DNA of 64,000 nucleotides from Halorubellus sp. JP-L1 (GTDB lineage Archaea > Halobacteriota > Halobacteria > Halobacteriales > Natrialbaceae), in the NCBI RefSeq assembly GCF_011440375.1, contig NZ_JAAOIR010000002.1, forward strand, positions 930,001 to 994,000, written 5' to 3'. The position numbers were made by a program, and so were the translations under genes. Shown here piece after piece: positions 1 through 64,000 of this stretch (positions are counted from its first letter, which is position 1; each line of letters starts with the position of its first letter). Below the pieces are notes generated by a model. It searched no databases and had not been told where the DNA came from. It saw only the letters and a program-made list of their open reading frames with translations.

Positions 1-296
1 CTGTCGTTGAGTACGTTCACGCCGTCGAATCCGCATTCGTCGTTCCCATCGCCACGCATCCGCGACGCGAGCGACCGAGTGTGCTCCATCACGGCCGCGA
101 GCACGTCCTCGGGCACGTCGAACAACGTCTCGTGGTGAGCGGTCGGAATCACGAGCACGTGCCCGGGCGCGATCGGGTCGAGCGGCGAGAACGCGAGCGT
201 GCCTGGCTGCTCTTCGTCGCCATCGCGCGCCTCGACGACGAGCGCGTCCGCGTCGCCCGCGACGATGCCACAGAACACGCAGTCGGCGTCGGTCAT
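1..296 (-). CDS. HIT family nucleotide-binding protein (3' end cut by window)
   Basis: The first 98 codons of a histidine-triad (HIT) family protein are present and the C-terminus runs off the window. The start MTDADCVFCGIVAGD is the usual HIT N-terminus with a CxxC pair, followed by AFSPLDPIAPGHVLVIP, the conserved strand region before the helix. The catalytic H-x-H-x-H motif would lie just beyond the edge and cannot be checked. HIT proteins hydrolyse or transfer nucleotides from substrates such as AMP-lysine or Ap4A. Which branch this is cannot be told from the visible part. It lies 93 nt downstream of sufD on the same strand, so it may be read through from the suf operon. Confidence 0.85.
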   Translation of the reverse strand, partial: MTDADCVFCGIVAGDADALVVEARDGDEEQPGTLAFSPLDPIAPGHVLVIPTAHHETLFDVPEDVLAAVMEHTRSLASRMRGDGNDECGFDGVNVLND

Positions 297-389
297 GCGA
301 GATACACGACGACGGAACACCTCACGCTTGGGGTGGCGTGAGAGAGATTCGCAAGAACTTCCGGTCGAAGTGAGAACGCGGCGAGTGCG

Positions 390-1601
390 TTACTCGCGGA
401 GGCGCTCGGCGACGAGGTCGCTGAGGTCCTCGCGGAGTTCGTCCACGTCGACTTCGTCGAGCACGGGCACGAAGAAGCCCTCGACGAGCATGTTCTTCGC
501 CGTCTGCGGGTCGACGCCGCGGGAGGTCATGTAGAACATCTCCTGTGCGTCGACCTGCCCCACGGTCGCGCTGTGGGACGCTTCCGTGTCGTGGTTGTTG
601 ATGATGAGCTTCGGGGACGCGTCCGCCTCGCTCTCGTCGGAGAGCATCAGCGTGTTCTCTCGCTGGTAGGAACTCGTGTCCCACGCGTCGCGGCCGACGT
701 CCTGCACGCCCTCGTACACCGAGCGCGCGTGGTCGTCGAGGACGCCGCGCGTCACGAGGTCCGCGGTCGTGTGTTCGCCCTCGTGCCAGACGCGCGCCGC
801 GACGTCGAAGTGCTGGTCCTCGTGGCCGAAGAACGCGCCGACGGTCTTCGTCTCCGAACCGTCGCCTTTGAGGTACGTCTCCACGCTGGACTTCGTGAGC
901 CGCGAGCCGATGTTGCCCTCGATCCAGTCGACCGTTGCGTACGTGTCCGCGTGCCCGCGCTTCAGCGTGTAGTTGTACGTCTCCTCGTCGAGGTTCTGGA
1001 GCGCGCCGTACTGGACGCGAGAGTTCTCGCCCGCGACGACCTCGACGACGCCGCTGTAGTAGCGCTCGCCCTCGACGGCGTCACCCGTGCTCTGGCGTTC
1101 GAGGATGGTGACCGACGAGGATTCCTCGGTGACGACGAGCGTGTAGTTGAACAGCGACCGCGAATTCATCGCGGTCCGGATCTTCACGTCCTCCGCGTCC
1201 ACGCCCTCCGGGACGTAGATCACGGTGCCCGCCGAGAACAGCGCCGTCGAAAGCGCGGTGAGGTAATTCTCTTCGGGGTCGACCACGGTCGCGAAGTGCT
1301 CGCGAACGAGGTCCTCGTGCTCGGCGAGCGCCTCGGACCACTCGAGGACTTCGACGCCCTCGTCGCTCACGCGATCCTTGTCCTCGGCCGCGTTCAGCGG
1401 GTCGACGAGCGCTTCGAAGTCGAGCGCGTGGAGGTTCGTCCAGTCCCGACCCGGCGTCCGGATGACGTCCGGCATGTCGAGTTCGTCGAGCGCGTCGAGC
1501 GCCTCCAGCCGGTGCTCGGTGAGCCACTCCGGCTCGTCGAGGTCGGCCGAGATCTCCTGTACTTGCTCTCGTGTGAGGTTTGCGTGTACCTGCGTACTCA
1601 T
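390..1601 (-). CDS. sufD: Fe-S cluster assembly protein SufD
   Basis: The 403-residue product is SufD, the partner of SufB in the SufBCD scaffold that builds Fe-S clusters in the cytosol using SufC ATPase activity. The N-terminus carries the EPEWLTEHRLEALDAL motif shared by SufB and SufD. The C-terminal half has the beta-helix core with NNHDTEASHSATVGQ and the end motif SRGVDPQTAKNMLVEGFF. It is shorter than SufB and lacks SufB's CSAP cysteine region, which separates the paralogues. It is the last gene of sufC-sufB-sufD and starts 16 nt after sufB. The ATG start is fixed by MSTQVHANLT directly before the conserved region. Confidence 0.95.
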   Translation of the reverse strand: MSTQVHANLTREQVQEISADLDEPEWLTEHRLEALDALDELDMPDVIRTPGRDWTNLHALDFEALVDPLNAAEDKDRVSDEGVEVLEWSEALAEHEDLVREHFATVVDPEENYLTALSTALFSAGTVIYVPEGVDAEDVKIRTAMNSRSLFNYTLVVTEESSSVTILERQSTGDAVEGERYYSGVVEVVAGENSRVQYGALQNLDEETYNYTLKRGHADTYATVDWIEGNIGSRLTKSSVETYLKGDGSETKTVGAFFGHEDQHFDVAARVWHEGEHTTADLVTRGVLDDHARSVYEGVQDVGRDAWDTSSYQRENTLMLSDESEADASPKLIINNHDTEASHSATVGQVDAQEMFYMTSRGVDPQTAKNMLVEGFFVPVLDEVDVDELREDLSDLVAERLRE

Positions 1602-1617
1602 TGTCTCCTCCCGGGAG

Positions 1618-3048
1618 TTACCCGAGGCTACCCTCCATCTCCAGTTCGATGAGCCGGTTCAGTTCGACCGCGTACTCGATCGGCAGTTCCTCCGTGATCG
1701 GCTCGATGAAGCCCGCGACGATCATCTGCTTGGCGTCGTCGTCGTCCAGGCCGCGGCTCTGGAGGTAGAAGACGTCCTCGTCGCCGATCTTCCCGACGGT
1801 CGCCTCGTGGGCGACGTCGACCTTCGACTCCTGGATCTCCATGTACGGCATCGTGTCCGACGTCGACTCGTTGTCGAACATGAGCGCGTCGCACTCCACG
1901 GACGTCGAAGAGTTCTCCGCTCCGTCGCTAATGTGGACGAGGCCGCGGTAGTTCGTGCGGCCGCCGTCCTTGCTGATGGACTTCGACTCGATCGTGGACT
2001 TCGTGTCAGGCGCGTTGTGGTAGACCTTCGCGCCCGTGTCGATGTCCTGGTCCTCGCCGGCGAACGCGATCGTGATGTGGTTGTCCGTCGCGCCACGACC
2101 CTTCAGGATCGTGGCGGGGTAGAGCATCGTCGCCTTCGACCCCATCGAACCCGAAACCCACTCCATCGTCCCCTCGCTCTCGACGATAGCGCGCTTCGTG
2201 TTCAGGTTGTACGTGTTCTTCGACCAGTTCTGCACGGTCGAGTACTGGACGTGCGCGTTCTCGCCGACGAACACCTCCACGCCGCCGCTGTGGAGGTTGA
2301 ACGCAGAGTACTTCGGCGCGGAACAGCCCTCGATGTAGTGCACTTCGGAGTTCTCCTCGGCGATGATGAGCGTGTGCTCGAACTGGCCCATCCCCTCGGA
2401 GTTCATCCGGAAGTACGCCTGCACGGGCATGTTCACGGTCGTGTCCTCGGGGACGTAGACGAACGACCCACCGGACCAGACCGCACCGTGGAGTGCCGCG
2501 AACTTGTTGTCGCTCGGCGGCACGTTCTTCGTCATGAAGTGCTCTTTGACGAGCTCCTCGTGCTCCTGGACCGCCTTGTCCATGTCGCAGAAGATGACGC
2601 CCTTCTCCTCCCAGCGCTCCTGCATGTTCTGGTAGACGATCTCGGACTCGTACTGCGCGCCGACCCCGCTCAGGGCCTCGCGCTCGGCTTCCGGAATGCC
2701 GAGCTTCTCGAACGTGTCCTGGATCTCCTCGGGGAGGTCCTCCCAGTTCTCCGCCCCGCCGCGCGTCTCGATGTCGGGTCGGATGTAGGGAACGATCTCC
2801 TCGATGTCGACCTCGGAGAGGTCGGGTTGGCCGGGCCAGTCCGTCGGCATCGGCATCTCCTGGAACTGCTTGAGCGCGCGCTTGCGCCGCTCGTACATCC
2901 ACTCCGGTTCGTCCTTGTCCTCCGAGATGAGACGGATAGTCTCCTCGGTCAGCCCCTTCTCGGTCTGGAAGGCGGAGCTCTCCTCCTTCTTGAACTCGAA
3001 GCGAGCCTCGGTGTCGGTCTCCTTCAGGTGGTCTTGATCTGAACTCAT
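1618..3048 (-). CDS. sufB: Fe-S cluster assembly protein SufB
   Basis: The 476-residue product is SufB, the scaffold subunit on which nascent Fe-S clusters form within SufBC2D. The N-terminal EPEWMYERRKRALKQF motif, the cysteine segment HYIEGCSAPKYSAFNL, the second conserved cysteine in SSTSVECDALMF, and HEATVGKIGDEDVFYLQSRG are all present. The cysteine positions correspond to those known to matter in bacterial SufB. Length is normal for the family. It sits 33 nt after sufC and 16 nt before sufD, so the three are surely co-transcribed. Suf is the main Fe-S system of haloarchaea. Confidence 0.97.
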   Translation of the reverse strand: MSSDQDHLKETDTEARFEFKKEESSAFQTEKGLTEETIRLISEDKDEPEWMYERRKRALKQFQEMPMPTDWPGQPDLSEVDIEEIVPYIRPDIETRGGAENWEDLPEEIQDTFEKLGIPEAEREALSGVGAQYESEIVYQNMQERWEEKGVIFCDMDKAVQEHEELVKEHFMTKNVPPSDNKFAALHGAVWSGGSFVYVPEDTTVNMPVQAYFRMNSEGMGQFEHTLIIAEENSEVHYIEGCSAPKYSAFNLHSGGVEVFVGENAHVQYSTVQNWSKNTYNLNTKRAIVESEGTMEWVSGSMGSKATMLYPATILKGRGATDNHITIAFAGEDQDIDTGAKVYHNAPDTKSTIESKSISKDGGRTNYRGLVHISDGAENSSTSVECDALMFDNESTSDTMPYMEIQESKVDVAHEATVGKIGDEDVFYLQSRGLDDDDAKQMIVAGFIEPITEELPIEYAVELNRLIELEMEGSLG

Positions 3049-3081
3049 GATTGATGTATTCCTGTTTGGGGTCCCATACGG

Positions 3082-3996
3082 TTAAGCCGTCTCGTAGGCT
3101 TGCTCGCGAACCCAGTCGTAGCCCTCGTCCTCGAGCTTCTCCGCCAGCTCCGGACCGCCGGACTCCGCGATCTTCCCGTCGAGCATCACGTGCACGTGGT
3201 CGGGCTCGACGTAGTCGAGGATGCGCTGATAGTGCGTGATCTGGAGGACGCCCGTGCCCTGCTCGTCGCGGAGCGCGTTGATGCCCTTCGAGACGTCCTG
3301 GAGCCGGTCGATGTCGAGGCCGGAGTCGATCTCGTCCAGCACCGCGATCGACGGTTCGAGAATCGCGGCCTGCAGGACCTCGTTCTGCTTCTTCTCGCCG
3401 CCGGAGAAGCCCGCGTTCAGGTACCGCTGCGCGAACTTCTCGTCCATGTCGAGCTGCTCCATCTTCTCCTGGAGGAGACCCTGGAACTCTGCGACGCCGA
3501 TCTCGCCCTCTTCGACGTTCCCCTCCATCGGGGAGGTCTCGTAGCCGACGTCCTCCTCTGCTGCCTCCTCGGCCTCGTCGTCGTCCTCGAAGAGCTCCTC
3601 GCGCTCCTCGAGCTTCGCGTTGAGTGCCGTGCGGAGGAAGTTCGTCATCGTGACGCCCTCGATCTCCGCGGGGTACTGGAATCCGAGGAAGATGCCGAGC
3701 GCCGCGCGTTCGTTGGGCTCCATCTCGAGGAGGTCCCACGTGCGCTTGTCCTCGGGGATGTCGAAGTCCTCGCCGAAGTCACCCTGTTCGAGGTGGAGGA
3801 GTACGTCGCCGTCTGTCACCTCGTAGGCGGGGTGGCCGGCGATGACCTTCGCCGTCGTGGACTTCCCGGAGCCGTTCGGGCCCATGAGGGCGTGTATCTC
3901 GCCGGATTCGACCTCGAGGTCGACACCGTCGAGGATCTGCTCGCCGTCGTCCTCCGCCACTTTCGCGTGGAGTTGTGAGAGTTGGAGTCGTGCCAT
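3082..3996 (-). CDS. sufC: Fe-S cluster assembly ATPase SufC
   Basis: The 304-residue ABC-type ATPase powers the SufBCD complex. Walker A GPNGSGKST lies near residue 40, the signature FSGGEKKQNEVLQ near residue 195, and Walker B AVLDEIDSGLD follows. An acidic insertion near residues 125-155 (FEDDDEAEEAAEEDVGYE) makes it longer than bacterial SufC, about 250 residues, which fits halophilic homologues. It is first in the sufCBD operon. The ATG at 3994-3996 follows a purine-rich GAGGT on the coding strand. A TATA-like stretch near 4080-4095 is the likely promoter. Confidence 0.95.
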   Translation of the reverse strand: MARLQLSQLHAKVAEDDGEQILDGVDLEVESGEIHALMGPNGSGKSTTAKVIAGHPAYEVTDGDVLLHLEQGDFGEDFDIPEDKRTWDLLEMEPNERAALGIFLGFQYPAEIEGVTMTNFLRTALNAKLEEREELFEDDDEAEEAAEEDVGYETSPMEGNVEEGEIGVAEFQGLLQEKMEQLDMDEKFAQRYLNAGFSGGEKKQNEVLQAAILEPSIAVLDEIDSGLDIDRLQDVSKGINALRDEQGTGVLQITHYQRILDYVEPDHVHVMLDGKIAESGGPELAEKLEDEGYDWVREQAYETA

Positions 3997-4153
3997 TTGT
4001 AGAACCTCTTATCGTGTCTAGCCAGGTGGGTGCGCCCCATCAAGCTTTCGTAACGCACCCAGTTCTGCTTGCTCGCTCAGAAATAATCTTTCCCGAAAAG
4101 CAAACGAAGTGCGTGATAGTCTAGCACGCTCCAGGTCGCGCTGCCGTCCCCGG
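3997..4153 (-). promoter_or_regulatory. sufC upstream region with TATA-like element
   Basis: This 157-nt gap separates the end of polB from the start of sufC. On the minus strand it carries an A/T-rich stretch, GGGAAAGATTATTTCTGAG at about 4079-4097, which looks like a haloarchaeal TATA region about 90 nt before the sufC ATG. A leader of some 60 nt would follow, with GAGGT close to the start codon. No terminator hairpin for polB is obvious. Confidence 0.45.
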
Positions 4154-6901
4154 CTACATGAACGACCCGAGCCCGGTCTGCTCCTGGCCCGTCTTCACCT
4201 CGTCCCACGACATCCCCAGCGCCTCGATCACGCGCTCGATCGGTCCTTGTAGGGTCTTCTCCAGCATCTTCTCGTAGTCCACGTCGAACTCCTCGGGAAT
4301 CTCGTCGTCGTACTCGAAACAGATCACGTCCGGGTCGCGCTTGAACTCACCGTAAAGCGGATCCTCCCGCGGATCGAGCCCGAGTTCGTCCTCCACGCGC
4401 TCGAAGTACGACGGATGCACCGACTCCAGGTACAGCCGCTTGGGCTTCGAGCCGCTCGCGAAGTTCGTCCCCAACAGGAGGTTCGCGTACTTCGCCCCCC
4501 TGACCTGCGCCGTATCCGTCTCGTAGTTGTCCAACTGCTTCCCGATCCCACCCGGGATCGCGATCTCGTCGTAACTGTACTCGCCAGCCAGGAAGTCGTC
4601 GATCACCCCGCTCACGTACGCGCGAATGTTCTCCGTGTCCTCCCCGTACACGATCCGCTCGATGACGTCCTTCTGGACCTCCTTCGTCACCGCCGCGATG
4701 TCGCTGCGCTTGTACTCGAACCCCGTAATGTCGACGTCGTCGACGTCCTTCCCCTCCTTCCAGACGATGTGACCCGCGTACCGCTTCTTCTTCCCCGCCT
4801 GGAAGAACCGCCGATACAGCTTCTCGAACTCGATCTGGAAGCGGTGCTCCTCGCCGGCGTCGAGATCGACGTGCAACTCGTCGCGCGCGAAGTCGTCGTA
4901 GGACGCGTTGATGTACTCCTCGATCTCGAAGGACTGCTCGATGGCCGTCTCGGTGTCCACCTCCGGACCCAGTTCTATCATGACGCTGTCGGTGTCACCA
5001 TATGCGACATGATGGCCGAGTTCGTTCGCCGACTGCTCCGTGAATTCTATGACCTCTCTCCCCGTTGCAGTCACTGCAGCACCCATCTCCTTGTCGTACA
5101 GTCGGAACCGGTCCCACCCGAGCACGCCGTATAACGAATTCATAATAACCTTGACAGCGGCCTGTTGCTGGTCGTAGGTCTCGTACTCGACGGTGCCGGG
5201 TTCGTGCTCGTTCCGGAGCGCCTTCTTGTTCTCGCGTTCGCCGAGGAGTTCGTCGACCATCTCGCGGATCATGCCGTCCGGTTCCTTCCGGAAGTGCGTC
5301 CCGTTCGGCGCGACGAAGGTGTCGCCGCCGTAGGAATCGGGGTCGACCTTCGTCTCGGGACTGGCGTTGACCGTCACCATGCACATCGGATAGAGGCTCT
5401 TCAAGTCCAGTACGGTGACATTTTCCTTGACGCCCGTTATCGGATCGAACACCGCGCCACCCTCGTAGTCCTCGGACTCCTGCTGGCCCTTCGAGGGGAG
5501 CGCGAAGTCGCCGTTGACCTTGTGCAGCACGTACATGTCGACGGCGTCGCCTGCCGTGGGGGCGTCCTCGAGCTTGCAGCCGACGAACGTGCGGACCTCG
5601 TCGTAGAACGCGATTATGTCCTGTTTGCGGTCGAGTTCCACGCAGAGTTCGACGTCGCGGAGGTTGTACTCCAGCAGGCGCGCGGGGTCGTCCTCCCAGA
5701 GCGTCGCGATGTCGCCCGAGTAGCGCTCCTTGCCAACGCCGAGTTCGGTCTCGCCGACGGCGTCGAGTCGGTACGAGTCGAGTTCGGTGAACTGCCGGCT
5801 CTTGTACGCGTACAGGAGGTCGAAGACGACGCGGCCCTTGACGTCCGGTCCGCCCCAGCCCGAGCGCCAGACCTCGTTCACCCTGGACAGCCGGTTCGCG
5901 TCGAGGTCGAAGTCGTGCGTCGGCGAGGCGAGGACGTCGAGACGGTCGAGGAAGTACGGCGCGTCGAAATCTTCGAAATTCCAGCCCGTTGCGATGTCTG
6001 GATCGGTCTCGACGACGTAGTCGAGGAACGCCTCGAGCATCGCCTCCTCCTCCTGGAAGGTCTCGACCCGGTAGTCCATCTCGTCGGGGATGGGGTCGTA
6101 GTCGAGGGCGTCGGTGCTCGTCGTTGCCCCGGTCTCGTCGGCGATCTGCAGCCAACAGACGTACTCGTCGCGGTAGGAGTCGTGGCTCGTGATGCAGACG
6201 ATCTCCTGCTCGCCGTCCTCTGGGAACCCGTTCCGGTCGTACACCTCGATGTCGAACGTGTTCACGCGCGGGGTCACGGTCGCCTCGGTCGGTGCGACGT
6301 CCTCGTGGTGGACGCGGATCGCGGTCTCGTCGTCGTTCCAGGCGGCAGGCACGCGGAGGCCGCTCTTGACGTCCTTGTCGATGAGGAAGCGGTTCGGGAA
6401 CAGGATGTCGGCCTCGTAGTGGTCGAAGTGGTCGCGGACGTTCCCGACGTCCCGCGGCGTGCGGCCGAAGATCTGCGCGAGGCGGTCGCCGCGGATGCTC
6501 TCGAAGGGCTCGCCGTCGTCGTCCTCGACGCGGTAGTCGACGAGGCCGTCGAACGCCGCGATGCGTTCGTCGTCGACGTTCTCGACGGGCGCGTAGAAGT
6601 ACGGCCGGAAGCCGTAGACCTTGACGTGGACGGCGTCGCGGTTCTCGGGTTCGCGACCGAAGACGTGGATGACGGGTTCCTCGTCTTCGCCGCGGCCGTC
6701 GACGGTGTAGTCGACCTGCGTGACGGCGACGTCGAGGTACTCGTCGGCGTCCGGCAGGCCTTCGCGTTCGGCGTCGACGACGGACGCGCCGCTGGAGACG
6801 TCGTCGGCGACGACCTGCGCTTCCTCGTCCGGCCGGTCGCCGTCGTCGTCGCCCGACCAGGCGTCGGTCAACGACAGCTGTCCGGCGTCCGAATCTGTCA
6901 T
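4154..6901 (-). CDS. polB: Family B replicative DNA polymerase
   Basis: The 915-residue product is the archaeal B-family DNA polymerase with 3'-5' proofreading. Exo I FDIEVYDRNG is near residue 215, Exo II NFEDFDAPYF follows, and Exo III YNLRDVELC comes later. Polymerase motif A DLKSLYPM is near 499, motif B KVIMNSLYGVLG near 584, and motif C YGDTDSVM near 634. All catalytic acids are visible. The gene has no intein, although motifs A and C are common intein sites in haloarchaeal polB. The extreme N-terminus (QLSLTDAW) loosely resembles a PCNA-interaction peptide, which is inference only. ATG 6899-6901 is chosen because TTTTTAC lies about 27 nt upstream. A GTG two codons earlier is possible. 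Confidence 0.96.
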   Translation of the reverse strand: MTDSDAGQLSLTDAWSGDDDGDRPDEEAQVVADDVSSGASVVDAEREGLPDADEYLDVAVTQVDYTVDGRGEDEEPVIHVFGREPENRDAVHVKVYGFRPYFYAPVENVDDERIAAFDGLVDYRVEDDDGEPFESIRGDRLAQIFGRTPRDVGNVRDHFDHYEADILFPNRFLIDKDVKSGLRVPAAWNDDETAIRVHHEDVAPTEATVTPRVNTFDIEVYDRNGFPEDGEQEIVCITSHDSYRDEYVCWLQIADETGATTSTDALDYDPIPDEMDYRVETFQEEEAMLEAFLDYVVETDPDIATGWNFEDFDAPYFLDRLDVLASPTHDFDLDANRLSRVNEVWRSGWGGPDVKGRVVFDLLYAYKSRQFTELDSYRLDAVGETELGVGKERYSGDIATLWEDDPARLLEYNLRDVELCVELDRKQDIIAFYDEVRTFVGCKLEDAPTAGDAVDMYVLHKVNGDFALPSKGQQESEDYEGGAVFDPITGVKENVTVLDLKSLYPMCMVTVNASPETKVDPDSYGGDTFVAPNGTHFRKEPDGMIREMVDELLGERENKKALRNEHEPGTVEYETYDQQQAAVKVIMNSLYGVLGWDRFRLYDKEMGAAVTATGREVIEFTEQSANELGHHVAYGDTDSVMIELGPEVDTETAIEQSFEIEEYINASYDDFARDELHVDLDAGEEHRFQIEFEKLYRRFFQAGKKKRYAGHIVWKEGKDVDDVDITGFEYKRSDIAAVTKEVQKDVIERIVYGEDTENIRAYVSGVIDDFLAGEYSYDEIAIPGGIGKQLDNYETDTAQVRGAKYANLLLGTNFASGSKPKRLYLESVHPSYFERVEDELGLDPREDPLYGEFKRDPDVICFEYDDEIPEEFDVDYEKMLEKTLQGPIERVIEALGMSWDEVKTGQEQTGLGSFM

Positions 6902-6923
6902 GTCCACACTCTCGGCGTTCGCC

Positions 6924-6932
6924 GGTAAAAAC
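6924..6932 (-). promoter_or_regulatory. TATA-like box of polB
   Basis: On the minus strand GTTTTTACC lies about 27 nt before the ATG at 6901, the spacing expected for a leaderless haloarchaeal transcript. This supports ATG 6901 as the start. Confidence 0.45.
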
Positions 6933-7076
6933 TCACGTGTTTCGCGCCGTCGAGCGGGTCACCGAACCCCGGGTAGCGCCGGATCAATCGCCGCGCCGTC
7001 TTGCGGGTCCCCGCCCGACGATGGCAACAAGACCTTTATGCATGTGAGTTCTTGCCATAGCTGGAGGTGAACGGGC

Positions 7077-7256
7077 TTGACCAACCACGCATCAGACGGT
7101 GACGAACAGCAGGCCGACGACCGTGAGCCCGAGGCGGACGAGATGACGTCCATCGAGACATACGAGACGAACGACGGGGTCGTCTTCTACGACGCCGAGA
7201 ACCCGCTCGCGTGGCTGGAAGCCAACGAGACCTGCTCGCTCCGAGAGCGAGCCTGA
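7077..7256 (+). CDS. Small acidic haloarchaeal protein (TTG start)
   Basis: This 59-residue protein of unknown function has a variable acidic N-terminus followed by a conserved-looking core, IETYETNDGVVFYDAENPLAW, and ends at LRERA. The TTG at 7077 is preferred because GGAGGTGA (7063-7070) is an ideal ribosome-binding site at 6-nt spacing. An internal ATG at 7143 would keep only the core. A CTTTATG element at 7033-7039 could be the promoter. The core resembles a family of tiny haloarchaeal proteins I recall only as uncharacterised. It faces away from polB and leads a run of three small plus-strand genes. Confidence 0.75.
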   Translation: MTNHASDGDEQQADDREPEADEMTSIETYETNDGVVFYDAENPLAWLEANETCSLRERA

Positions 7257-7313
7257 CAGCTCGACGTCCACCAACGAACACGCTTTTCGTACTCTGTGCC
7301 GACGCGACTAACA

Positions 7314-7700
7314 GTGCCATCGGAGGACGCGTCGGACGACCCCGCCGAGGACGCGGCGAGCGACGGCGTCGACGACCGGCTCGCCGGCGACGACGAGGGC
7401 CTGCGGGATCCGAGCGACGCCCTCCAGGACCCCGCCGACAACGTCCCGACGCCGGAAGTGCCCTCGATCGAGCCGGAGGCACCCGACGCACCGGAACCCG
7501 ACGAGATCCCCGAGGGCCTGCGCGCGGAGTTCTGGGAGCTCGTGTTCGCGGCGAACGTCGCGCTGTTCGGGCTCTCGCTAGGCGCGATGCTCGTCGCGTT
7601 CGACGAGAACGTCCCCCTCGGCGCGCTCTCGCTGCTCGTCGGCGCGCTCGCCGCAGCGTTCCTCCTCTACCGGTACCTGAACCGACAGCACACTCCCTAA
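7314..7700 (+). CDS. Acidic protein with two C-terminal membrane segments
   Basis: This 128-residue conserved haloarchaeal protein has no known function. About 70 acidic, proline-rich residues (SIEPEAPDAPEPDEIPEGL) come first. Two hydrophobic helices follow: WELVFAANVALFGLSLGAML at about residues 74-93, and LGALSLLVGALAAAFLLYRY further on, with a short polar tail. It is probably a two-helix membrane protein with an acidic tail on one side. The GTG at 7314 is taken as the start. Another GTG six codons upstream (7296) is possible, and neither has a clear ribosome-binding site. It lies 57 nt after the small gene at 7077. Confidence 0.75.
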   Translation: MPSEDASDDPAEDAASDGVDDRLAGDDEGLRDPSDALQDPADNVPTPEVPSIEPEAPDAPEPDEIPEGLRAEFWELVFAANVALFGLSLGAMLVAFDENVPLGALSLLVGALAAAFLLYRYLNRQHTP

Positions 7701-7781
7701 GTCCGAACTGCCGCGCCAATCCCTCGGTCGCGAACGGCTCGGACCGTGACGCCTAACCGCTCGCACCGCCAACGCCGAGTC

Positions 7782-8210
7782 ATGCGAACGGTCGAGACTC
7801 CAGACGGGAATCACGTCCTCGTCCGGAAGGCCTCCGGGGACTCCTTGCTCGTCGCCGACCCCGACACCGGCGAGGAGCGGTACGTCGACCGCGATGCCGT
7901 CTCCGAACTCGACGGCGAGTCCGCGCTCGCGGTCGCCGCGTCAGCCGTCCCCGCGCCGACGCGGCGCGTCCTCACTGCCGTCCACGACGACGAGAGCGTC
8001 GGCCTCCTCCTCGAACTCGTCGACCGCGGCCCGCTCGCGGCACGCACGCTCCTCGACGAATACGATTACTGCGAGAGCGACCTCTACGGCCTCGTCGCGG
8101 AGTTCCGCGCCGCCGGCCTCGTCGAGGAGGCGACCGTCGCCGGGGAACGCGGCTACGACGCCACCGAGCTCGCGCGCGACGGCGTCGCCGTGCTCCGCGG
8201 CGCGAACTGA
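7782..8210 (+). CDS. Predicted winged-helix-like haloarchaeal protein
   Basis: The 142-residue protein has two parts. Residues 1-45 look like a small beta module (VETPDGNHVLVRKASGDSLLVADPDTGEERYVD). The rest resembles a winged helix: GLLLELVDRGPLAARTLLDEYDYCESDLYGLVAEFRAAGLVEEA, where a recognition helix and a wing can be imagined. The function is unknown, and DNA binding is inference from the helix pattern. ATG 7782 is chosen over an upstream GTG because the conserved-looking MRTVETPDG starts there. It converges on rad50, with about 65 nt between the two stops. Confidence 0.7.
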   Translation: MRTVETPDGNHVLVRKASGDSLLVADPDTGEERYVDRDAVSELDGESALAVAASAVPAPTRRVLTAVHDDESVGLLLELVDRGPLAARTLLDEYDYCESDLYGLVAEFRAAGLVEEATVAGERGYDATELARDGVAVLRGAN

Positions 8211-8250
8211 GGTACCGGAACCCCCAGTGGGTTCCGAGGCAGCGAGCGGG

Positions 8251-8298
8251 GTCAGTCGTCCGCGAGTAAGTCCGGTCAGTCGTCCGCGAGCAGGTCCG
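8251..8298. repeat. 24-bp tandem duplication of the rad50 3' end
   Basis: Two 24-bp units, 8251-8274 and 8275-8298, differ at two bases. The second holds the last seven codons and stop of rad50. The first lies just past the stop. Read on the minus strand, both end in the codons for LLADD followed by TGA, and the extra copy is in frame. Confidence 0.85.
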
Positions 8299-10981
8299 CG
8301 GTCGGCGCCTCGCCGACCTCGACCGTCGACCGGTTCGTCGTCGAATCCTTCCTGACGTGCACGAGCTCGTCCGCCGCGCCGACGAGTTCCTCGTCGTGAC
8401 TGACGACGAGGATCTGCTCGACGCCGTACTCGGTCCGCATCGTCTCGACGAGCGTCAACAGTCGCGTGACGTGTCCCGAATCGAGGAACACCGTCGGCTC
8501 GTCGAGGATGAGCGGCGGCATCGGCGCCGTCCCCTCCACGCCCTCCGCGAGGAGACGGTAGATCGCACAGCGCAGACTGAGGTTGAATAGCGCGCGCTCG
8601 CCGCCCGACAACTGGTCCGGGTCGAGCGTCTCCCCGTCCTTCTGGTACACCGTCAGCTCGTAGTCCCCGGAGAGCTCGATGTGACTGTACGAGTCGTTCT
8701 GGTACACGAGATCGAACGTCTCGTTCAGCATCCGCTCCAGAGTCTCGACGTTCTGCTGGCGGAGCTCCGCGCGGAGTTCGCCGTACATCTCCTGTAGGTC
8801 CTGGGCCTCGTCGTACAGCGACTCCAGCGCCTCCACGCGCTCGCGAGCGGCCTCGCGCTGCTCGCGGAGGTCCTCGAGCGCCTCGATCTCGTTCTCGACG
8901 GCACCCCGCCGACTCTGGAGGTCGTCGCGCGTTGCGCGGAGGTCGTCGAGTTCCCCCTCGGCCTTCTCGATGTACGTCTCCGCACGCTCCTTCTCCGCCC
9001 GCGCCTCCGCGACGGTGTCCTCGTCGACCGCCGCCTCCAGTTCCTTCTTCCGCTCGCGTTTCTCCGCGAGGCGTTCGCGGCGCTCGTCGTTCAACTCCGC
9101 CTTCTGCTCGCGGTCCTCGCGCAACCGCCTGACGTCCTCGCGAGCGTCCGCGAGCGCCTCGCTCGCGTCGACGACCGCGTCTAGTGTCTCGATGCGATCG
9201 GTCACTTCCGCCTTCTCGGCGTTCGCCGACCCGAGGTCGCTCCGAAGGTCGTCGGCGGTTTCCCGCTTCGCTGCCGCTGCCTCGCGCTTGTCCTCGGCCG
9301 CCTCCTCGTGCTCGTCGGCGTCCGCGAGCAGGGACTCTCGACGCTCGCGCCTCTCCGCGATCGTCGACTCCTTCTCTTCGAGCAGTTGCTGCACGTTCTC
9401 CCGGCGGTCCTCCAGCGAGGACACCTCGCGCTCGGACTCCCGGAGCGCCTTCGCGTCCTCCAGGGCGTCCGCGAGGTCCTCGAGCGCCCCCTCGACGTCC
9501 TCGAGCGCGGACTCCTTCTCCGCGAGTCGCTCGCGGTCCTCGTCGAGCGAGTCGACGTGCGGGGATCCGTCCACGGACTGCCCGCACTCGGGACACTTCC
9601 CCGCCTCGAGCAGCCGCTCGCCCTCCTCTATTCGGTCCCGGAGCGACTCCACCGTCGCGCGCAGGTCCTCGCGCTCCCCGCGCAAGTCCTCGCGCTCCTC
9701 GCGGCGGTCGGCCACGAGCGATTCGGCCTCCCCTAACGAAACCGGCGCGTCCTCGAAAGCCGCCTTCGCCTCGGCTATCTCGTCGCCCAGTTCCTCGACC
9801 TTCTCCCGGCGGTCGGCCAGCTCCGACTCCGCCGCCTCCACCGCCTCCGCGAGCTCGTCGGCCTCTTCGCGGTCGGCTTCGGCTTCCGCCTCGAGTTCGT
9901 CCGCGCGCTCGGCGAGGCGCTCGGCCTCGTCGCTCGCCGAGCCGATCTCGACGGAGAGCTCGTTGATGCGCTCCTGGAGCTCGTCCACGCGCTCGCCGAG
10001 CGCGTCGCGCTCGACCGCCACCGCGTCCACGTCGACCGTCCCGTCCGCGTTCCGCACGGTCTCTGCGTCCAGCTCGGACTCCGCGAGTCGGTCCTCGAGT
10101 ACGGACTCGTGTTCCTCGACGGCCTCGCGACGCTGCGCAATCTTCTCTTTCAACGCGTCGCGCTCGCGCTCCGTCGCCGCGACAGTCGATTCGAGCTCCT
10201 CGACGTCCGCCTCGATCTCGTCGAGTTGCTCGCGTTTCTCCTCGTGCTCGTCGAGCACCGCCTGGGCATCGTCGCGCGTCTCCCGCGCGGTGTCGACTTG
10301 GTCCTCCAGCCGCTCGATCTCCGCGGTCGTCTCGCCGAGGTCGGACTCCAGTGCGTTCAGTCGCTCGTGGAGGTCCTTCGATTCCTTCGCCTCCACCTGG
10401 GACGCCAGCTCGTCGAGTCGCCCCGTCGCGTTGTCGAGGACGTCGGTCACGCCGAGGCGCGCCTCGCTCGCGCGCTCCCGGTACTCCTCGAGCTTCCCGA
10501 GCTGGAGGAGGTCGTCGATCATGTCCTGGCGTTCGGTCGGCGTGGCGTGGATGAGCTTGTTCACCTCGCCCTGCTGGACGTACGCGCAGTTCACGAACGC
10601 TGACGCGTCCATCCGCAGCAGGTCCGCGATCGCGCCGTCGACCGCGGTCGCGCCCTCCCACGTCTCCTCGCCGGGCCCCTCGAGCACGCAGTCGTGACTG
10701 ACGCGGTCGCCGTAGTCCTTCAGCGACCGCTCGAGGTGGTATCGGCCTCCAGCGTGTTCGAACCACAGTTCGACCGCGCACTCCTCCTCGCCAGTGCGGA
10801 TGACGCTCTCGCGCGGGCCGTCGATGGCCGCGCTCCCGTAGAGCGCGAAGAAGCACGCCTCGAGGAGCGAGGACTTCCCGCTCCCGTTCACGCCGTGGAC
10901 GACGGTGACGCCCGACGATAGCGACAGGTCTGCGTCCGCGTAGCACTTGAAGTTCTCGAGGGCGACGCGCTCGAACCTCAC
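8276..10981 (-). CDS. rad50: DNA double-strand break repair ATPase Rad50
   Basis: The 901-residue SMC-like ATPase pairs with Mre11 to sense and process DNA double-strand breaks. Walker [10 protein letters not shown] is at about residue 30. A long heptad-rich acidic coiled coil fills residues 180-720 and is broken by the zinc hook CPECGQ near residue 461, through which two Rad50 molecules join. The signature [14 protein letters not shown] and Walker [15 protein letters not shown] are near the C-terminus. The size is normal. Its ATG overlaps the mre11 stop by 4 nt (10978-10981), which suggests translational coupling. The 3' end is tandemly duplicated. Confidence 0.97.
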
Positions 10982-12453
10982 AGGAACTCACCCATCGAGG
11001 ACTGCCCGTCGCCGTCGCCATCGCCGTCGCCGTCGCCGTCGGAGGCGCCGTCACCGCCGTCGGCTGCCGGCGCAGCTGCGGCCGCAGCAGGCTCGCTCTC
11101 GGCGTACTCGTCGCCGTCGTCGTCCGGTTCGTCGTCTGTTTCGGCGTCGTCCGGATCGTCGTCGTCTGTTTCGGCGTCGTCCGGATCGTCGTCGTCTGTT
11201 TCGGCGTCGTCCAAGTCGGTGCCTGCGTCGACCAGTTCGTCGTCCGTTTCGTCGACGTCGAGGTCGTCGGCGTCCTCGGGGGCGGGCGCGAACGCGTCGA
11301 GGTCGTCGTCGTCGACGATTCCCTGCACGCGTTCTTCGACGCTCTCGCGGACGTTCGAGTCGGCGAGCTTGCTCTCGCGGACGGTCTCGTCGATGCTGCG
11401 GGCGGCGTCGCTGAGGCCGAGGTCGCGGACGCGCTCGCGGACGGCTTCGTCTGGGTCCGCGAACGACACGTTCGCTTCGGTGTCGACGGCGACGTCGCGG
11501 TGGTCGTTCACGCGGACGACGAGCGCGCCGTCGTCCTTCGCGAGCTCCTCGACCGGCGCTGGCGTGACGGGCTCGCCGTCGCCGTCGATCGTGACGACGA
11601 CCACGGCGTCGTCGGCGTCGTACTGGCGGACGGCCTCGCGGACGCGGTCCGTGCCCTCGCCGCGCTCCAGGTCGACGTCCACGAACACGAACTCGCGCGT
11701 CTCCAGACCGCGGCGACTGATCGCGACGCCCTCGCCGGTCGCGTCGGCGTCCCCGCCGTCGGTGGCGCTCTCCGCATCGGCCTTCGCGTCGGCGTCGAAG
11801 CTCACGATGTTGTACCCGCGGTCGTCGCGCTCGCTCGCGCTCGCGCGCTCGGTCGACCCACAGTACGTCACCCACGCGTCCCGGACGCGCTCGGTGCCGG
11901 GGGCGTGGTTGTCGCCGAGGAGGAGGGCGTCGAAGTCGATCGTCGATTCGTCCAGCAGTCGCTTCGTGTCCCAGTCGGCGTGCGCGAACGGCTCGAAGAG
12001 GCCGTGCGAGACGAGCGACGCGTGGGTCGCGTCGGTGTCGGCGAACTCGTACGCGAGGTCGTCGCGGCGCGAGCGCGGAACGAAGTCCAGGCCGTAGAAC
12101 GCGGTGTCGCCGACGACCCGCGGTTCGTCGCCGAGGCGCTCGGCGAGCCCGAGGTCCTCGAAGAGGTCGAGCCACTGGCCGTCGCGCTTGCTCTCGTGGT
12201 TCCCGACGACGGCGAGGAACGGCACGCCCGCGTCCCGCAACTCGCGGAGCGCGGCGACGGTCCCCTGCAGGTCTCGGAGGCCGGGGCGTCGGTCGTGGAA
12301 GAGGTCCCCGGCGTGGACGACAGCGTCGACGTCGTCGTCGATGGCGTCGGCGACCACCGCCTCGAACGCCGCGAGGAAGTCCCGCTGGCGCTCGGGCGAG
12401 TGGTACTGGCGGTAACCGACGTGGGTGTCGCCCGTGTGAATCACCCGTGTCAT
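10978..12453 (-). CDS. mre11: DNA double-strand break repair nuclease Mre11
   Basis: The 491-residue metallophosphoesterase nuclease partners Rad50. The phosphoesterase motifs are all visible: HTGDTHVGY (residues 6-14), [30 protein letters not shown] and LLLGDNHAP. The capping region follows, and then an acidic tail from about residue 375. The tail contains three near-identical [10 protein letters not shown] units, an alanine run, a GD-dipeptide run and the end motif QSSMGEFL. The tail is low-complexity, but the final few residues look constrained and may bind a partner, which is inference. CCTTTAGG about 27 nt upstream of the ATG suggests a leaderless transcript. Confidence 0.96.
11131..11213. 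repeat. 30-bp in-frame repeats in the mre11 acidic tail
   Basis: A 30-bp unit starting GTCGTCTGTTTCGGCG recurs at 11131, 11161 and 11191 (third copy incomplete) with almost no change. It encodes the repeated decapeptide [11 protein letters not shown] separate run of GCCGTC-type hexamers at about 11007-11042 encodes the GD repeats. The near-identity at DNA level suggests recent slippage or conversion. Confidence 0.85.
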
Positions 12454-12456
12454 ACC

Positions 12457-12485
12457 CCGGCCTTGGCCGGCATCCCCTAAAGGGG
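12457..12485 (-). promoter_or_regulatory. mre11 promoter with two inverted repeats
   Basis: Directly upstream of the mre11 ATG (12453) lie CCGGCC/GGCCGG with a 2-nt spacer (12457-12470) and CCCC-TAAA-GGGG (12474-12485). On the minus strand the second contains TTTA, centred about 27 nt from the ATG, so it probably doubles as the TATA box. Regulation through the palindromes is inference. Confidence 0.4.
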
Positions 12486-12534
12486 TTTGCAGAGCACGGC
12501 GGAAGTGAAGGATCGCGGGAGTGTCGGGAGCGAG

Positions 12535-12571
12535 GCGACTGGGCGGCGTGAGGGCGCGACTGGGCGGCGTG
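12535..12571. repeat. 16-bp direct repeat between mre11 and the winged-helix gene
   Basis: GCGACTGGGCGGCGTG occurs at 12535-12550 and again at 12556-12571, a 21-bp period. It lies in the 215-nt gap between the start of mre11 and the end of the winged-helix gene. No convincing gene is seen in this gap. Confidence 0.7.
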
Positions 12572-12668
12572 GGCTTCCGGGGAGGAGGGTGCTATGGGTC
12601 GACCGAGGCCAGTTACGCGCAGTTGGTTCCTCTTCCTCGCAGTCGATTTACTCGAGCCGGGAGTCGAT

Positions 12669-12947
12669 TCACTCGACGTTGAGCGTGTAGATGCGCTTGC
12701 GGGCGTCCGAGAAGGAGAACCGCGAGTCGACGACGTGCTCGTCCTCGAGGCGGTTGAGTGCGTACCGGACGGTGCGGGCGGGCAGGAGGGTCTCCTCGGC
12801 GAGCTGGCTCTGGGTCAGGGAGTCCTCGTACTCGAGTACCTTCGCGACGAGCTTCGCGCTCGGCGGCAGGTCGGTCACGTCGTCCCACGAGCCCGTGGGT
12901 TCCTCGTCGGCGTCGTCTTCGCGCTGGTCGTACACGTTCGTGCTCAT
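12669..12947 (-). CDS. MarR-like winged-helix transcriptional regulator
   Basis: The 92-residue protein is a single winged-helix domain. AKLVAKVLEYEDSLTQSQLAEETLL gives the first helices, PARTVRYALNRLEDEHVV gives the recognition helix, and DSRFSFSDARKRIYTL gives the wing. This type is common and conserved in haloarchaea and is usually annotated as MarR-family or HTH protein. It is divergent from pan across a 217-nt gap rich in A/T. An AATAAT/ATTATT inverted repeat (12975-13000) overlaps its TATA region, so self-regulation is plausible. The stop is followed in frame 21 nt later by a second stop inside a degenerate copy of the gene tail. Confidence 0.82.
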   Translation of the reverse strand: MSTNVYDQREDDADEEPTGSWDDVTDLPPSAKLVAKVLEYEDSLTQSQLAEETLLPARTVRYALNRLEDEHVVDSRFSFSDARKRIYTLNVE

Positions 12948-13164
12948 CGTACACCACAGTAACCAATGCTCCCTAATAATACTAACTATGTAAGATTATT
13001 CTTCTGAGTTATTATCCAGTATGGTCGGGTGGGGATTCAGGTGGCGTCCCGCTCATCGATCGGCCGACTGCAGTTCGCCCCGCTATCCACCGACGACAGG
13101 GGCTCGGCCGGGGATTCTCACCCGACCCGAAGCCTCTTAAGAATCAGTACCTTACGAGTGGGTG
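12948..13164. promoter_or_regulatory. Divergent promoter region, winged-helix gene / pan
   Basis: Positions 12955-13020 are strikingly A/T-rich for this genome. On the minus strand TATTATTAGGG (12983-12973) lies about 30 nt before the regulator ATG. AATAAT (12975-12980) and ATTATT (12995-13000) form an inverted repeat around it. On the plus strand CTCTTAAGAA (about 13133-13142) sits about 27 nt before the pan ATG, as expected for a leaderless start. Confidence 0.55.
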
Positions 13165-14376
13165 ATGACCGACACCGTGGAAGACGTGGACTTCCCGTAC
13201 GCGGAAGACGCGTCCAAGCAGGAGAAGATCCAGGCCCTGCAGGAGCGGCTCGAAGTCCTGGAAGCGCAGAACGAGGAGATGCGGGACAAGCTCCTCGACG
13301 CCAACGCCGAGAACAACAAGTACCAGCAGAAACTCGAGCGTCTCACGCACGAGAACAAGAAGCTCAAGCAGTCCCCGCTGTTCGTCGCCACCGTTCAGGA
13401 AGTGAACGACGACGGCGTCATCATCAAGCAGCACGGGAACAACCAGGAGGCGCTCACCGAGGTCACCGACGAGATGTCCGAGGGTCTCGAGCCGGACGAC
13501 CGCGTCGCCGTCAACAACTCTCTCTCCATCGTCAAGGAACTCTCCAGCGAGACGGACGTCCGCGCTCGCGTCATGGAAGTGACGCAGAGCCCGGAGGTCG
13601 CGTACGAGGACATCGGTGGACTCGAAGAGCAGATGCAGGAGGTCCGCGAGACCGTCGAGATGCCCCTCGAGCACCCCGACATGTTCGTCGACGTCGGGAT
13701 CGAGCCGCCGAGCGGCGTCTTGCTGTACGGGCCGCCGGGCACCGGGAAGACGATGCTCGCGAAGGCCGTGGCGAACGAGACGGACGCGACGTTCATCAAG
13801 ATGGCCGGGAGCGAACTCGTTCACAAGTTCATCGGCGAGGGCGCGAAGCTCGTCCGCGACCTGTTCGAGGTCGCTCGCGAGCACGAGCCCGCCGTGATCT
13901 TCATCGACGAGATCGACGCGATCGCGTCCAAGCGCACGGAGTCGAAGACGAGCGGGGACGCGGAGGTCCAGCGGACGATGATGCAGCTGCTCTCGGAGAT
14001 GGACGGGTTCGAGGACCGCGGCGAGATCCGCATCATCGCCGCGACGAACCGCTTCGACATGCTCGACCGCGCCATCCTCCGCCCCGGGCGCTTCGACCGC
14101 CTCATCGAGGTGCCCAAGCCGGACGCGGACGGTCGCGAGCTCATCTTCCAGATTCACACGCGGAACATGAACGTCGCGGACGACCTGGACTTCTCGGCGC
14201 TCGCCGAGGACACCGAGAACGCCTCGGGCGCGGACATCAAGGCCATCTGCACGGAAGCCGGGATGTTCGCGATCCGCGACGACCGCACCACGGTGAAGCG
14301 CAGCGACTTCGAGGAGGCCTGGGCGAAGATCCAGGCCGAGGACGAGGACGACGAAGTCTCGAAGACGTTCGCCTGA
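13165..14376 (+). CDS. pan: Proteasome-activating nucleotidase PAN
   Basis: The 403-residue AAA+ ATPase unfolds substrates and feeds them to the 20S proteasome. An N-terminal coiled coil (about residues 12-72) is followed by the OB region ([17 protein letters not shown]). Walker [10 protein letters not shown] is at about residue 188, Walker [15 protein letters not shown] at about 245, and the arginine-finger region [10 protein letters not shown] further on. The C-terminus is SKTFA. Canonical PAN ends in hydrophobic-Tyr-X, which opens the proteasome gate. Here the last three residues are TFA, so the motif is degenerate. ATG 13165 is taken, though a GTG lies one codon earlier. A 13-nt piece of the gene end recurs 37 nt downstream. 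Confidence 0.95.
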
Positions 14377-14474
14377 CCAGTCTCGTCCTGGTTCCCGCGA
14401 CCGCGTTCGCCTGACCGCGTCCGGTTCGACTCGATTCCGACCGCTTTTTGGTTGCTGACGCGACACGTCGAGTC

Positions 14475-15410
14475 ATGAGTTCGGACGCCGCGGACGCTGA
14501 CGCGGAGACGACGCGCGAGACCGCCGCCGCCGACGCCTCGTGTCCGGCCGAGACCGTGGAGGTCCGCGGCCGGACGGTGACGTACGCGTCCTTCGGTGAC
14601 CCCGATGGCGTGCCGGTCGTGGGATTCCACGGCCTGCCGGGGTCGCGTGCGTTCGGGGCGTTCCTCGACGCGCCCGCTCGCGAGCGCGGCGTTCGCGTCC
14701 TCGTGCCGGACCGGCCGGGCGTCGGCGGGTCCGAGCCCTGGCCGGAACGATCGGTCGCGGACAGCGCGGACCTCTTCTCGGGCTTCCTCGACGCCCTCGA
14801 CGTGGATGCGGCGGGCGTCCTCGGGTTCTCCGCCGGCGGCCCGCACGCGCTCGCGTGCACGGCGCTCGTCCCAGAACGCGTCCGCGGGACAGCGCTGCTC
14901 GCCGGCCTCGCACCGCCGGACGCGGACGTCCCCGAGGCGACGATGGCTCGCGTCATGCACGGCCTCGCTCGCCGGACGAGCGTCGGACTGTCACTCGCCG
15001 CGCGCGTCCAGACCGCGCTCCTCTCCCGCGCGGACCCCGACGGCCTGCTCGAGTTGTTCACGGACGCGCCCGTCGCGCACGACGTCGTCGTCGACGATGC
15101 GACGGTTCCGGAGGTCCTCGCGACCGAGGCCGCGATCGCGCTCGAGGGCGGGCACCGGGCGCTCGCAGCCGAGTACCACGCGCTCGCGACCGACTGGGGA
15201 TTCGACCCGTACACCGTCGGGCCAACGGTCCAAGTCCTCCACGGCCGCGACGACGACAACGTCCCGGTCGAGGCTGCGAGGTACTACGAGCGCGTGCTAC
15301 CCGACGCGCACGTCGACGAGCACGCCGTCGACCACCTCGAACTAGTCCTCGACCACGCCGGCAACGCGCTCGACGCTGCCGCTGGCCAGTACCGAGCGCG
15401 AGAAACCTGA
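14475..15410 (+). CDS. Alpha/beta hydrolase
   Basis: The 311-residue product is a cytosolic alpha/beta-fold hydrolase. After an alanine-rich acidic N-terminus come the oxyanion region GFHGLPGSR, the VLVPDRPGVGGSEP segment, the nucleophile elbow GFSAGGPHALA (Ser in GxSxG), an acid candidate in LHGRDDDNVPVE, and a catalytic His candidate in HAVDHLELV. The substrate is unknown. Family members include esterases, epoxide hydrolases and haloperoxidase-like enzymes. It follows pan by 98 nt on the same strand but probably has its own promoter (CGCTTTTTGG near 14440). ATG 14475 is the first start after that element. Confidence 0.85.
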   Translation: MSSDAADADAETTRETAAADASCPAETVEVRGRTVTYASFGDPDGVPVVGFHGLPGSRAFGAFLDAPARERGVRVLVPDRPGVGGSEPWPERSVADSADLFSGFLDALDVDAAGVLGFSAGGPHALACTALVPERVRGTALLAGLAPPDADVPEATMARVMHGLARRTSVGLSLAARVQTALLSRADPDGLLELFTDAPVAHDVVVDDATVPEVLATEAAIALEGGHRALAAEYHALATDWGFDPYTVGPTVQVLHGRDDDNVPVEAARYYERVLPDAHVDEHAVDHLELVLDHAGNALDAAAGQYRARET

Positions 15411-15421
15411 GACGTTACAGC

Positions 15422-15562
15422 TCAGCCGAGCGCGAGGAAGAGCAGGTAGGGGACGCCGAACAGGAGGACGGTCATGACGGCGAGCAGTACGGCGTAGCCG
15501 GCGGCGGTCGCGCCAGCGGAGATCCACGTCGGATGGTCGAACTCGGAGCGGTCGACGTTCAT
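15422..15562 (-). CDS. 46-residue single-span membrane protein
   Basis: This tiny protein has a 12-residue polar N-terminus (MNVDRSEFDHPT) and one long hydrophobic stretch, GYAVLLAVMTVLLFGVPYLL, ending at the C-terminus. It probably spans the cytoplasmic membrane once. The pattern, a short acidic head with a Trp before the helix, recurs in haloarchaeal small proteins of unknown function. It converges with the hydrolase gene (11 nt between stops) and is divergent from guaAA. Its start codon shares a CATG palindrome with an upstream in-frame ATG of the guaAA reading frame. Confidence 0.7.
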   Translation of the reverse strand: MNVDRSEFDHPTWISAGATAAGYAVLLAVMTVLLFGVPYLLFLALG

Positions 15563-15589
15563 GCAAGTACCGTGTGACGCGGGGACCTT

Positions 15590-15654
15590 AGCGGTTGTCG
15601 TCTTCGGCGGGGCAGGAGCGGTTGTCGTCTTAGGCGGGGCAGGAGCGGTTGTCG
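15590..15654. repeat. 27-bp tandem repeat upstream of guaAA
   Basis: Units starting AGCGGTTGTCG begin at 15590, 15617 and 15644. The first two are complete with one difference and the third is partial. They lie between the tiny membrane protein and guaAA. The period is a multiple of three and the guaAA frame is open across them. Confidence 0.85.
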
Positions 15655-15719
15655 ACGCTCCCGGGGCCGACGCTGGCGCGTTCCGGACGGCTTTTGACCG
15701 GGGGGCGGTTACGACCGAT

Positions 15720-16277
15720 ATGACTCGGATCGTCGTGGTCGACAACCACGGACAGTTCACGCACCTCGAACATCGCGCCCTGCGGGACATGGGCGTGGAC
15801 GTCGAGATCGTCGACAACGAGACGCCGCCCGGCGAGGTCGACGCGGACGGCATCGTGCTCTCGGGCGGCCCGGAGATGGACCGGCGCGGGCGCTCGGACG
15901 ACTACCTGGACGACGACCGACCCGTCCTCGGCATCTGCCTCGGGATGCAGGTCATGGCGCACGCGCTCGACGGCGGTCGCGTCGGGAGCGGCGAGTACGG
16001 CGGGTACGCCGACGTCACCGTCGACATCCTCGATGCCGACGACGCGCTCGTCGGGAGCCTCCATCCCGACACGCGGACGTGGGCGAGCCACGCGGACGAA
16101 GTCAAGGAGGTCCCCGACGGGTTCGCGCGGACCGCCGAGAGCGACGTCTGCGGCGTCGAAGCGATGAGCGACCCCGAGCGCGACCTCTACGGCGTCCAGT
16201 GGCACCCCGAGGTCGCGCACACCGAGGAGGGCGAGGAAGTGTTCGAGAACTTCGTCGCCATCTGCGAGCAGGACTGA
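15720..16277 (+). CDS. guaAA: GMP synthase glutaminase subunit GuaAA
   Basis: The 185-residue protein is the class I glutamine amidotransferase subunit of archaeal two-subunit GMP synthase. It supplies ammonia for XMP to GMP conversion by GuaAB, which is not in this window. The nucleophile Cys is in GICLGMQVMAHAL (about residue 74), and the His-Glu pair is in GVQWHPEVAHTEEGE (about 162-164). The length matches stand-alone archaeal GuaAA. The frame is open 53 codons upstream through a 27-bp repeat, but MTRIVVVDNHGQFTHL is the family N-terminus. CTTTTGACC about 27 nt before ATG 15720 supports a leaderless start there. Confidence 0.94.
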   Translation: MTRIVVVDNHGQFTHLEHRALRDMGVDVEIVDNETPPGEVDADGIVLSGGPEMDRRGRSDDYLDDDRPVLGICLGMQVMAHALDGGRVGSGEYGGYADVTVDILDADDALVGSLHPDTRTWASHADEVKEVPDGFARTAESDVCGVEAMSDPERDLYGVQWHPEVAHTEEGEEVFENFVAICEQD

Positions 16278-16373
16278 GGCCGGAACGGCCGATACCGTGC
16301 CTCTCGAGGCAACTATCGTCGGGAAGCGGTGGTTAGTTAGGCTTATCCCGTTCTGACGTTTCTCCGGGAACAC

Positions 16374-18320
16374 ATGACGGCGACGCAGGGCGACCTCGCG
16401 AGCATGTCCCGGTTCATCTTCCGGGCGCCGCGCTGGTACACGAGCTGGACGTTCGCCATCGTCGTCGGCGCACTCATCGGATTCGGTGCGTTCGGCATCG
16501 ACCCGACGGGCACGAACTTCGTCACCGACGAAGGCGTGCTCGTCGCGCTCAACGACGCGTTCGAGGGCGTGTTCTTCGTCGGCATTCCGACGATCCTCGC
16601 GAGCGCCGGGACCGCGTGGGTCGACCAGCGCCTCGGCGGCCGACTCAGTCACAATCGCGCCGCGCTCCTGGCGTTGCTCTGCGAGGTCATCGTCGTCGCG
16701 TTCCTCGTCGCCGGCGGCGCCATCGCGCTCGCCTCCGAGACCCTCGGCGCCGGGTTCGTGTTCGACGTCCTCTTCCTCGGTCTGGCGAGCATCTTCGCGC
16801 TCCGACTGCTCGTCGTCACCGCCATCTCGCGGCATCGGCCGCTCGTCGCCGCCATCCCCGCGTCCATCCAGACGCTCGCCGCCGCTGCCTTCCTGTTCGT
16901 CTACTCCGGGACGCTCTACTACCTATCCAGTCCCGCCGGGGGCGTCACCGACCGCACGCTCGCCCAGGCGTTCCTCTTCCGGCCCGAGGAAGCGCCCGTC
17001 GAGATCTCGTACGCGGTCATCCCCGCCGACTTCGTCCTCCTCGCGGTCATCTGCCTCATTCAGGGCGTCGCCGTCGTCGGGTTCCTCTACGCTATCGACC
17101 GGCCGTGGCGCGCGAACATGGGCGTCTCCGTCCTCGACTTCGTCGCCGGCTTCATCGGACACATCGCGGAGGGGTCGACGGAACTCGAGGACTTCTTCGA
17201 GCAGGTCGGCGAGGAGGCGGTCGTCCCCGTCACCGTCACGTCCTTCCGGCGTGAGGACGGCACCGAGAAGGCGCGCTGGGTGCTCCCGATGATCCACCCC
17301 GGTCCGATGGGCGAGATCGGCGGCGGGAACCTCCCGCTCCGCGTCGCCGAGTCGGCCGACGGCCTCGCGTTCCCGCCGCACGCTACCGCCGGACACGACT
17401 TCAACCTCGTCACCGAGCGCGAGGTCGACGAGATCATCGAGCGCGCGAACGACGCCTACGACGCCATCGAGTACGGGAGCGAGGCGGCGAAGAGCGTCCG
17501 CACCGTCGAGGGGAACGCGAAGGTACTCGGGCAAGCCTTTTCTGACGACGTCCTTCTCGTCTCCACGCACAGCCCGGAGTTCGCGGACGACGTCGACTAC
17601 GCCGTCGGCCTGTCCTGCGCCGCGGAGGCCCGCGCTGGCGGGTTCGAGAACGTCCTCCTCGTCGACGCGCACAACTGCAACAACGGCCTGCAGGGCGAGG
17701 ATCTCGGGCACGTCACGCCCGGGAGCGAGCGGTCGTTCGACATGATGCAGGCGTCGAAGGCCGCGGCGGACGCGCTCGCCGAGGCCGACCAGTACCCGCT
17801 CCGGATGGGGACCGCGTGGGACGAGACGAAGTGGGAGCCACTCGACGGCATCGGCCCCCTCGGGGTGCGCGTCGCCGTCACCGAAGTCGACGACCAGCGG
17901 ACCGCGTACGTGCTCGTCGACGGCAACAACATGGAACCCGGACTCCGCGAGCGCATGCTGAAGGCACTCGGTGACCGCGTCGACGACGCCGAAGTCATGA
18001 CGACGGACACTCACATCGTGAACCAGGTCGAGGCCTCGAACCAGGTCGGCGAAGCGCTCGACGCCGACGAACTCGTCCGCGTCGTCGGCGGCCTCGTCGA
18101 CGACGCCATCGACGACCTCGAACCCGTCGAGGCCGGGATGGCGACCGAGCGCGCGACCGTCACCGTCTTCGGGAACGACCGCACCGAGACCCTCGCCAGT
18201 CACGCGAACGTCATGGTGAGCCTCGGCGGCGCGCTCGCACTCCTCGTCACCATCGGCACCATCACCGTCAGCCTCCTCATCTTCCTCGTCACGAGCGGCA
18301 CGCTCGGCGCGTTCCTCTGA
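16374..18320 (+). CDS. DUF2070 family membrane protein
   Basis: The 648-residue protein is an archaeal DUF2070 member of unknown function. Residues 1-260 hold about seven hydrophobic helices. A large soluble domain follows with MIHPGPMGEIGGGNLPLR, HATAGHDFNLVTEREV, STHSPEFADDV and LLVDAHNCNNG, histidine- and acid-rich motifs that look like a metal or hydrolase site, although no chemistry is established. A final helix pair (VMVSLGGALALLVTIGTITV and the C-terminus) re-enters the membrane. It starts 96 nt after guaAA and converges with the DUF3194 gene. Confidence 0.88.
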   Translation: MTATQGDLASMSRFIFRAPRWYTSWTFAIVVGALIGFGAFGIDPTGTNFVTDEGVLVALNDAFEGVFFVGIPTILASAGTAWVDQRLGGRLSHNRAALLALLCEVIVVAFLVAGGAIALASETLGAGFVFDVLFLGLASIFALRLLVVTAISRHRPLVAAIPASIQTLAAAAFLFVYSGTLYYLSSPAGGVTDRTLAQAFLFRPEEAPVEISYAVIPADFVLLAVICLIQGVAVVGFLYAIDRPWRANMGVSVLDFVAGFIGHIAEGSTELEDFFEQVGEEAVVPVTVTSFRREDGTEKARWVLPMIHPGPMGEIGGGNLPLRVAESADGLAFPPHATAGHDFNLVTEREVDEIIERANDAYDAIEYGSEAAKSVRTVEGNAKVLGQAFSDDVLLVSTHSPEFADDVDYAVGLSCAAEARAGGFENVLLVDAHNCNNGLQGEDLGHVTPGSERSFDMMQASKAAADALAEADQYPLRMGTAWDETKWEPLDGIGPLGVRVAVTEVDDQRTAYVLVDGNNMEPGLRERMLKALGDRVDDAEVMTTDTHIVNQVEASNQVGEALDADELVRVVGGLVDDAIDDLEPVEAGMATERATVTVFGNDRTETLASHANVMVSLGGALALLVTIGTITVSLLIFLVTSGTLGAFL

Positions 18321-18388
18321 ATCCGTCGATCTGGTCGACGGCGTCGCTCGCGGCTACGCTACGGAGCGTCGCGTCGAAGAAACGAAGC

Positions 18389-18406
18389 GGACGCCCTCAG
18401 GCGTCC
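18389..18406. terminator. Hairpin across the DUF3194 stop codon
   Basis: GGACGCC (18389-18395) and GGCGTCC (18400-18406) form a 7-bp perfect stem with a 4-nt loop that contains the stop codon of the DUF3194 gene. It lies between convergent genes and could end transcripts from either side. No T-tract follows, so intrinsic termination is uncertain. Confidence 0.35.
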
Positions 18407-18642
18407 TCGTCCTCGAACAACTCGTCGACCGCGCTGCGTGCGGCGAGCGTCGCGTCCTCCGCGACGACCTCCGCGTCGGCGTCCGCCTCGGGCGCGTTGA
18501 TCCACACGTCCACTTCGAGCACGCCGTCCTCGAACGTCACCTCGACGTCGTAGTCGCGGACTGCCGAGCGCTTGAACCGGGAGAAAACCAGTCCCTCCGC
18601 CGCTTGCGCGGCCGTCTGCACGACCTCCTCGTCGCTGGGCAT
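18397..18642 (-). CDS. DUF3194 family protein
   Basis: The 81-residue protein belongs to archaeal DUF3194, which is regularly found next to prefoldin beta. It reads MPSDEEVVQTAAQAAEGLVFSRF, then DVEVTFEDGVLEVDVWINAP and a final helix ending in DELFEDEDA. The function is unknown, and the fixed position suggests a role connected to protein folding or translation. It starts 4 nt after the prefoldin stop, so it is certainly in the same transcript. The stop lies in a small hairpin. Confidence 0.9.
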   Translation of the reverse strand: MPSDEEVVQTAAQAAEGLVFSRFKRSAVRDYDVEVTFEDGVLEVDVWINAPEADADAEVVAEDATLAARSAVDELFEDEDA

Positions 18643-18646
18643 GCGC

Positions 18647-19033
18647 TTACGCGCCGCCGGCGCCGCCCATCGGGCCGCCGCCGCCGGGGCCGCCGCCGAG
18701 CATCTCCTGGAGCTCGCCCTGGAGTTCCTCGAACTGGGTCTGGACGCGCTCCTCCTGCTTTTCGAGGGTCTCGACGCGGATCTCGAGGCTGGAGACCTTC
18801 TCGTCGAGGGAGTCCGCGGCCTCGTCGTAGTCCGTCTGGACGAAGAGGTCGCCGACTTCTCGGTACATCGTCGTGTCCTCGTCGATGTCGTCGAGTTCGT
18901 CGAGCGCGGTCTGAGCCTCCGTGAGCGAGGACTCGGCCTGCTGCTTCTGGCGAGCGACCTGCTCGGCTGTCTCCTGAAGGTCCTGCAGTTCCTCTATCTT
19001 CTCCTGTGCCTCGGGCGGCAGATTGCCTTGCAT
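18647..19033 (-). CDS. pfdB: Prefoldin subunit beta
   Basis: The 128-residue protein is the beta subunit of hexameric prefoldin, which holds unfolded proteins in the cytosol for the thermosome. Two coiled-coil helices (about residues 7-48 and 70-110) flank the central beta hairpin ([18 protein letters not shown]). A Gly/Met-rich tail ([16 protein letters not shown]) ends the protein, as in haloarchaeal homologues. The gene follows pcc1 by 91 nt and is joined to DUF3194. Confidence 0.95.
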
Positions 19034-19124
19034 ACCTTGAGGGAGAATGTCCGGCCTGAAAAACCCCCGCTTTCGGTATTCGGTCGATACGCGGTCGAGG
19101 GCGGGTCGGCGACTCGACGACGCG

Positions 19125-19409
19125 TCACGGTTCGCGACCGCTCGCGCGGTCGACGGGTCGCCCGAGCGCGGCGGTTCGTTCGGCGACCTCCGCGAGCTGG
19201 AGCCACGTGTTCGTCGCCGCCCGGAGCGCGGTGAGGTCTCGCGCGGTAACCTCGAACGCGACCACGGACGCGTCGCGCGAGACGGTCGTTCGCGACCGGT
19301 CGTCGTCGATCGCGTCGACCTCGCGCGCCACGCTCCGCTCGACGATGCGAGCCAGCGACTCGTCGTCGTAGTCGAGTTCCAGAACGGTCTCGTGGGCGAC
19401 GTCGGTCAT
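19125..19409 (-). CDS. pcc1: KEOPS complex subunit Pcc1
   Basis: The 94-residue protein is Pcc1, the dimerising subunit of the KEOPS complex that makes t6A37 on ANN-decoding tRNAs. Visible features are the opening strand [18 protein letters not shown], the mid-strand [18 protein letters not shown], and the helix [19 protein letters not shown]. All match the family, and the length is normal. It starts 13 nt after rpoP, a linkage conserved in archaea. Confidence 0.92.
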
Positions 19410-19422
19410 CGCCCGAACGCGG

Positions 19423-19557
19423 TCAGTTGACGGGGACGGTCTTGACGTCCTGACTGCGCTCCTTCAGGAGGACGCGGTGCCCGCAGTACGGACAGCGCAC
19501 GCCACCGTAGCCGTCCAGCGACACGTCGCGCTTGCACCGCGAGCACTTGTAGCTCAT
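19423..19557 (-). CDS. rpoP: RNA polymerase subunit P (Rpb12-like)
   Basis: The 44-residue zinc-ribbon subunit of archaeal RNA polymerase corresponds to Rpb12 and helps promoter opening. The metal ligands are CSRCKRD and CPYCGHR, preceded by MSYK. It ends KTVPVN. The length is exactly that expected for archaeal RpoP. The ATG overlaps the L37ae stop by 4 nt (19554-19557), and pcc1 follows by 13 nt. Confidence 0.95.
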
Positions 19558-19829
19558 TCTTCCTCGCCGAGGGCGGCGCGGATGGAGCGACGGACGCTCC
19601 GGCCGCCGGGCGTCTCGGGGCTGTACGTGCCGCCCGCGAACTTGTGCCCGCAGCGCTGGCACTGCCAGATACCGGTGCCCTGCCGGTCGACGGCGTCTGC
19701 GCCGCAGTCCGGGCAGGCGTGGTCCTTGTTCATCTCGCCCTCGATCTCCATGACGCGGCGGCGGGCCACGCGCCCGTAGCGGGCGCCGAATCGGCCGGCA
19801 CTGCCGGTACGTCCCTGCTTCTTGGCCAT
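19554..19829 (-). CDS. rpl37ae: Large-subunit ribosomal protein L37ae
   Basis: The 91-residue zinc-finger ribosomal protein eL43 (L37Ae) belongs to the 50S subunit. It opens [20 protein letters not shown], then has a CPDCGADAV...[10 protein letters not shown] zinc ribbon, and ends in [12 protein letters not shown]. The start is fixed by the conserved MAKK. A TATA-like GGTTTAACTG lies about 30 nt upstream on the minus strand. It leads the L37ae-rpoP-pcc1-pfdB-DUF3194 cluster. Confidence 0.95.
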
Positions 19830-19943
19830 GATACTCGCTGATACCGCTGTGGCACAGTTAAACCTGTTGAGTCGTCCCGGCGCCGACGGTGCGTGAACCA
19901 CCCGCAAGCGGCCGCGTGACCGGGAGTCGTGCGACCGGAGCCC

Positions 19944-20147
19944 TTATTGGATGGCGCGTGCGGTGACGACCTCGTACCAGATGAGCGCGAGGGCGGCGAG
20001 GAGTGCGAGCGCGAACAGCGGCGCGCTGGCCAGGGCGTCGGGCGCGGCCTCGTGAGTGGCGGCGACGGCGGCGGCCGCGCGGTCGACGAACAGGCCGCTG
20101 ACGACGATCACGGGGATGGCCGCGAGGACGGCGTCTGCTCGACGCAT
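19944..20147 (-). CDS. 67-residue two-helix membrane protein
   Basis: The protein has two hydrophobic stretches, DAVLAAIPVIVVSGLFVDRA near the N-terminus and APLFALALLAALALIWYEVV near the C-terminus, joined by an Ala/His/Glu-rich loop. The function is unknown. It lies between the DUF2103 gene and L37ae on the same strand. Directly upstream are two palindromes, one of which (GTAATTAC) recurs before the gene at 30648. Confidence 0.7.
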   Translation of the reverse strand: MRRADAVLAAIPVIVVSGLFVDRAAAAVAATHEAAPDALASAPLFALALLAALALIWYEVVTARAIQ

Positions 20148-20151
20148 CTCG

Positions 20152-20171
20152 TCTAATTAGATGTAATTACG
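20152..20171 (-). promoter_or_regulatory. Paired palindromes upstream of the 67-residue membrane protein
   Basis: TCTAATTAGA (20152-20161) and GTAATTAC (20163-20170) are perfect palindromes placed 5 to 24 nt before the ATG. The block AGATGTAATTACG (20159-20171) also occurs at 30657-30669 before another gene. It could be an operator or part of the basal promoter. Confidence 0.45.
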
Positions 20172-20231
20172 AGTGAAAGGCTTTGTGCCTCGACGTGCCT
20201 GGTGGCGCTCGACGACCGGTTCTCGAGTGGA

Positions 20232-20951
20232 CTACCGGAGTCCCTCATCGTCGAGTGCCGCGTTCAAGTCCTCGCGGACGCGTTCGCCCGTGTCGCGGTC
20301 GCCCGCCGTCGTCACGATGCGGTTCTCCTGCACGCTGGAGCCGTCCCGCACAAGCAAGCGGACGTTCCCGTTCGCGTCCGCGCGAGTCACCTTCGCCGTG
20401 ATACTCGCTTGCGACCCGCGGCCGCTCGCGTCGATTGGACCCGGGATGACCTTCTTGACGTGTGGGTACGCCGCGACCGTCTGGATGGCGGCCATCCCCG
20501 TCCGACCGCCGACGAGCGTCGAGTGCGACCCGCCGATCTTCTCCAGCGGCGCCGCGTCCACGGTCTCTAGTGCGCTCTCGCCGCGACTCCCGATCGCCGC
20601 CTGCACGGGGTCGTCGCCGTCGACGCGGAAGAACTCGAAGTGACTTTGCGAGCGAACGGATTGGATGACCGACCGGTCGCCGGCCGCGTACACCGCTTCC
20701 GGGCGCTTGCGCTGGATCTCGTCCGCGACCCGGCCAGCGAAGTTCCGGAGTTCCACTACCGCGGTCTCCTCGCCGTCCTCCGGCGTCGTCGTCACCGTCG
20801 TCTCCCCCACTATCTCCTCTTCGTCGAGCACGACCACAGTCGCGCGGTCTCGCTCCGCGTCCAGCACCACGCCGTCGGCGTTCGCGGTGCGGCACTCGAG
20901 ACAGAAGTCTCCCGGCTTCTCGAGTTCCATCCCGCACCGCGTGCAGCGCAT
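20232..20951 (-). CDS. DUF2103 family predicted metal-binding protein
   Basis: The 239-residue product is an archaeal DUF2103 protein. A zinc ribbon opens it (MRCTRCGMELEKPGDFCLECR, two CxxC pairs). A domain with VVELRNFAGRVADEIQRKRPEAVYAAGDRSVIQSV follows, and then IGGSHSTLVGGRTGMAAIQTVAAYPHVKKVIPG, the histidine-containing family core. The function is unknown, and nucleic-acid binding is only suggested by the ribbon. It lies 65 nt after the HAD gene, with a short gap to the membrane protein, probably in one transcript. Confidence 0.85.
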   Translation of the reverse strand: MRCTRCGMELEKPGDFCLECRTANADGVVLDAERDRATVVVLDEEEIVGETTVTTTPEDGEETAVVELRNFAGRVADEIQRKRPEAVYAAGDRSVIQSVRSQSHFEFFRVDGDDPVQAAIGSRGESALETVDAAPLEKIGGSHSTLVGGRTGMAAIQTVAAYPHVKKVIPGPIDASGRGSQASITAKVTRADANGNVRLLVRDGSSVQENRIVTTAGDRDTGERVREDLNAALDDEGLR

Positions 20952-21016
20952 GCCCCCGAATTAGGGGGTAGGACTGAAAAGGAGTGCGTTCCCGTCGGTC
21001 CCCGGAACGCGGCCGG

Positions 21017-22321
21017 TCAGTCCTCGAGCCGGGCGAGCAGCGTCATCGCGTAGATCGTCCGCAGCAACGCCGCGCTCGCGCCCTGGTCGAACACGAGTTC
21101 GTCCGTGTCGAGGACGTGCTCGAGGACGTCGCCAGAGGAGTGCTCCGGTGCGGCCGCGATGCCCGCGTCGTTCTCCGCGGCCCACTGCATCACGCGCAGG
21201 TCGCTCTTCGAGTCGCCCATGACGAGCGCGAACGGGTCCGCGACGCCGAGGACGTCGAGCGCGGCCTCGACGCCGACGACCTTGTTCAGTTCCAGGCTCC
21301 CGATCTCGGCGGCGTCGGCCTCGTAGTACGCCACGTCGACGCGCTCGAACACGCCCACGACGTCGTCGGGGATCTCGTCTCGGTCGACGTCGGGGAACCC
21401 GCCGACGGCCTCGAGGACGCTCCGGATCTCGGGGTCGGCGTCCGCGTAGAACCGCCGCGACCACGCCGCCGCCGGCGCGAGGTCGTCGGCGTCAGCGGTC
21501 CAGTCGTCGAACGATTCGACGTCGTCCGCGGGCGAGGGGTGGCCGTCGACGACGTCGGCGACGGCGTCCCCGAGCAGGTCGAGTTCGTACGCGAGTGCGT
21601 CGTCGATGACCGCCCTGGCCTGTTTGCTACCGGTCTCGAAGTTCGGCTTGAGCGTGACGTTGAACTCGTTGCCCTGGAGGTGCGTGCCCGTGCGGAGCTG
21701 GTCGGGGGCTTCCGAGAGCACGCGCGAGCGGACGTCGTCGAACACCGCGCGGATGTCGGGGCCGAGGTCCTCGTAGAGCAGTTGCTTGGTGTCCGCGCCG
21801 TGCCCGGGCGTGAACACGCCCGTTCCGGCCTCGTAGACGACGGAGAGGTCGCCGGAGTGAACGATCTCGCTCCCGAGCCCTTGCGTGATGAACCCCTTGA
21901 CGTTCTCGAGGGTCTGGCCGGTGCAGATGACGATCGGGACGCCCTGTTCGTGGAACTCGGTGAGGGCGTGCAGGGTGTCGCGAGGGATCTCGTTGTCCGT
22001 ACTGCCGGCCGAGCGGAGGGTCTCGTCGACGTCGAGGACGAGGACGTTCGGCGCGCGGTCGTACTTCTGGAGGAGGTCGAGCGCGGTGAACGCCTGGTCG
22101 CGGGAGGCCGTCGCCGCGACCTCGGCGAACGTCTCGCCGGCGGGGAAGCGCTCGCGCACCTCGGCCGTCCGGCGGTCGAGTTCGTCGTTCGCGGTCTGCC
22201 AGTGGTCGAGCGCGACGCGGGAGTCGACGGCGGGGAAGACGTCGACGAACTCCTGGTAGTCCCGGAGCGTGCCGGTGTCGAACTCGTCGTAGAGCGCGTA
22301 CAGTTGGTCGTACCGTTCCAT
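21017..22321 (-). CDS. HAD superfamily hydrolase (haloarchaeal type)
   Basis: The 434-residue product carries HAD motifs. Motif I is VLVLDVDETLRSAG at about residue 95, with the nucleophile Asp and acid Asp. Motif II is IVICTGQTLENVKG, and motif IV is FALVMGDSKSDLRVM. About 90 helical residues precede the HAD domain, and a large cap lies between motifs II and IV, as in Cof/phosphomannomutase-like members. The substrate is unknown and is probably a small phosphorylated metabolite. It is divergent from gdh across a 186-nt region with a short tandem repeat. Confidence 0.82.
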   Translation of the reverse strand: MERYDQLYALYDEFDTGTLRDYQEFVDVFPAVDSRVALDHWQTANDELDRRTAEVRERFPAGETFAEVAATASRDQAFTALDLLQKYDRAPNVLVLDVDETLRSAGSTDNEIPRDTLHALTEFHEQGVPIVICTGQTLENVKGFITQGLGSEIVHSGDLSVVYEAGTGVFTPGHGADTKQLLYEDLGPDIRAVFDDVRSRVLSEAPDQLRTGTHLQGNEFNVTLKPNFETGSKQARAVIDDALAYELDLLGDAVADVVDGHPSPADDVESFDDWTADADDLAPAAAWSRRFYADADPEIRSVLEAVGGFPDVDRDEIPDDVVGVFERVDVAYYEADAAEIGSLELNKVVGVEAALDVLGVADPFALVMGDSKSDLRVMQWAAENDAGIAAAPEHSSGDVLEHVLDTDELVFDQGASAALLRTIYAMTLLARLED

Positions 22322-22337
22322 ACCGGAATCGCGCCCG

Positions 22338-22398
22338 CCGACGGGTTAAGCGTGGTCCCGACGGGCTACGCGTGTTCCGACGGGCTACGCATGGTCCA
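22338..22398. repeat. Three ~20-bp tandem repeats between the HAD gene and gdh
   Basis: Units of the form CCGACGGG(T/C)TA(A/C)GCGTGGTC begin at 22338, 22358 and about 22377. The last two share GACGGGCTACGC exactly. The array lies 17-77 nt upstream of the HAD start and 110-170 nt upstream of gdh. It could bind a regulator or be neutral slippage. Confidence 0.75.
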
Positions 22399-22507
22399 GG
22401 CGGGTTGACGCCGACTTCGGGGCCGGTTTCGACGGCCCAGGGCCCCGAGACCAGAACTTACTCGGTTGAGAATAAATCTTTTGACGGTGGCCCTCATTGG
22501 TCGCGGT

Positions 22508-23575
22508 ATGCACGCAATTGCAGTTCGCCGCGGCGAGGACGACCCGGTCGTCCTCGAGAAACCCCGTCCGGAGCCTGGACCCGGAGAGGCGCTCGTCCGC
22601 ACGCTCCGGGTCGGCATCGACGGCACCGACCACGAGGTCATCGCGGGCGGCCACGGCCGCTTCCCCGACGGCGACGACCACCTCGTCCTCGGCCACGAGG
22701 CCGTCGGCGTCGTCGAGGACCCGAACGGCACCGGCCTCGACGTCGGCGACGTCGTCGCCCCCACCGTCCGCCGGCGCCCCAACGGCAAGAACGAGTACTT
22801 CGATCGCGGCGAACCCGACTACGCACCCGACGGCCAGTACCACGAGCGCGGCATCGTCGGCGCGCACGGCTTCATGAGCGAGTACTTCACCAGCCCCGCC
22901 GAGTACCTCGTCGAGGTCCCCGACGCGCTCGCCGACCTGGGCTTCCTCGTCGAACCGGCGAGCATCAGCGAGAAGGCGTTCGACCTCGCCTTCGCCTCCC
23001 GGTCCGCGTTCGACTGGCAGCCAGAGAGCGCGGCCGTCCTCGGCAACGGCAGCCTCGGCCTCCTCACGCTCGCGATGCTCGACGCCGGCGACCGCTTCGA
23101 GCGCCTCTACTGCCTCGGCCGCCGCGACCGCCCCGACCCGACCATCGACCTCGTCGAATCCATCGGTGGCACGTACGTCGATTCGCGCGAGTCCCCCGTC
23201 GACGCCTTCCCCGAGGACGTCGAACCCGTCGACTTCGTGTACGAAGCCACCGGGTACGCGAAGCACGCGTTCGAGACGATCGACGCGCTCGCACCGAACG
23301 GCGTCGGCGCGCTCCTGGGCGTCCCCGGCGACTGGGAGTTCGAGGTCGACGGCGGCCGCCTCCACCGCGAACTCGTCCTCCACAACAAGGCGCTCGTCGG
23401 GAGCGTCAACTCCGGCGTCAGCGACTTCGAGGCCGGCGTCGAGACGCTGCTCGCGCTCGACGATGCGGTCCTCGACCGCCTCGTCACCGGCGTGTACGGA
23501 CTCGACGAGCTGGACGCGGCGTTCGCCACCGACGACAGCACTATAAAAACGGCCGTCGAATTCGCGGACAGATGA
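22508..23575 (+). CDS. gdh: NAD(P)-dependent glucose 1-dehydrogenase
   Basis: The 355-residue zinc-containing dehydrogenase oxidises glucose to gluconolactone, the first step of the haloarchaeal semi-phosphorylative Entner-Doudoroff pathway. It closely follows the Haloferax mediterranei enzyme: MHAIAVRRGEDDPVVLEKPRP, zinc/active-site segments GIDGTDHEVIAGGH and LGHEAVG, the Rossmann segment VLGNGSLGLLTLAML, and the cofactor-site YCLGRRDRPDPTID. AATAAAT about 33 nt upstream is a likely TATA region. Its stop overlaps the gfcR start by 4 nt (ATGA). The gdh-gfcR pairing is known from Haloferax. Confidence 0.95.
   Translation: MHAIAVRRGEDDPVVLEKPRPEPGPGEALVRTLRVGIDGTDHEVIAGGHGRFPDGDDHLVLGHEAVGVVEDPNGTGLDVGDVVAPTVRRRPNGKNEYFDRGEPDYAPDGQYHERGIVGAHGFMSEYFTSPAEYLVEVPDALADLGFLVEPASISEKAFDLAFASRSAFDWQPESAAVLGNGSLGLLTLAMLDAGDRFERLYCLGRRDRPDPTIDLVESIGGTYVDSRESPVDAFPEDVEPVDFVYEATGYAKHAFETIDALAPNGVGALLGVPGDWEFEVDGGRLHRELVLHNKALVGSVNSGVSDFEAGVETLLALDDAVLDRLVTGVYGLDELDAAFATDDSTIKTAVEFADR
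23542..23548 (+). promoter_or_regulatory. Internal TATA box before gfcR
   Basis: TATAAAA lies inside the gdh coding tail (the codons for T-I-K), centred 27 nt before the gfcR ATG at 23572. This is ideal spacing for a leaderless haloarchaeal promoter, so gfcR could be expressed without gdh. Confidence 0.6.
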
Positions 23576-24219
23576 AGAACGTCGACGACCTCATCGAGAG
23601 TGCGGCCGAACTCGCCGACCGCGGCCTGAGCAAGGGCGAGATCGCTGACGAACTGAACGTCTCCCGGGAGACGGCGTCCTGGCTCGTCGAACGATCCGGG
23701 GCGTCGGCGGCCGACGACGACGCGGCGGGCGCGAGCGCGCCGAACGGCCCGCACGACATCCACGTCGACTGGTCCGCGATCGGCCGGGACTCCTGGCGGC
23801 TGTCGACGATGTCCGCCGCGATGGCGGACCTCCTCGAGAAGGAGGGCGAGTCCGTGGACCTCACGATCGGTATCGAGAAGGCCGGCGCGCCGATCGCGAC
23901 GAGCGTCGCGCGCGAACTCGACACCGACCTCGGGACGTACGCGCCCCGCAAGCACCAGTGGGAGGAGGGCGACCTCGACGAACACGGTGGCTCGTTCTCG
24001 CGGAACTTCGCGCAGATCCGGGACCGCCAGTGCTACGTGGTCGACGACATCATCACGAGCGGCACGACGCTCACGGAGACCATCGAGGCCGTCAAGGAGC
24101 AGGGCGGTGAGCCGGTCGCGGCGTGCGTTCTCGTCGACAAGCAGGGCCACGACGAGATCGACGGCGTTCCCGTTCACTCGCTCCTGCAGGTGCTTCGCGT
24201 CGGGAACGACGGCGCCTGA
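23572..24219 (+). CDS. gfcR: Sugar-catabolism transcriptional regulator GfcR
   Basis: The 215-residue protein is GfcR, an orotate-phosphoribosyltransferase-like regulator shown in Haloferax to activate glucose and fructose catabolism genes. Residues 1-42 are a helix-turn-helix (ADRGLSKGEIADELNVSRETASWLVE). A disordered linker follows, then a PRTase fold with DLTIGIEKAGAPIATSVAREL and the PRPP-loop VVDDIITSGTTLTETIEA. Older annotations call such proteins PyrE-like. The ATG overlaps the gdh stop by 4 nt, and the gene also has its own TATA box. Confidence 0.93.
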   Translation: MKNVDDLIESAAELADRGLSKGEIADELNVSRETASWLVERSGASAADDDAAGASAPNGPHDIHVDWSAIGRDSWRLSTMSAAMADLLEKEGESVDLTIGIEKAGAPIATSVARELDTDLGTYAPRKHQWEEGDLDEHGGSFSRNFAQIRDRQCYVVDDIITSGTTLTETIEAVKEQGGEPVAACVLVDKQGHDEIDGVPVHSLLQVLRVGNDGA

Positions 24220-24450
24220 GTCCCGCGGCCGGGGCGCGTAGGTGGGTGATACCGCCACGAACCGCCGGCAAACTGCTACGAACCGCCGACGAACTCCGTG
24301 GGTGCTATTCTCACACGTTCGGCCAGTTCACGGACTAAAACTCGACATTCCGCCGCAGGATCGATGGAACAAACAGCAGGTCATATAAACTCGCCAGTCC
24401 TACTATAGCCCAAGCGGCCGGGCCACACGGCGGCGCCGTAAACTCTTACC
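24220..24450 (+). promoter_or_regulatory. Intergenic region with direct repeat and TATA element
   Basis: ACGAACCGCCGGCAAACT-like units occur at 24257 and 24278 (21-bp period, two differences). Further on, GGTCATATAAACTCG (24380-24394) is a strong TATA match 60-70 nt before the next ATG (24451), and CTACTATAGCC (about 24400-24410) is a second candidate. No gene is seen in this stretch. Confidence 0.5.
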
Positions 24451-25035
24451 ATGTCAACAGACGAAACAGGTCACGTCTATCGACTTCATTCGACACTCGA
24501 ACTGCCACTCGAAGACGTCCGGGACTACTTCGACGCGAACCCGGAACTGCCCGCGAACGTCGACGACGTGGACATCACGCGTCGGAACAACACGCTCATC
24601 CTGAAAGCCATCGCCGTCGACAAGGTCAGCAAGTACACGCCGACAGCGCAGCTCAAGGCGAGCGTCACCGAGAACCGCGTGTACGAGGAGGATCCCGACG
24701 AGATCCGCGACGGACCGACGTGGGGCGACGAGGAGGACGAAGAGGAGGAGATCGAGAGCGAACTCGTCGAGTTCGCGGCGTTCAAGGGCGACCGCGAGAC
24801 CGTCCTCCAGAACTCGCTGCTCCAGTACGAGATGTTCCAGGTGCTCCGCGAGATCGCGAAGCTCGCCGAGAAGGGGACGCTCACGGCGATCACGAGCCAT
24901 GACGGCGAACTCATGGCTCACCGCATCGTCGACGGCGAGGAACGCCCGGCGAGCATCGAGGTCGTCGAAGGCCCCGGCGAGGACGGGAACGGGAAGAGCG
25001 GCGTCAACTGGCGCGACAACAAGTTCATCAGCTGA
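24451..25035 (+). CDS. Conserved acidic haloarchaeal protein
   Basis: The 194-residue protein has no family I can name. The N-terminal 75 residues form an alpha/beta-looking segment (HVYRLHSTLELPLEDVRDYF, DVDITRRNNTLILKAIAV). A very acidic linker follows (DEEDEEEEIESELVEF). A helical part comes next (RETVLQNSLLQYEMFQVLREIAKLAEKGTLTAI), and the protein ends SGVNWRDNKFIS. No membrane segment or signal is present. It stands alone between gfcR and a convergent gene, and the well-formed TATA upstream suggests good expression. Confidence 0.75.
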   Translation: MSTDETGHVYRLHSTLELPLEDVRDYFDANPELPANVDDVDITRRNNTLILKAIAVDKVSKYTPTAQLKASVTENRVYEEDPDEIRDGPTWGDEEDEEEEIESELVEFAAFKGDRETVLQNSLLQYEMFQVLREIAKLAEKGTLTAITSHDGELMAHRIVDGEERPASIEVVEGPGEDGNGKSGVNWRDNKFIS

Positions 25036-25113
25036 ACGGCCGACTCGAGCGGGTGCACTGGCGCGACCTGCGATTCTCCTGTATTTCGCGCGCTCGACGA
25101 GCGATTGCTCGCG

Positions 25114-26466
25114 TCAGGCGACGTAGTCGTAGAAGGTGCCGACGACGCGGTCGGCGCCGCGGACCATGGCGTCGGGGTCGTGGTACCGCCACTCGCCGCC
25201 GCCGTAGACGGCGAGGAACGGCTGGGAGGGATAGCGGCCGACGGGGACGTGCAGCGACGGTTCGATCGGGACCCACTCGTCGTCGCCGATGGTGACGGCT
25301 TCGTACGCGTAGGGGAGGTCGGGGACGTCCCGGGGGTGGACGCCGAGGAGGACGTGGCCGGACTGGAAGAGCAGTGCGGTCTCGCAGTCGAATCCAGCGG
25401 TGAGGAGGCCGCCGAGCAGGTACGTGCGGTCCTTGCAGTCGCCGACGCCGGCGACGAGCGTCTCCTCGACGGTTCGATGGTAGTCGTACGCGTCGGTCGT
25501 CCGGGCGTCGTGTGCGTACGTGATCCCCTGGACGAAGTTCACGACCGCCTCGAACCGACGCCCCGGCGAGAGCGACGCCAGGCCGACGTCGTGAGCGTCG
25601 TCGAGGTCGTGGCCACCGTCGGTGTCGTGAGCGTCGTCGAGGTCGTGAGCGTCGTCGAGGCCGTGGCCGCCGTCGGTGTCCTCGCCCGCGTCCGGGCGCG
25701 ATTCGTCGGTTCCGGTCGTCGGGCTGGCGGTGGCGTCGAGGTGCGCGAGCAGGTCGGCGGCGATGGGGCTCGACAGCGACTCCTCGTAGGTCTTCACGTA
25801 GCCGCGGTCGGCGTCGACGGCCGCCTCGTGCGTCGACCGCCGAACGCGGTAGTCGACCGTCCACGTGTCGCCGTCGAGCCCCCGCCAGCGGTACGACAGC
25901 GCGTAGTCGTTCCCGTCGCGACGCCGGTCGAACCCGTCGTCGTCGAACGGCTGCCCTGGCGCGGCGACCCGCGGCGCGCGCTCGACGCGTCCGTCGGTAA
26001 GCCGCACGTACGGCGCGGACTCGCAGAGGTACGCGCGGCGTTCTCCGTCCGGGCCGGGTCGCGCGTACACCTCGTAGAACCACGGGTCGCGCTCGCCTTC
26101 GGTTCCGTCGAACGGCACGTCGACGTCGAGATCGATCCCGCCCGCGTCCGGGTCGACGCCCGTGGTGTCGCGGACGACGTCGCTCCGAGCGCGCCCCAGC
26201 ACCGACCCCTCCGGGTACGTGCGTCTGACGACCACGACCCGGAACGGATCGCGGGACGCCGTCGCGGCCACCGACAGGGAGACGCTGGCCCCGTCGACGC
26301 TCGCGACCTGCGCGGACACGTCCGGGTCGCGAGTGACCGTGGACGCACGCGGCGGTGCCGGCGCGCGCCACAGGCCGAGGTGTCGCCGAGCGGCGCGGAG
26401 CGTGCGATCCCCGAGGAAACCGCCGCCTACTGCGACGCCCGACGCCAGGAACTGGCGTCGATTCAC
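25114..26466 (-). CDS. Tat-exported transglutaminase-like protein
   Basis: The 450-residue protein begins NRRQFLASGVAVGGGFLG, a twin-arginine signal without an obvious lipobox. The C-terminal third carries a transglutaminase/protease-like core: Cys in VAGVGDCKDRTYLLG, His in SGHVLLGVH, and Asp/Glu-containing WVPIEPS. The middle has an imperfect DGGH/LDDAHD repeat (coding 25590-25680). It probably acts outside the cell on proteins or peptides, and the target is unknown. GTG 26464-26466 gives the classic Tat start. A GTG three codons earlier (26475) is also possible. It converges with the gene at 24451. Confidence 0.8.
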   Translation of the reverse strand: MNRRQFLASGVAVGGGFLGDRTLRAARRHLGLWRAPAPPRASTVTRDPDVSAQVASVDGASVSLSVAATASRDPFRVVVVRRTYPEGSVLGRARSDVVRDTTGVDPDAGGIDLDVDVPFDGTEGERDPWFYEVYARPGPDGERRAYLCESAPYVRLTDGRVERAPRVAAPGQPFDDDGFDRRRDGNDYALSYRWRGLDGDTWTVDYRVRRSTHEAAVDADRGYVKTYEESLSSPIAADLLAHLDATASPTTGTDESRPDAGEDTDGGHGLDDAHDLDDAHDTDGGHDLDDAHDVGLASLSPGRRFEAVVNFVQGITYAHDARTTDAYDYHRTVEETLVAGVGDCKDRTYLLGGLLTAGFDCETALLFQSGHVLLGVHPRDVPDLPYAYEAVTIGDDEWVPIEPSLHVPVGRYPSQPFLAVYGGGEWRYHDPDAMVRGADRVVGTFYDYVA

Positions 26467-26675
26467 AGCCAGCACCGGGACGTACGGTAAGGTATGCTTT
26501 CCGCCCCAGTAGATGAGTTTTGGTTACCAGTTGCCGGAGAAGAACCGACCAGTTCCCGGGTCGACCTCGAGTGACGGCGCGATCGGTCACGACCCCGGTC
26601 GGTGGCGAGGTGAGCGACGACCCGCAGCGGGTCGGTCGCGACCGTACCCTCCGCCGTCCCCCGGTAATCGAGTCT

Positions 26676-27050
26676 TTACGCCCCGGGGACGCCGTACGCG
26701 TCGATGCCGGGGACGCCGAGCGGGCCGAGGACGGCGAGTGCGACGAGCGCGGCGACCCACGCGAACACGCCGATGAGGGCGGCACGGAGCCATCCGGCGT
26801 CGTAGCGGTACTTGACGACGCCGACCCAGACGACGAGCGCGAGGAGGCTCGCGAGCGACCCGACGTTCACGTCGGCCCACGCGAGCGCGACCTCGACGCC
26901 CGTCCACGCGAGCGCGCCGAGGAGCGCCGTGACGACGGCGTGCGTGTAGTCCCGACCCTTGAGCGCGACCAGTGCGCCGGCGTAGATCGCGGCGCCACCG
27001 ACGAGGAGCGATACGACGAACACGACGACGCCCGAGAGCGTTGTTGCCAT
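26676..27050 (-). CDS. Four-helix membrane protein, unknown
   Basis: The 124-residue protein has four hydrophobic helices: LSGVVVFVVSLLVGGAAIYAG, AVVTALLGALAWTGVEVALA, SLASLLALVVWVGVVKYRY and ALIGVFAWVAALVALAVLGP. The loops are short, with GRDYTH after the first helix. No known family is recognised with confidence. It lies 93 nt after the TRAM gene and 209 nt before the transglutaminase gene on the same strand. ATG 27050 is the first start that gives a membrane-type N-terminus (MATTLSG). Confidence 0.72.
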   Translation of the reverse strand: MATTLSGVVVFVVSLLVGGAAIYAGALVALKGRDYTHAVVTALLGALAWTGVEVALAWADVNVGSLASLLALVVWVGVVKYRYDAGWLRAALIGVFAWVAALVALAVLGPLGVPGIDAYGVPGA

Positions 27051-27143
27051 GCAGGACCCGTCACCGGGGGGCCTCATGAAAGTAGGGTCGCAATACCTCG
27101 GTGCCGCCCCGCCGTCGGCCGCTGGGCGAGTTGCTCGAGTGAC

Positions 27144-27500
27144 TCAGACCTCGCGCTCGAACGTGGCGTCGGCCGATGTCCGGCCGTCGTTCCAGGACAG
27201 CACGGTCGCGGCGACGACGTCCCCGACCTGAACGTCTCCCGGGACGTCCTCGACGAACAGCACGAATCCCTCGACCTTCCCGACCGCGATCGACTCCCCG
27301 GAGTGATGGGTCGTGAACTCGTGCACGCCGAACTCGTAGGTCTCCCCGAGCGCGACCGGCGGGTCGCGATCCTGGGCGTCGGCATGCGCGCGCGCCGACT
27401 TCCTCGACTCCGCGTTCCGTCCCTTCCGCAGCACCGCGAGCGCGAACATCGACCCGACGACGGCGATCGCGGCCGCTGCGACGACGTAGACGTACTCCAT
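27144..27500 (-). CDS. Membrane-anchored TRAM domain protein
   Basis: The 118-residue protein has one N-terminal membrane helix (MEYVYVVAAAAIAVVGSMFALAVL), a basic linker (RKGRNAESRKSARAHAD) and a C-terminal TRAM domain: PVALGETYEFGVHEF, SIAVGKVEGFVLFVEDVPGDVQVGDVVAATVLSW. TRAM is an OB-like RNA-binding fold found in tRNA-modifying enzymes and as small archaeal RNA chaperones. Anchoring it in the membrane would place RNA binding at the membrane surface, which is inference. TATATAAC about 28 nt upstream indicates a leaderless start at ATG 27500. Confidence 0.85.
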   Translation of the reverse strand: MEYVYVVAAAAIAVVGSMFALAVLRKGRNAESRKSARAHADAQDRDPPVALGETYEFGVHEFTTHHSGESIAVGKVEGFVLFVEDVPGDVQVGDVVAATVLSWNDGRTSADATFEREV

Positions 27501-27525
27501 GCCCCGGTGAACGAACGCGAGCGTG

Positions 27526-27533
27526 TTATATAC
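27526..27533 (-). promoter_or_regulatory. TATA box of the TRAM gene
   Basis: On the minus strand GGTATATAACAC is centred about 29 nt before the ATG at 27500. It is one of the clearest TATA boxes in the window. Confidence 0.6.
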
Positions 27534-27623
27534 CACCGACTCGCGGTCGGGGTCCCCGTTCGACGTTCTCGAGACGTGACCACCATCCCAACCGCTTTCA
27601 ACGAAAAGCGACTGGTGTCGAGT

Positions 27624-28454
27624 ATGACGACACCAGCGCGAACGGCGAGCGACGTCCCGCACGCCGACGGCATGCCCATGCTCGGCATCGGTACCTGGCA
27701 GAACGAGGATCCCGAGGAGTGCGCGGACTCCGTTCGGACAGCCCTGGAGATGGGGTACCGGCACGTAGACACCGCGCAGGCGTACGGGAACGAGGCCGCC
27801 GTCGGCGACGGCATCGCGGCTGCCGACGTCGACCGCGAGGACGTCTTCCTCGCGACGAAGGTCTGGATCGACAACCTCGCGCACGACGACGTCCTCGCGT
27901 CGACCGAGGCGAGCCTCGACCGCCTCGGCGTCGACTACGTCGACCTCCTGTACGTCCACTGGCCGGCGCGGACGTACGACCCAGCGCAGACCCTCGGTGC
28001 GTTCGACGAACTCGCCGAAGACGGAACGATCGAGCGCGTCGGCGTGTCGAACTTCGAACCGGAGAACCTCGAGACCGCACGCGAGGTGCTCGACGCGGAC
28101 GTGTTCGCGAACCAGGTCGAGTGCCATCCGTTCCTCCAGCAGGACGAGCTCCGGGCGGCCTGCGACGAGCACGACGTCGAGGTGGTCGCGTACTCGCCGC
28201 TCGCGCGTGGGTCGGTGTTCGACGAACCCGTCGTCTCGGAGATCGCCCAGAAGCACGACGTGAGCGAGGCGCAGGTGAGTCTCGCGTGGCTCCGCGAGCA
28301 GGACGTCACCGCGATTCCGAAGGCGACCGGGCACGCGCACATCGAGGACAACTGGCTGAGTCTCGGCGTCGACCTCGACGACGGCGACCTCGAACGCATC
28401 GCGCGCCTGGACCGCGACGCGCGCGAGGTCGACCCCGGGTTCGCGCCCTGGTAG
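27624..28454 (+). CDS. Aldo/keto reductase
   Basis: The 276-residue protein is an NAD(P)H-dependent aldo/keto reductase with the usual TIM barrel. The catalytic tetrad is visible: Asp and Tyr in HVDTAQAYGNEAAVG, Lys in FLATKVWIDN, and His in LLYVHWPARTYD. The signature VGVSNFEPENLE and the cofactor segment TAIPKATGHAHIEDN follow. It probably reduces small aldehydes or keto-sugars. It is divergent from the TRAM gene. The ATG at 27624 is chosen because the first conserved strand (MPMLGIGTWQ) lies only 18 residues in. Confidence 0.92.
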   Translation: MTTPARTASDVPHADGMPMLGIGTWQNEDPEECADSVRTALEMGYRHVDTAQAYGNEAAVGDGIAAADVDREDVFLATKVWIDNLAHDDVLASTEASLDRLGVDYVDLLYVHWPARTYDPAQTLGAFDELAEDGTIERVGVSNFEPENLETAREVLDADVFANQVECHPFLQQDELRAACDEHDVEVVAYSPLARGSVFDEPVVSEIAQKHDVSEAQVSLAWLREQDVTAIPKATGHAHIEDNWLSLGVDLDDGDLERIARLDRDAREVDPGFAPW

Positions 28455-28558
28455 GCGAGCGCTCCGACAGATCACGTCCCGGTGGCGGCTCCGTCGACTT
28501 CGCTGACCGTCCGTCGCTAGCCGAAAGCATTCAAACGGTGGCCGGCGTGCGATAGCGT

Positions 28559-29278
28559 ATGACCGGAGTCGTCGAGGGTGCTCGCGTGGACTTGCGCCGC
28601 CTGCACGAGTCGTGGATGGAACTGTTCTTCCCGCGCCAGCGCAGCGAGAACGCGTCCGTGCTCGGGAAGTGGAAGCCGGAGACGACCAGCGGCATGGTCG
28701 CGTACCGCGCGTGGTCGGTGTTCGGCGCGCTCGCCGTCGCCCTCGCGTACCCCTTCGCGCTCTTCGGTGTGATGGCGCGCCACGGCGTTCGCGCCGTGGA
28801 CTCGACGACGACACGCCTCGGACTCCTCGGCACGCTGTTCGTCGCAGTCCTCGTCTGGGGCGCGCTCACCGTCGGCGCGTACTTCAGGTTCACGTTCAGC
28901 GGCTTCCTGGCGGTCCTCGTCGCGGCCGTCGTCGCGACGACCTGTGCCGGCCTCGCGTACGTCTTCTCGAAGGTCGGCGGCCGCATCACCACCATCGTGC
29001 TCGCGTACCCTGCAGCGATGACGGCGGTGTTCCTCCCGCCGGTCGTCGCGGCGTTCTACTCGCCGACGCTCGGCGACGTCGTCTTCGGTGGGAGCGAGAG
29101 CATCGCCATCTGGTTCCTCGACAACGTCCTCGCGCTCGGCGGCATCAACGACTACCTCCGCAGCCAGTACGACCTCACCGGCGTCGCGTACGTCCTGATG
29201 TGGCTCGGCATCTCCGTCCCGCTCGGCTGGTTCCTCGGCGTCCTCGTCGCGCTCGCGAACACCGTTCGACCCGAGTAG
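28559..29278 (+). CDS. Multi-span membrane protein, unknown
   Basis: The 239-residue protein starts with a soluble 50-residue stretch (VDLRRLHESWMELFFPRQRS). About five hydrophobic helices follow, among them VFGALAVALAYPFALFGVM, LGLLGTLFVAVLVWGALTVG, FLAVLVAAVVATTCAGLAYV and AYVLMWLGISVPLGWFLGVL. The amphipathic N-terminus followed by helices resembles YIP1-like proteins in layout, but I see no firm motif. Its last 14 nt and the downstream bases are exactly duplicated in tandem. Confidence 0.75.
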   Translation: MTGVVEGARVDLRRLHESWMELFFPRQRSENASVLGKWKPETTSGMVAYRAWSVFGALAVALAYPFALFGVMARHGVRAVDSTTTRLGLLGTLFVAVLVWGALTVGAYFRFTFSGFLAVLVAAVVATTCAGLAYVFSKVGGRITTIVLAYPAAMTAVFLPPVVAAFYSPTLGDVVFGGSESIAIWFLDNVLALGGINDYLRSQYDLTGVAYVLMWLGISVPLGWFLGVLVALANTVRPE

Positions 29279-29310
29279 CTAGCGCCCTTCGACCCGAGTA
29301 GCTAGCGCCC
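29265..29310. repeat. Exact 23-bp tandem duplication over a stop codon
   Basis: Units 29265-29287 and 29288-29310 are identical, beginning TTCGACCCGAGTAGC. The first contains the stop codon of the membrane-protein gene. The second is out of frame with it. Each unit contains CTAG, a tetramer usually rare in haloarchaeal genomes. Confidence 0.9.
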
Positions 29311-29386
29311 GCGCCCGCCGCCAACGGCTCCGGGTCTCCGGTTCCGGGACCGACATCTTCTACTCGCCGCGCTCGAACGCGAACGC

Positions 29387-29581
29387 ATGGAGTTCGACCA
29401 GACAACGACGTACGGCGTCTTCGTCGCAGTCGTCGTCGCGTCCGTCGCCGCACTGCTCGTCACAGACACGATGCCCACGCGTATCGTCCTGATGATGGTC
29501 GCGCCGTCGGTACTCGTCTTCGGCGCGCTCTGTCTGTTCCTCGGCATCAAGCACGGCGAGTACCGCGCACGCGGCGCCTGA
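29387..29581 (+). CDS. 64-residue two-helix membrane protein
   Basis: This small protein has helices TYGVFVAVVVASVAALLVTD and IVLMMVAPSVLVFGALCLFL, then a short basic end, GIKHGEYRARGA. The function is unknown. Codon use (G/C at third positions) and the neat hydrophobic pattern support a real gene. It follows the larger membrane protein by 108 nt on the same strand and converges with the PAPS-reductase-like gene. Confidence 0.72.
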   Translation: MEFDQTTTYGVFVAVVVASVAALLVTDTMPTRIVLMMVAPSVLVFGALCLFLGIKHGEYRARGA

Positions 29582-29679
29582 GGCACGCTCGCGCTGCTGG
29601 GTTCGCGACGCGACGGCGACGCTGGTACCGGGCGGGAAAACGGAGAAGCGCGTTCTGCGGGGTGCGTGGTCGACTTGAG

Positions 29680-30648
29680 TTACATGTAGCCGAGGTCGCG
29701 CAGGCGCTCCATCAGGTCCTCCTTGTCCTGGGCGCGGCCGGCGCGCTCGGTCGTGTTGTCGAGGTCCTGGAGCCACGCGGGCTCGGCGGCGGACTTGTCC
29801 GTCGACACCTCGCTGCCGAGCGAGCGGAAGCCCGCGAAGTACTTCGGGCTGACGGGGACGTCGTCCTGGTCGACGCCCTCGGGGAGGTCGTCGTCGCTCT
29901 GGGGCACGTAGCCCTCTTCGGGGTAGTTCTCGACGACGTCCGGGATGACGAAGTGCCAGAACGCGTCCCAGACCGCGGCCTCGTCGAAGTGGAGGATGGG
30001 CTGGACGCGGTCGTGGGGCGGGTAGATGTCGGGGTCGTGACGCGGGCTGAAGAACGTCTCGTCCGCACGGGCTTCCTGTTCGTCCCAGCGGACGCCGCTG
30101 AGGATGCCGTCGACGTCGTACTCCTCGATGGCGTCGTTGAGCGCCACCGTCTTCAGGAGGTGGTTGCCGACGTACGTGTCGAGCAGGAACGGGAACGAGT
30201 CCTCCTCGTACTCTAAGATCTCCCTGACGTGGTGCTGGTTGTGCTCGCTGAGGTCGTCGATGGCGATGTCGTCGCCGGGTTCGAGACCGCGTTCGTCGAC
30301 GAGCTGGCCGATGTCGTCGTTCTGCGCCCAGATGACCTCGAGGTCCCACTCGTCGGCCCAGTGCTCGGCGAACTCGATGAGTTCGTCGAAGTGCTGGAAG
30401 TGGTCGATGAAGACGACCGGGGGAACCTCGAGGTCGAAGCGGTCAGCGACCTCCTTCACGAAGTACAGCGTGAGCGTGGAGTCCTTGCCGCCCGTCCACA
30501 TCACGACGGGGTTCTCGTACTCCTCGAGGCCCTTCTTCGTGACCTCGATCGCCTTCTCGATCTTGTGTTCGACCGAGGGGTAGTCCTCGGGGTTCTCGCC
30601 TTCGCCGTCCGTGTAGTCGACGTCGAGGTAGTCGGGGAAGTCGGCCAT
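29680..30648 (-). CDS. PAPS reductase / CysD-like ATP-pyrophosphatase family protein
   Basis: The 322-residue protein belongs to the PP-loop ATP-pyrophosphatase group close to PAPS reductases and CysD. The P-loop is VMWTGGKDSTLTLYFVKEV near residue 50. The SGVRWDEQEARADETFF segment and the HDRVQPILHFDEAAVWDAFW segment are typical of this group. It adenylates or reduces a sulfur- or nucleotide-linked substrate. Whether this one acts in sulfate assimilation or elsewhere cannot be told, and no cysH/cysN/sat neighbours are present. The ATG is preceded by the AGATGTAATTACG element. Confidence 0.85.
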   Translation of the reverse strand: MADFPDYLDVDYTDGEGENPEDYPSVEHKIEKAIEVTKKGLEEYENPVVMWTGGKDSTLTLYFVKEVADRFDLEVPPVVFIDHFQHFDELIEFAEHWADEWDLEVIWAQNDDIGQLVDERGLEPGDDIAIDDLSEHNQHHVREILEYEEDSFPFLLDTYVGNHLLKTVALNDAIEEYDVDGILSGVRWDEQEARADETFFSPRHDPDIYPPHDRVQPILHFDEAAVWDAFWHFVIPDVVENYPEEGYVPQSDDDLPEGVDQDDVPVSPKYFAGFRSLGSEVSTDKSAAEPAWLQDLDNTTERAGRAQDKEDLMERLRDLGYM

Positions 30649-30956
30649 CTGTAATGAGATGTAATTACGGCGCCCTTGAAGTGTCTTTTGGACGACTCAC
30701 GGGCGATATGGTACGGTATAACAAGCCTACGCGCCAGATTCGGCGAATCAGGTACCCCGTTACGAAGCCGCAGTGCGAGTACGTGGGCCGGTGTCGGACG
30801 CGAGCCGCGACCGTCTGCGCTCAGCAGTTCGGGTCCACGGCCGTGATCACGTAGCGGCCGGCAAGCAGGTCGTCCCGCGTCAACCGTCCACGGCCGCTCC
30901 CAGCGCCGAGCGAGGTAGCCGGAAGGTTGATTGGAGCGCTCCCTCTCGAGACGTGC
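30649..30956. promoter_or_regulatory. 308-nt divergent intergenic region
   Basis: This stretch separates the PAPS-reductase-like gene (-) from a lipoprotein gene (+). It holds AGATGTAATTACG (30657-30669) next to the minus-strand start and an A/T-rich GGTACGGTATAACAAG (about 30709-30724) that could be a plus-strand promoter. A 48-codon ORF from ATG 30708 is possible, but its composition is not convincing. No RNA gene is seen. Confidence 0.45.
30657..30669 (-). promoter_or_regulatory. AGATGTAATTACG element, second copy
   Basis: This 13-mer, with the palindrome GTAATTAC, ends 8 nt before the ATG at 30648. The same 13-mer lies 11 nt before the ATG at 20147. It is shared by two unrelated genes in equivalent positions. 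Confidence 0.45.
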
Positions 30957-31709
30957 ATGGATTGGACGCGGAGTGTCGGCGTCGTGGCGCTCGTCGTCGT
31001 GGTCGCGACCAGCGGCTGCATCGGGTTCGTCACGGGCGAGGAACCGCTCGTGTACGAAGCTAACCAGGTGTCAGTCAGCGACGACGCGAAGCAAGCGACG
31101 GGGTACGAGCAACAGCTTCGGGAGGAGGTCGTCGTGAACCAGACGGTGTCCGGGCGGGACGTCAGCGTCCACAACTGGTACGCGCGCTACGAGAAGTACG
31201 ACGACATCGCCGAGGAGACGACGGGCGTCCTCACGGTGTTCTCGACGCATCGCGTGGACGTGTTCGGGCACACGACGAACCCGTACGCGAACATGTCGTA
31301 CTCGGGTCTCGTCGCAAACCTCACGTCGGAGCGCGACACCTCGTTCGGGTCGCTGGAGGACGCGACGCTCGTCGAGAACGAGACGGCGACCGTCCTCGGG
31401 CAGGACGCGCGCGTCGGCGTGTTCACGACGAACACGACCTTCGGCGGCGAACAGGTCCAGGTCCGACTGTACGTCACGCGCGTCCAGCACGGCGACGACA
31501 TCGTCGTCGCCATCGGCGGCCACCCGACGAAGCTCCCCGCCGGCGAACAGGAGGTCATGGCGATGCTCGAAGGCATCGAGCACGAGACCGACGAGAACGC
31601 GACCGCGAACGAACGGCTCGCGGGCGGTGACGCACCCGCCGCAGTCGCGAGCGGTCCGACCACCGGCGTCGCGAGCGGTCCGACCACCAGCGTCGCGCGC
31701 GAAATCTAG
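30957..31709 (+). CDS. Exported lipoprotein, haloarchaeal
   Basis: The 250-residue protein has a hydrophobic signal (VGVVALVVVVATSGCIGF) with a lipobox-like TSGC at about residue 20. It is probably lipid-anchored on the cell surface. The body is rich in N-x-T/S sequons, consistent with glycosylation. It contains VLTVFSTHRVDVFGHTTNPY and LYVTRVQHGDDIVVAIGGHP, a pattern I associate with haloarchaeal DUF6517-type proteins, though not firmly. The last 20 residues hold two copies of an eight-residue unit, VASGPTT(G/S). Its stop overlaps the convergent folCP stop by 4 nt at CTAG. Confidence 0.78.
   Translation: MDWTRSVGVVALVVVVATSGCIGFVTGEEPLVYEANQVSVSDDAKQATGYEQQLREEVVVNQTVSGRDVSVHNWYARYEKYDDIAEETTGVLTVFSTHRVDVFGHTTNPYANMSYSGLVANLTSERDTSFGSLEDATLVENETATVLGQDARVGVFTTNTTFGGEQVQVRLYVTRVQHGDDIVVAIGGHPTKLPAGEQEVMAMLEGIEHETDENATANERLAGGDAPAAVASGPTTGVASGPTTSVAREI
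31644..31691. repeat. 24-bp tandem duplication at the end of the lipoprotein gene
   Basis: Units 31644-31667 and 31668-31691 differ by one base and encode consecutive VASGPTTG and VASGPTTS. The duplication is in frame and lies just before the stop. Confidence 0.85.
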
Positions 31710-34264
31710 TCGTCTTCTTCGTCCCGTCCGTCGAGCGTCTCCGGGTCGCGAGCGGCGCGTGCGGCGTCGACAGCGGCGACGTTCTCGTCGACGTCGTGCA
31801 CGCGGACGACGTCCGCGCCGCGGTCCGCGGCGAGCGCGGTCCCTGCAACCGTCGCCGACAGTCGCTCGTCGCTCTCGCGGCCGATCGCGGCGAACATCGA
31901 CTTGTGGGAGTGCCCGACGAGTACCGGACAGTCGAGCGCGGCGAACTCGTCGACGCGATCGAGGAGCTCGAACGACTCCGCGGCGGTCTTCCCGAACCCG
32001 AGGCCGGGGTCGACGAGGACGTCCCGGCGGTCGACGCCCGCCTTCTCCGCGAGGAGGACGTGCTCTCTGAGCTGGTCGAGGACGTCGTCCACGACGTCGT
32101 CGTACGCGACGGCGTTCTCGGGGTCGACGGGCGTGTCGATCGAGTGCATCACGCAGAGCCCGGCGTCGTGCTCCGCGGCGACGAACCGCATCTCGGGGTC
32201 GTCGAGTCCGGACACGTCGTTCACGACGTCCGCGCCCGCGTCGAGGGCCGCGTCCGCGACTGCGGCCTTCCGCGTGTCCACCGAGATGGTCACGTCGAGG
32301 CCCGCCTCGCGGATGCCCTCGACGACGGGAACGACGCGGTCGATCTCGTCCGCGACCGACACGGGGTCGGCGCCCGGACGCGTCGACTCCCCGCCGACGT
32401 CGACGACGTCCGCGCCGTTCGCGACCATCTCCTCTGCGCGCGAGACGGCGTCGGCGACGTGCTCGTACTCGCCGCCGTCGAAGAACGAGTTCGGCGTGAC
32501 GTTCAGGATGCCCATCACGGCCGTCCCCGACTCCCACGGCCAGCGGTCGTCGGTCGCGTTCGGGCTCGCAGCAGTCCGTCCGTCTTCGTCGGTCGCGGCG
32601 AGATCGAGGGCGTCCCCGACCTCCTCGGCGAACTGGTCGAGGCCGTAGGGCTCGTCCGCGAGAGTCGCGACGAGTTCGTCGAACTGCGCGAGCGTCCCCA
32701 TGAGCACGACGTCCTTGCGCTCGTCGTTGCCGTCGACGCCGGAGACCGCGCACTGCCCGCCGGCCGCGGCCATCGTCGCCTCGAGTCGGCGCGCCTGCCG
32801 GTCCTGGACGCGCGTCGTCAGGACGCGGTGGACGCCCGCGGTCCGGAGCCGATGGACGTCCTGGTCTGCGACGTTCGCCCCCTCGAGGCGCGCGGTCGCG
32901 TCCTCGAGGTCGCGGACGGTCCGGGGGACCTCCAGTCGCGTCCAGCGCTCGCGGGCCTCGGCGACCGCGAACAGCGACCCCGTCACGAGCACGCAGTCGC
33001 TCGCGTCGGCCGCGTCGAGCGCCGCGTCGACCGCGCTCGCGACCGACGTCCACGACGACGCCGTCTCGGCGTTCGCGCCGAACACGCGCGCGAGCACGTC
33101 GGCGTCCTCGCTCCGAGCGAGGTCCGGTTCGCACGCGTAACAGGCGTCGGGCGCCGGAAGCGCTGCCGCCATCCCGCGGTGGTCCTTGTCGTGCATCGCG
33201 CCGACGACGAGGTGGAGGTCGTCGTACTCGAACGTCGACAGCGTCGACGCCAGCCCCTCGCACGCGCCTGGATTGTGCGCGCCGTCGAGCACCGCGAGCG
33301 GTTCCTGCGAGACGACCTCGAACCGGCCCGGCCAGTGCGCGGACCGCAGCCCTCGCGCGAGCGTCTCGTCGTCCACGCCCGCCACTTGTCGCGCGAGCGT
33401 CGCCGCGATCCCCGCGTTCACCGCCTGGTACTCGCCGAGCAGCGGAATCCGCGCGTCGAGCCGCCCCGCGTCGTCCGTCTCGATGCCGACCGCGGCCTCC
33501 GCGTGGTTCGTCCGACCGCCGTACGTCACGCGAACGTCCGGCGAGGCGTCGTCGTCGGTCGCGGGATCGTCGTCGGTCGCGGCATCGTCGCCGGTGTTCC
33601 CGGCGTCCGCTGCCGAACCGACCGTCAGGACGTCGCCGGCCTGCTCGCGGACCGCCGCGAGCGCCTCCCCGGTCGCGCCCGTCACGACCGGCGCGTCCGT
33701 CGGCGCGACGTGGGCCTTGTCCGTCGCGATCTCCGCGATCGTGTCCCCGAGCACGCCCGTGTGCTCGAGGGTCACGCTCGTCACCGCACTCGCCACCGGG
33801 TCGACGACGCTCGTCGCGTCGAACTTCCCGCCGATCCCGACCTCCAGCACCGCGACGTCGACGTCGCGCTCTCCGAAGTACCAGAGCGCGAGCGCCGTCA
33901 TCGCCTCGAAGAACGTCGGCGACTCGCCGTCGGCCGCCCGCTCCCGCACGTGCGAGCGCGACGCCTCGACGAACTCGCAGACCGCCTCCCGAGTGACCTT
34001 CCGCCCGTCGACGCGCACGCGCTCGCGGACGTCCTCCAGGTGCGGGGACGTGAACAGCCCGACCGTGCGGTCGGTCTCCCGCAGCACGGACTCCACCATC
34101 CGCGCCGTACTCCCCTTCCCGTTCGACCCCGCGACCTGCACGAAATCGACGCCCTCGTGGGGATTCCCGAGCGAGTCGAGGAGGCGCGCGGTCGACGCCG
34201 TCCCCGGACTGGGACGGTACCGCCGCAGGTCGAACAGGAAGTTCGCCGCCTCGTGATACTGCAT
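31706..34264 (-). CDS. folCP: FolC-FolP fusion: dihydrofolate synthase and dihydropteroate synthase
   Basis: The 852-residue protein fuses two folate enzymes. Residues 1 to about 440 are folylpolyglutamate/dihydrofolate synthase (VQVAGSNGKGSTARMVESVL near residue 45, LGEYQAVNAGIA, LDGAHNPGACEGL). Residues from about 570 to the end are dihydropteroate synthase (VMGILNVTPNSFFDGG, VDVGGESTRPGA, DVVNDVSGLDD, LVDPGLGFGKT, LVGHSHKSMF). A linker domain of some 130 residues joins them. This FolCP fusion is known from Haloferax. An acidic repeat (AATDDDPATDDDA) interrupts the FolC part. The ATG is fixed by MQYHEAANFLFDLRRY. Confidence 0.95.
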   Translation of the reverse strand: MQYHEAANFLFDLRRYRPSPGTASTARLLDSLGNPHEGVDFVQVAGSNGKGSTARMVESVLRETDRTVGLFTSPHLEDVRERVRVDGRKVTREAVCEFVEASRSHVRERAADGESPTFFEAMTALALWYFGERDVDVAVLEVGIGGKFDATSVVDPVASAVTSVTLEHTGVLGDTIAEIATDKAHVAPTDAPVVTGATGEALAAVREQAGDVLTVGSAADAGNTGDDAATDDDPATDDDASPDVRVTYGGRTNHAEAAVGIETDDAGRLDARIPLLGEYQAVNAGIAATLARQVAGVDDETLARGLRSAHWPGRFEVVSQEPLAVLDGAHNPGACEGLASTLSTFEYDDLHLVVGAMHDKDHRGMAAALPAPDACYACEPDLARSEDADVLARVFGANAETASSWTSVASAVDAALDAADASDCVLVTGSLFAVAEARERWTRLEVPRTVRDLEDATARLEGANVADQDVHRLRTAGVHRVLTTRVQDRQARRLEATMAAAGGQCAVSGVDGNDERKDVVLMGTLAQFDELVATLADEPYGLDQFAEEVGDALDLAATDEDGRTAASPNATDDRWPWESGTAVMGILNVTPNSFFDGGEYEHVADAVSRAEEMVANGADVVDVGGESTRPGADPVSVADEIDRVVPVVEGIREAGLDVTISVDTRKAAVADAALDAGADVVNDVSGLDDPEMRFVAAEHDAGLCVMHSIDTPVDPENAVAYDDVVDDVLDQLREHVLLAEKAGVDRRDVLVDPGLGFGKTAAESFELLDRVDEFAALDCPVLVGHSHKSMFAAIGRESDERLSATVAGTALAADRGADVVRVHDVDENVAAVDAARAARDPETLDGRDEEDD

Positions 34265-34348
34265 GCCTGAAGGGACCAGACGGCGGCGCTTAGTAATGTC
34301 GAAGGCGGGTCGACCAAATCCGCGTTTCACCCAACGCCGGGGTTCTTG

Positions 34349-34834
34349 ATGGACGCGGTCGAACCGTGGTGCGTGCGCAGACGAACCGTCCTCGCCGGAG
34401 CGAGCGTCTTCGCGACGAGCGGAAGCGGCTGTCTGAACGGCTTCCCGGGAACCGGGACTGCCGAGTTCACCGCCGCCGACCCGCCCGAGGGGGTCCACGA
34501 GCGCGGCGAGTGCTCGACCGAACGGGTCGTCGCCTCGGTGTCGTTCGACGGGCCGCTCGACGCCCCGGGCGACGAGTCCGCCGTCGTCCGCTACCGCGAT
34601 CTAACTGAGCCCTCGCAGTCGCTGATTCGCTTCGTCCTGGCTCGCGGTGGCGCCGTCGCCTGCGAGAGCCAGGATCCCGCAACGTTCCGGTCGCTACTGG
34701 GCGACTTCGGCGACATGACGGACCGCTACCGCGAGACGCACGGTGAAGGGCCGCGGCATCACGAGGTACGCGCGGGGGACGCGTACCACCGCCTGGACCG
34801 CCTCCGCGTCCGGGATCAGGTGCTGGACGGCTGA
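34349..34834 (+). CDS. Tat lipoprotein, unknown
   Basis: The 161-residue protein has a twin-arginine signal with a lipobox (CVRRRTVLAGASVFATSGSGCLN), so it is probably folded before export and anchored by lipid. The mature part is acidic and contains FTAADPPEGVHERGECSTERVVASVSF and a C-terminal DAYHRLDRLRVRDQVLDG. I recognise no family. It is divergent from folCP (84 nt) and converges closely with the next gene (13 nt). Confidence 0.72.
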   Translation: MDAVEPWCVRRRTVLAGASVFATSGSGCLNGFPGTGTAEFTAADPPEGVHERGECSTERVVASVSFDGPLDAPGDESAVVRYRDLTEPSQSLIRFVLARGGAVACESQDPATFRSLLGDFGDMTDRYRETHGEGPRHHEVRAGDAYHRLDRLRVRDQVLDG

Positions 34835-34847
34835 GACGCGGTCCGCG

Positions 34848-35717
34848 TCACCGAACGTCCGCTTGCACCCAGAACGCGCCGGAGACGTCTTCTCCGGCCT
34901 CGGGAACGCGACCGTCGATGGCGTGTGCGCCAGCGTACAGCCACGTATCGTAGTCGGTCTCCTCCCCATCTCTGGTGAGCGGGACGCGGAACCGGTAGCC
35001 GTTCGCGTCGAAGAACGGGACGCGCTGGACCTCCCGCACCGTCGTCTGGAACGCGTAGTCGGCGACGCCGCCGCCGTCGACGGGCGCGAATCCCGCCATC
35101 TCCCGCGTGGAGAACTCGCCGCCGTCGGCGGTCTCGTACGCCGCCTCGTCCGCGCGCTCGACGGCGTACGCGAGCGCCGCGATCTCGACGCTGGCGTCGC
35201 CGAGCGGGACGCCGCCGACCCGCCACGCGCTCGCGCCGTACGTCGCGAACTCCTCCGGGCCGAGCACGACGCTGGCGTCGGCCTCCAGGTCGTTCGCCCA
35301 CTGCGTCACCTCGGTGACGGTCGTCTCGTGCGCGACGCCGTCCGCGACCGGGAACGCGGTCACGACGTCGCCGTCGCGCCGGAGGACGCGACACCGCAGG
35401 GTCCCGGCGCCGTACTCGACGGCGTCCACGCCCGGCACGCGACTCCCCTGGACCGTGCCCTCGTCGAGCGTCCGCGCGACCACCGCGCGCAGTGCTTCGT
35501 CGCCGTCGACGGCGGTATCCCAGTGCCGGCCGTGCCCGCCACCGCGACGCCGCGGCCCCGGTTGCGGGTCGACCGCCGCGGCGTCGGCGTCCAGTCCCCA
35601 CGACGCGTCGTTGTCGCTCCTCGCAGCGCCGTCGCTTCTCGAGGGGGCGTCCCCACCCGTTTTCCCGTCCTCGTCGCCTCGGCCGAGCGCTCGCCGAACG
35701 GCGTCGAACAACCCCAT
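34848..35717 (-). CDS. Acidic haloarchaeal protein, unknown
   Basis: The 289-residue soluble protein begins with an amphipathic helix (MGLFDAVRRALGRGDED). A low-complexity linker follows, and then an alpha/beta part: TAVDGDEALRAVVARTLDEG, VEYGAGTLRCRVLRRDGDVVTAFPV, GASAWRVGGVPLGDASVEIAALAYAV and VPFFDANGYRFRVPLTRDGEETDYDTW. The MGLFD...R helix could attach to a membrane. No family is recognised. It follows the SHOCT protein by 61 nt on the same strand. Confidence 0.7.
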   Translation of the reverse strand: MGLFDAVRRALGRGDEDGKTGGDAPSRSDGAARSDNDASWGLDADAAAVDPQPGPRRRGGGHGRHWDTAVDGDEALRAVVARTLDEGTVQGSRVPGVDAVEYGAGTLRCRVLRRDGDVVTAFPVADGVAHETTVTEVTQWANDLEADASVVLGPEEFATYGASAWRVGGVPLGDASVEIAALAYAVERADEAAYETADGGEFSTREMAGFAPVDGGGVADYAFQTTVREVQRVPFFDANGYRFRVPLTRDGEETDYDTWLYAGAHAIDGRVPEAGEDVSGAFWVQADVR

Positions 35718-35778
35718 GCGACCTCGGACGGGCGTCGTCCAGAAGAAACCTCCGAGCGCTCGACCGCTCGGGAGACGG

Positions 35779-36474
35779 TCAGGGCCGGTCGCGGTCCGCG
35801 GCGACCGGTTGCCGGTTCCCCGCCGCGTCACCGACGGCGGATTCGTCGACCGTGGACGAAGCCTCGGTCGTTGCCGTCGCACGGGTCGCGGCCGATGCCT
35901 CGGTCGTTGCCGACGCCTCGCTCGGTGCCGGTGGGTCCTCGTACTCGGATTGGAGCGCTTCCAGTCGCGCCTCGACGGTATCGAAATCGTCGACCCCGTC
36001 GAATCCGTCGAACGCGCCGACCTCGTCGGCGAGGAGCGCGGCCATCTCGCGCTCGAACTCGCGCTCGTCGAGGTCGCCGCGTGCGTACCGCTCCTTGAGC
36101 GCCTCGCGGCGGTCCGCCGGCGTCGGCGAGAGCGCGTCCGAGAGCCCGACGTCGGAAAGCCCGGGGACGAATCGCTCCGCGAGCGCCGCCCGGGCAGCGA
36201 GCCGGTCGCTTCGTGGGGGCTCGGCGACGCGAACCGACCGGACGACGGCCCAGGAAAGCAGCGCCACGGCGAGTGCGGCGAAGCCGACCGACGCCAGCGC
36301 GACCGGCGCTGCGACGCCGAACAGCGTCAGGATTCCCACGTCGCCCACGAGCACCCCGGCGAGCGTCGACGCGACCGCGACGGCACCGATCGCGGCGACG
36401 CTCACGCCCGCGAGCACGACGACCGCGAACGCGACTGCCAGCCACCGCAATCGACGGTCGGAGAGCAGACTCAT
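35779..36474 (-). CDS. Membrane protein with SHOCT domain
   Basis: The 231-residue protein has two hydrophobic helices (LRWLAVAFAVVVLAGVSVAAIG and VALASVGFAALAVALLSWAVV). A soluble part follows, ending in a SHOCT motif: REALKERYARGDLDEREFEREMAALLADE. SHOCT is a short oligomerisation module common in membrane proteins. After it comes a low-complexity Ala/Thr/Ser/Glu tail with repeated ATTEAS-like units (coding 35850-35940). The function is unknown. It is divergent from a Tat lipoprotein across 82 nt. Confidence 0.78.
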   Translation of the reverse strand: MSLLSDRRLRWLAVAFAVVVLAGVSVAAIGAVAVASTLAGVLVGDVGILTLFGVAAPVALASVGFAALAVALLSWAVVRSVRVAEPPRSDRLAARAALAERFVPGLSDVGLSDALSPTPADRREALKERYARGDLDEREFEREMAALLADEVGAFDGFDGVDDFDTVEARLEALQSEYEDPPAPSEASATTEASAATRATATTEASSTVDESAVGDAAGNRQPVAADRDRP

Positions 36475-36556
36475 ACCCACCGCTAGCGCGGGGGGAGTCA
36501 AAAGCGTGCGCCGTTCACGAGAAGACACTTGTCGACCGGATGCGTACCAGCGCGAG

Positions 36557-37384
36557 ATGCGACGTCGATCGCTCCTCGCTTCGCTCTCCACGACCGCCGT
36601 AGCGTCCGTCGCCGGCTGTAGCGTCCTCGGCGACGAGGGCACCGTCGGCGACGGCGACGCCGTCGAACTCGACGCCGGCCGAGTGACGCTCGGCGCGCTC
36701 GGCGTCCGGTCCTCGTTCGTCGACGACACCGGCGACCGCGCCACCGTCTACGGGAGTCCAGACGCGGCGTTCGTCGTACTCGAGTGCGACTGTCGAGCGT
36801 ACGACGGCGCGCTCGACGACCTCCCGTTCGCGGTCGCGTTCGACGGCGAGCGCGTCGACGGCGAGCACATCGGTGACGAGCGCGTCGGTGGCGACGGCGT
36901 CGACGGCGGAAGCGAGTACCGCTTGCAGGGCGCGGGCGACGACGTCCCGGAACTCGCGTTCCCGGTACCCGCCGGCGAACAACTGGAATCTGGCGCGCTC
37001 GTCGTCGACGCCCCCGACCGGGAGTACCGGTATCCCTTCGGGGACGCGACGCGCTCCCGGCTCTCGAACCCGCCGACGTGGCGCGTCGACGTCGACTGGC
37101 CCGACGCCGTCCCCGCCGAACGCCGGGCCCGCGCGTGGACGACTGCACGAGCGCTCGGCGACGAACCCGGCGCGCTCGACGTCCTCCTCACGCACGACGA
37201 CGCACCCGGACTCTACTGGACGCACACCTACAGGGTCGACCCCGGCGGCGAGGAGACGTTCGGCCTCGCCTTCCAGTGCCTCTGTACCGACCGCGACGAA
37301 CTCCCCGTGACGATCGACTGGGGACTGGACGACGTCACCAGAACAGTGCCCGTCGACGACGGAACGACGACCGGAAGCGACTGA
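36557..37384 (+). CDS. Tat lipoprotein, haloarchaeal
   Basis: The 275-residue protein starts MRRRSLLASLSTTAVASVAGCSVLG, a twin-arginine lipoprotein signal with the lipid Cys at residue 21. The mature domain has VVLECDCRAYDGAL, an acidic glycine-rich insert with repeated GDERVGG/GDGVDGG, and LAFQCLCTDRDELPVTIDW. Its several Cys pairs are unusual for a haloarchaeal exported protein. No family is recognised. It converges with purNH, with three hairpins between the stops. Confidence 0.75.
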   Translation: MRRRSLLASLSTTAVASVAGCSVLGDEGTVGDGDAVELDAGRVTLGALGVRSSFVDDTGDRATVYGSPDAAFVVLECDCRAYDGALDDLPFAVAFDGERVDGEHIGDERVGGDGVDGGSEYRLQGAGDDVPELAFPVPAGEQLESGALVVDAPDREYRYPFGDATRSRLSNPPTWRVDVDWPDAVPAERRARAWTTARALGDEPGALDVLLTHDDAPGLYWTHTYRVDPGGEETFGLAFQCLCTDRDELPVTIDWGLDDVTRTVPVDDGTTTGSD

Positions 37385-37437
37385 CCGCCTCCGGAACGCG
37401 TCCACCGTCGTTCGCTCGCGCGCTGCGACTCGCTGAC

Positions 37438-37474
37438 TTTAGACACTCCTTCGCTTCGCTCAGTCGTGTCTAAA
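37438..37474. terminator. Hairpin 1 of 3 between convergent genes
   Basis: TTTAGACAC (37438-37446) pairs perfectly with GTGTCTAAA (37466-37474) around a 19-nt loop. The A/T ends are unusual for this genome. Confidence 0.55.
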
Positions 37475-37479
37475 GCACC

Positions 37480-37498
37480 GTGACAGCTCCGCTGTCAC
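37480..37498. terminator. Hairpin 2 of 3 between convergent genes
   Basis: GTGACAGC (37480-37487) pairs with GCTGTCAC (37491-37498) around a 3-nt loop, giving a tight 8-bp stem. Confidence 0.6.
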
Positions 37499-37502
37499 GA
37501 GC

Positions 37503-37525
37503 TTCCGTCACTAATCGTGACGGAA
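37503..37525. terminator. Hairpin 3 of 3, spanning the purNH stop
   Basis: TTCCGTCAC (37503-37511) pairs with GTGACGGAA (37517-37525) around a 5-nt loop. The purNH stop codon (37511-37513) lies at the base of the loop. The stem sequence partly repeats that of hairpin 2 (GTGAC). Confidence 0.55.
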
Positions 37526-39127
37526 ACACCGCTGCCCGGTCATGACCATCGTCATCCCGAGTTCGTTCGCGGCCTCGATCACCTGGTCGTCGCGTTTGGA
37601 GCCGCCGGGCTGGATGACCGCTTCGATCCCGGCTTCGGCGGCCTTCTCGACGGCGTCCGGGAACGGGAAGAACGCGTCCGACCCCATCACGCCGCCCTCC
37701 GCGGTCTTGCCTTCGGCGTCGCGCTCGGCCTTCATCGCCGCGATCTCGACCGCGTCGACCCGCGAGACCTGCCCGACGCCGAGGCCGACGGTCTCGGTGT
37801 CCTTCGCGAACACGATGCCGTTGGACTTCACGTGCTTCTGGACCTTCCACGCGAACAGCATCGTCTCCAGTTCCTCCTCGGTCGGCTCGCGCTCCGTCAC
37901 GACCTCCAGGTCGTCGACGGTGACCGCGGCCAGGTCGCGCTCCTGGACGAGCCGGCCGCCGACGAGCTCCTTGCTCGTGAACGTCTCCGTCACGTCGCCA
38001 ATCTCGCCGACGTCCAGCACCCGCAGGTTCTTCTTCGCCGTGAGGACGTCGAGCGCGTCGTCGGTGTAGCCGGGCGCGACGACGACCTCCTTGAACGACT
38101 CCGCGATCAGTTCGGCGGTCTCGCCGTCGCACTCGCGGTTGAGGGCGACGATGCCGCCGTACGCGGACTTCGCGTCCGTCGCTAACGCGTCAGCGTACGC
38201 TTCCGCGAGCGAGTCGGCGGTCGCGCACCCGGCGGGGTTCGTGTGCTTGATGACGGCAGCGGCGGGTTCGTCGAACTCCTTGATGAGGTTCAGCGCGCCG
38301 TCCGCGTCGTTGTAGTTGTTGTAGCTCAGGGCCTTCGCGCCCTCGTTCAGCTGGTCGGCGTGCACGACGCTCGCTTCCTCGGTCGTGGCGTCCGCGTAGA
38401 GTGCGGCGTCCTGGTGGGGGTTCTCGCCGTACCGGAGGTCGGCGTGGCGGTCCTCGGTGACGACGCGACGCTCGGGGAGGGCACCCGCCTCGTCGCCAGC
38501 GACGCTGACCGCGTTCGCGTCGCGGTCGACGTCGACGCGCTCCTCCGCGAACCACTTCACTGCACGCGGGTACGCCCGGAACTCGCCCTCGTAGAGTACG
38601 CGCTCCTTCAGCGAGTCCTCGTCGTCGCCCTCGTAGACGGGAACGGGCTCCTGCGTGACGATGGGGCCGGCGTCGATCTCGGACTCGACGACGTTCCCGT
38701 CGTCGTCCGTCGCGTCGGTGACGACGTGGACCGTGCAGCCGGTGGTCTTCGCGCCGGCGTCGAGCGCGTCCCCCCAGGCGTCCATGCCGGGGAACGACGG
38801 GAGGAGGCTCGGGTGAACGTTGATCGTGGTCCCCATTGCGTCGAGGAACGCGTCGGAGAGCACGCGCATGTAGCCGTCGAGGCAGACGAGGTCGACGTCG
38901 TATTCGGCGAGCGCGTCGACGAGTCGCCGCTCGTGCTCGCGGCGGGACTCGTCGTCGCCGCGTTCGACCGCGACAGTCGGAATCCCGCGGTCCTCGGCCT
39001 TCTCGAGGACGGGCGCGTCCGCGTGGTTCGAGGCGACGACGGCGAGTTCGGCGCCGCCGGGCTGGAGGTCCTGGACGTGCATGAGGTTCCGGCCGCGGTT
39101 CGAGGCGAGCCCCGCGATGCGTGTCAT
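37511..39127 (-). CDS. purNH: PurN-PurH fusion: GAR and AICAR formyltransferases
   Basis: The 538-residue fusion does two formyl transfers of purine synthesis. Residues 1 to about 195 are PurN, phosphoribosylglycinamide formyltransferase (MTRIAGLASNRGRNLMH, with NVHPSLLPSFPGMDAW holding the catalytic Asn-His). The rest is the AICAR transformylase part of PurH (LRYGENPHQDAALY, ALSYNNYNDADGALNLI, VIKHTNPAGCATA, GGVMGSDAFFPFPDAVEKA, IQPGGSKRDDQVIEAANE). The IMP cyclohydrolase (MGS-like) domain of bacterial PurH is absent. In archaea PurO usually does that step. The fusion is known in haloarchaea. It is divergent from purB. Confidence 0.95.
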   Translation of the reverse strand: MTRIAGLASNRGRNLMHVQDLQPGGAELAVVASNHADAPVLEKAEDRGIPTVAVERGDDESRREHERRLVDALAEYDVDLVCLDGYMRVLSDAFLDAMGTTINVHPSLLPSFPGMDAWGDALDAGAKTTGCTVHVVTDATDDDGNVVESEIDAGPIVTQEPVPVYEGDDEDSLKERVLYEGEFRAYPRAVKWFAEERVDVDRDANAVSVAGDEAGALPERRVVTEDRHADLRYGENPHQDAALYADATTEEASVVHADQLNEGAKALSYNNYNDADGALNLIKEFDEPAAAVIKHTNPAGCATADSLAEAYADALATDAKSAYGGIVALNRECDGETAELIAESFKEVVVAPGYTDDALDVLTAKKNLRVLDVGEIGDVTETFTSKELVGGRLVQERDLAAVTVDDLEVVTEREPTEEELETMLFAWKVQKHVKSNGIVFAKDTETVGLGVGQVSRVDAVEIAAMKAERDAEGKTAEGGVMGSDAFFPFPDAVEKAAEAGIEAVIQPGGSKRDDQVIEAANELGMTMVMTGQRCFRHD

Positions 39128-39294
39128 GTCTGAAAGCGGGCCGGCCGGCGGGTTAGTAGTTGCGGTCGAGACCGCGGATATATCCACGAACGCGCATACT
39201 CGTGCGTTCTCTCGGTCGGAATTCTCTCGTTGTATGCATGTGCGTGTGGTGACTTTCCGACACGCTTTTCCCGCCGCCGGTGGCACTCTCGCGC
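39128..39294. promoter_or_regulatory. Shared purNH/purB divergent promoter region
   Basis: This 167-nt stretch separates two purine genes read in opposite directions. It holds the palindrome GGATATATCC (39176-39185), which could serve as a TATA region for either direction, and CACGCTTTTCCC (about 39261-39272), which lies near -29 of the purB ATG. Coordinated purine control from here is likely but inferred. Confidence 0.45.
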
Positions 39295-40674
39295 ATGACA
39301 GACCCCCTGCTGGCCGTCTCGCCGCTCGACGGTCGGTACGCCTCGCGAACCAGCCCGCTCGCGCCGTACGCGAGCGAATCCGCGCTCATGCGAGCCCGCG
39401 TCGAGGTCGAGGTCGAGTACCTCCTCGCGCTTGCCGACCTCGACGCCACCCCGCTCTCGATATCGGACGATCAGGCCGCGGAACTGCGTTCGTGCTACGA
39501 GGACTGGACGACCGAGGACGCGGCGGTCGTCAAACAGATCGAGGTAGACGGCTACGGCGAGTTCGCGGCGACGAACCACGACGTGAAGGCCGTCGAGTAC
39601 TACGTCCGCCTGCACCTCCCCGACGGCCTCGACGCCGCGAACTGGATCCACTTCGGGCTGACGAGCGAGGACGTGAACAACCTCGCACACCGCCTGCTCG
39701 CGAAGGGAGCGGTCGAGGACGTCCTCCTCCCCGAGCTCCGCGAGATCCGGGACGCGCTCGCTGACATGGCTCGCGAGCACCGCGACGTCCCGATGCTCGC
39801 TCGCACGCACGGCCAGCCGGCGACGCCGACGACGTTCGGGAAGGAGATGGCGGTGTACGCCGCCCGCCTCGGACGCACGACCGCACGCGTCGCTGACGCC
39901 GCCGACTCGCTGTCGGGGAAGCTCGCCGGCGCGTCCGGGACGTACGCCGCGCATCACGCCGCGTACCCCGACGTCGACTGGCGCGCGTTCGCCCGCGAGT
40001 TCGTCGCCGACCTCGGCCTCGAGTTCACGCCGCTCGCGACCCAGGTCAACCCCTGTGACGACCTGGCCGCGCTGTTCGACGGACTCCGTGGCGCGAACCA
40101 GGTCCTGCTCGACCTCGACCGCGACGTCTGGCTGTACGTCAGTCAGCGCTACCTCGGCCAGGAGGCTACCGCGAGCGAGACGGGGAGTTCGACGATGCCC
40201 CACAAGGTGAACCCGATCGACTTCGAGAACAGCGAGGGCAACCTCTCGAAGGCGAACAGCGACCTCCAGTTCCTCGGCGAGTACGTCACCACGAGCCGCC
40301 TCCAGCGCGACCTCTCGGACTCGACGGTCAAACGGAACGTCGGCGCGGCGTTCGCGCACTGCCTGATCGCGTACGGGAAGACCCAGAACGGGCTCGCGAA
40401 GGTCGTCCCGAACGAACAAGTAATGCGGGAGGACCTCGAATCGACCCCCGAGATTCTCGGCGAAGCCATCCAGACCATCCTCCGGCGCGAGGGCGACACG
40501 GACGCCTACGAGCGCGTGAAGGACCTCACGCGCGGGAAGCGCGTGACGATGGACGACTTCCACGAGCTCTTCGACGACCTCGACGTCGACCAGAGCGTCC
40601 GCGAAGAACTGAAGGCGCTCACGCCGACGGGGTACGTCGGCGTGGCGAGCGCCCTCGTCGACGACGTCGAGTAG
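39295..40674 (+). CDS. purB: Adenylosuccinate lyase
   Basis: The 459-residue enzyme splits SAICAR and adenylosuccinate, steps in IMP and AMP synthesis. It starts MTDPLLAVSPLDGRYASRT, has IHFGLTSEDVNNLAHRL, the base-bearing ARTHGQPATPTTFGKEM, and the fumarase-superfamily signature SSTMPHKVNPIDFEN. It then carries a C-terminal domain with KRVTMDDFHELFDDLD. All parts are complete. A second in-frame stop follows 21 nt after the first inside a short copy of the gene end (GACGTCGAGT). It converges with the ABC permease gene. Confidence 0.96.
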   Translation: MTDPLLAVSPLDGRYASRTSPLAPYASESALMRARVEVEVEYLLALADLDATPLSISDDQAAELRSCYEDWTTEDAAVVKQIEVDGYGEFAATNHDVKAVEYYVRLHLPDGLDAANWIHFGLTSEDVNNLAHRLLAKGAVEDVLLPELREIRDALADMAREHRDVPMLARTHGQPATPTTFGKEMAVYAARLGRTTARVADAADSLSGKLAGASGTYAAHHAAYPDVDWRAFAREFVADLGLEFTPLATQVNPCDDLAALFDGLRGANQVLLDLDRDVWLYVSQRYLGQEATASETGSSTMPHKVNPIDFENSEGNLSKANSDLQFLGEYVTTSRLQRDLSDSTVKRNVGAAFAHCLIAYGKTQNGLAKVVPNEQVMREDLESTPEILGEAIQTILRREGDTDAYERVKDLTRGKRVTMDDFHELFDDLDVDQSVREELKALTPTGYVGVASALVDDVE

Positions 40675-40702
40675 CGACAGCACGACGTCGAGTGACGGCC
40701 GA

Positions 40703-41491
40703 TCACGCGACGTCCTTGCGCTGCCAGTACGTGCGGCTCGCGGCGAGTAGCACGAGCGTGCCCGCGAGCAGGACGCCAGCACCCGCGAAGTCCCACTCGG
40801 AGGAGACCAGTATCGCGGTCGGGTCGTAGTACCGCGACGGCGACAGCGCGCCGAGGGCAGCGACGTCGGTGCCGGCGGTGACGGAGTCGATGAGGAACAG
40901 CCCGAAGAACCCGCCGGCGGCGACGCGCTGCGCGACGCTGGCGCGGTCGAAGACGACGCTCGCGAGCAGGCCGACGGCGGCCGCCACGAGCAGGTACGGC
41001 ACCGACAGTGCGTGCACCATCGCGAGGTCGGCGAGCGAGATAGATTCGTCGATGCCGAGGACGGCGAGGGCGACGACGACGGGCGTGACGACGTTCACGA
41101 CGACGAGCGGGACGAGGACGCTCGCGAACTTCTCGAGGAGGACGCGCGACCGAGTCACCGGGAGCGAGAGGAGCATGTCCATGCGACCGCGGTCGACGTC
41201 GTCCGCGACGAGGCCGGCGGCGGCGTACGCGAAGTAGACGCCGAGCAGGAGCACCCAGCCGAACGCGTACAGTTCCGCGGCGAGGAACCCCTCGATGGTG
41301 CCGAGCGACTGGAGGCCGAACGCCTCGCGGAGCGCGGGCGGGAGCGTCTCGGTGTACGCGTCCAGGTCGATGCCCTCGCTGACCGACGGGAACATCCACA
41401 CGTAGAGCGCGACGAGCAGCGCGAATCCGGCGGTCATCGCGAGCGCTCCCTTCACGCGTCGGCGGCCGTAGTAGCGCGCGAACTCCAGCAT
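40703..41491 (-). CDS. ABC-2 type transporter permease
   Basis: The 262-residue permease has about six membrane helices: MTAGFALLVALYVWMF, LYAFGWVLLLGVYFAYAAAGL, VLVPLVVVNVVTPVVVALAVL, LLVAAAVGLLASVVF and others. The D-D-V-D-R-G-R-M-D-M-L-L-S-L-P motif is typical of the ABC-2 class before the third helix. It probably forms an exporter with the ATPase encoded just upstream, and the two overlap by one nucleotide (TGATG at 41491). The substrate is unknown; drugs, lipids or an antimicrobial peptide are common for this class. Confidence 0.9.
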   Translation of the reverse strand: MLEFARYYGRRRVKGALAMTAGFALLVALYVWMFPSVSEGIDLDAYTETLPPALREAFGLQSLGTIEGFLAAELYAFGWVLLLGVYFAYAAAGLVADDVDRGRMDMLLSLPVTRSRVLLEKFASVLVPLVVVNVVTPVVVALAVLGIDESISLADLAMVHALSVPYLLVAAAVGLLASVVFDRASVAQRVAAGGFFGLFLIDSVTAGTDVAALGALSPSRYYDPTAILVSSEWDFAGAGVLLAGTLVLLAASRTYWQRKDVA

Positions 41492-42492
41492 CAGACGTCA
41501 CCTCCGGCGTCGCCACCGGCGTCCCGCGCGACCGCGGTCTCGGGTTCGTCGTCGCTCGCGACGCTGGTCGCGTCGAGCTCTCCGTCGTCGTAGAACCGCA
41601 TGAACACCTGTTCGAGCGGTGCCTCCTCGACGTCGAGTTCGAGGACGTGGTACCCGTGGAAGTAGTCGACGAGCGCGTCGAACGACCCCGTGTACGTGAA
41701 CGTCAGCTCGGTGATCCCGTCCCCGTTCTGGGTCGAGTCGCCCGCCACTGGGGAGACTGAGAGTTCGTGGACGCCGTCGAGCGCGACGTCCTCGCGGTCG
41801 AGGTCGGCGGCGACGCGGGCGCGGACGAACTTCCCCGAGCGCTGGAGGACGTCCGCGACCGACGCGACCTCGACGATCCGGCCGTCGCGGATGATGCCGA
41901 TGCGGTCGCAGACCCGCCGGACCTCGCTGAGGACGTGCGAGGAGAGGAAGACGGTCTTCCCGGCCGCGCGCTCCCCGCGAACGAAGTCGTTGAACGTCCG
42001 CTGGACGAGCGGGTCCAATCCCGACGTCGGTTCGTCCATGATCAGGAGGTCGGGGTCGTGCATGAACGCCTGCACCAGCCCGAGCTTCTGCCGCTGGCCC
42101 GTCGAGTACCCGCGGACCTCGCGGTCGACGGGGACGTCGAACAGGTCGAGGAGTTCGTCGCGACGCGAGTCGCCCTTGAGGCTCGCGTGGAGGTCCAGGA
42201 CCTCGCGGCCGGTCGCGTCCTCGTCGAACGCCGGATTCGCGGGCAGGTAGCCGACGCGACGCTTCGCCTCGACGAGCGCGTCTTCGTCGTGGACGTCCGC
42301 GCCGAGGACGGTCGCGGTGCCGCTCGTCGGCGACTGGAACCCCATCAGCGTCCGGATGGTCGTCGTCTTCCCGGCGCCGTTCGGCCCGAGGTACCCGAAT
42401 ATCTCGCCCGCCTCGACCGCGAGGTCGACGTCGTCGTTCGCGCGGACGTCCCCGTAGTCCTTCGTCAGGGCGGAGACGGTGATCGCAGCCAT
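41491..42492 (-). CDS. ABC transporter ATP-binding protein
   Basis: The 333-residue ATPase energises the ABC-2 permease downstream. Walker A GPNGAGKTTTIRTLMG is near residue 35, the Q-loop GYLPANPAFDE follows, and the signature YSTGQRQKLGLVQAFMHDPDLLIMDEPTSGLD carries Walker B. The switch His is in LSSHVLSEV. A C-terminal accessory domain of about 100 residues (SVSPVAGDSTQNGDGITELTFTYTG onward) ends in an acidic/Gly tail. The start MAAITVSALTKDYG is standard. Confidence 0.93.
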   Translation of the reverse strand: MAAITVSALTKDYGDVRANDDVDLAVEAGEIFGYLGPNGAGKTTTIRTLMGFQSPTSGTATVLGADVHDEDALVEAKRRVGYLPANPAFDEDATGREVLDLHASLKGDSRRDELLDLFDVPVDREVRGYSTGQRQKLGLVQAFMHDPDLLIMDEPTSGLDPLVQRTFNDFVRGERAAGKTVFLSSHVLSEVRRVCDRIGIIRDGRIVEVASVADVLQRSGKFVRARVAADLDREDVALDGVHELSVSPVAGDSTQNGDGITELTFTYTGSFDALVDYFHGYHVLELDVEEAPLEQVFMRFYDDGELDATSVASDDEPETAVARDAGGDAGGDV

Positions 42493-42599
42493 ACCACACC
42501 CTACAGGGATTGCGTGCATGAAGTTACTCCCGCAGAGTCCACCCCTGCCGCTCGTTTCACTCGCGACAGTCGTGGGATCGGGCGACCGCCGTCGTTCGG

Positions 42600-42752
42600 T
42601 CAGTCGACCCGGTACTCGGCTATCTCGTTGGCCCCACAGTTCGGGCACGCCTCCACCGCGGTATCGACCGTCTGCCCGCAGTTCCGGCACTCGTAGAGCG
42701 CGTCGTCGTCGGGACCGAACAGGCGCTTGACGAGCGTGGCGATCGAGCTCAT
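42600..42752 (-). CDS. 50-residue zinc-ribbon protein
   Basis: The small protein has an amphipathic start (MSSIATLVKRLFGPDDD) and a zinc ribbon with two C-x2-C pairs: YECRNCGQTVDT and EACPNCGANEIAEY. It ends in RVD. Such proteins are frequent in haloarchaea and little understood. It begins 10 nt after the stop of the Lrp-RCK regulator, so the two are probably co-transcribed. No catalytic motif is present. Confidence 0.85.
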   Translation of the reverse strand: MSSIATLVKRLFGPDDDALYECRNCGQTVDTAVEACPNCGANEIAEYRVD

Positions 42753-42762
42753 CGAAGGGCAC

Positions 42763-43542
42763 TCACTGGCGTGTCGATTCGGCCGCCGGTGCTCGGAACG
42801 CGTCCAGTCCGTCGGCGTCCGTGGACGCCCGCGAGAGAACCGTGACGATGTCGTCGGCTTCGACGACGGTGTCGCCGTGCGGCGTCAGTTCGCGGTCGTC
42901 GCGCTCGATGCCGATGACGAGCGTGTCGTCGTCGAGGATCTCCGCCTGCACGGCGTCCTTCAACGACCGGCCGACGATCGGCGCGTTCGACTGCACCGTC
43001 AGCTCGACGATGTCGGCGTCGCCGGTGAGACTGATGAAGTCGTTCGGCCACCGTTCCTCCCGGTCGGTGTCCGGATTGAACGGCGCGTACGGGCTGAAGA
43101 ACTCGTCTTCGACGAGGTCCTCGTCCTCGATCTCGATGCCGAGCTGCGAGATCGTTCTCGAGATGCGCTGGAGTTCCGCGGTGGTCTCGCCCACGGCGAG
43201 CACGTGCAGGTTCTCTCGCCCGGTCATCAGCGTCCGGACGTTCACGACGCCTGGAATAGAGCGTGCCTTGTGCGCGAGCGCTTCGCGTTCGGGAACCGGG
43301 ACGTTGCACCGGTAGAGGTTGGTGAGCTTCCCGCCGGCGCGCTCGAAGTCGACCTGGGTCGGGTACTCGCGGATGACGCCCTGGTCTTCGAGCTTCTGGA
43401 TGCGGTTCCGTACAGTGGCACCTGAGACGCTGAGGCTTTCAGCAATCGCGGCCGCAGTCGTGTTGCGTGCGTCCTGCATGAGCGCGTGCAGGATGTATCG
43501 GTCTATCTCGTCGAGCCGATGGTCCGTGCTGGTGCGTGTCAT
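42763..43542 (-). CDS. Lrp/AsnC regulator with C-terminal TrkA-C (RCK-C) domain
   Basis: The 259-residue regulator has an N-terminal winged helix (LDEIDRYILHALMQDARNTTAAAIAESLSVSGATVRNRIQKLE). An Lrp ligand-sensing RAM domain follows (ALAHKARSIPGVVNVRTLMTGRENLHVLAVG). At about residues 170-245 lies a TrkA-C domain (IVELTVQSNAPIVGRSLKDAVQAEILDDDTLVIGIER, EADDIVTVLSR), otherwise found in K+ channel and transporter gating subunits. This combination is known in haloarchaea and suggests regulation by a nucleotide or ion as well as an amino acid. The gene lies 178 nt upstream of the end of the APC-Usp transporter gene, in the same direction. Confidence 0.93.
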   Translation of the reverse strand: MTRTSTDHRLDEIDRYILHALMQDARNTTAAAIAESLSVSGATVRNRIQKLEDQGVIREYPTQVDFERAGGKLTNLYRCNVPVPEREALAHKARSIPGVVNVRTLMTGRENLHVLAVGETTAELQRISRTISQLGIEIEDEDLVEDEFFSPYAPFNPDTDREERWPNDFISLTGDADIVELTVQSNAPIVGRSLKDAVQAEILDDDTLVIGIERDDRELTPHGDTVVEADDIVTVLSRASTDADGLDAFRAPAAESTRQ

Positions 43543-43721
43543 GGGGAGTTCATCGTCAGTCTTCGGTCCCGAAAACCTCGACCGGGTATATTGCGAAAAT
43601 CGACTCGCATACACATAGTTTCTCCGGAAAGACGAGTTCTCTCGCGTGTCCCGGACCCAGGGTGGTCGGTTGCCGTCGGCTGCCCGCTTGGGGTCGCCCC
43701 AGCGTGCAATGCTGCCCGTCG

Positions 43722-45986
43722 TCACCGACGCCCGAACAGGCGATCGCGGACGGAGCGCGACGTCGGTCGCTCGGCCAACAGCACCGGCACGTCGAGTCGT
43801 TCGATAGCGTCCATCGCGAGCGACCCACGGACGACGCGGGACAGCAGCCCGCGCTCGGTCGCACCGACGATAACCATGCCGTACTCGGCGCCCACGTGGC
43901 GGATCTCCGTCTCCACGTCGCCGGAGTTCACCAGCAACTCCGCGTCGGAGAGGTCGTGGCTCGCCGCCCAGTCGGCGAGGAACTCGCGGCCAGCAGTCTC
44001 GTCGCCGGGGTCGACGACGTGGAGGAGCGAGACGTCGACGCCGACCGTCGCCTGCAGCGCCCGCGCGACCTCCGCGGAGAGGTCCGAGGACGGCCCGCCG
44101 GCCGTCGGTACGAGCACGTCGGACGGGTCGAGCGTCTCCCCGTCGAACACGAGGAAGTCGCACGGGAGGTCGTGCGTGAGTTCGTCGAGCGCTCCCTCGG
44201 CGCGACCGCCCGCGAACTGCGCGCCGCCGTACCCCATCACGACCGCGTCCGCGTCGTTCGTCCGGGCGGCGTCGAATACCTCGTCGATACCGCGATGCGA
44301 GAGGATGGTCTTCGTATCGATCGGGACGTCGAACGCCTCGGCGTCCGCCTTCGCGTCGTCGAGCAATCCCTGAGACGCGACGTCGAGTCGATCCCGGTTC
44401 GCCGCAGCGGTCTCGAGCGACGTCTGGTCGGGGACGGTGACGACGTGCGTGGCGAGCACGCGGCCACCGTCGTGCTTGGCGATCGCGGCTGCGAGCGTGA
44501 CGAGCGCGCTCTCGGTGCGCGGGTTCGAGAGCGCGACCATGATCGTCGGTCCGCCGGTCCCGTTCGGTGCGACGGCGTCGGCGGCGCTCACGACCTGATC
44601 GGGGAGCGCACCCTCGCGTCGACGGACGTACTCCGAGAGCACGCCCTCCTCCTCGGTCCGCCCTCGCGCGTAGACGACGTACCAGAGGACGGCGGCGACG
44701 ACGAACGCCCCGGAGAGCGCGATCTCGATCTCGTCCATGAACCCGACCAGGCCGAGTGACAGCGTCGCGCCGAGGATCGGCGTGATCGGATAGAACGGCA
44801 CCGTGAAGTCGGGGTCGTACTCGGGGACGTCCGCCTCTCGGAACACGATCAGTGCCGCGTTCATGAGCGCGTACACGACGAGGTGGAGGACGCTCGCGGC
44901 CTTCGCGAGCACCTCGATCTGGCGGCCGAGCGCGGCGATGAACACGAGGATGAGGACGCCCGTGACGAGTATCGAACGGTACGGCGTGGCGAAGTTCGGG
45001 TGGATCTCGTTCAGCCAGTTCGTGACGATCTTGTCCCGCCCCATCGCGAAGTTGATGCGCGCTGACGCGAGGATGGACGCGTTCGCCGACGACGCCGTGG
45101 CGAGGAGCGCGCCGAGGGTCATCACGGTCGCGGCGGCCGCGGCCACGCCGCCAATGGGTCCGATCGACGCCGGGAACGCTATCTCGGCGGCCTGGGCGAC
45201 GGGCGCGTCCTCGCTGAGTTCGGCCCACGGGACGACGCCGAGCATCGTCGAGACGAGGATGGCGTATATGACGGTGACGATGCCGACGCTCCCGAGGATG
45301 GCGATGGGGAGGTTCCGGCCGGGATTCTTCAGTTCCTCGGCGACGGTCGCGATCTTCGCGTACCCGAGGAAGGAGACGAACACGAGCGCGGTCCCTGGCA
45401 GTATCTTCTCGTAGCCGAACGGCGCGAGTCCGCCATTGGCGGTGAGCGTCGCGTAGTCGAACGACGAGAAGCCCGCGAGTGAGAACGCGGTGAGGATCGC
45501 GAGCAGCACGAACACGATGACGTTCTGGACGCCGCCGGTCTCCTTCGCGCCGACGTAGTTGACGAGGACGAACAGGAGGCCGGCGAGGAGCGCGCCGAGC
45601 TGGATGGGGTTCAGGAACGCGACCTCGGGGAGGCCGACGAAGACGGCGAGGTACTGCCCGAATCCGATGCAGTAGAACGCGGACGCGAACGCGAGCCCCA
45701 TCCAGTCGCCCATCCCGGCGATCGAACCGAACATCGGCCCGAGTGCCTTGTTGATGTAGTAGTAGCCGCCGCCAGCCTTCGGCATGGCCGTTCCGAGTTC
45801 TGAGATCGAGAGCGCGTTCACCATCGCGATGACGCCGCCGACGACGAACGAGACGACGACGATGGGGCCGGCTTCGTTCGCGGCGACGCCGGGGAGGACG
45901 AAGATGCCGGCGCCGATCATCGTCCCGATGCCGATCGTCATCGCGGAGACGAGGCCGAGGTCCTTCGCGAGTTCGTCGTCGCTCAT
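43722..45986 (-). CDS. Amino-acid (APC) permease with two C-terminal UspA domains
   Basis: The 754-residue protein joins a transporter to stress-protein domains. Residues 1 to about 440 are an APC-superfamily permease of about 12 helices, starting [23 protein letters not shown], the family signature. The rest holds two UspA folds, the first from [19 protein letters not shown] and the second from [19 protein letters not shown]. The second has the ATP-site pattern [21 protein letters not shown]. Tandem-Usp permeases occur in haloarchaea. The Usp part probably senses nucleotides and gates transport, which is inference. Its ATG overlaps the upstream free usp stop by 4 nt. Confidence 0.93.
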
Positions 45987-46423
45987 TCGCCGGCTGTGAC
46001 GTCGGGGAGTGCGATCACGGGGCGGTCCGCCGTCGTGGCGAGTTTCAGCGAGCGGTCGCCGGCGAGGAACTGGACGATGCGACTCCCGCCGCGCGGACGG
46101 AACGCGATGGCGGTCGCGTCCACGTCCGCGGCGGCCTCGAAGATGGCGTCGACGACGTCCCGCGAGTACGCGGTGTGGTCGTCGGCGTCCGGGAAGACGG
46201 CCCGGACGGCGGCGTACGCACTCTCGGCGACCGTTTCCGATTGCTCCACTGGCGTCTTGTCCGGGACGCCCTCGCCCTTCTCCACGACGTGTAGCGCGGT
46301 GACGTGCCCCGGTTCGTAGGGTTCGAGCGCTGCTGCGGTCGCCGACGCGTCCGCTTCGTTGGCGACCGGCAGCAGGACGTGCGCGAGCAGGTCTCGGTCG
46401 ACGTCGTCCCCGTGCTGGTTCAT
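45983..46423 (-). CDS. UspA-family protein
   Basis: The 146-residue protein is a single UspA-like domain: [42 protein letters not shown], then [42 protein letters not shown]. The usual G-x2-G-x9-G(S/T) nucleotide-binding pattern is altered ([17 protein letters not shown]), so ATP binding is doubtful. It leads the two-gene unit with the APC-Usp transporter, overlapping it by ATGA. GGTTAAGTG about 29 nt upstream indicates a leaderless transcript. Confidence 0.88.
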
Positions 46424-46777
46424 ACTCGACGGTTCACCTCGGTTCACTTAACCGTTCCGCAAGAATGCCGGATTCCGAAACGAGAGCGTGGAAATAGTTC
46501 GATGATACAAATACACGCCCGCGATTGCGAGCTTTCGAAAGCAAACTGCGTGTGATCCACCAGATCGAACTCGATGTGGAGGGGCGCGGAGTGCGATGAC
46601 TCGTCGACGTCGAACACTGCGAGGAAGCCGACGACGACCATCGGAGCACGCACGAACGCACCGCTCGTACTCTTCGACGACGAGTGACGTCGCTCTGGGA
46701 CCATCGAGCGGACCGACCCAGAAGTTCTCGTCCTCCAGCGGTCGAACCGGGTCGATCCGGCGGGATCCGAGTCGCGG
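46424..46777. other. 354-nt gap with no confident gene
   Basis: The right part of this gap lies past the end of the gene at 46778. The left part carries the usp promoter (minus-strand GGTTAAGTG, about 46448-46456) and a perfect 12-bp palindrome GCTTTCGAAAGC (46531-46542). An open frame on the minus strand from 46704 to 46444 (86 codons) has coding-like third positions only in its first half. It may be a decayed gene, but I do not call it. Confidence 0.5.
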
Positions 46778-47245
46778 CTACGACGGTCCGGTCGCGAACT
46801 CGCGCCAGTGCCTGAGCCCCCAGTAGCCGAGGCCGGTCGCGATCAGGCCGGCGGCGACGAAGTACAGCAGTAGCGTCGACGTCAGCACCTCGCCCGGCGA
46901 CTGCACCGCGTACACGACGCCTTCGCCGGCGAACGACACGAGTACGACGGTCGCGACGGCGACGCCGAGCGCGGTCGTGAGAATCGCGCCGCCACCGAAC
47001 CCGCCGCCGTCGGCCGCACCCGGACCGGGCGCGTCCGGCCCGTACCGTTGCTCCGCCCGCAGGAGTGCGCCGACGAACGCCACCCCCATCGCGACCGCGT
47101 AGATGGGGAGTCGGTCGCCGAATCCAGCGATCTCCCCGCGGACGAGCGCCAACACGCCGACGAAGCACGCCGTCAGGAGGACGGTGCTCGCACCGACCGC
47201 GAGCATCGCGCGCGTCCGTCGACTCGACGGCACCGGGACGTCCAT
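46778..47245 (-). CDS. Four-helix membrane protein, unknown
   Basis: The 155-residue protein has hydrophobic helices AMLAVGASTVLLTACFVGVLALV, LPIYAVAMGVAFVGALL, ILTTALGVAVATVVLVSFAG and TSTLLLYFVAAGLIATGLGYWGL, with a Gly-rich loop between the second and third (GPGAADGGGFGGG). It ends in HWREFATGPS. No family is recognised. It is divergent from the HerA-like ATPase gene across 120 nt. Confidence 0.75.
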   Translation of the reverse strand: MDVPVPSSRRTRAMLAVGASTVLLTACFVGVLALVRGEIAGFGDRLPIYAVAMGVAFVGALLRAEQRYGPDAPGPGAADGGGFGGGAILTTALGVAVATVVLVSFAGEGVVYAVQSPGEVLTSTLLLYFVAAGLIATGLGYWGLRHWREFATGPS

Positions 47246-47365
47246 GGTTCGGCGTCCGGTGCACGATACAAAAGCCTTCCTGCGCGTTCGACCATCGTTT
47301 TCGAACCGAACGGCGCCTCGCGGGGCACAAGACCCATACGCGCCGCCTCGTTACGTCCTGTGAGA

Positions 47366-48733
47366 ATGAGTGGCGTCCCCGACGAGATCGAGGTGGGTGC
47401 GGACGGCGAGACCGTCCCGTTGATGGACGTCCTCGGCGGTCGCGGGTTCGTCACGGGCAAGTCCGGTGCCGGGAAGTCGAACACGGCGAGCGTGTTCGCC
47501 GAGGAACTGCTGGACTGCGGGCTATCGCTGTGCATCGTCGATACGGACGGCGAGTACTACGGCCTGAAGGAGGAGTACGAGCTCCTGCACGCGGGTGCCG
47601 GCGAGCGATGCGACGTCCAGGTCGGCCCCGAGGACGCGGGGACGCTCGCGACGCTCGCGCTCGGGGAGAACGTCCCCGTCATCCTCGACTGCTCGGGCTA
47701 CCTCGAGGAGGCGGACGCGCGGGATACCGTGACGGCGCTCGCGAAGCAGCTATTCGCGAGGGAGGCCGAGCACCGGAAGCCGTTCCTCCTGCTCGTCGAG
47801 GAGGTCCACGAGTACCTCCCGCAGGGGCGCGGACTCGACGAGGCGGGCGACGCGCTCCTCCGGATCGCCAAGCGCGGCCGGAAGCGCGGCCTCGGCCTCT
47901 GCGGGCTCTCGCAGCGCCCCGCAGCCGTGGACAAGGACTTCATCACGCAGTGCGACTGGCTCGTCTGGCACCGCCTCACGTGGAAGAACGACACCGACCT
48001 CGTCGCGGACCTCCTCGGGAAGGAGTACGCGGAGATCGTCGAAGACCTCGACGACGGCGAGGCGCTCCTGCAGGCGGACTGGAACGACGACCTCCAGCGC
48101 ATCCGGTTCCGCCGGAAGCGCACGTTCGACGCGGGCGCGACGCCGGGCCTCGAGGACGTCGACCGGCCGTCGCTCCAGTCCGTCGACGAGAAGATACTCG
48201 ACGCGTTCGAGGCCGGCGACGACCCGGCGTCGGACGACGTCGAGGCGCTACGGGAGGAACTCGCCGCGAAGAACGACCGCATCGCCGAACTCGAAGCTCG
48301 CATCGAGGCACTTGAGGCGGAGGCCGACGCGGCGGAGAGCGCGGACGCGAACGCGACAAGTGACGGGAGTGCGACCGCGGCCGCGAACGGCGGGCGTTCG
48401 CCCGGGTCGGCGTCGAGCGCGGACGTCGAGATCGTGGAGACGCAGACGGTCGACGAGTCGACGCGAGCGCGAGACGAGCGCGCTCGCGAGGCGAACGGCG
48501 ACCCGGTCTGGGAGCTCGGCCAGATGACGGCGCACCTCGCGCGCCGCGGTGGCCGCGGCATCACGCGGTCGATGAAGTCGCTCGGGTCCACGATAGCGCC
48601 GACCGGAGCGGACGAGGAGAGTGCGGACGGCGAGGGCGCGGACGAGGAGAGTGCGGACGTCGAGGACGACGAGTCGTCCGAGGGCGGGTCGACGGACGCA
48701 CTCGCGCCGATGGACGGGCGCGACGACGAGTGA
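47366..48733 (+). CDS. HerA-like (DUF87) ATPase
   Basis: The 455-residue protein is a HerA/FtsK-type P-loop ATPase. Walker A is GFVTGKSGAGKSNTASVFAE near residue 30, Walker B-like is PFLLLVEEVHEYLPQ near 140, and the sensor-like segment GLGLCGLSQRPAAVDKDFITQCDW follows. Such enzymes translocate DNA, often with the nuclease NurA, which is absent here. A coiled coil (ALREELAAKNDRIAELEARI) and a low-complexity acidic tail follow. The tail contains an exact 22-bp DNA repeat (48608-48629 and 48638-48659), encoding ADEESAD twice. The ATG at 47366 is supported by MSGVPDEIEVG. Confidence 0.88.
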   Translation: MSGVPDEIEVGADGETVPLMDVLGGRGFVTGKSGAGKSNTASVFAEELLDCGLSLCIVDTDGEYYGLKEEYELLHAGAGERCDVQVGPEDAGTLATLALGENVPVILDCSGYLEEADARDTVTALAKQLFAREAEHRKPFLLLVEEVHEYLPQGRGLDEAGDALLRIAKRGRKRGLGLCGLSQRPAAVDKDFITQCDWLVWHRLTWKNDTDLVADLLGKEYAEIVEDLDDGEALLQADWNDDLQRIRFRRKRTFDAGATPGLEDVDRPSLQSVDEKILDAFEAGDDPASDDVEALREELAAKNDRIAELEARIEALEAEADAAESADANATSDGSATAAANGGRSPGSASSADVEIVETQTVDESTRARDERAREANGDPVWELGQMTAHLARRGGRGITRSMKSLGSTIAPTGADEESADGEGADEESADVEDDESSEGGSTDALAPMDGRDDE

Positions 48734-48754
48734 GGTGGCTTCTTCAGGTGGTCT

Positions 48755-49912
48755 TCAGGCGTCGAGGAGCGACAGGAGCGCTCGTTCGACGACGCGCGCT
48801 GCCTCCTCGACGTCGCTCGCGCGGACGTACTCGCGCGGGGAGTGCGCGACCGCGCCGTCGTCGTCCGCGAGGACGCCCGGTCCGAAGACGACGGTGGGCG
48901 CGAGCGCGGCGAAGTACGACGCCTCCGTCGCTGCACCGAACGGTCGCGGGTCGCTCGCGCCGGCGTCGACGAGCGCGTCGACCACTGCGGCGTCCGGGTC
49001 GGTCGCCCACGCTTCGAGGAACGGTGTCTCCCTGTCGGTGAACGCGAAGTCGACGCCCACCTCGGCCGCGACGTGCTCGCGCACGTGCTCCAGGAGTGCC
49101 GCGCGGAATCCGTCGGCGGTCTCGGGCGGTACGGACCGCCGGTCGAGGACGACCGACGCCTGCGCGGGCACCTGGTTCGTCGCCGTGCCGCCGTCGACGA
49201 CCGTGGGCGCGAGCGTCGCCGCACCGAGCTGGTCGTGGACGGGTGGCGCGTCCGTGCGGTCGTCGAACGTCCGGATCGCCGCGAGTGCGTCTTCGAGCGC
49301 CGCGACGGCGTTCGTGCCAGACTCGGGCTCCGCCGCGTGCGCGTTCTCGCCACCGAGCGAGAGCGTTCCCTGGAACCGGCCCTTCGCCGCCGTGCACGCG
49401 GCGAGGTCGGTCGGTTCGCCGACGACGAACGCGTCCGCGTCCGCGATCGCGGGGACCGGACCACCGTCGGGTCCGCCCGCGACGAGGTGATGCGCGCCCT
49501 CGCTCAGCGTCTCCTCGTCGGGCGTCACCGCGAGCGTCACCGCGCCCCCCGGGCCGTCTCCCCCGTTTTCAGCTTCCGCGTCGCGGGCGTGGGCGGCGAG
49601 GAACCCCGCGACCAGCGCCGCCATCGGGCCGCCGGCGTCGCACGTGCCACGGCCGCGGAGGACGTCGCCGTCGCGCTCGAACGGGACGTCCGGCGGTACC
49701 GTGTCGACGTGCGTGTTCAGGACGACGTGCGGACCAGCGTCCCGGTCGCCCGCGGTCGCGAGGACGTTCCCGGCGTCGTCGACGGTCGCGTCCACGCCGC
49801 GCTCGACGAGCGCGTCCACGAGGAAGGCCCTCGCGTCCTCTACGGACTCGTGCGTCTCGAACGCCGCGAGCGACGCCAGGAAGGAGACCGGGTCGAACTG
49901 GCTCTGGGTCAC
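48755..49912 (-). CDS. dapE: M20 metallopeptidase, probable succinyl-diaminopimelate desuccinylase
   Basis: The 385-residue zinc peptidase of family M20 is the last gene of the lysine operon and probably removes succinate from N-succinyl-DAP. Metal ligands and catalytic acids are visible in VVLNTHVDTVPP, RGRGTCDAGGPMAALV, LAVTPDEETLSEGAHH and FVVGEPTDLA. The dimerisation domain carries GRFQGTLSLGGENAHAAEPESG. Other M20 activities cannot be excluded by sequence alone, but the neighbours decide the call. The start is GTG 49912, overlapping the dapF stop by 4 nt (GTGA). Confidence 0.88.
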   Translation of the reverse strand: MTQSQFDPVSFLASLAAFETHESVEDARAFLVDALVERGVDATVDDAGNVLATAGDRDAGPHVVLNTHVDTVPPDVPFERDGDVLRGRGTCDAGGPMAALVAGFLAAHARDAEAENGGDGPGGAVTLAVTPDEETLSEGAHHLVAGGPDGGPVPAIADADAFVVGEPTDLAACTAAKGRFQGTLSLGGENAHAAEPESGTNAVAALEDALAAIRTFDDRTDAPPVHDQLGAATLAPTVVDGGTATNQVPAQASVVLDRRSVPPETADGFRAALLEHVREHVAAEVGVDFAFTDRETPFLEAWATDPDAAVVDALVDAGASDPRPFGAATEASYFAALAPTVVFGPGVLADDDGAVAHSPREYVRASDVEEAARVVERALLSLLDA

Positions 49913-50766
49913 GCCTTCGGTTCCACGCGTTCGATGGACGCCGTCGCCTCGCCGTCGAACTCGTGGACGACCGGCCCCGTCAACGTCGGCGCCCCGTTCT
50001 CGGGGAACGACACGACGAGGTCGCCGCCCGGCGGCGACACGCGCACGACGTCGTCGTCGATGCGCTCGTGGACGCGCGCCGCCGCGGCGATCGCGACCGC
50101 GCCCGTCCCACAGGACGCCGTCTCGCCCTCGACGCCGCGCTCGTACGTCCGCTGGTCGAACCCGCCGTCGTCGCGCCGGGACGCAAACGTGACGTTCGCG
50201 CCCTCGGGAAACGCCTCGTGGCTCCGGATGGGTGGCGCGACCTCGTCGATGTCGACGTCGGCGACGTCCTCGACGAAGCCGACCGCGTGCGGCACGCCCG
50301 TGTTCACGCCCGTGACCGCGTAGCCCTCGAGGTCCTCGGCGAGCATCGGTTCGTCGTACGCCTCCGAGAGCGGGACGACCTCCGGCTCGAAGCGCGGTTC
50401 GCCCATCTCGATACTCACTTCGTCGCCGTCGCGGCGCGCGTGCCGCGTCCCGGCCTGCGTGTCGATCATGACCTCGTCCGCGCCCGTGCGCTCCATCGCC
50501 CACTCCGCGGCGACGCGCGCGCCGTTCCCGCACATCGCGGCCGTCGAGCCGTCGGGCTGGACGAGCGTCATCACGACCCGCGGCGGGTCGAAGCGGGCCT
50601 CGAGCGCGAGGAACAGCACGCCGTCGGCGCCGACACCGTCTGTACGATCGCAGTGCCGGGTCGCGAACGCCGCCCGGTCGGGGACGTACTCGTCCGCGTC
50701 CACGACGACGAAGTCGTTGCCGGTGCCGTTGTACTTCCGGTAGTCGACGGTGCCGTGTCCGGTCAT
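49909..50766 (-). CDS. dapF: Diaminopimelate epimerase
   Basis: The 285-residue enzyme converts LL-DAP to meso-DAP. The two catalytic cysteines lie in MCGNGARVAAEWA and in ETASCGTGAVAIA. The start YRKYNGTGNDFVVVDADE and the GVPHAVGFVED segment are typical. It follows lysA after 79 nt, but that gap is filled by a 28-codon ORF overlapping both genes. The dapF start sequence (ATGACCGGACA) is repeated at the start of that small ORF. Its stop overlaps the dapE GTG. Confidence 0.95.
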   Translation of the reverse strand: MTGHGTVDYRKYNGTGNDFVVVDADEYVPDRAAFATRHCDRTDGVGADGVLFLALEARFDPPRVVMTLVQPDGSTAAMCGNGARVAAEWAMERTGADEVMIDTQAGTRHARRDGDEVSIEMGEPRFEPEVVPLSEAYDEPMLAEDLEGYAVTGVNTGVPHAVGFVEDVADVDIDEVAPPIRSHEAFPEGANVTFASRRDDGGFDQRTYERGVEGETASCGTGAVAIAAAARVHERIDDDVVRVSPPGGDLVVSFPENGAPTLTGPVVHEFDGEATASIERVEPKA

Positions 50767-50849
50767 GGTTCTACTCGAAGGGCGTGCTGTACCGCGTTCG
50801 TCTGTCGGTGAAGGTCGGTCCGCTCTCGATCAGTTTGCTGTCCGGTCAT
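50763..50849 (-). CDS. 28-residue bridging ORF between lysA and dapF
   Basis: ATG 50847-50849 overlaps the lysA stop as ATGA. The frame (MTGQQTDRERT... ending RVEP) stops at TGA 50763-50765, which overlaps the dapF ATG in another ATGA. So lysA, this ORF and dapF are chained by two 4-nt overlaps. The 11 nt at its start, ATGACCGGACA, are identical to the start of dapF, and the preceding bases TAGAAC(T/C) also match. It is either a functional coupling peptide or the relic of a duplicated dapF start. The peptide itself has no recognised motif. No experimental support is available here. Confidence 0.5.
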   Translation of the reverse strand: MTGQQTDRERTDLHRQTNAVQHALRVEP

Positions 50850-52186
50850 AGTTCTAGAGTCGTCAGGTCGCTCAGTGGTTCGCGTCGTCGCGCGAGCGTC
50901 GCATCGTCGTCCGCGAGCACGACGCTCGCGGGCCGGGGTCGGGAGTTGTAGTTGCTCGCCATCTCGTAGCCGTACGCGCCGGCGTTCCCGAGCGCGAGGA
51001 CGTCGCCGCGACGCGGCTCGGGAAGCGGACGGTCCTCGGCGAACACGTCCGCGCTCTCGCAGATGGGGCCGGTGACGGTCGCACGCACCTCGCCGCGACC
51101 GTCACCCACTCGCGTCGCCGTATCGGCCTCGGCTGCCGACGAGGGTTCGTCGGTGCCCGAGTCTTCACCGTCGGCGCTAACGTTCCGGAGCGCGTGGTAC
51201 GCGCCGTAGATCGCGGGTCGGGCGAGCGTCGTCATGCCGGCGTCGACGCCGACGACGGTCGTCTCCGCGGTCTGCTTGACGGTGTTGACGTCGGCGAGGA
51301 GGACGCCGGCGTCGGCGACGAGGTAGCGCCCGGGTTCGACGACGAGCTCGGCGTCGACGTCGCCGAGCGCATCGCGGGTGGCGTCCGAGACCGCGTCGAG
51401 GTCCAGCGCGCCGTCGGTCTCGCGGTAGGGAACGCCGAAGCCGCCGCCGACGTCCACGAACTCGAGGTCGAACTCGGCGTCGAGGTCGCGGGCGACGTCG
51501 CCGACGCGCGCGACCATCTCGCGGTGCGCGTCGAGGTCCTCGGCGTCCTGGATGCCGGAGCCGGCGTGGGCGTGCACGCCGACGACGTCCATGCCCGCGG
51601 CGCGGGCGGTGCGTGCGACGTCGAGCGCGCGCTCGATCGGGACACCGAACTTCGCGTCGGCGCCAGTCCGGACCTTCTCGTGGTGGCCCGCGCCGACGCC
51701 GGGGTTGACGCGCACGCAGAACCGCCCGTCGTACCCGCGGTTCGCGAGGCGCGCGACGGTGTCCTCGGCGCCCGCGGTGACGGTGAGGTCCGCGGCGACA
51801 CCGTCCGTCCAGAGCTCGACGACGGTGTCGAGGTCGGGCGCTGGCGGGTTCACGGCAGTGTAGTGCACGCGGTCGCCGGGGACCCCGGCGTCGAGCGCGC
51901 GCACGACCTCGCCGGCGCTCGCGCACTCCACGCCCGCGCCGGCGTCGTGCAGGACGTCGAGGAGACGACCGAGCGCGTTCGCCTTCGCCGCGTAGTGGAC
52001 GTCCGCGTCCGGGAACGCCGCGTCGAGCCGCCGGTAGTTCTCGCGGACGCGGTCGAGGTCGAGGACGTACAGCGGACTGCCGTACTGCTCGCGGAGCGCG
52101 AGCAGGGCCTCGGCGTCCCAGTCCGCGAGCCGGCGGACCGCCGGGCCGCCGTCGAGTGCCGAACGCCCCGCGGACTGGTCGGTCAT
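50846..52186 (-). CDS. lysA: Diaminopimelate decarboxylase
   Basis: The 446-residue PLP enzyme decarboxylates meso-DAP to lysine. The Schiff-base Lys is in VHYAAKANALGRLL, the glycine-rich phosphate loop in FVDVGGGFGVPY, the substrate arginine region in VVEPGRYLVADAG, and the active-site Cys in TGPICESADVF. A disordered acidic insertion (DGEDSGTDEPSSAAEADTAT) interrupts the C-terminal domain. The ATG overlaps the dapD stop by 4 nt. Confidence 0.95.
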   Translation of the reverse strand: MTDQSAGRSALDGGPAVRRLADWDAEALLALREQYGSPLYVLDLDRVRENYRRLDAAFPDADVHYAAKANALGRLLDVLHDAGAGVECASAGEVVRALDAGVPGDRVHYTAVNPPAPDLDTVVELWTDGVAADLTVTAGAEDTVARLANRGYDGRFCVRVNPGVGAGHHEKVRTGADAKFGVPIERALDVARTARAAGMDVVGVHAHAGSGIQDAEDLDAHREMVARVGDVARDLDAEFDLEFVDVGGGFGVPYRETDGALDLDAVSDATRDALGDVDAELVVEPGRYLVADAGVLLADVNTVKQTAETTVVGVDAGMTTLARPAIYGAYHALRNVSADGEDSGTDEPSSAAEADTATRVGDGRGEVRATVTGPICESADVFAEDRPLPEPRRGDVLALGNAGAYGYEMASNYNSRPRPASVVLADDDATLARRREPLSDLTTLEL

Positions 52187-53040
52187 TCCCGGAGCACCTC
52201 CTCGCGCTCGGTCGCCTCCAGCGTCTCCGCTTCCAGCGACGTCGCGACGACCGCGGGCTTGTAGGCGCTGCCAGGTATCAGGTCCTCGTCGCTCACGCTC
52301 GATTCGACGTACCGCTGGAACGCGCGCCGGTTCGCGGGTAACTCGCCGTAGTAAACCTCGTCGTCGACGAGGTCGTAGACGGGGATGCGCGGCGTGAGAA
52401 GGGTGTTCTCGCCGACGACCGAATTCTCGCCGACGACGAACCCGGACGTCACGCGACAGCCCGCGCCGAGGGAGACGCCGTCCTCCACGACGACCGGCGT
52501 TCCCTCGACGGGTTCGAGCACGCCACCGATCAGCGCGTTCGCGCCGAGCTTCACGTCCGCCCCGATCTGCGCGCAACTGCCGACGGTGTCGCAGGAGTCG
52601 ACGAGCGTGCCGTCGCCGACGTGCGCGCCGATGTTCACGAACGACGGCGACATCAGGATGCAGTCCGCGCCGACGTGCGCGCCGGCCCGGACGACGGTGC
52701 CGTCGGGCGTGTTCCGCGACCCACGCTGGCCGTAGTCGCTCGTATCCTGGAGGGGGAGGACGTCGTTGTAGGTGACGCCCCCGTACTCGTACTGGTCGAT
52801 GCCGTGGGTCGCGAACACGAGGAGGATGCCTTGCTTCACCCACTCGTTGGCTTCCCACGCGTCAGCACGGCCACCGTCCGCGCCGTCGCCGCTCCCGGTC
52901 GGTTCCGCGGCGCGGACCTCGCCCGACTCGAGCGCGCCGAGGAACTCGTGGAGGACGTCGTGGACGTGCTCGGCGTCCGCGTCCAGTTCGCCGGCCTCGT
53001 GTGCCGCCCAGAGGTCGGCGACGTCTGCGTCCAGACTCAT
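52183..53040 (-). CDS. dapD: Tetrahydrodipicolinate N-succinyltransferase
   Basis: The 285-residue transferase adds succinyl to tetrahydrodipicolinate. The central part is a left-handed beta helix of hexapeptides (VNIGAHVGDGTLVDSCDTVG, CAQIGADVKLGANALIGGVL). A helical N-terminus precedes it, and the C-terminal segment is YDLVDDEVYYGELPANRRAF. It shows that this lineage uses the succinylase branch rather than the dehydrogenase branch. An acidic/Gly insert (GSGDGADGGRAD) lies at about residue 50. It overlaps both neighbours by 4 nt. Confidence 0.94.
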   Translation of the reverse strand: MSLDADVADLWAAHEAGELDADAEHVHDVLHEFLGALESGEVRAAEPTGSGDGADGGRADAWEANEWVKQGILLVFATHGIDQYEYGGVTYNDVLPLQDTSDYGQRGSRNTPDGTVVRAGAHVGADCILMSPSFVNIGAHVGDGTLVDSCDTVGSCAQIGADVKLGANALIGGVLEPVEGTPVVVEDGVSLGAGCRVTSGFVVGENSVVGENTLLTPRIPVYDLVDDEVYYGELPANRRAFQRYVESSVSDEDLIPGSAYKPAVVATSLEAETLEATEREEVLRE

Positions 53041-53918
53041 TGCTCGTCACCTGCGTCTACGGGTACTTGACCGCCGTCGGTACCGACGATATCTGCGGGA
53101 TCGTCGGGGTCGCCGACGCCCGGCCTGTCGTCGTCGACCGCGACGACGTCCGCGAACTCGTACCAGCCCGCGTCCCGGCTCGATAGCCACTCGGCGGCGT
53201 CGAGCGCGCCGGCGGCGAACACGCCGCGGTCGGTCGCGCGGTGCTGGAGGCGCAGTTCCTCGTGGTTCCCCGCGATGACGAGTTCGTGTTCCCCCGGGAC
53301 GTCGCCGGCGCGCAGCGAGTGCACGCCGACCTCGCCAGGTTCGCGGCGAGACTCGCCCTCGCGGCCGTGGACGCGCTCGCCGCTCGCGGCGCCCGCGTCG
53401 ATACCGTGGTCCTCGCGTGCGGCGTCGACCGCGTCGAGCATCGCCACGGCGGTCCCGCTCGGCGCGTCCCGCTTCCCGTTGTGATGCGCCTCGACGAGTT
53501 CCACGTCGTACCCCGGCAGTGCGGCGACCGCGTCCCCGACGACCCCAAGGAGCGCCTGGACGCCGCGCGCGAAGTTCGCCGCCTGCAGGACCGGAACCTC
53601 GTCCGCCGCCGCGTCGAGCGCCGCCTGCTGGTCGTCGCTCAGGCCCGTCGTGCCGGTGACGAACGCGACGCCGGCCGCCGCGCACGCCTCGGCGTACTCG
53701 ACGGTCGACTCGGGCCCCGTGAAGTCCACGACGACGTTCGGTTCGTGGGTCGCCAGCAGCGACGCGAAGTCGTCGCTCGCGGCCACGTCGACGCCCGCGA
53801 TCGGCGACGCTGGCGGGTTCCGCGCCGTCGCGAACGCGACGTCGACGTCGCGGTCGACGGCCGCCTCGAGCACCTCGCCGCCCGTCCGCCCGGTCGCGCC
53901 CGTGACCGCGACGCGCAT
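53037..53918 (-). CDS. dapB: 4-hydroxy-tetrahydrodipicolinate reductase
   Basis: The 293-residue NAD(P)H reductase carries out the second lysine-branch step. The Rossmann start is VAVTGATGRTGGEVL, and VVVDFTGPESTVEYA and FVTGTTGLSDDQQAAL follow. The catalytic motif is EAHHNGKRDAPSGTAVAML. After the catalytic domain an acidic tail of about 35 residues (VDDDRPGVGDPDDPADIVGT...) extends beyond usual DapB length. The gene overlaps dapA by one base and dapD by 4 nt. Confidence 0.94.
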   Translation of the reverse strand: MRVAVTGATGRTGGEVLEAAVDRDVDVAFATARNPPASPIAGVDVAASDDFASLLATHEPNVVVDFTGPESTVEYAEACAAAGVAFVTGTTGLSDDQQAALDAAADEVPVLQAANFARGVQALLGVVGDAVAALPGYDVELVEAHHNGKRDAPSGTAVAMLDAVDAAREDHGIDAGAASGERVHGREGESRREPGEVGVHSLRAGDVPGEHELVIAGNHEELRLQHRATDRGVFAAGALDAAEWLSSRDAGWYEFADVVAVDDDRPGVGDPDDPADIVGTDGGQVPVDAGDEQ

Positions 53919-54850
53919 CAGGAGTCCACCTCCGCGAGCCGGTCGTGGTCCGAGTGCTGCGTATATTCGTCGAGGTCGTCGAGGACGGCCTCGAGGTCGT
54001 CGCGGTACTCGTCCGCGAGCCGGGAGAGCGGCGATCGGAGCGTCGGGCCGTGGTGGCCGCGGACGTGCATCGCCTCCTTGACGGGGATCGGGTTCGTCTC
54101 CCAGAACAGCGCGCGCGTCAGGTCGCCGAGCTCGTGGTGGATGTCGCGCGCGGTCTCGTAGTCGCCGGCCAGCGCCGCGCCGACCATCGCGGTCGTCCGC
54201 TCCGGTTCGACGTTCGCGACGACCGAGATCGTCCCGTGGCCGCCGATCGAGAGGATGGGGAGCGTGAGCGCGTCGTCGCCGGAGAGCACCGCGAAGTCGT
54301 CGTCGCGCGTGCGTTCGATTATCTCCGTGATCTGCCCGAGGTCGCCGGAGGCGGCCTTGAACCCGACGACGTTCTCGTGGTCGGCGAGCGCGACCGCGGT
54401 ATCCGGCTCGATGTTGCGGCCGGTCCGCGAGGGCACGTTGTAGACGATCTGGGGGGCGTCGATCTCGTCGGCGAGCGTCTCGTAGTGCGAGCGGAGGCCG
54501 CGCTGCTCGGGCTTGTTGTAGTACGGCGAGATGAGGAGGAGCGCGTCCGCGCCGGCGTCGACCGAGCGCTGACCGAGGTCGAGCGCCTCTCGCGTGTTGT
54601 TCGACCCGGCGCCCGCGATGACGGGGACGTCGTCGACCGCGTCGACGACCGCTTCGACGACCTCGACGTGTTCGTCGTGACTGAGCGTCGCGGACTCGCC
54701 GGTGGAGCCGACGGGGACGACGCCGTCGACGCCGGCGGCCTCGACGCGCTGGGCGTTCTCGCGGAGGGTCTGGAAGTCGATGCTGCCGTCCGTGGTCATG
54801 GGTGTGGTGAGTGCGGGGTGAACGCCGCGAAGGTCGATGTCGTGTGTCAT
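53918..54850 (-). CDS. dapA: 4-hydroxy-tetrahydrodipicolinate synthase
   Basis: The 310-residue TIM-barrel aldolase condenses pyruvate with aspartate semialdehyde and opens the lysine branch. Conserved parts are GVHPALTTPMTTDGSID, VVPVGSTGESATLSHDEH, LLLISPYYNKPEQRGL (Tyr), IVYNVPSRTGRNI and the Schiff-base Lys in VVGFKAASGDLGQI. It is the first gene of the six-gene lysine operon. The start is the ATG giving MTHDIDLRGVHPA. Confidence 0.95.
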   Translation of the reverse strand: MTHDIDLRGVHPALTTPMTTDGSIDFQTLRENAQRVEAAGVDGVVPVGSTGESATLSHDEHVEVVEAVVDAVDDVPVIAGAGSNNTREALDLGQRSVDAGADALLLISPYYNKPEQRGLRSHYETLADEIDAPQIVYNVPSRTGRNIEPDTAVALADHENVVGFKAASGDLGQITEIIERTRDDDFAVLSGDDALTLPILSIGGHGTISVVANVEPERTTAMVGAALAGDYETARDIHHELGDLTRALFWETNPIPVKEAMHVRGHHGPTLRSPLSRLADEYRDDLEAVLDDLDEYTQHSDHDRLAEVDS

Positions 54851-55202
54851 GTTGGATGGGGTACGCTGTCGGATTCTCGTGGTCTCGGACGCGATTCGAA
54901 CCGTCGGGATCGCCCGGAACGGGGGTGCCAGGCCCGCTACGAGCAGCTATTGCGTCCGTTTACCGAATGTAAAACGAGGTGTGCCACTCTCGGGCCGGAA
55001 GCGTGCCGGTCGAGACGTGGCGGTCCGCATTACCAGTGTCCAGGGGGTCCGAGAGGTATAATGCTTGTGTCGCTCGCAGAACGTGCCCGTGCTCGCGACC
55101 AGTACCGTGGTTCTAGTTGACGCATGGCTTATGAGGGCGTCGTTGGCGAGGAGGACGGGGTCGGTAGCAAGACCCTTCACGGAGACGGACGCATGCCCGA
55201 GT
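54851..55202. promoter_or_regulatory. 352-nt divergent region between dapA and the NYN gene
   Basis: No gene or tRNA is found. On the minus strand CGTTTTACATTCGGTAAACG (about 54956-54975) is A/T-rich and could be the dapA promoter with a leader of roughly 100 nt. On the plus strand GAGGTATAATGCTTG (55052-55066) is a clear TATA-like element 140 nt before the NYN start. A long leader before a lysine operon leaves room for regulation, but I see no recognisable riboswitch. Confidence 0.45.
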
Positions 55203-55700
55203 ATGACCGACATTCATCCGGGCCAGCGAGTCGCGGTCCTCGCGGACTCGCAGAACCTCTACCACACCGCGCAGTCGAAGTACACGCGGAACATCGACTA
55301 CTCCGCGCTCCTGGAGAAGGCCGTCCAGGATCGGACGCTGACGCGCGCCATCGCGTACGTGATCCGCGCGGACCACGAGGAGGAGGAGTCGTTCTTCGAC
55401 GCGCTCGTCGACATTGGGTTCGAGACGAAGATCAAGGACATCAAGACGTTCGCGGACGGCTCGAAGAAGGCCGACTGGGACGTCGGGATGAGTCTCGACG
55501 CCGTCACGCTCGCGGACCACGTCGACACGGTCGTGCTCTGCACGGGCGACGGCGACTTCTCGCGGCTCTGTTCGCACCTCCGGCACGAGGGCGTGCGCGT
55601 CGAGGCGATGGGGTTCCAGACGTCGACGAGCGAGGACCTCGTCGAGGCCGTCGACGAGTTCATCGACCTCGAGGAGCGCCACGAGACGTTCCTCCTCTGA
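55203..55700 (+). CDS. NYN domain (PIN-like) protein
   Basis: The 165-residue protein is of the NYN/LabA (DUF88) type, a PIN-like nuclease fold. Conserved acidic positions are in VAVLADSQNLYHTAQ, KADWDVGMSLDAV and VVLCTGDGDFSRLCSHLR. The length is that of stand-alone members. It probably acts on RNA, although nuclease activity is inferred from the family. ATG 55203 is chosen because MTDIHPGQRVAVLADSQN places the first strand correctly. The downstream gene is convergent. Confidence 0.9.
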   Translation: MTDIHPGQRVAVLADSQNLYHTAQSKYTRNIDYSALLEKAVQDRTLTRAIAYVIRADHEEEESFFDALVDIGFETKIKDIKTFADGSKKADWDVGMSLDAVTLADHVDTVVLCTGDGDFSRLCSHLRHEGVRVEAMGFQTSTSEDLVEAVDEFIDLEERHETFLL

Positions 55701-55827
55701 GGACGCGAGCGGCGACGGGTCACCGCCGACGCGTCATTCGGCTCCTTCGTGACGGAAAGAATACGAGAACGAGAGTTGCGGAAACCGTCGGAAGAGAGAG
55801 GTCCGGGCCGCAGGAACAGCGAGGTGG

Positions 55828-56004
55828 TTAGACCGGGCGGCCTTCGCCGGAGGCGCCGACGAGGAGCGCGCCGGCGGCCATCGTGAGGGAGGCTACGGCA
55901 CCGACGACGAGGGGGATCGTGCTGTTCTGCGGGCTGAGTGCGAAGAGCGCGGCCGTGCTCGCGACGAGCAGGAGCGCTCCGAGTGCGACCTTTTGCGTGT
56001 CCAT
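55828..56004 (-). CDS. 58-residue two-helix membrane protein
   Basis: This tiny protein has two hydrophobic helices, VALGALLLVASTAALFALSP and LVVGAVASLTMAAGALLVGA, joined by a short QNSTIP turn and ending EGRPV. Third codon positions are nearly all G/C. The function is unknown. It converges with the NYN gene and is divergent from the PUA gene across 189 nt. Confidence 0.7.
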   Translation of the reverse strand: MDTQKVALGALLLVASTAALFALSPQNSTIPLVVGAVASLTMAAGALLVGASGEGRPV

Positions 56005-56193
56005 GCGTACAGTGTAGAAGGGGCGCTCGTAGGTTATATCTTTCTCTACGCAACTAGGTGAGAAATATGGTACCGCTTCACATACCGCGTCGGGTGGGTG
56101 GCGTGATCGACCGTGATAGTTCGGTCGGTCCGGCGGGACGCAGGCGCGGTCGCGTTCGACACGCTTTCACCAGCCCACCGCGAACCCAGGTCC

Positions 56194-56673
56194 ATGACCA
56201 CGGACGCCTTCGAGGACGTCGCTCACGCCCGGACCGTCGCCACGTACCAGTTCGGTGCCGGCGCCGGAGACGCGCTCTTCCCTGGGGGCGAGGCGTACGA
56301 CGTCAAGCGCACGTCCAGCGGCCGCATCGAGCAGGTCGCCGTCGACGACGGCCGCCTCGTCACGCTCGGCACCGACGGCCGGTACACGCTCGGCATCGAA
56401 GCCGGCCGCAGGCTCGTCGACGGCCTCGACGACGGCGCGTACCGCGTCGTCGTCGGCGACGAGAGCGAACCGTTCGTCCGCGACGGCAAGAACGTCTTCG
56501 CGAAGTTCGTCGGCGACGCCGACCCCCAGATACGGCCCTACGACGAGGTCGCGGTCGTCCACGAGGAATCGGGCGACGTCCTCGCCGTCGGCCGCGCGGA
56601 ACTCCCCGCCAGCGCGATGCTCGACTTCGACGCCGGGATGGCCGTCCAGGTCCGCGACGGCGCCGACGACTGA
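56194..56673 (+). CDS. PUA domain protein, archaeal
   Basis: The 159-residue protein has an N-terminal half unique to archaea (VATYQFGAGAGDALFPGG, YDVKRTSSGRIEQVAVDDGRLVTLGTDGRYTLG). A C-terminal PUA fold follows (YRVVVGDESEPFVRDGKNVFAKFVGDADPQIRPYDEVAVVHEESGDVLAVGRAELPASAML). The PUA domain binds RNA and is the C-terminal module of archaeosine transglycosylase and related enzymes, so a role in tRNA or rRNA modification is likely but not proven. MTTDAFEDVAHARTVATYQF is the start. Confidence 0.88.
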   Translation: MTTDAFEDVAHARTVATYQFGAGAGDALFPGGEAYDVKRTSSGRIEQVAVDDGRLVTLGTDGRYTLGIEAGRRLVDGLDDGAYRVVVGDESEPFVRDGKNVFAKFVGDADPQIRPYDEVAVVHEESGDVLAVGRAELPASAMLDFDAGMAVQVRDGADD

Positions 56674-56742
56674 CCGAGTTGGGGCGTCTCGACGGTTCTC
56701 GCTCGCTGCTTTCGCGTCGATCTTCACGCTCGTAACGGATAC

Positions 56743-57150
56743 CTACGAGACTGCACCGGCCGAGCCGTCGTCGGTCTCGTCGGAATGCAGGCGGAGCTCG
56801 ACGTCGATCCCGTCGTACCAGACTGTCGGGCGCTTCGCACGCCCGTCGGGTTCGAGGTCGAGCAAGCCGAGCGATTCGAGTTCGTTCACTGCCGTGGAGA
56901 CGTTCTTGACGTCGCGGTCGACGAGACGGGAGAGCTCTCGGACGCTCGCGGGCGATTCGGTCGCGATGGTCCGCAGGAGTTCGACGTTCTTCGTGTTCAG
57001 GACGCGCGAGAGCGCCGCCTCGTCGGGGAGCGAGAGCGTACGCTTCGCTTCGGGTCCGTTCCCGCGGTCGAGTTGACGCAGGTCCGTCTCCACGTCGTCG
57101 AAGAACTCGTCGGGCGATTCGATGCGGATCGTGAGCGTATCGTGGGTCAT
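56743..57150 (-). CDS. HVO_A0114-type winged-helix regulator (antitoxin partner)
   Basis: The 135-residue protein matches the HVO_A0114 family of haloarchaeal DNA-binding proteins: LTIRIESPDEFFDDVETDLRQLDRG, then SLPDEAALSRVLNTKNVELLRTIATESPASVRELSRLVDRDVKNVSTAVNELESLGLLDLEPDGRAKRPTVWY. It lies just after a TumE-like gene, the usual pairing, and probably acts as antitoxin and repressor. ATG 57150 is preferred. A GTG at 57198 would overlap the TumE stop (GTGA) and add 16 residues. The autoregulatory site may be the inverted repeat at 57525-57548. Confidence 0.88.
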   Translation of the reverse strand: MTHDTLTIRIESPDEFFDDVETDLRQLDRGNGPEAKRTLSLPDEAALSRVLNTKNVELLRTIATESPASVRELSRLVDRDVKNVSTAVNELESLGLLDLEPDGRAKRPTVWYDGIDVELRLHSDETDDGSAGAVS

Positions 57151-57194
57151 CGTGTCGTCACCGTGGATTTGGACTGCGTGGTTCGGTCGGGGGG

Positions 57195-57491
57195 TCACGG
57201 GTCGAGCGCGACTGGAATCTCCCGTCGAAAGCGTTCGAGGAGCGCCTCGTAGCCCGTGAATCGGACTTCCTCGACGCGATCGCCCTCGTGTCGTTCGTGG
57301 GTCCCGTGGTGGTTGTCGTACCGGATGTGTGGATCGTCGCCGCCTTTCTCGCCGTAGTGGAACGCGTACTTGACGCCGTCCGGGAACTTCTCCGACTCGG
57401 GGACGCGAAGCACGCGGATTCGGACGACGCCGGTCCCGAAGTCGTAGCGGCGGTCGAGGATCGTCGATACCTCGACGTCATCTGGGGCCAT
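57195..57491 (-). CDS. TumE-like toxin of a toxin-antitoxin pair
   Basis: The 98-residue protein resembles TumE-family toxins (DUF6516): VSTILDRRYDFGTGVVRIRVLRVPESEKFPDGVKYAFHYG, DDPHIRYDNHHGTHERHEGDRVEEV, and ELLERFRREI-like ALLERFRREIPVALDP. The HIRYDNHH.THERH motif is the family hallmark. It lies directly upstream of the HVO_A0114-type regulator. The minus-strand TATTTTATCC, about 30 nt before ATG 57491, is a TATA box. Toxicity and target are inferred from the family. Confidence 0.85.
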   Translation of the reverse strand: MAPDDVEVSTILDRRYDFGTGVVRIRVLRVPESEKFPDGVKYAFHYGEKGGDDPHIRYDNHHGTHERHEGDRVEEVRFTGYEALLERFRREIPVALDP

Positions 57492-57524
57492 CCCCGGTGT
57501 TGGTTCGGTCTCCACGGATAAAAT

Positions 57525-57548
57525 ATTGTTGGTGGATGCACCAACAAT
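57525..57548. promoter_or_regulatory. Perfect 10-bp inverted repeat at the TA promoter
   Basis: ATTGTTGGTG (57525-57534) and CACCAACAAT (57539-57548) are exact inverted copies with a 4-nt spacer. The site lies just upstream of the minus-strand TATA region, at the BRE position. A further half-site GTGTTGGTT is at 57497-57505. It looks like an operator for the HVO_A0114-type regulator. Confidence 0.6.
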
Positions 57549-57602
57549 CGGGCGAGCGGAACGTTCGTCACCCTTTTGCTGGTCGACGGTGCATTCACGG
57601 GT

Positions 57603-58022
57603 ATGTTTGGAGGAGGCGGCGGCGGCATGAATCCGCGCAAGATGCAGCAGATGATGAAGCAGATGGGCATCGACGTCGACGAACTCGACGTCGAGGAGGT
57701 CATCATCCGAACGGCGGACGAGGAGCTGTACTTCTCGGACGCGCAAGTGACGAAGATGGACGCGCGCGGTCAGGAGACCTACCAGGTCGTCGGCTCGCCC
57801 GACTCGCGCGAGGTAGGGAGCGGCGACGCGAGCGCGATCGAGTCCGGCGACGGCGACGCTGCTGCCGGAGCAGTCGATTCCGACGGTGGCGACGGCGGCA
57901 TCCCGGACGACGACGTGGAACTGGTCGCGATGCGCGCCGGCGTCCCCGAGGACCAGGCTCGCGAGGCCCTCGAGGCGAACGACGGCGACCTCGCCGCGGC
58001 CGTCTCCGCGCTCGAAGAGTGA
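57603..58022 (+). CDS. nac: Nascent polypeptide-associated complex protein (alpha-NAC)
   Basis: The 139-residue protein is archaeal NAC, which binds ribosomes and emerging chains. It starts [22 protein letters not shown], has the NAC strand region [36 protein letters not shown], a variable acidic linker, and a C-terminal UBA domain ([37 protein letters not shown]). Its stop overlaps the trmI GTG by 4 nt. It is divergent from the toxin-antitoxin pair. Confidence 0.95.
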
Positions 58023-58747
58023 GCGTCCTGCTCGTCCACGGCGACCGCGAGTACCTGCGGGCGCCCGGGGACGAACTCCACACCGACCTCGGCGTGCTCG
58101 ACGTCCCCGAGGACGTCGAGCACGGCGACGTCCTCGAGACGCATCTCGGCGAAGCGTTCACGGTGCGACCGCTCCGCGGCCCGGACCTCTTCGAGCACTT
58201 CGAGCGCACCGGCGCGCCGATGATGCCACGGGACGTCGGCCTGATCGTCGGCGAGACCGGCGTCGCGGCCGGCGACGAGGTGCTCGACGCCGGCACCGGC
58301 ACGGGCGTCCTCTCCGCGTACCTCGGCCGGATGGGCGCGAACGTCACGACGTACGAGCGCGACCCCGAGTTCGCCGACGTCGCACGCGAGAACATGCGAC
58401 TCGCCGGCGTCGACGACGCCGTGGACGTCCGCACGGGCGACCTCACCGAGCACCTCGACGAGCACGTCGACGAGGCGTTCGACGTCCTCACGCTCGACAC
58501 CGGCGACGCGAACGAGGTCGTCGAGCGCGCGCCCGACGTCCTCCGGTACGGCGGGTTCGTCGCGGTGTACTCGCCGTTCGTCGAGCAGACCCGAGAAGCC
58601 GTCGCGGCCGCACGCGATGTCGGGCTACAGGACGTTCGAACCGAGGAGACCATCCAGCGCCCGATGGACTTCGACGACCGGGGGTCGCGGCCGTCGACGG
58701 GCGGCGTCGGCCACACCGGCTACCTCACGTACGCTCGGCACTACTGA
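58019..58747 (+). CDS. trmI: tRNA (adenine-N1)-methyltransferase TrmI
   Basis: The 242-residue SAM enzyme methylates N1 of adenine in tRNA (position 58 and, in archaea, 57). The first part has [48 protein letters not shown] and the SAM-site [29 protein letters not shown]. It ends with [10 protein letters not shown]. The start is GTG 58019, overlapping the nac stop (GTGA), and gives VSVLLVHGD, the family start. The nac-trmI pairing is common in haloarchaea. Confidence 0.92.
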
Positions 58748-58764
58748 TTCTCGCGGTCGAGCCT

Positions 58765-58782
58765 CGCCGCGGACGCGCGGCG
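58765..58782. terminator. Hairpin between convergent genes
   Basis: CGCCGCG (58765-58771) and CGCGGCG (58776-58782) form a 7-bp G/C stem with a 4-nt loop in the 60-nt gap between the trmI stop and the next convergent stop. It is a possible terminator for both. Confidence 0.4.
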
Positions 58783-58807
58783 GGGCCGCACGATCGCGTC
58801 GACTGCG

Positions 58808-60190
58808 TCACGCGGTCGTCCGTGCGTCGACGACGCGGTCGCCGGCGACGGTGTTCCCGGCACCGATCCGGTACGCGACGACGCCGAGGAGCGCTGCGAC
58901 GAGCGCCATCGGCGTCAGCAGGAAGCCGACGAACCCCGGCCCGAACCCGCCGACGGGCGTCGACGGGAGGACGCCCAGGACGGGGGTCGCGAGGACGAGC
59001 GCGGTGACGGCGGCGACTGGCCAGCCGACGCGCTGGTCGTAGACGCCGACGAGGTAGAACCCGCCGACGGCGACCGCGACGATCGCGGCCATCACCGAGA
59101 GGAACGACGTGGAGAGCGCGAACGCGACGCCGCCGCCGACGCCGACGGTCGCGGCGACCCGGAGCGCGGCCTCGCGGAGGTTCGCGACGGCCGGCGCACG
59201 CGCCGACAGCACGCCGAAGGCGGCGATGCCCGCGGGGAGTGCGAGCAGTTCGAAGTTCCGCGTCGAGAGTGGCCCGTACCCCCCGACGAGCGCGTACAGG
59301 CCGCCGCCGAGGACGACGACGCCCCCGAGCGCCGCGAGGACGGACGCGTCCCGCTCGGGGCGCGCACTCCCGCCGAGGACGAACAGGCACGCGCCGAGGA
59401 TGACGGCGAGGACGACCGCGCTCGGGCCGCCGGCGACGAGCGCGTCCGAGAGCATCGTCGGGCCGACCGCGAGCGCGACCGAGAGTTCGGCGTTCGCTCG
59501 CGCGAGGACGTCGTCGTTCGGCGCGAACGCGACGTACGTCCCGTCGTCGAGGTGCGCGCGCGACTCGTAGTCGGCGTCGCCGTTCCAGGCGACGCGCTCG
59601 CCGTCTCGCGACCCGTCTGCGTCGGCCGCGTACTCCTCGACGACGCCGGTCTGCGGGCGATTCGCGACGCTGCTTCCCTCGGGGCCGTAGAGTTCGAGAC
59701 GGTCCGCGTGCAGCGTGATGCCGTCGTTCGGCTCGCCGAACAGCGTCACGAGCGTCGTCCCACCGGGGCCGTCGCGGGCCGCGTCGGGGATCGTCCAGCC
59801 GACGACGAGTTCCCCGTCGGCGAACGTCGCCGTGACGTTCCGCGCCCCGTGCTCGTGACCGACGTAGCGGTACTCGAAGGCCTCGGCGACCACGGCGTCG
59901 ACCGCGCTCCGGTTGTCCGCGAGTGCGTCCGCGGTCGCGTCGTCGACCGCGACGCGCGCCCGGAATCGTGCGCTGCCGTCATCGCGGACGCGCATCTCGA
60001 CCGTGCTGCGGGTCACCTTCAGTTCGACGTCCGTGGCGTCGTTCGCGTACCCGCGGTCGAGCGCGCACACCGGGCACACGGGTTCGGGTGGCGTGCTCGC
60101 CGCGGCGGGGACGGCCGCGAGCGGTGCGAGGACGGACAATACCGCGAGTACCGCGAGCGCGACAGGGAGGGCGGGACGGCCGGGTTGCAT
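58808..60190 (-). CDS. Membrane protein with CxxC-containing exported N-domain (paralogue A)
   Basis: The 460-residue protein has a signal-like start (PALPVALAVLAVLSVLAPLAA), then PEPVCPVCALDRGY (a CxxC right after the signal). An exported beta-rich domain of about 220 residues follows, with DVELKVTRSTVEMRV, ELYGPEGSSVANRP and YVAFAPNDDVLA. After that come about eight membrane helices. It shares layout and key phrases with the gene at 60866, so they are paralogues. The function is unknown. A redox or metal role for the CxxC is inference. Confidence 0.8.
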   Translation of the reverse strand: MQPGRPALPVALAVLAVLSVLAPLAAVPAAASTPPEPVCPVCALDRGYANDATDVELKVTRSTVEMRVRDDGSARFRARVAVDDATADALADNRSAVDAVVAEAFEYRYVGHEHGARNVTATFADGELVVGWTIPDAARDGPGGTTLVTLFGEPNDGITLHADRLELYGPEGSSVANRPQTGVVEEYAADADGSRDGERVAWNGDADYESRAHLDDGTYVAFAPNDDVLARANAELSVALAVGPTMLSDALVAGGPSAVVLAVILGACLFVLGGSARPERDASVLAALGGVVVLGGGLYALVGGYGPLSTRNFELLALPAGIAAFGVLSARAPAVANLREAALRVAATVGVGGGVAFALSTSFLSVMAAIVAVAVGGFYLVGVYDQRVGWPVAAVTALVLATPVLGVLPSTPVGGFGPGFVGFLLTPMALVAALLGVVAYRIGAGNTVAGDRVVDARTTA

Positions 60191-60248
60191 GTCTGGAGCA
60201 TCCGAACGCGAGGATAAGTGTCTTGTCCGCACCACTCGGACTCGCGGT

Positions 60249-60836
60249 ATGGTCGACGAGTGGGAACACGAGGACGACGCCGAGCGCGTCGCGACCGCGG
60301 GATCGCTCGCGCTCGTCCGCGAGGGCGTCCGGCGCCCCGACGGCGTCCACGACGAGCACGCGTTCGTCGACGCGGGCGACGAAGACACGCCGGAAGCGGT
60401 CGCCGTGGTGGCGCTGACGCCCGACGGCGACGTGGTGCTCGTCGAGCAGTACCGGCCGACGTTCGGCGAGACCTGCGTGGAGTGTCCCGCGGGCGGCGTC
60501 CGCGAGGGCGAGTCCTTCGCTGCCGCCGCCCGCCGGGAACTCCGCGAGGAGACCGGGTACCGGGTAGCGAGTCAGAAGGTCGACGTCGTCCAGACGTACC
60601 GTCCGATGGGCGTCGCGCGCGTCCGCCGCGGCGTCGCCGTCGCGACCGACGTCGAACCGACCGACGACGGCGCGGACCCGGACGACGACGAGTTCCTCGA
60701 CGTCCACGTCGTTCCACCCGAGGACGCGCTCGCGACCGCGACCGCGCCCGACGCGACCGGGTGGACGCTCACGCCGCTGTTGCTCGCAGAGCGGGCCGGT
60801 TACCTGTCGGCCGCGGAGCGCGCTAACGACCGTTAG
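60249..60836 (+). CDS. Nudix hydrolase, ADP-ribose pyrophosphatase-like
   Basis: The 195-residue protein carries a complete Nudix box, GGVREGESFAAAARRELREETGY. Before it are VVALTPDGDVVLVEQYRPTFGETCVECPAG, typical of ADP-ribose pyrophosphatases (VEQYR...E.PAG). The likely role is removal of ADP-ribose or a related nucleoside diphosphate, and the exact substrate is open. It lies between two paralogous membrane-protein genes that run the other way. Its last 11 codons with stop are duplicated downstream in frame. Confidence 0.9.
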   Translation: MVDEWEHEDDAERVATAGSLALVREGVRRPDGVHDEHAFVDAGDEDTPEAVAVVALTPDGDVVLVEQYRPTFGETCVECPAGGVREGESFAAAARRELREETGYRVASQKVDVVQTYRPMGVARVRRGVAVATDVEPTDDGADPDDDEFLDVHVVPPEDALATATAPDATGWTLTPLLLAERAGYLSAAERANDR

Positions 60837-60876
60837 TTCGCGGCCGCGGAGCGCGCTGACGACCGTTAGTTCGCGG
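60811..60876. repeat. 33-bp tandem duplication over the Nudix stop codon
   Basis: Units 60811-60843 and 60844-60876 differ by one base. The first holds the end and TAG of the Nudix gene. The second holds an in-frame second copy with its own TAG, and also the end of the convergent gene at 60866. Confidence 0.9.
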
Positions 60877-62332
60877 TCGCGGAGTCGTCGGCGTCGCGGT
60901 CGTCTTCGAGACCGGCGTCGACGTCCTCGTCGGTGTCGGCGGCGACGCCCCGAGGTGGCTCCCGTGGGGTCGTTCCTGCGCGGCGACCGAGCGCGAACAG
61001 CGGTGCGCCGAGCGCGGCGACGACGACCACCCAGGCGATCGGCGACGGCGTCCCGATCATCGACGGCGAGAGCAGCGGGAACGCGAACGCGAGCGGTGCA
61101 AGCGCGAACGTCGCCGCGACCCCGGCCGCGGGCGCGACGCCGCGAGCGCTGGCGAGGCCGAGCACGCCCACGAGCGGGACGCTCGCCGACGCCACGGCGA
61201 GCGAGGCGAGTTCGGGCGCGGCGACGGCCGCCGCGACCGCGAGCACGCCGAAGACCGGTAGCGCGTAGAACGCCACCGTCGGGACGCGCGACGTGACCGC
61301 GCTGCGGCCCGGTGGCCCGTCGGCGACGGCGAGGACCGCGGTCGCGCCCGCGGCCACGGTCGTGCCCGGAGCGACGCCGAGGAACGCGAGCGCCAGCCAG
61401 TCCTCGCGCAGCCAGAGTAACCCGAGGACGGTCGCCGCGAGACAGCCGACGGTCGCGAGCGCGTACCCGACCGCGAGCCAGCGCGCGTCCGCCGCGAGCG
61501 ACCCGAGCACCCGACCGACCGTCGGCCCGGAGAGTACGAGCAGGCCCGCCAGCGCGCCGGCGAGCACGCTCGCCACCCACGCCGTCGCCGCCGCGGCCGG
61601 GAGCTCAGTGCTCGCCTCCGCAGTCCAGATGGACGCGAACGCCGCCAGTTCACCGCCGAGGGCTCCACCGACGCCGCCGCGTTCCGCCCACGCCACGTAC
61701 CCGCCGTAGCTCGTGTACTGCGCGTTCGAACCCGGTTCGAGGACGATCTCGTCTTCGCCCCAGCCGTGGGGAGAGCGCACCAGCACCGAGCCCTCCGGGC
61801 CAGTCATCGTCGCTCTGTCGACCGCGACGTCGATGCCGCCGACTGTCGAATTCCGCACGAAGCGGTCCGTGTAGACGACGCCACCGTAACCGTCGCTGGA
61901 GACGTCCGGGAGCGCGAACCGGACCGTCACGGTCCGGTCGTCGATGCTGGCGTCCACGCGCTCGACGTCGCGAATCACGGCCGAGTCGGCCCGGTGGGAG
62001 GGCTCCGAGCGCTCGGGCGTCGCGAACGCGTCGCGAGCCACGGCGTCGAGCAGCGACGCGTTCTCGTGGAACCGGTCGGCCGCGCGCTCGTCGACGCGAA
62101 CCCTCGCCTCGCCGGTCGCCGTCCCGTTCGCGTGGAACTGGACGTCGAGTTCGCTCCCGGTCACCGTCGCGTCCGCGCCGTGCGCGTCGGCTGCATTCTC
62201 GAACCCACCCGTGCAGCCACCGCAGAGCGGGACGGGCGGATGCGCGCCGGAAGTCGGCGCGGGCACGGCCGCGACCCCGGCGAGGACCGCGACGGCGACG
62301 ACGACGAGGAGGGAGACCGAGGTTCGACTCAT
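60866..62332 (-). CDS. Membrane protein with CxxC-containing exported N-domain (paralogue B)
   Basis: The 488-residue protein has a signal (TSVSLLVVVAVAVLAGVAAVP), then PPVPLCGGCTGGFENA with a CxxC, a beta-rich exported domain (TVTGSELDVQFHANGTATGEARVRVDERAADRF, ATMTGPEGSVLVRSPHGWGEDEIV), about nine membrane helices, and an acidic tail (DTDEDVDAGLEDDRDADDS). It is paralogous to the protein at 58808. ATG 62332 (MSRTSVSLL) fits the signal. An ATG nine codons earlier is possible. Its stop lies in the duplicated tail of the Nudix gene. Confidence 0.8.
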   Translation of the reverse strand: MSRTSVSLLVVVAVAVLAGVAAVPAPTSGAHPPVPLCGGCTGGFENAADAHGADATVTGSELDVQFHANGTATGEARVRVDERAADRFHENASLLDAVARDAFATPERSEPSHRADSAVIRDVERVDASIDDRTVTVRFALPDVSSDGYGGVVYTDRFVRNSTVGGIDVAVDRATMTGPEGSVLVRSPHGWGEDEIVLEPGSNAQYTSYGGYVAWAERGGVGGALGGELAAFASIWTAEASTELPAAAATAWVASVLAGALAGLLVLSGPTVGRVLGSLAADARWLAVGYALATVGCLAATVLGLLWLREDWLALAFLGVAPGTTVAAGATAVLAVADGPPGRSAVTSRVPTVAFYALPVFGVLAVAAAVAAPELASLAVASASVPLVGVLGLASARGVAPAAGVAATFALAPLAFAFPLLSPSMIGTPSPIAWVVVVAALGAPLFALGRRAGTTPREPPRGVAADTDEDVDAGLEDDRDADDSATAN

Positions 62333-62426
62333 GCACTCGTATTCTATGTGCTTCGACATGAATGCGTGCCTAGGTGAAACGCGGCCTGAAGTCTCCTCAC
62401 GCGCGCAAACCGCCCGAAGTCGGCCG

Positions 62427-63290
62427 CTACTCGTACTCGTAGAAGCCCTCGCCGGTCTTCTTCCCGAGGTCGCCGGCGTCGACCTTCCGCTTCAGGAGGT
62501 ACGCGGGCTTGTAGCGGTCGCCGAGCTCCTCGTGGAGCGTCTCGCTCGCGTGCAGGCAGATGTCGAGGCCGATGTGGTCCGCGAGCGTCAGCGGCCCCAT
62601 CGGGACGTTCGTTCCGAGTTCCATCCCCGTGTCGATGTCCTCCTTCGTCGCGACGCCCTCGTCGAACGCGCGGATGCCCTCGTTGATCCACGGCATCAGG
62701 ATGCGGTTCGCGACGAACCCCGGCTTGTCGTCGGACTCCCACGTCGTCTTCCCGAGGTCCTCCGCGAACGCGTGCGCGACCTCGAGCGCCTCTTTACTGC
62801 TCTTCTCGCCCTCGACGATCTCGACCCCCTCCATGACCGGTACGGGATTCATGAAGTGCAAGCCGACGACGCGCGCTTCGCTGTCGATCGCGCTCGCGAT
62901 CGTCGTGATCGAGAGCGTCGACGTGTTCGTCGCGAGCAGGCACTCGTCGTCGACGATCTCGGCGAGGTCCCCGAAGATGTCCTGTTTCACGTCCATGTCC
63001 TCGAGGGCCGCCTCGACGACGACGTCGCAGTCCCCGAGATCGTCGAGCGCCGTCGTTCCCTCGACGCGATCGAGGATCGCCGTCTTCTCGTCGACGCTGA
63101 TGCTGTCGCGGGAGACGAACCGGTCGAGGCTGTCCTCGATCGTGTCGAACCCGTTCTCGACGAACTCGCGCTCGATGTCCCGCATCGTCACGTCGTAGCC
63201 CGCCTGCGCCGCCACCTGTGCGATCCCGCTCCCCATCGTGCCGGCGCCGACGACGCCGACGCGATCGATCTCGCCGAGTGCGTGTACCAT
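62427..63290 (-). CDS. 3-hydroxyacyl-CoA dehydrogenase
   Basis: The 287-residue NAD-dependent enzyme oxidises 3-hydroxyacyl-CoA (or 3-hydroxybutyryl-CoA) in fatty-acid or PHB metabolism. The Rossmann start is VGVVGAGTMGSGIAQVAAQAGYDV. The catalytic His and Asn regions are VVGLHFMNPVPVMEGVEIV and FVANRILMPWINEGIRAFDEG. The C-terminal part is NVPMGPLTLADHIGLDICLH, and the protein ends GKKTGEGFYEYE. It is a single-domain enzyme of typical length. It stands 94 nt upstream of paralogue B on the same strand. Confidence 0.93.
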   Translation of the reverse strand: MVHALGEIDRVGVVGAGTMGSGIAQVAAQAGYDVTMRDIEREFVENGFDTIEDSLDRFVSRDSISVDEKTAILDRVEGTTALDDLGDCDVVVEAALEDMDVKQDIFGDLAEIVDDECLLATNTSTLSITTIASAIDSEARVVGLHFMNPVPVMEGVEIVEGEKSSKEALEVAHAFAEDLGKTTWESDDKPGFVANRILMPWINEGIRAFDEGVATKEDIDTGMELGTNVPMGPLTLADHIGLDICLHASETLHEELGDRYKPAYLLKRKVDAGDLGKKTGEGFYEYE

Positions 63291-63399
63291 GCCTCGTGGT
63301 TCTCCGAACGGCAGTAAAAATGTGTGAGGTTCGGTCGCTGCAGGTGTCCGCCACGCGGAGCGTGGCGCCGACCGTCGGCGTCCGACGAGACTGCCGCTG

Positions 63400-63819
63400 T
63401 CAGTCCGCGAGGACGCCGCCGACCAGGTACCCGACGTACGAGATCGCCTGGACCACTCCCAGTACCATGACGAGCAGGACGGCCAACAACGGGAGGTTCG
63501 GGTCGTCTAGGGACCCGTTCGGCTCCACGTACTCGGCCACCGGCAGCACGACGAGTATCCCGACGATGTAACTGCCGCTGACGACCACCGTGCCCGCGTC
63601 CGACAGTCCCCTGACACCGCACCACGCTCCCAGCAGGAACGCGTACAGACCGAACAGGACCAACACCACGTCGCCGCTCGGACGCGACACCGACCCGTGT
63701 AGCAGCGCTCCGGTGGCGACGACCGCGACGTAGAGACCGACGACGCCCAGTGACGTCGCGACTGCGACGCGGAACAGGTCGTCCCGCCGGGCACCATCGA
63801 AGTCCGCGACGGCGTTCAT
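63400..63819 (-). CDS. Four-helix membrane protein, unknown
   Basis: The 139-residue protein has four helices: ATSLGVVGLYVAVVATGALL, VVLVLFGLYAFLLGAWCGV, TVVVSGSYIVGILVVLPVA and LPLLAVLLVMVLGVVQAISYV. Acidic loops join them (DDPN). No family is recognised. It starts 12 nt after the stop of the partial gene at the window edge, so the two are likely one operon. Confidence 0.75.
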   Translation of the reverse strand: MNAVADFDGARRDDLFRVAVATSLGVVGLYVAVVATGALLHGSVSRPSGDVVLVLFGLYAFLLGAWCGVRGLSDAGTVVVSGSYIVGILVVLPVAEYVEPNGSLDDPNLPLLAVLLVMVLGVVQAISYVGYLVGGVLAD

Positions 63820-63831
63820 GGCCGATACCTA

Positions 63832-64000
63832 TCAGTTCCGCGTTATAACTTTTGTCCAGCCGTCGGCGCTCTCGTCGCCCCCGTAGCCGCTCCCGTTCCC
63901 GGACCACTTCGCGTCCACGCCGTAATCTCCCACGTTCGACGCGAAGGACTCGGCGACGGTCGCCCGAGCCTCGTCGAACCGGAAGTCGCACTCCAGCCCG
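63832..64000 (-). CDS. C-terminal end of an unidentified gene (cut by window)
   Basis: An open frame enters from the right edge and ends at TGA 63832-63834. The visible 55 residues read GLECDFRFDEARATVAESFA, then a Gly/Asn-rich piece (DAKWSGNGSGYGGDESADG) and the end WTKVITRN. Third positions are mostly G/C until the last few codons. No family is recognised. The start and most of the gene are outside the window. Confidence 0.5.
   Translation of the reverse strand, partial: GLECDFRFDEARATVAESFASNVGDYGVDAKWSGNGSGYGGDESADGWTKVITRN

Follow-up and report, generated by a model that had tools for sequence, protein, structure and literature searches.

How might dapF stay coupled to lysA in Halorubellus sp. 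JP-L1? In the window, the 64,000-nt stretch of DNA analyzed here, the dap operon lies on the minus strand, and its junctions other than lysA-dapF overlap. The dapA gene (53918..54850; TIGR00674) overlaps dapB (53037..53918; TIGR00036) by 1 nt, and overlaps of 4 nt join dapB to dapD (52183..53040; NF008808), dapD to lysA, encoding diaminopimelate decarboxylase (50846..52186; TIGR01048), and dapF, encoding diaminopimelate epimerase (49909..50766; TIGR00652), to a gene for a dapE-type succinyl-diaminopimelate desuccinylase (48755..49912; NF006402), each model matching above its cut-off. These overlaps of 1 to 4 nt agree with the preliminary description of this DNA. Between lysA and dapF, there is a gap of 79 nt. 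Overlapping genes of Haloferax volcanii rely on termination-reinitiation for their coupling (Huber et al. 2019, PMC6728339), which falls by 60% at a distance of 13 nt and is lost altogether at 22 nt (Huber et al. 2023, PMC10666635). Because 22 nt abolishes reinitiation in Haloferax, the 79-nt spacer should uncouple dapF unless ribosomes are carried over it.

A 28-codon frame fills the lysA-dapF gap

Reading the sequence of the gap, we found a micro-ORF of 28 codons plus TGA (MTGQQTDRERTDLHRQTNAVQHALRVEP) at positions 50763..50849 of the minus strand. Its ATG (50849-50847) overlaps the lysA stop codon TGA (50848-50846) in an ATGA motif at 50846..50849, and its own TGA (50765-50763) overlaps the dapF ATG (50766-50764) in a second ATGA motif at 50763..50766. 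Both ends therefore show the 4-or-1-nt stop/start overlap of a termination-reinitiation coupled pair. Both are also marked by an 18-nt direct repeat on the minus strand, whose upstream copy (TAGAACTATGACCGGACA; 50839..50856) and downstream copy (TAGAACCATGACCGGACA; 50756..50773) are spaced 83 nt apart and identical at 17 of 18 positions; the repeat has two copies in the whole 3.76-Mb genome, both at this junction. The double overlap and the repetition of the dapF start region at the start of the micro-ORF, which had been reported previously, were thus both confirmed.

The probability that an in-phase open frame occurs by chance between two ATGA motifs 83 nt apart is about 0.16 for a single locus, and for this reason, the lysA-dapF locus alone is weak evidence. 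The gap could be an ordinary spacer that happens to be open, with dapF initiated independently or after scanning. Such a spacer would account for the codon usage of the micro-ORF, which is that of spacer, and for the unbridged gaps tolerated by the genus g70 and by Haloglomus. Scanning, however, is rare or absent in Haloferax, where long-range scanning was rejected by experiment (PMC10666635). Furthermore, the comparative data across relatives indicate that the micro-ORF is more than chance: an in-phase frame recurs, with other lengths and sequences, in Halorubellus salinus, in six species of genus g52, and at other junctions, and genome-wide bridging exceeds that of phase-shifted controls. 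We therefore regard a chance frame as unlikely.

The frame resembles neither a gene nor a regulatory RNA

Being open, correctly started and stopped, and located inside an operon, the frame could encode a 28-residue microprotein with a function of its own. However, its GC3 is 0.54 compared to 0.915 in genes, its coding score is about -12, and a Pfam search of the peptide returned no match. No conserved peptide was found between the 28 residues of JP-L1 and the 39 residues encoded in H. salinus, and the frame is missing from the sister genus, making a microprotein extremely improbable; a conserved microprotein gene was rejected for the lack of a family, the lack of conservation, and the wrong codon usage. 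Of the idea of a translated coupling peptide, the coupling is supported, in that the frame keeps its phase in different species and at different junctions; the peptide itself is neither conserved nor codon biased.

Short ORFs upstream of biosynthetic genes are often regulatory, and the frame could be a leader or attenuator acting on dapF in answer to lysine or another signal. An Rfam search of the junction matched no family, its RNA fold was not unusual (z-score of -0.15), and the identical architecture exists at unrelated junctions (srp19-gar1 and cheA-cheC). Together with the lack of a conserved peptide, this makes regulation of this kind very unlikely, and the "brake on dapF" that had been suggested is unsupported. 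Two further candidates were rejected: a cis-regulatory RNA, as neither an Rfam family nor a stable structure was found, and a mobile or dispersed repeat, as the 113-nt junction occurs in full only once in the genome, its other matches spanning 14 to 36 nt. A scan of the gap for a promoter with one simple pattern detected no TATA-like hexamer.

The bridge is conserved in phase in H. salinus

We compared 185 distinct haloarchaeal lysA-dapF junctions, i.e., 184 from other haloarchaea and that of the window. The direct 4-nt ATGA overlap was the commonest state (104 of 185), and spacings between -13 and +10 nt were found at 44 of the 184 junctions from other haloarchaea. In the sister genus g2, lysA and dapF are joined by a direct ATGA overlap and the micro-ORF is absent. 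Judging from these sequences, the direct overlap is probably the ancestral state.

The congener comparison involved two Halorubellus genomes, that of JP-L1 (G000) and that of H. salinus. In the latter, the lysA-dapF gap measures 112 nt and is spanned by a frame of 39 codons that has an ATGA overlap at each end. This frame is 33 nt longer than that of JP-L1 and unlike it in sequence, the interiors of the two micro-ORFs aligning weakly (shuffle P = 0.028). The frame is thus conserved in phase despite its changed sequence and length.

Frames broken in relatives with an intact dapF had been named as evidence against a role of the micro-ORF. The frame was kept in H. salinus, with both ATGA overlaps, and in all six gapped g52 species. 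Gaps without a bridge do occur in a small number of unrelated lineages, namely, g70 (20 to 21 nt), Haloglomus (77 to 80 nt), and part of g23. Because of these gaps, coupling is not strictly needed in haloarchaea.

A bridged junction can also be reached by another route, the fission of the LysA C-terminal tail. At loci L053, L058, and L086, LysA tails severed by frameshift survive as GTG-started frames that overlap both neighbors; the L053/L058 micro-ORF ends in ADRKNDHDRATDTDNDQVR, an ending like that of LysA tails in its genus; L086/L088 represent a similar case. By the same process, a frameshift in Halorubellus could have created an early TGA and left the old tail as a separate frame. However, JP-L1 LysA terminates at its normal position (..LTTLEL), as it does in relatives with direct coupling, and the 18-nt repeat at the junction favors duplication. 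We consider fission highly improbable here, and its result would be a relay all the same.

Bridges in genus g52

The genus g52 includes five species with the direct ATGA overlap and six with a gap. The six gaps measure 19, 22, 25, 28, 31, and 34 nt, all 1 mod 3, and in each a frame 8 to 13 codons long runs from the lysA stop to the dapF start. These frames mostly begin like dapF (MIP..), and their overlaps are ATGA in five of the six species and TAATG in the sixth. In species L161, an exact 19-nt junction repeat (CCCCAGAACGATGATTCCC) surrounds the gap. The probability that five random phase changes would all remain in phase is about 0.004. From their sequences, these bridges appear to have been made by junction duplication in an unrelated genus, independently of Halorubellus. 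The history proposed earlier, a duplication of an ancestral lysA-dapF overlap that kept the coupling, is well supported by the L161 repeat, the predominance of direct overlaps, and the state of g2.

A proposed relay from lysA to dapF

We propose that the lysA-dapF frame is a sequence-independent stop-start relay coupling dapF translation to that of lysA, and we judge this to be likely. A ribosome would terminate lysA at its TGA and reinitiate on the overlapping ATG, read 28 arbitrary codons, stop at the TGA overlapping the dapF ATG, and reinitiate on dapF. The micro-ORF would accordingly be translated, reinitiation would take place twice, and dapF output would depend on the frame, three points that we infer from the arrangement of the sequence. 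With such a relay, dapF would stay coupled to lysA despite the 79 nt between them, a distance at which coupling would otherwise be lost. The gap itself probably arose from duplication of the ancestral lysA-dapF ATGA junction, and selection would act on the reading frame and both of its ends, not on the peptide. A relay would explain why the peptide sequence is free, why the length varies freely in steps of three, why the ends are fixed, and why the arrangement recurs at unrelated junctions. Since the frame but not the peptide is conserved, here and at several other junctions, a relay function is the most likely one.

Four bridged junctions differ in length by multiples of three

Four orthologous junctions of unequal gap length are bridged by frames in both Halorubellus species: lysA-dapF, srp19-gar1, one pair of membrane-protein genes, and a pair that by eye resembles a nucleotide kinase and a CDP-alcohol phosphatidyltransferase. 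In the order lysA-dapF, srp19-gar1, kinase-like pair, membrane-protein pair, their gap lengths in JP-L1 and H. salinus are 79/112, 145/61, 40/13, and 82/28 nt, and every one of the differences is a multiple of three, compared to 5 of 16 unbridged orthologous gaps of unequal length taken as a control (Fisher P = 0.026). The cheA-cheC junction, also named by eye, is bridged in both species at equal length (MNDYNP and MRANKP). At a thiolase junction, there is a bridge in JP-L1 and a direct overlap in H. salinus, and two bridges are not conserved.

The srp19 and gar1 genes (JP-L1 contig C1:328927-329579, locus L408; H. salinus, L409) lie -4 to +8 nt apart in each of the 28 other genera sampled; gaps appear in that sample only in Halorubellus, and both are bridged. 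The 145-nt gap of JP-L1 is partly made of 30-nt tandem units in frame (GVESVRTPAL repeats). At cheC-cheD (JP-L1 contig C1:86325-88149), the 13-nt gap of H. salinus carries a bridge; the 57-nt gap of JP-L1 is out of phase, and there cheD is preceded by a strong GGAGGAGGT motif. This is possibly a switch from coupling to independent initiation.

Bridged gaps are in excess genome-wide

To count bridges, we scanned 864 kb of the JP-L1 genome, consisting of 800 kb of contig C1 and the window, with our own codon-usage gene caller, whose starts were verified by homology only at the junctions compared with H. salinus. A same-strand gap of 15 to 200 nt was eligible if an ATG or GTG overlapped the stop codon of the upstream gene, and it was called bridged when the stop of that frame overlapped the start of the next gene. 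Thirteen of 55 eligible gaps, lysA-dapF included, were bridged. After shifting the phase by +1 or +2 nt, 4.1 to 5.3 bridges were expected (binomial P = 6e-4), and a shuffle control gave 6.0 ± 2.3 (P = 0.007); these statistics are modest, and the tests were devised once the pattern was already apparent. The coding score was negative in 10 of the 13 bridging frames, and some of the 13 may be fortuitous or contain genes that the caller missed. The excess was weak in a g52 genome, where 5 of 20 gaps in 400 kb were bridged and 2.5 were expected (P = 0.10).

We lean toward the view that relay micro-ORFs, about 6 to 50 codons long, form a class of their own in haloarchaeal genomes, at least in Halorubellus. 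They would be selected only for their frame and overlapping ends and would form when a duplication, an insertion, or a frameshift widens a coupled junction. Across gaps that would otherwise uncouple the genes, they would transmit termination-reinitiation. Current annotation discards them as spacer.

Starts after bridges resemble coupled starts

Counting Shine-Dalgarno (SD)-like motifs of five or more bases, we found one before the downstream start in 42 of 70 direct overlaps, 7 of 12 relays, and 13 of 125 unbridged gaps (relays versus unbridged gaps, Fisher P = 2.5e-4). Starts that follow a bridge therefore resemble coupled starts, their SD frequency being like that of direct overlaps. In JP-L1, no SD motif was found before the micro-ORF or before dapF; in H. 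salinus, dapF is preceded by GGAGGTG. An SD motif is not essential for reinitiation in Haloferax (PMC6728339).

Comparison with known systems

The closest parallel is termination-reinitiation at ATGA/TGATG overlaps (PMC6728339, PMC10666635), with which the relay shares the overlap motif, here at both ends, the group of organisms, and the setting between operon genes on one strand; its downstream starts also carry SD-like motifs as often as those of overlapping pairs. However, those studies dealt with pairs of real genes and took gaps of more than 20 nt as uncoupled, whereas at lysA-dapF a nonconserved micro-ORF fills the gap and two events would occur in series.

In mycobacteria, the MIRU elements, as summarized in PMC12548453, carry a short ORF that is coupled, at a spacing of -4 nt, to the gene next to the insertion, and the lysA-dapF micro-ORF likewise has a spacing of -4 nt to dapF. 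According to the same summary, MIRU insertion has little effect on expression, and these elements are dispersed, apparently mobile repeats. In contrast, the lysA-dapF relay is single copy, relays differ from junction to junction, and both this one and those of g52 appear to have originated by local duplication. A further parallel is offered by coupling uORFs and bicistronic-design leaders, which also use a short ORF that merely delivers the ribosome to the next start, but they rely on de novo initiation in the leader (PMC12548453), whereas the lysA-dapF micro-ORF appears to depend on reinitiation from lysA and so would transmit coupling. Finally, the minigene before txe in the axe-txe operon is an operon mini-ORF that boosts downstream translation in cis, for which spacing matters and peptide length matters little (PMC8708949). 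Unlike the relay, it has two codons, its own SD, a proposed role in mRNA protection, and no double-overlap bridge (PMC8708949). Targeted searches of the openly licensed literature found no description of the bridging architecture, a weak indication that the bridging role may be new.

If the relay is real, it would explain how operon coupling is kept at distances beyond the reach of haloarchaeal reinitiation, and it would be a case in which a reading frame is under selection while the encoded peptide is not. The bridged junctions would then serve as a natural set of constructs for telling strict termination-reinitiation apart from scanning, and small ORFs detected between operon genes by ribosome profiling may be relays rather than genes.

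Other states of the lysA-dapF junction

Genus g70 (L112, L118, L121, and L222-L236) has a conserved, unbridged spacer of 20 to 21 nt (CCAAGCACCCACACAGAACC) in which the stop reads CTGA and no start codon is present, providing a natural uncoupled control. At L026-L047 and related loci (genera g15, g9, and g23), LysA carries a long, charged, low-complexity C-terminal tail whose TAG lies four nucleotides upstream of dapF (TAG-CACG-ATG), a second way to hold the two genes close.
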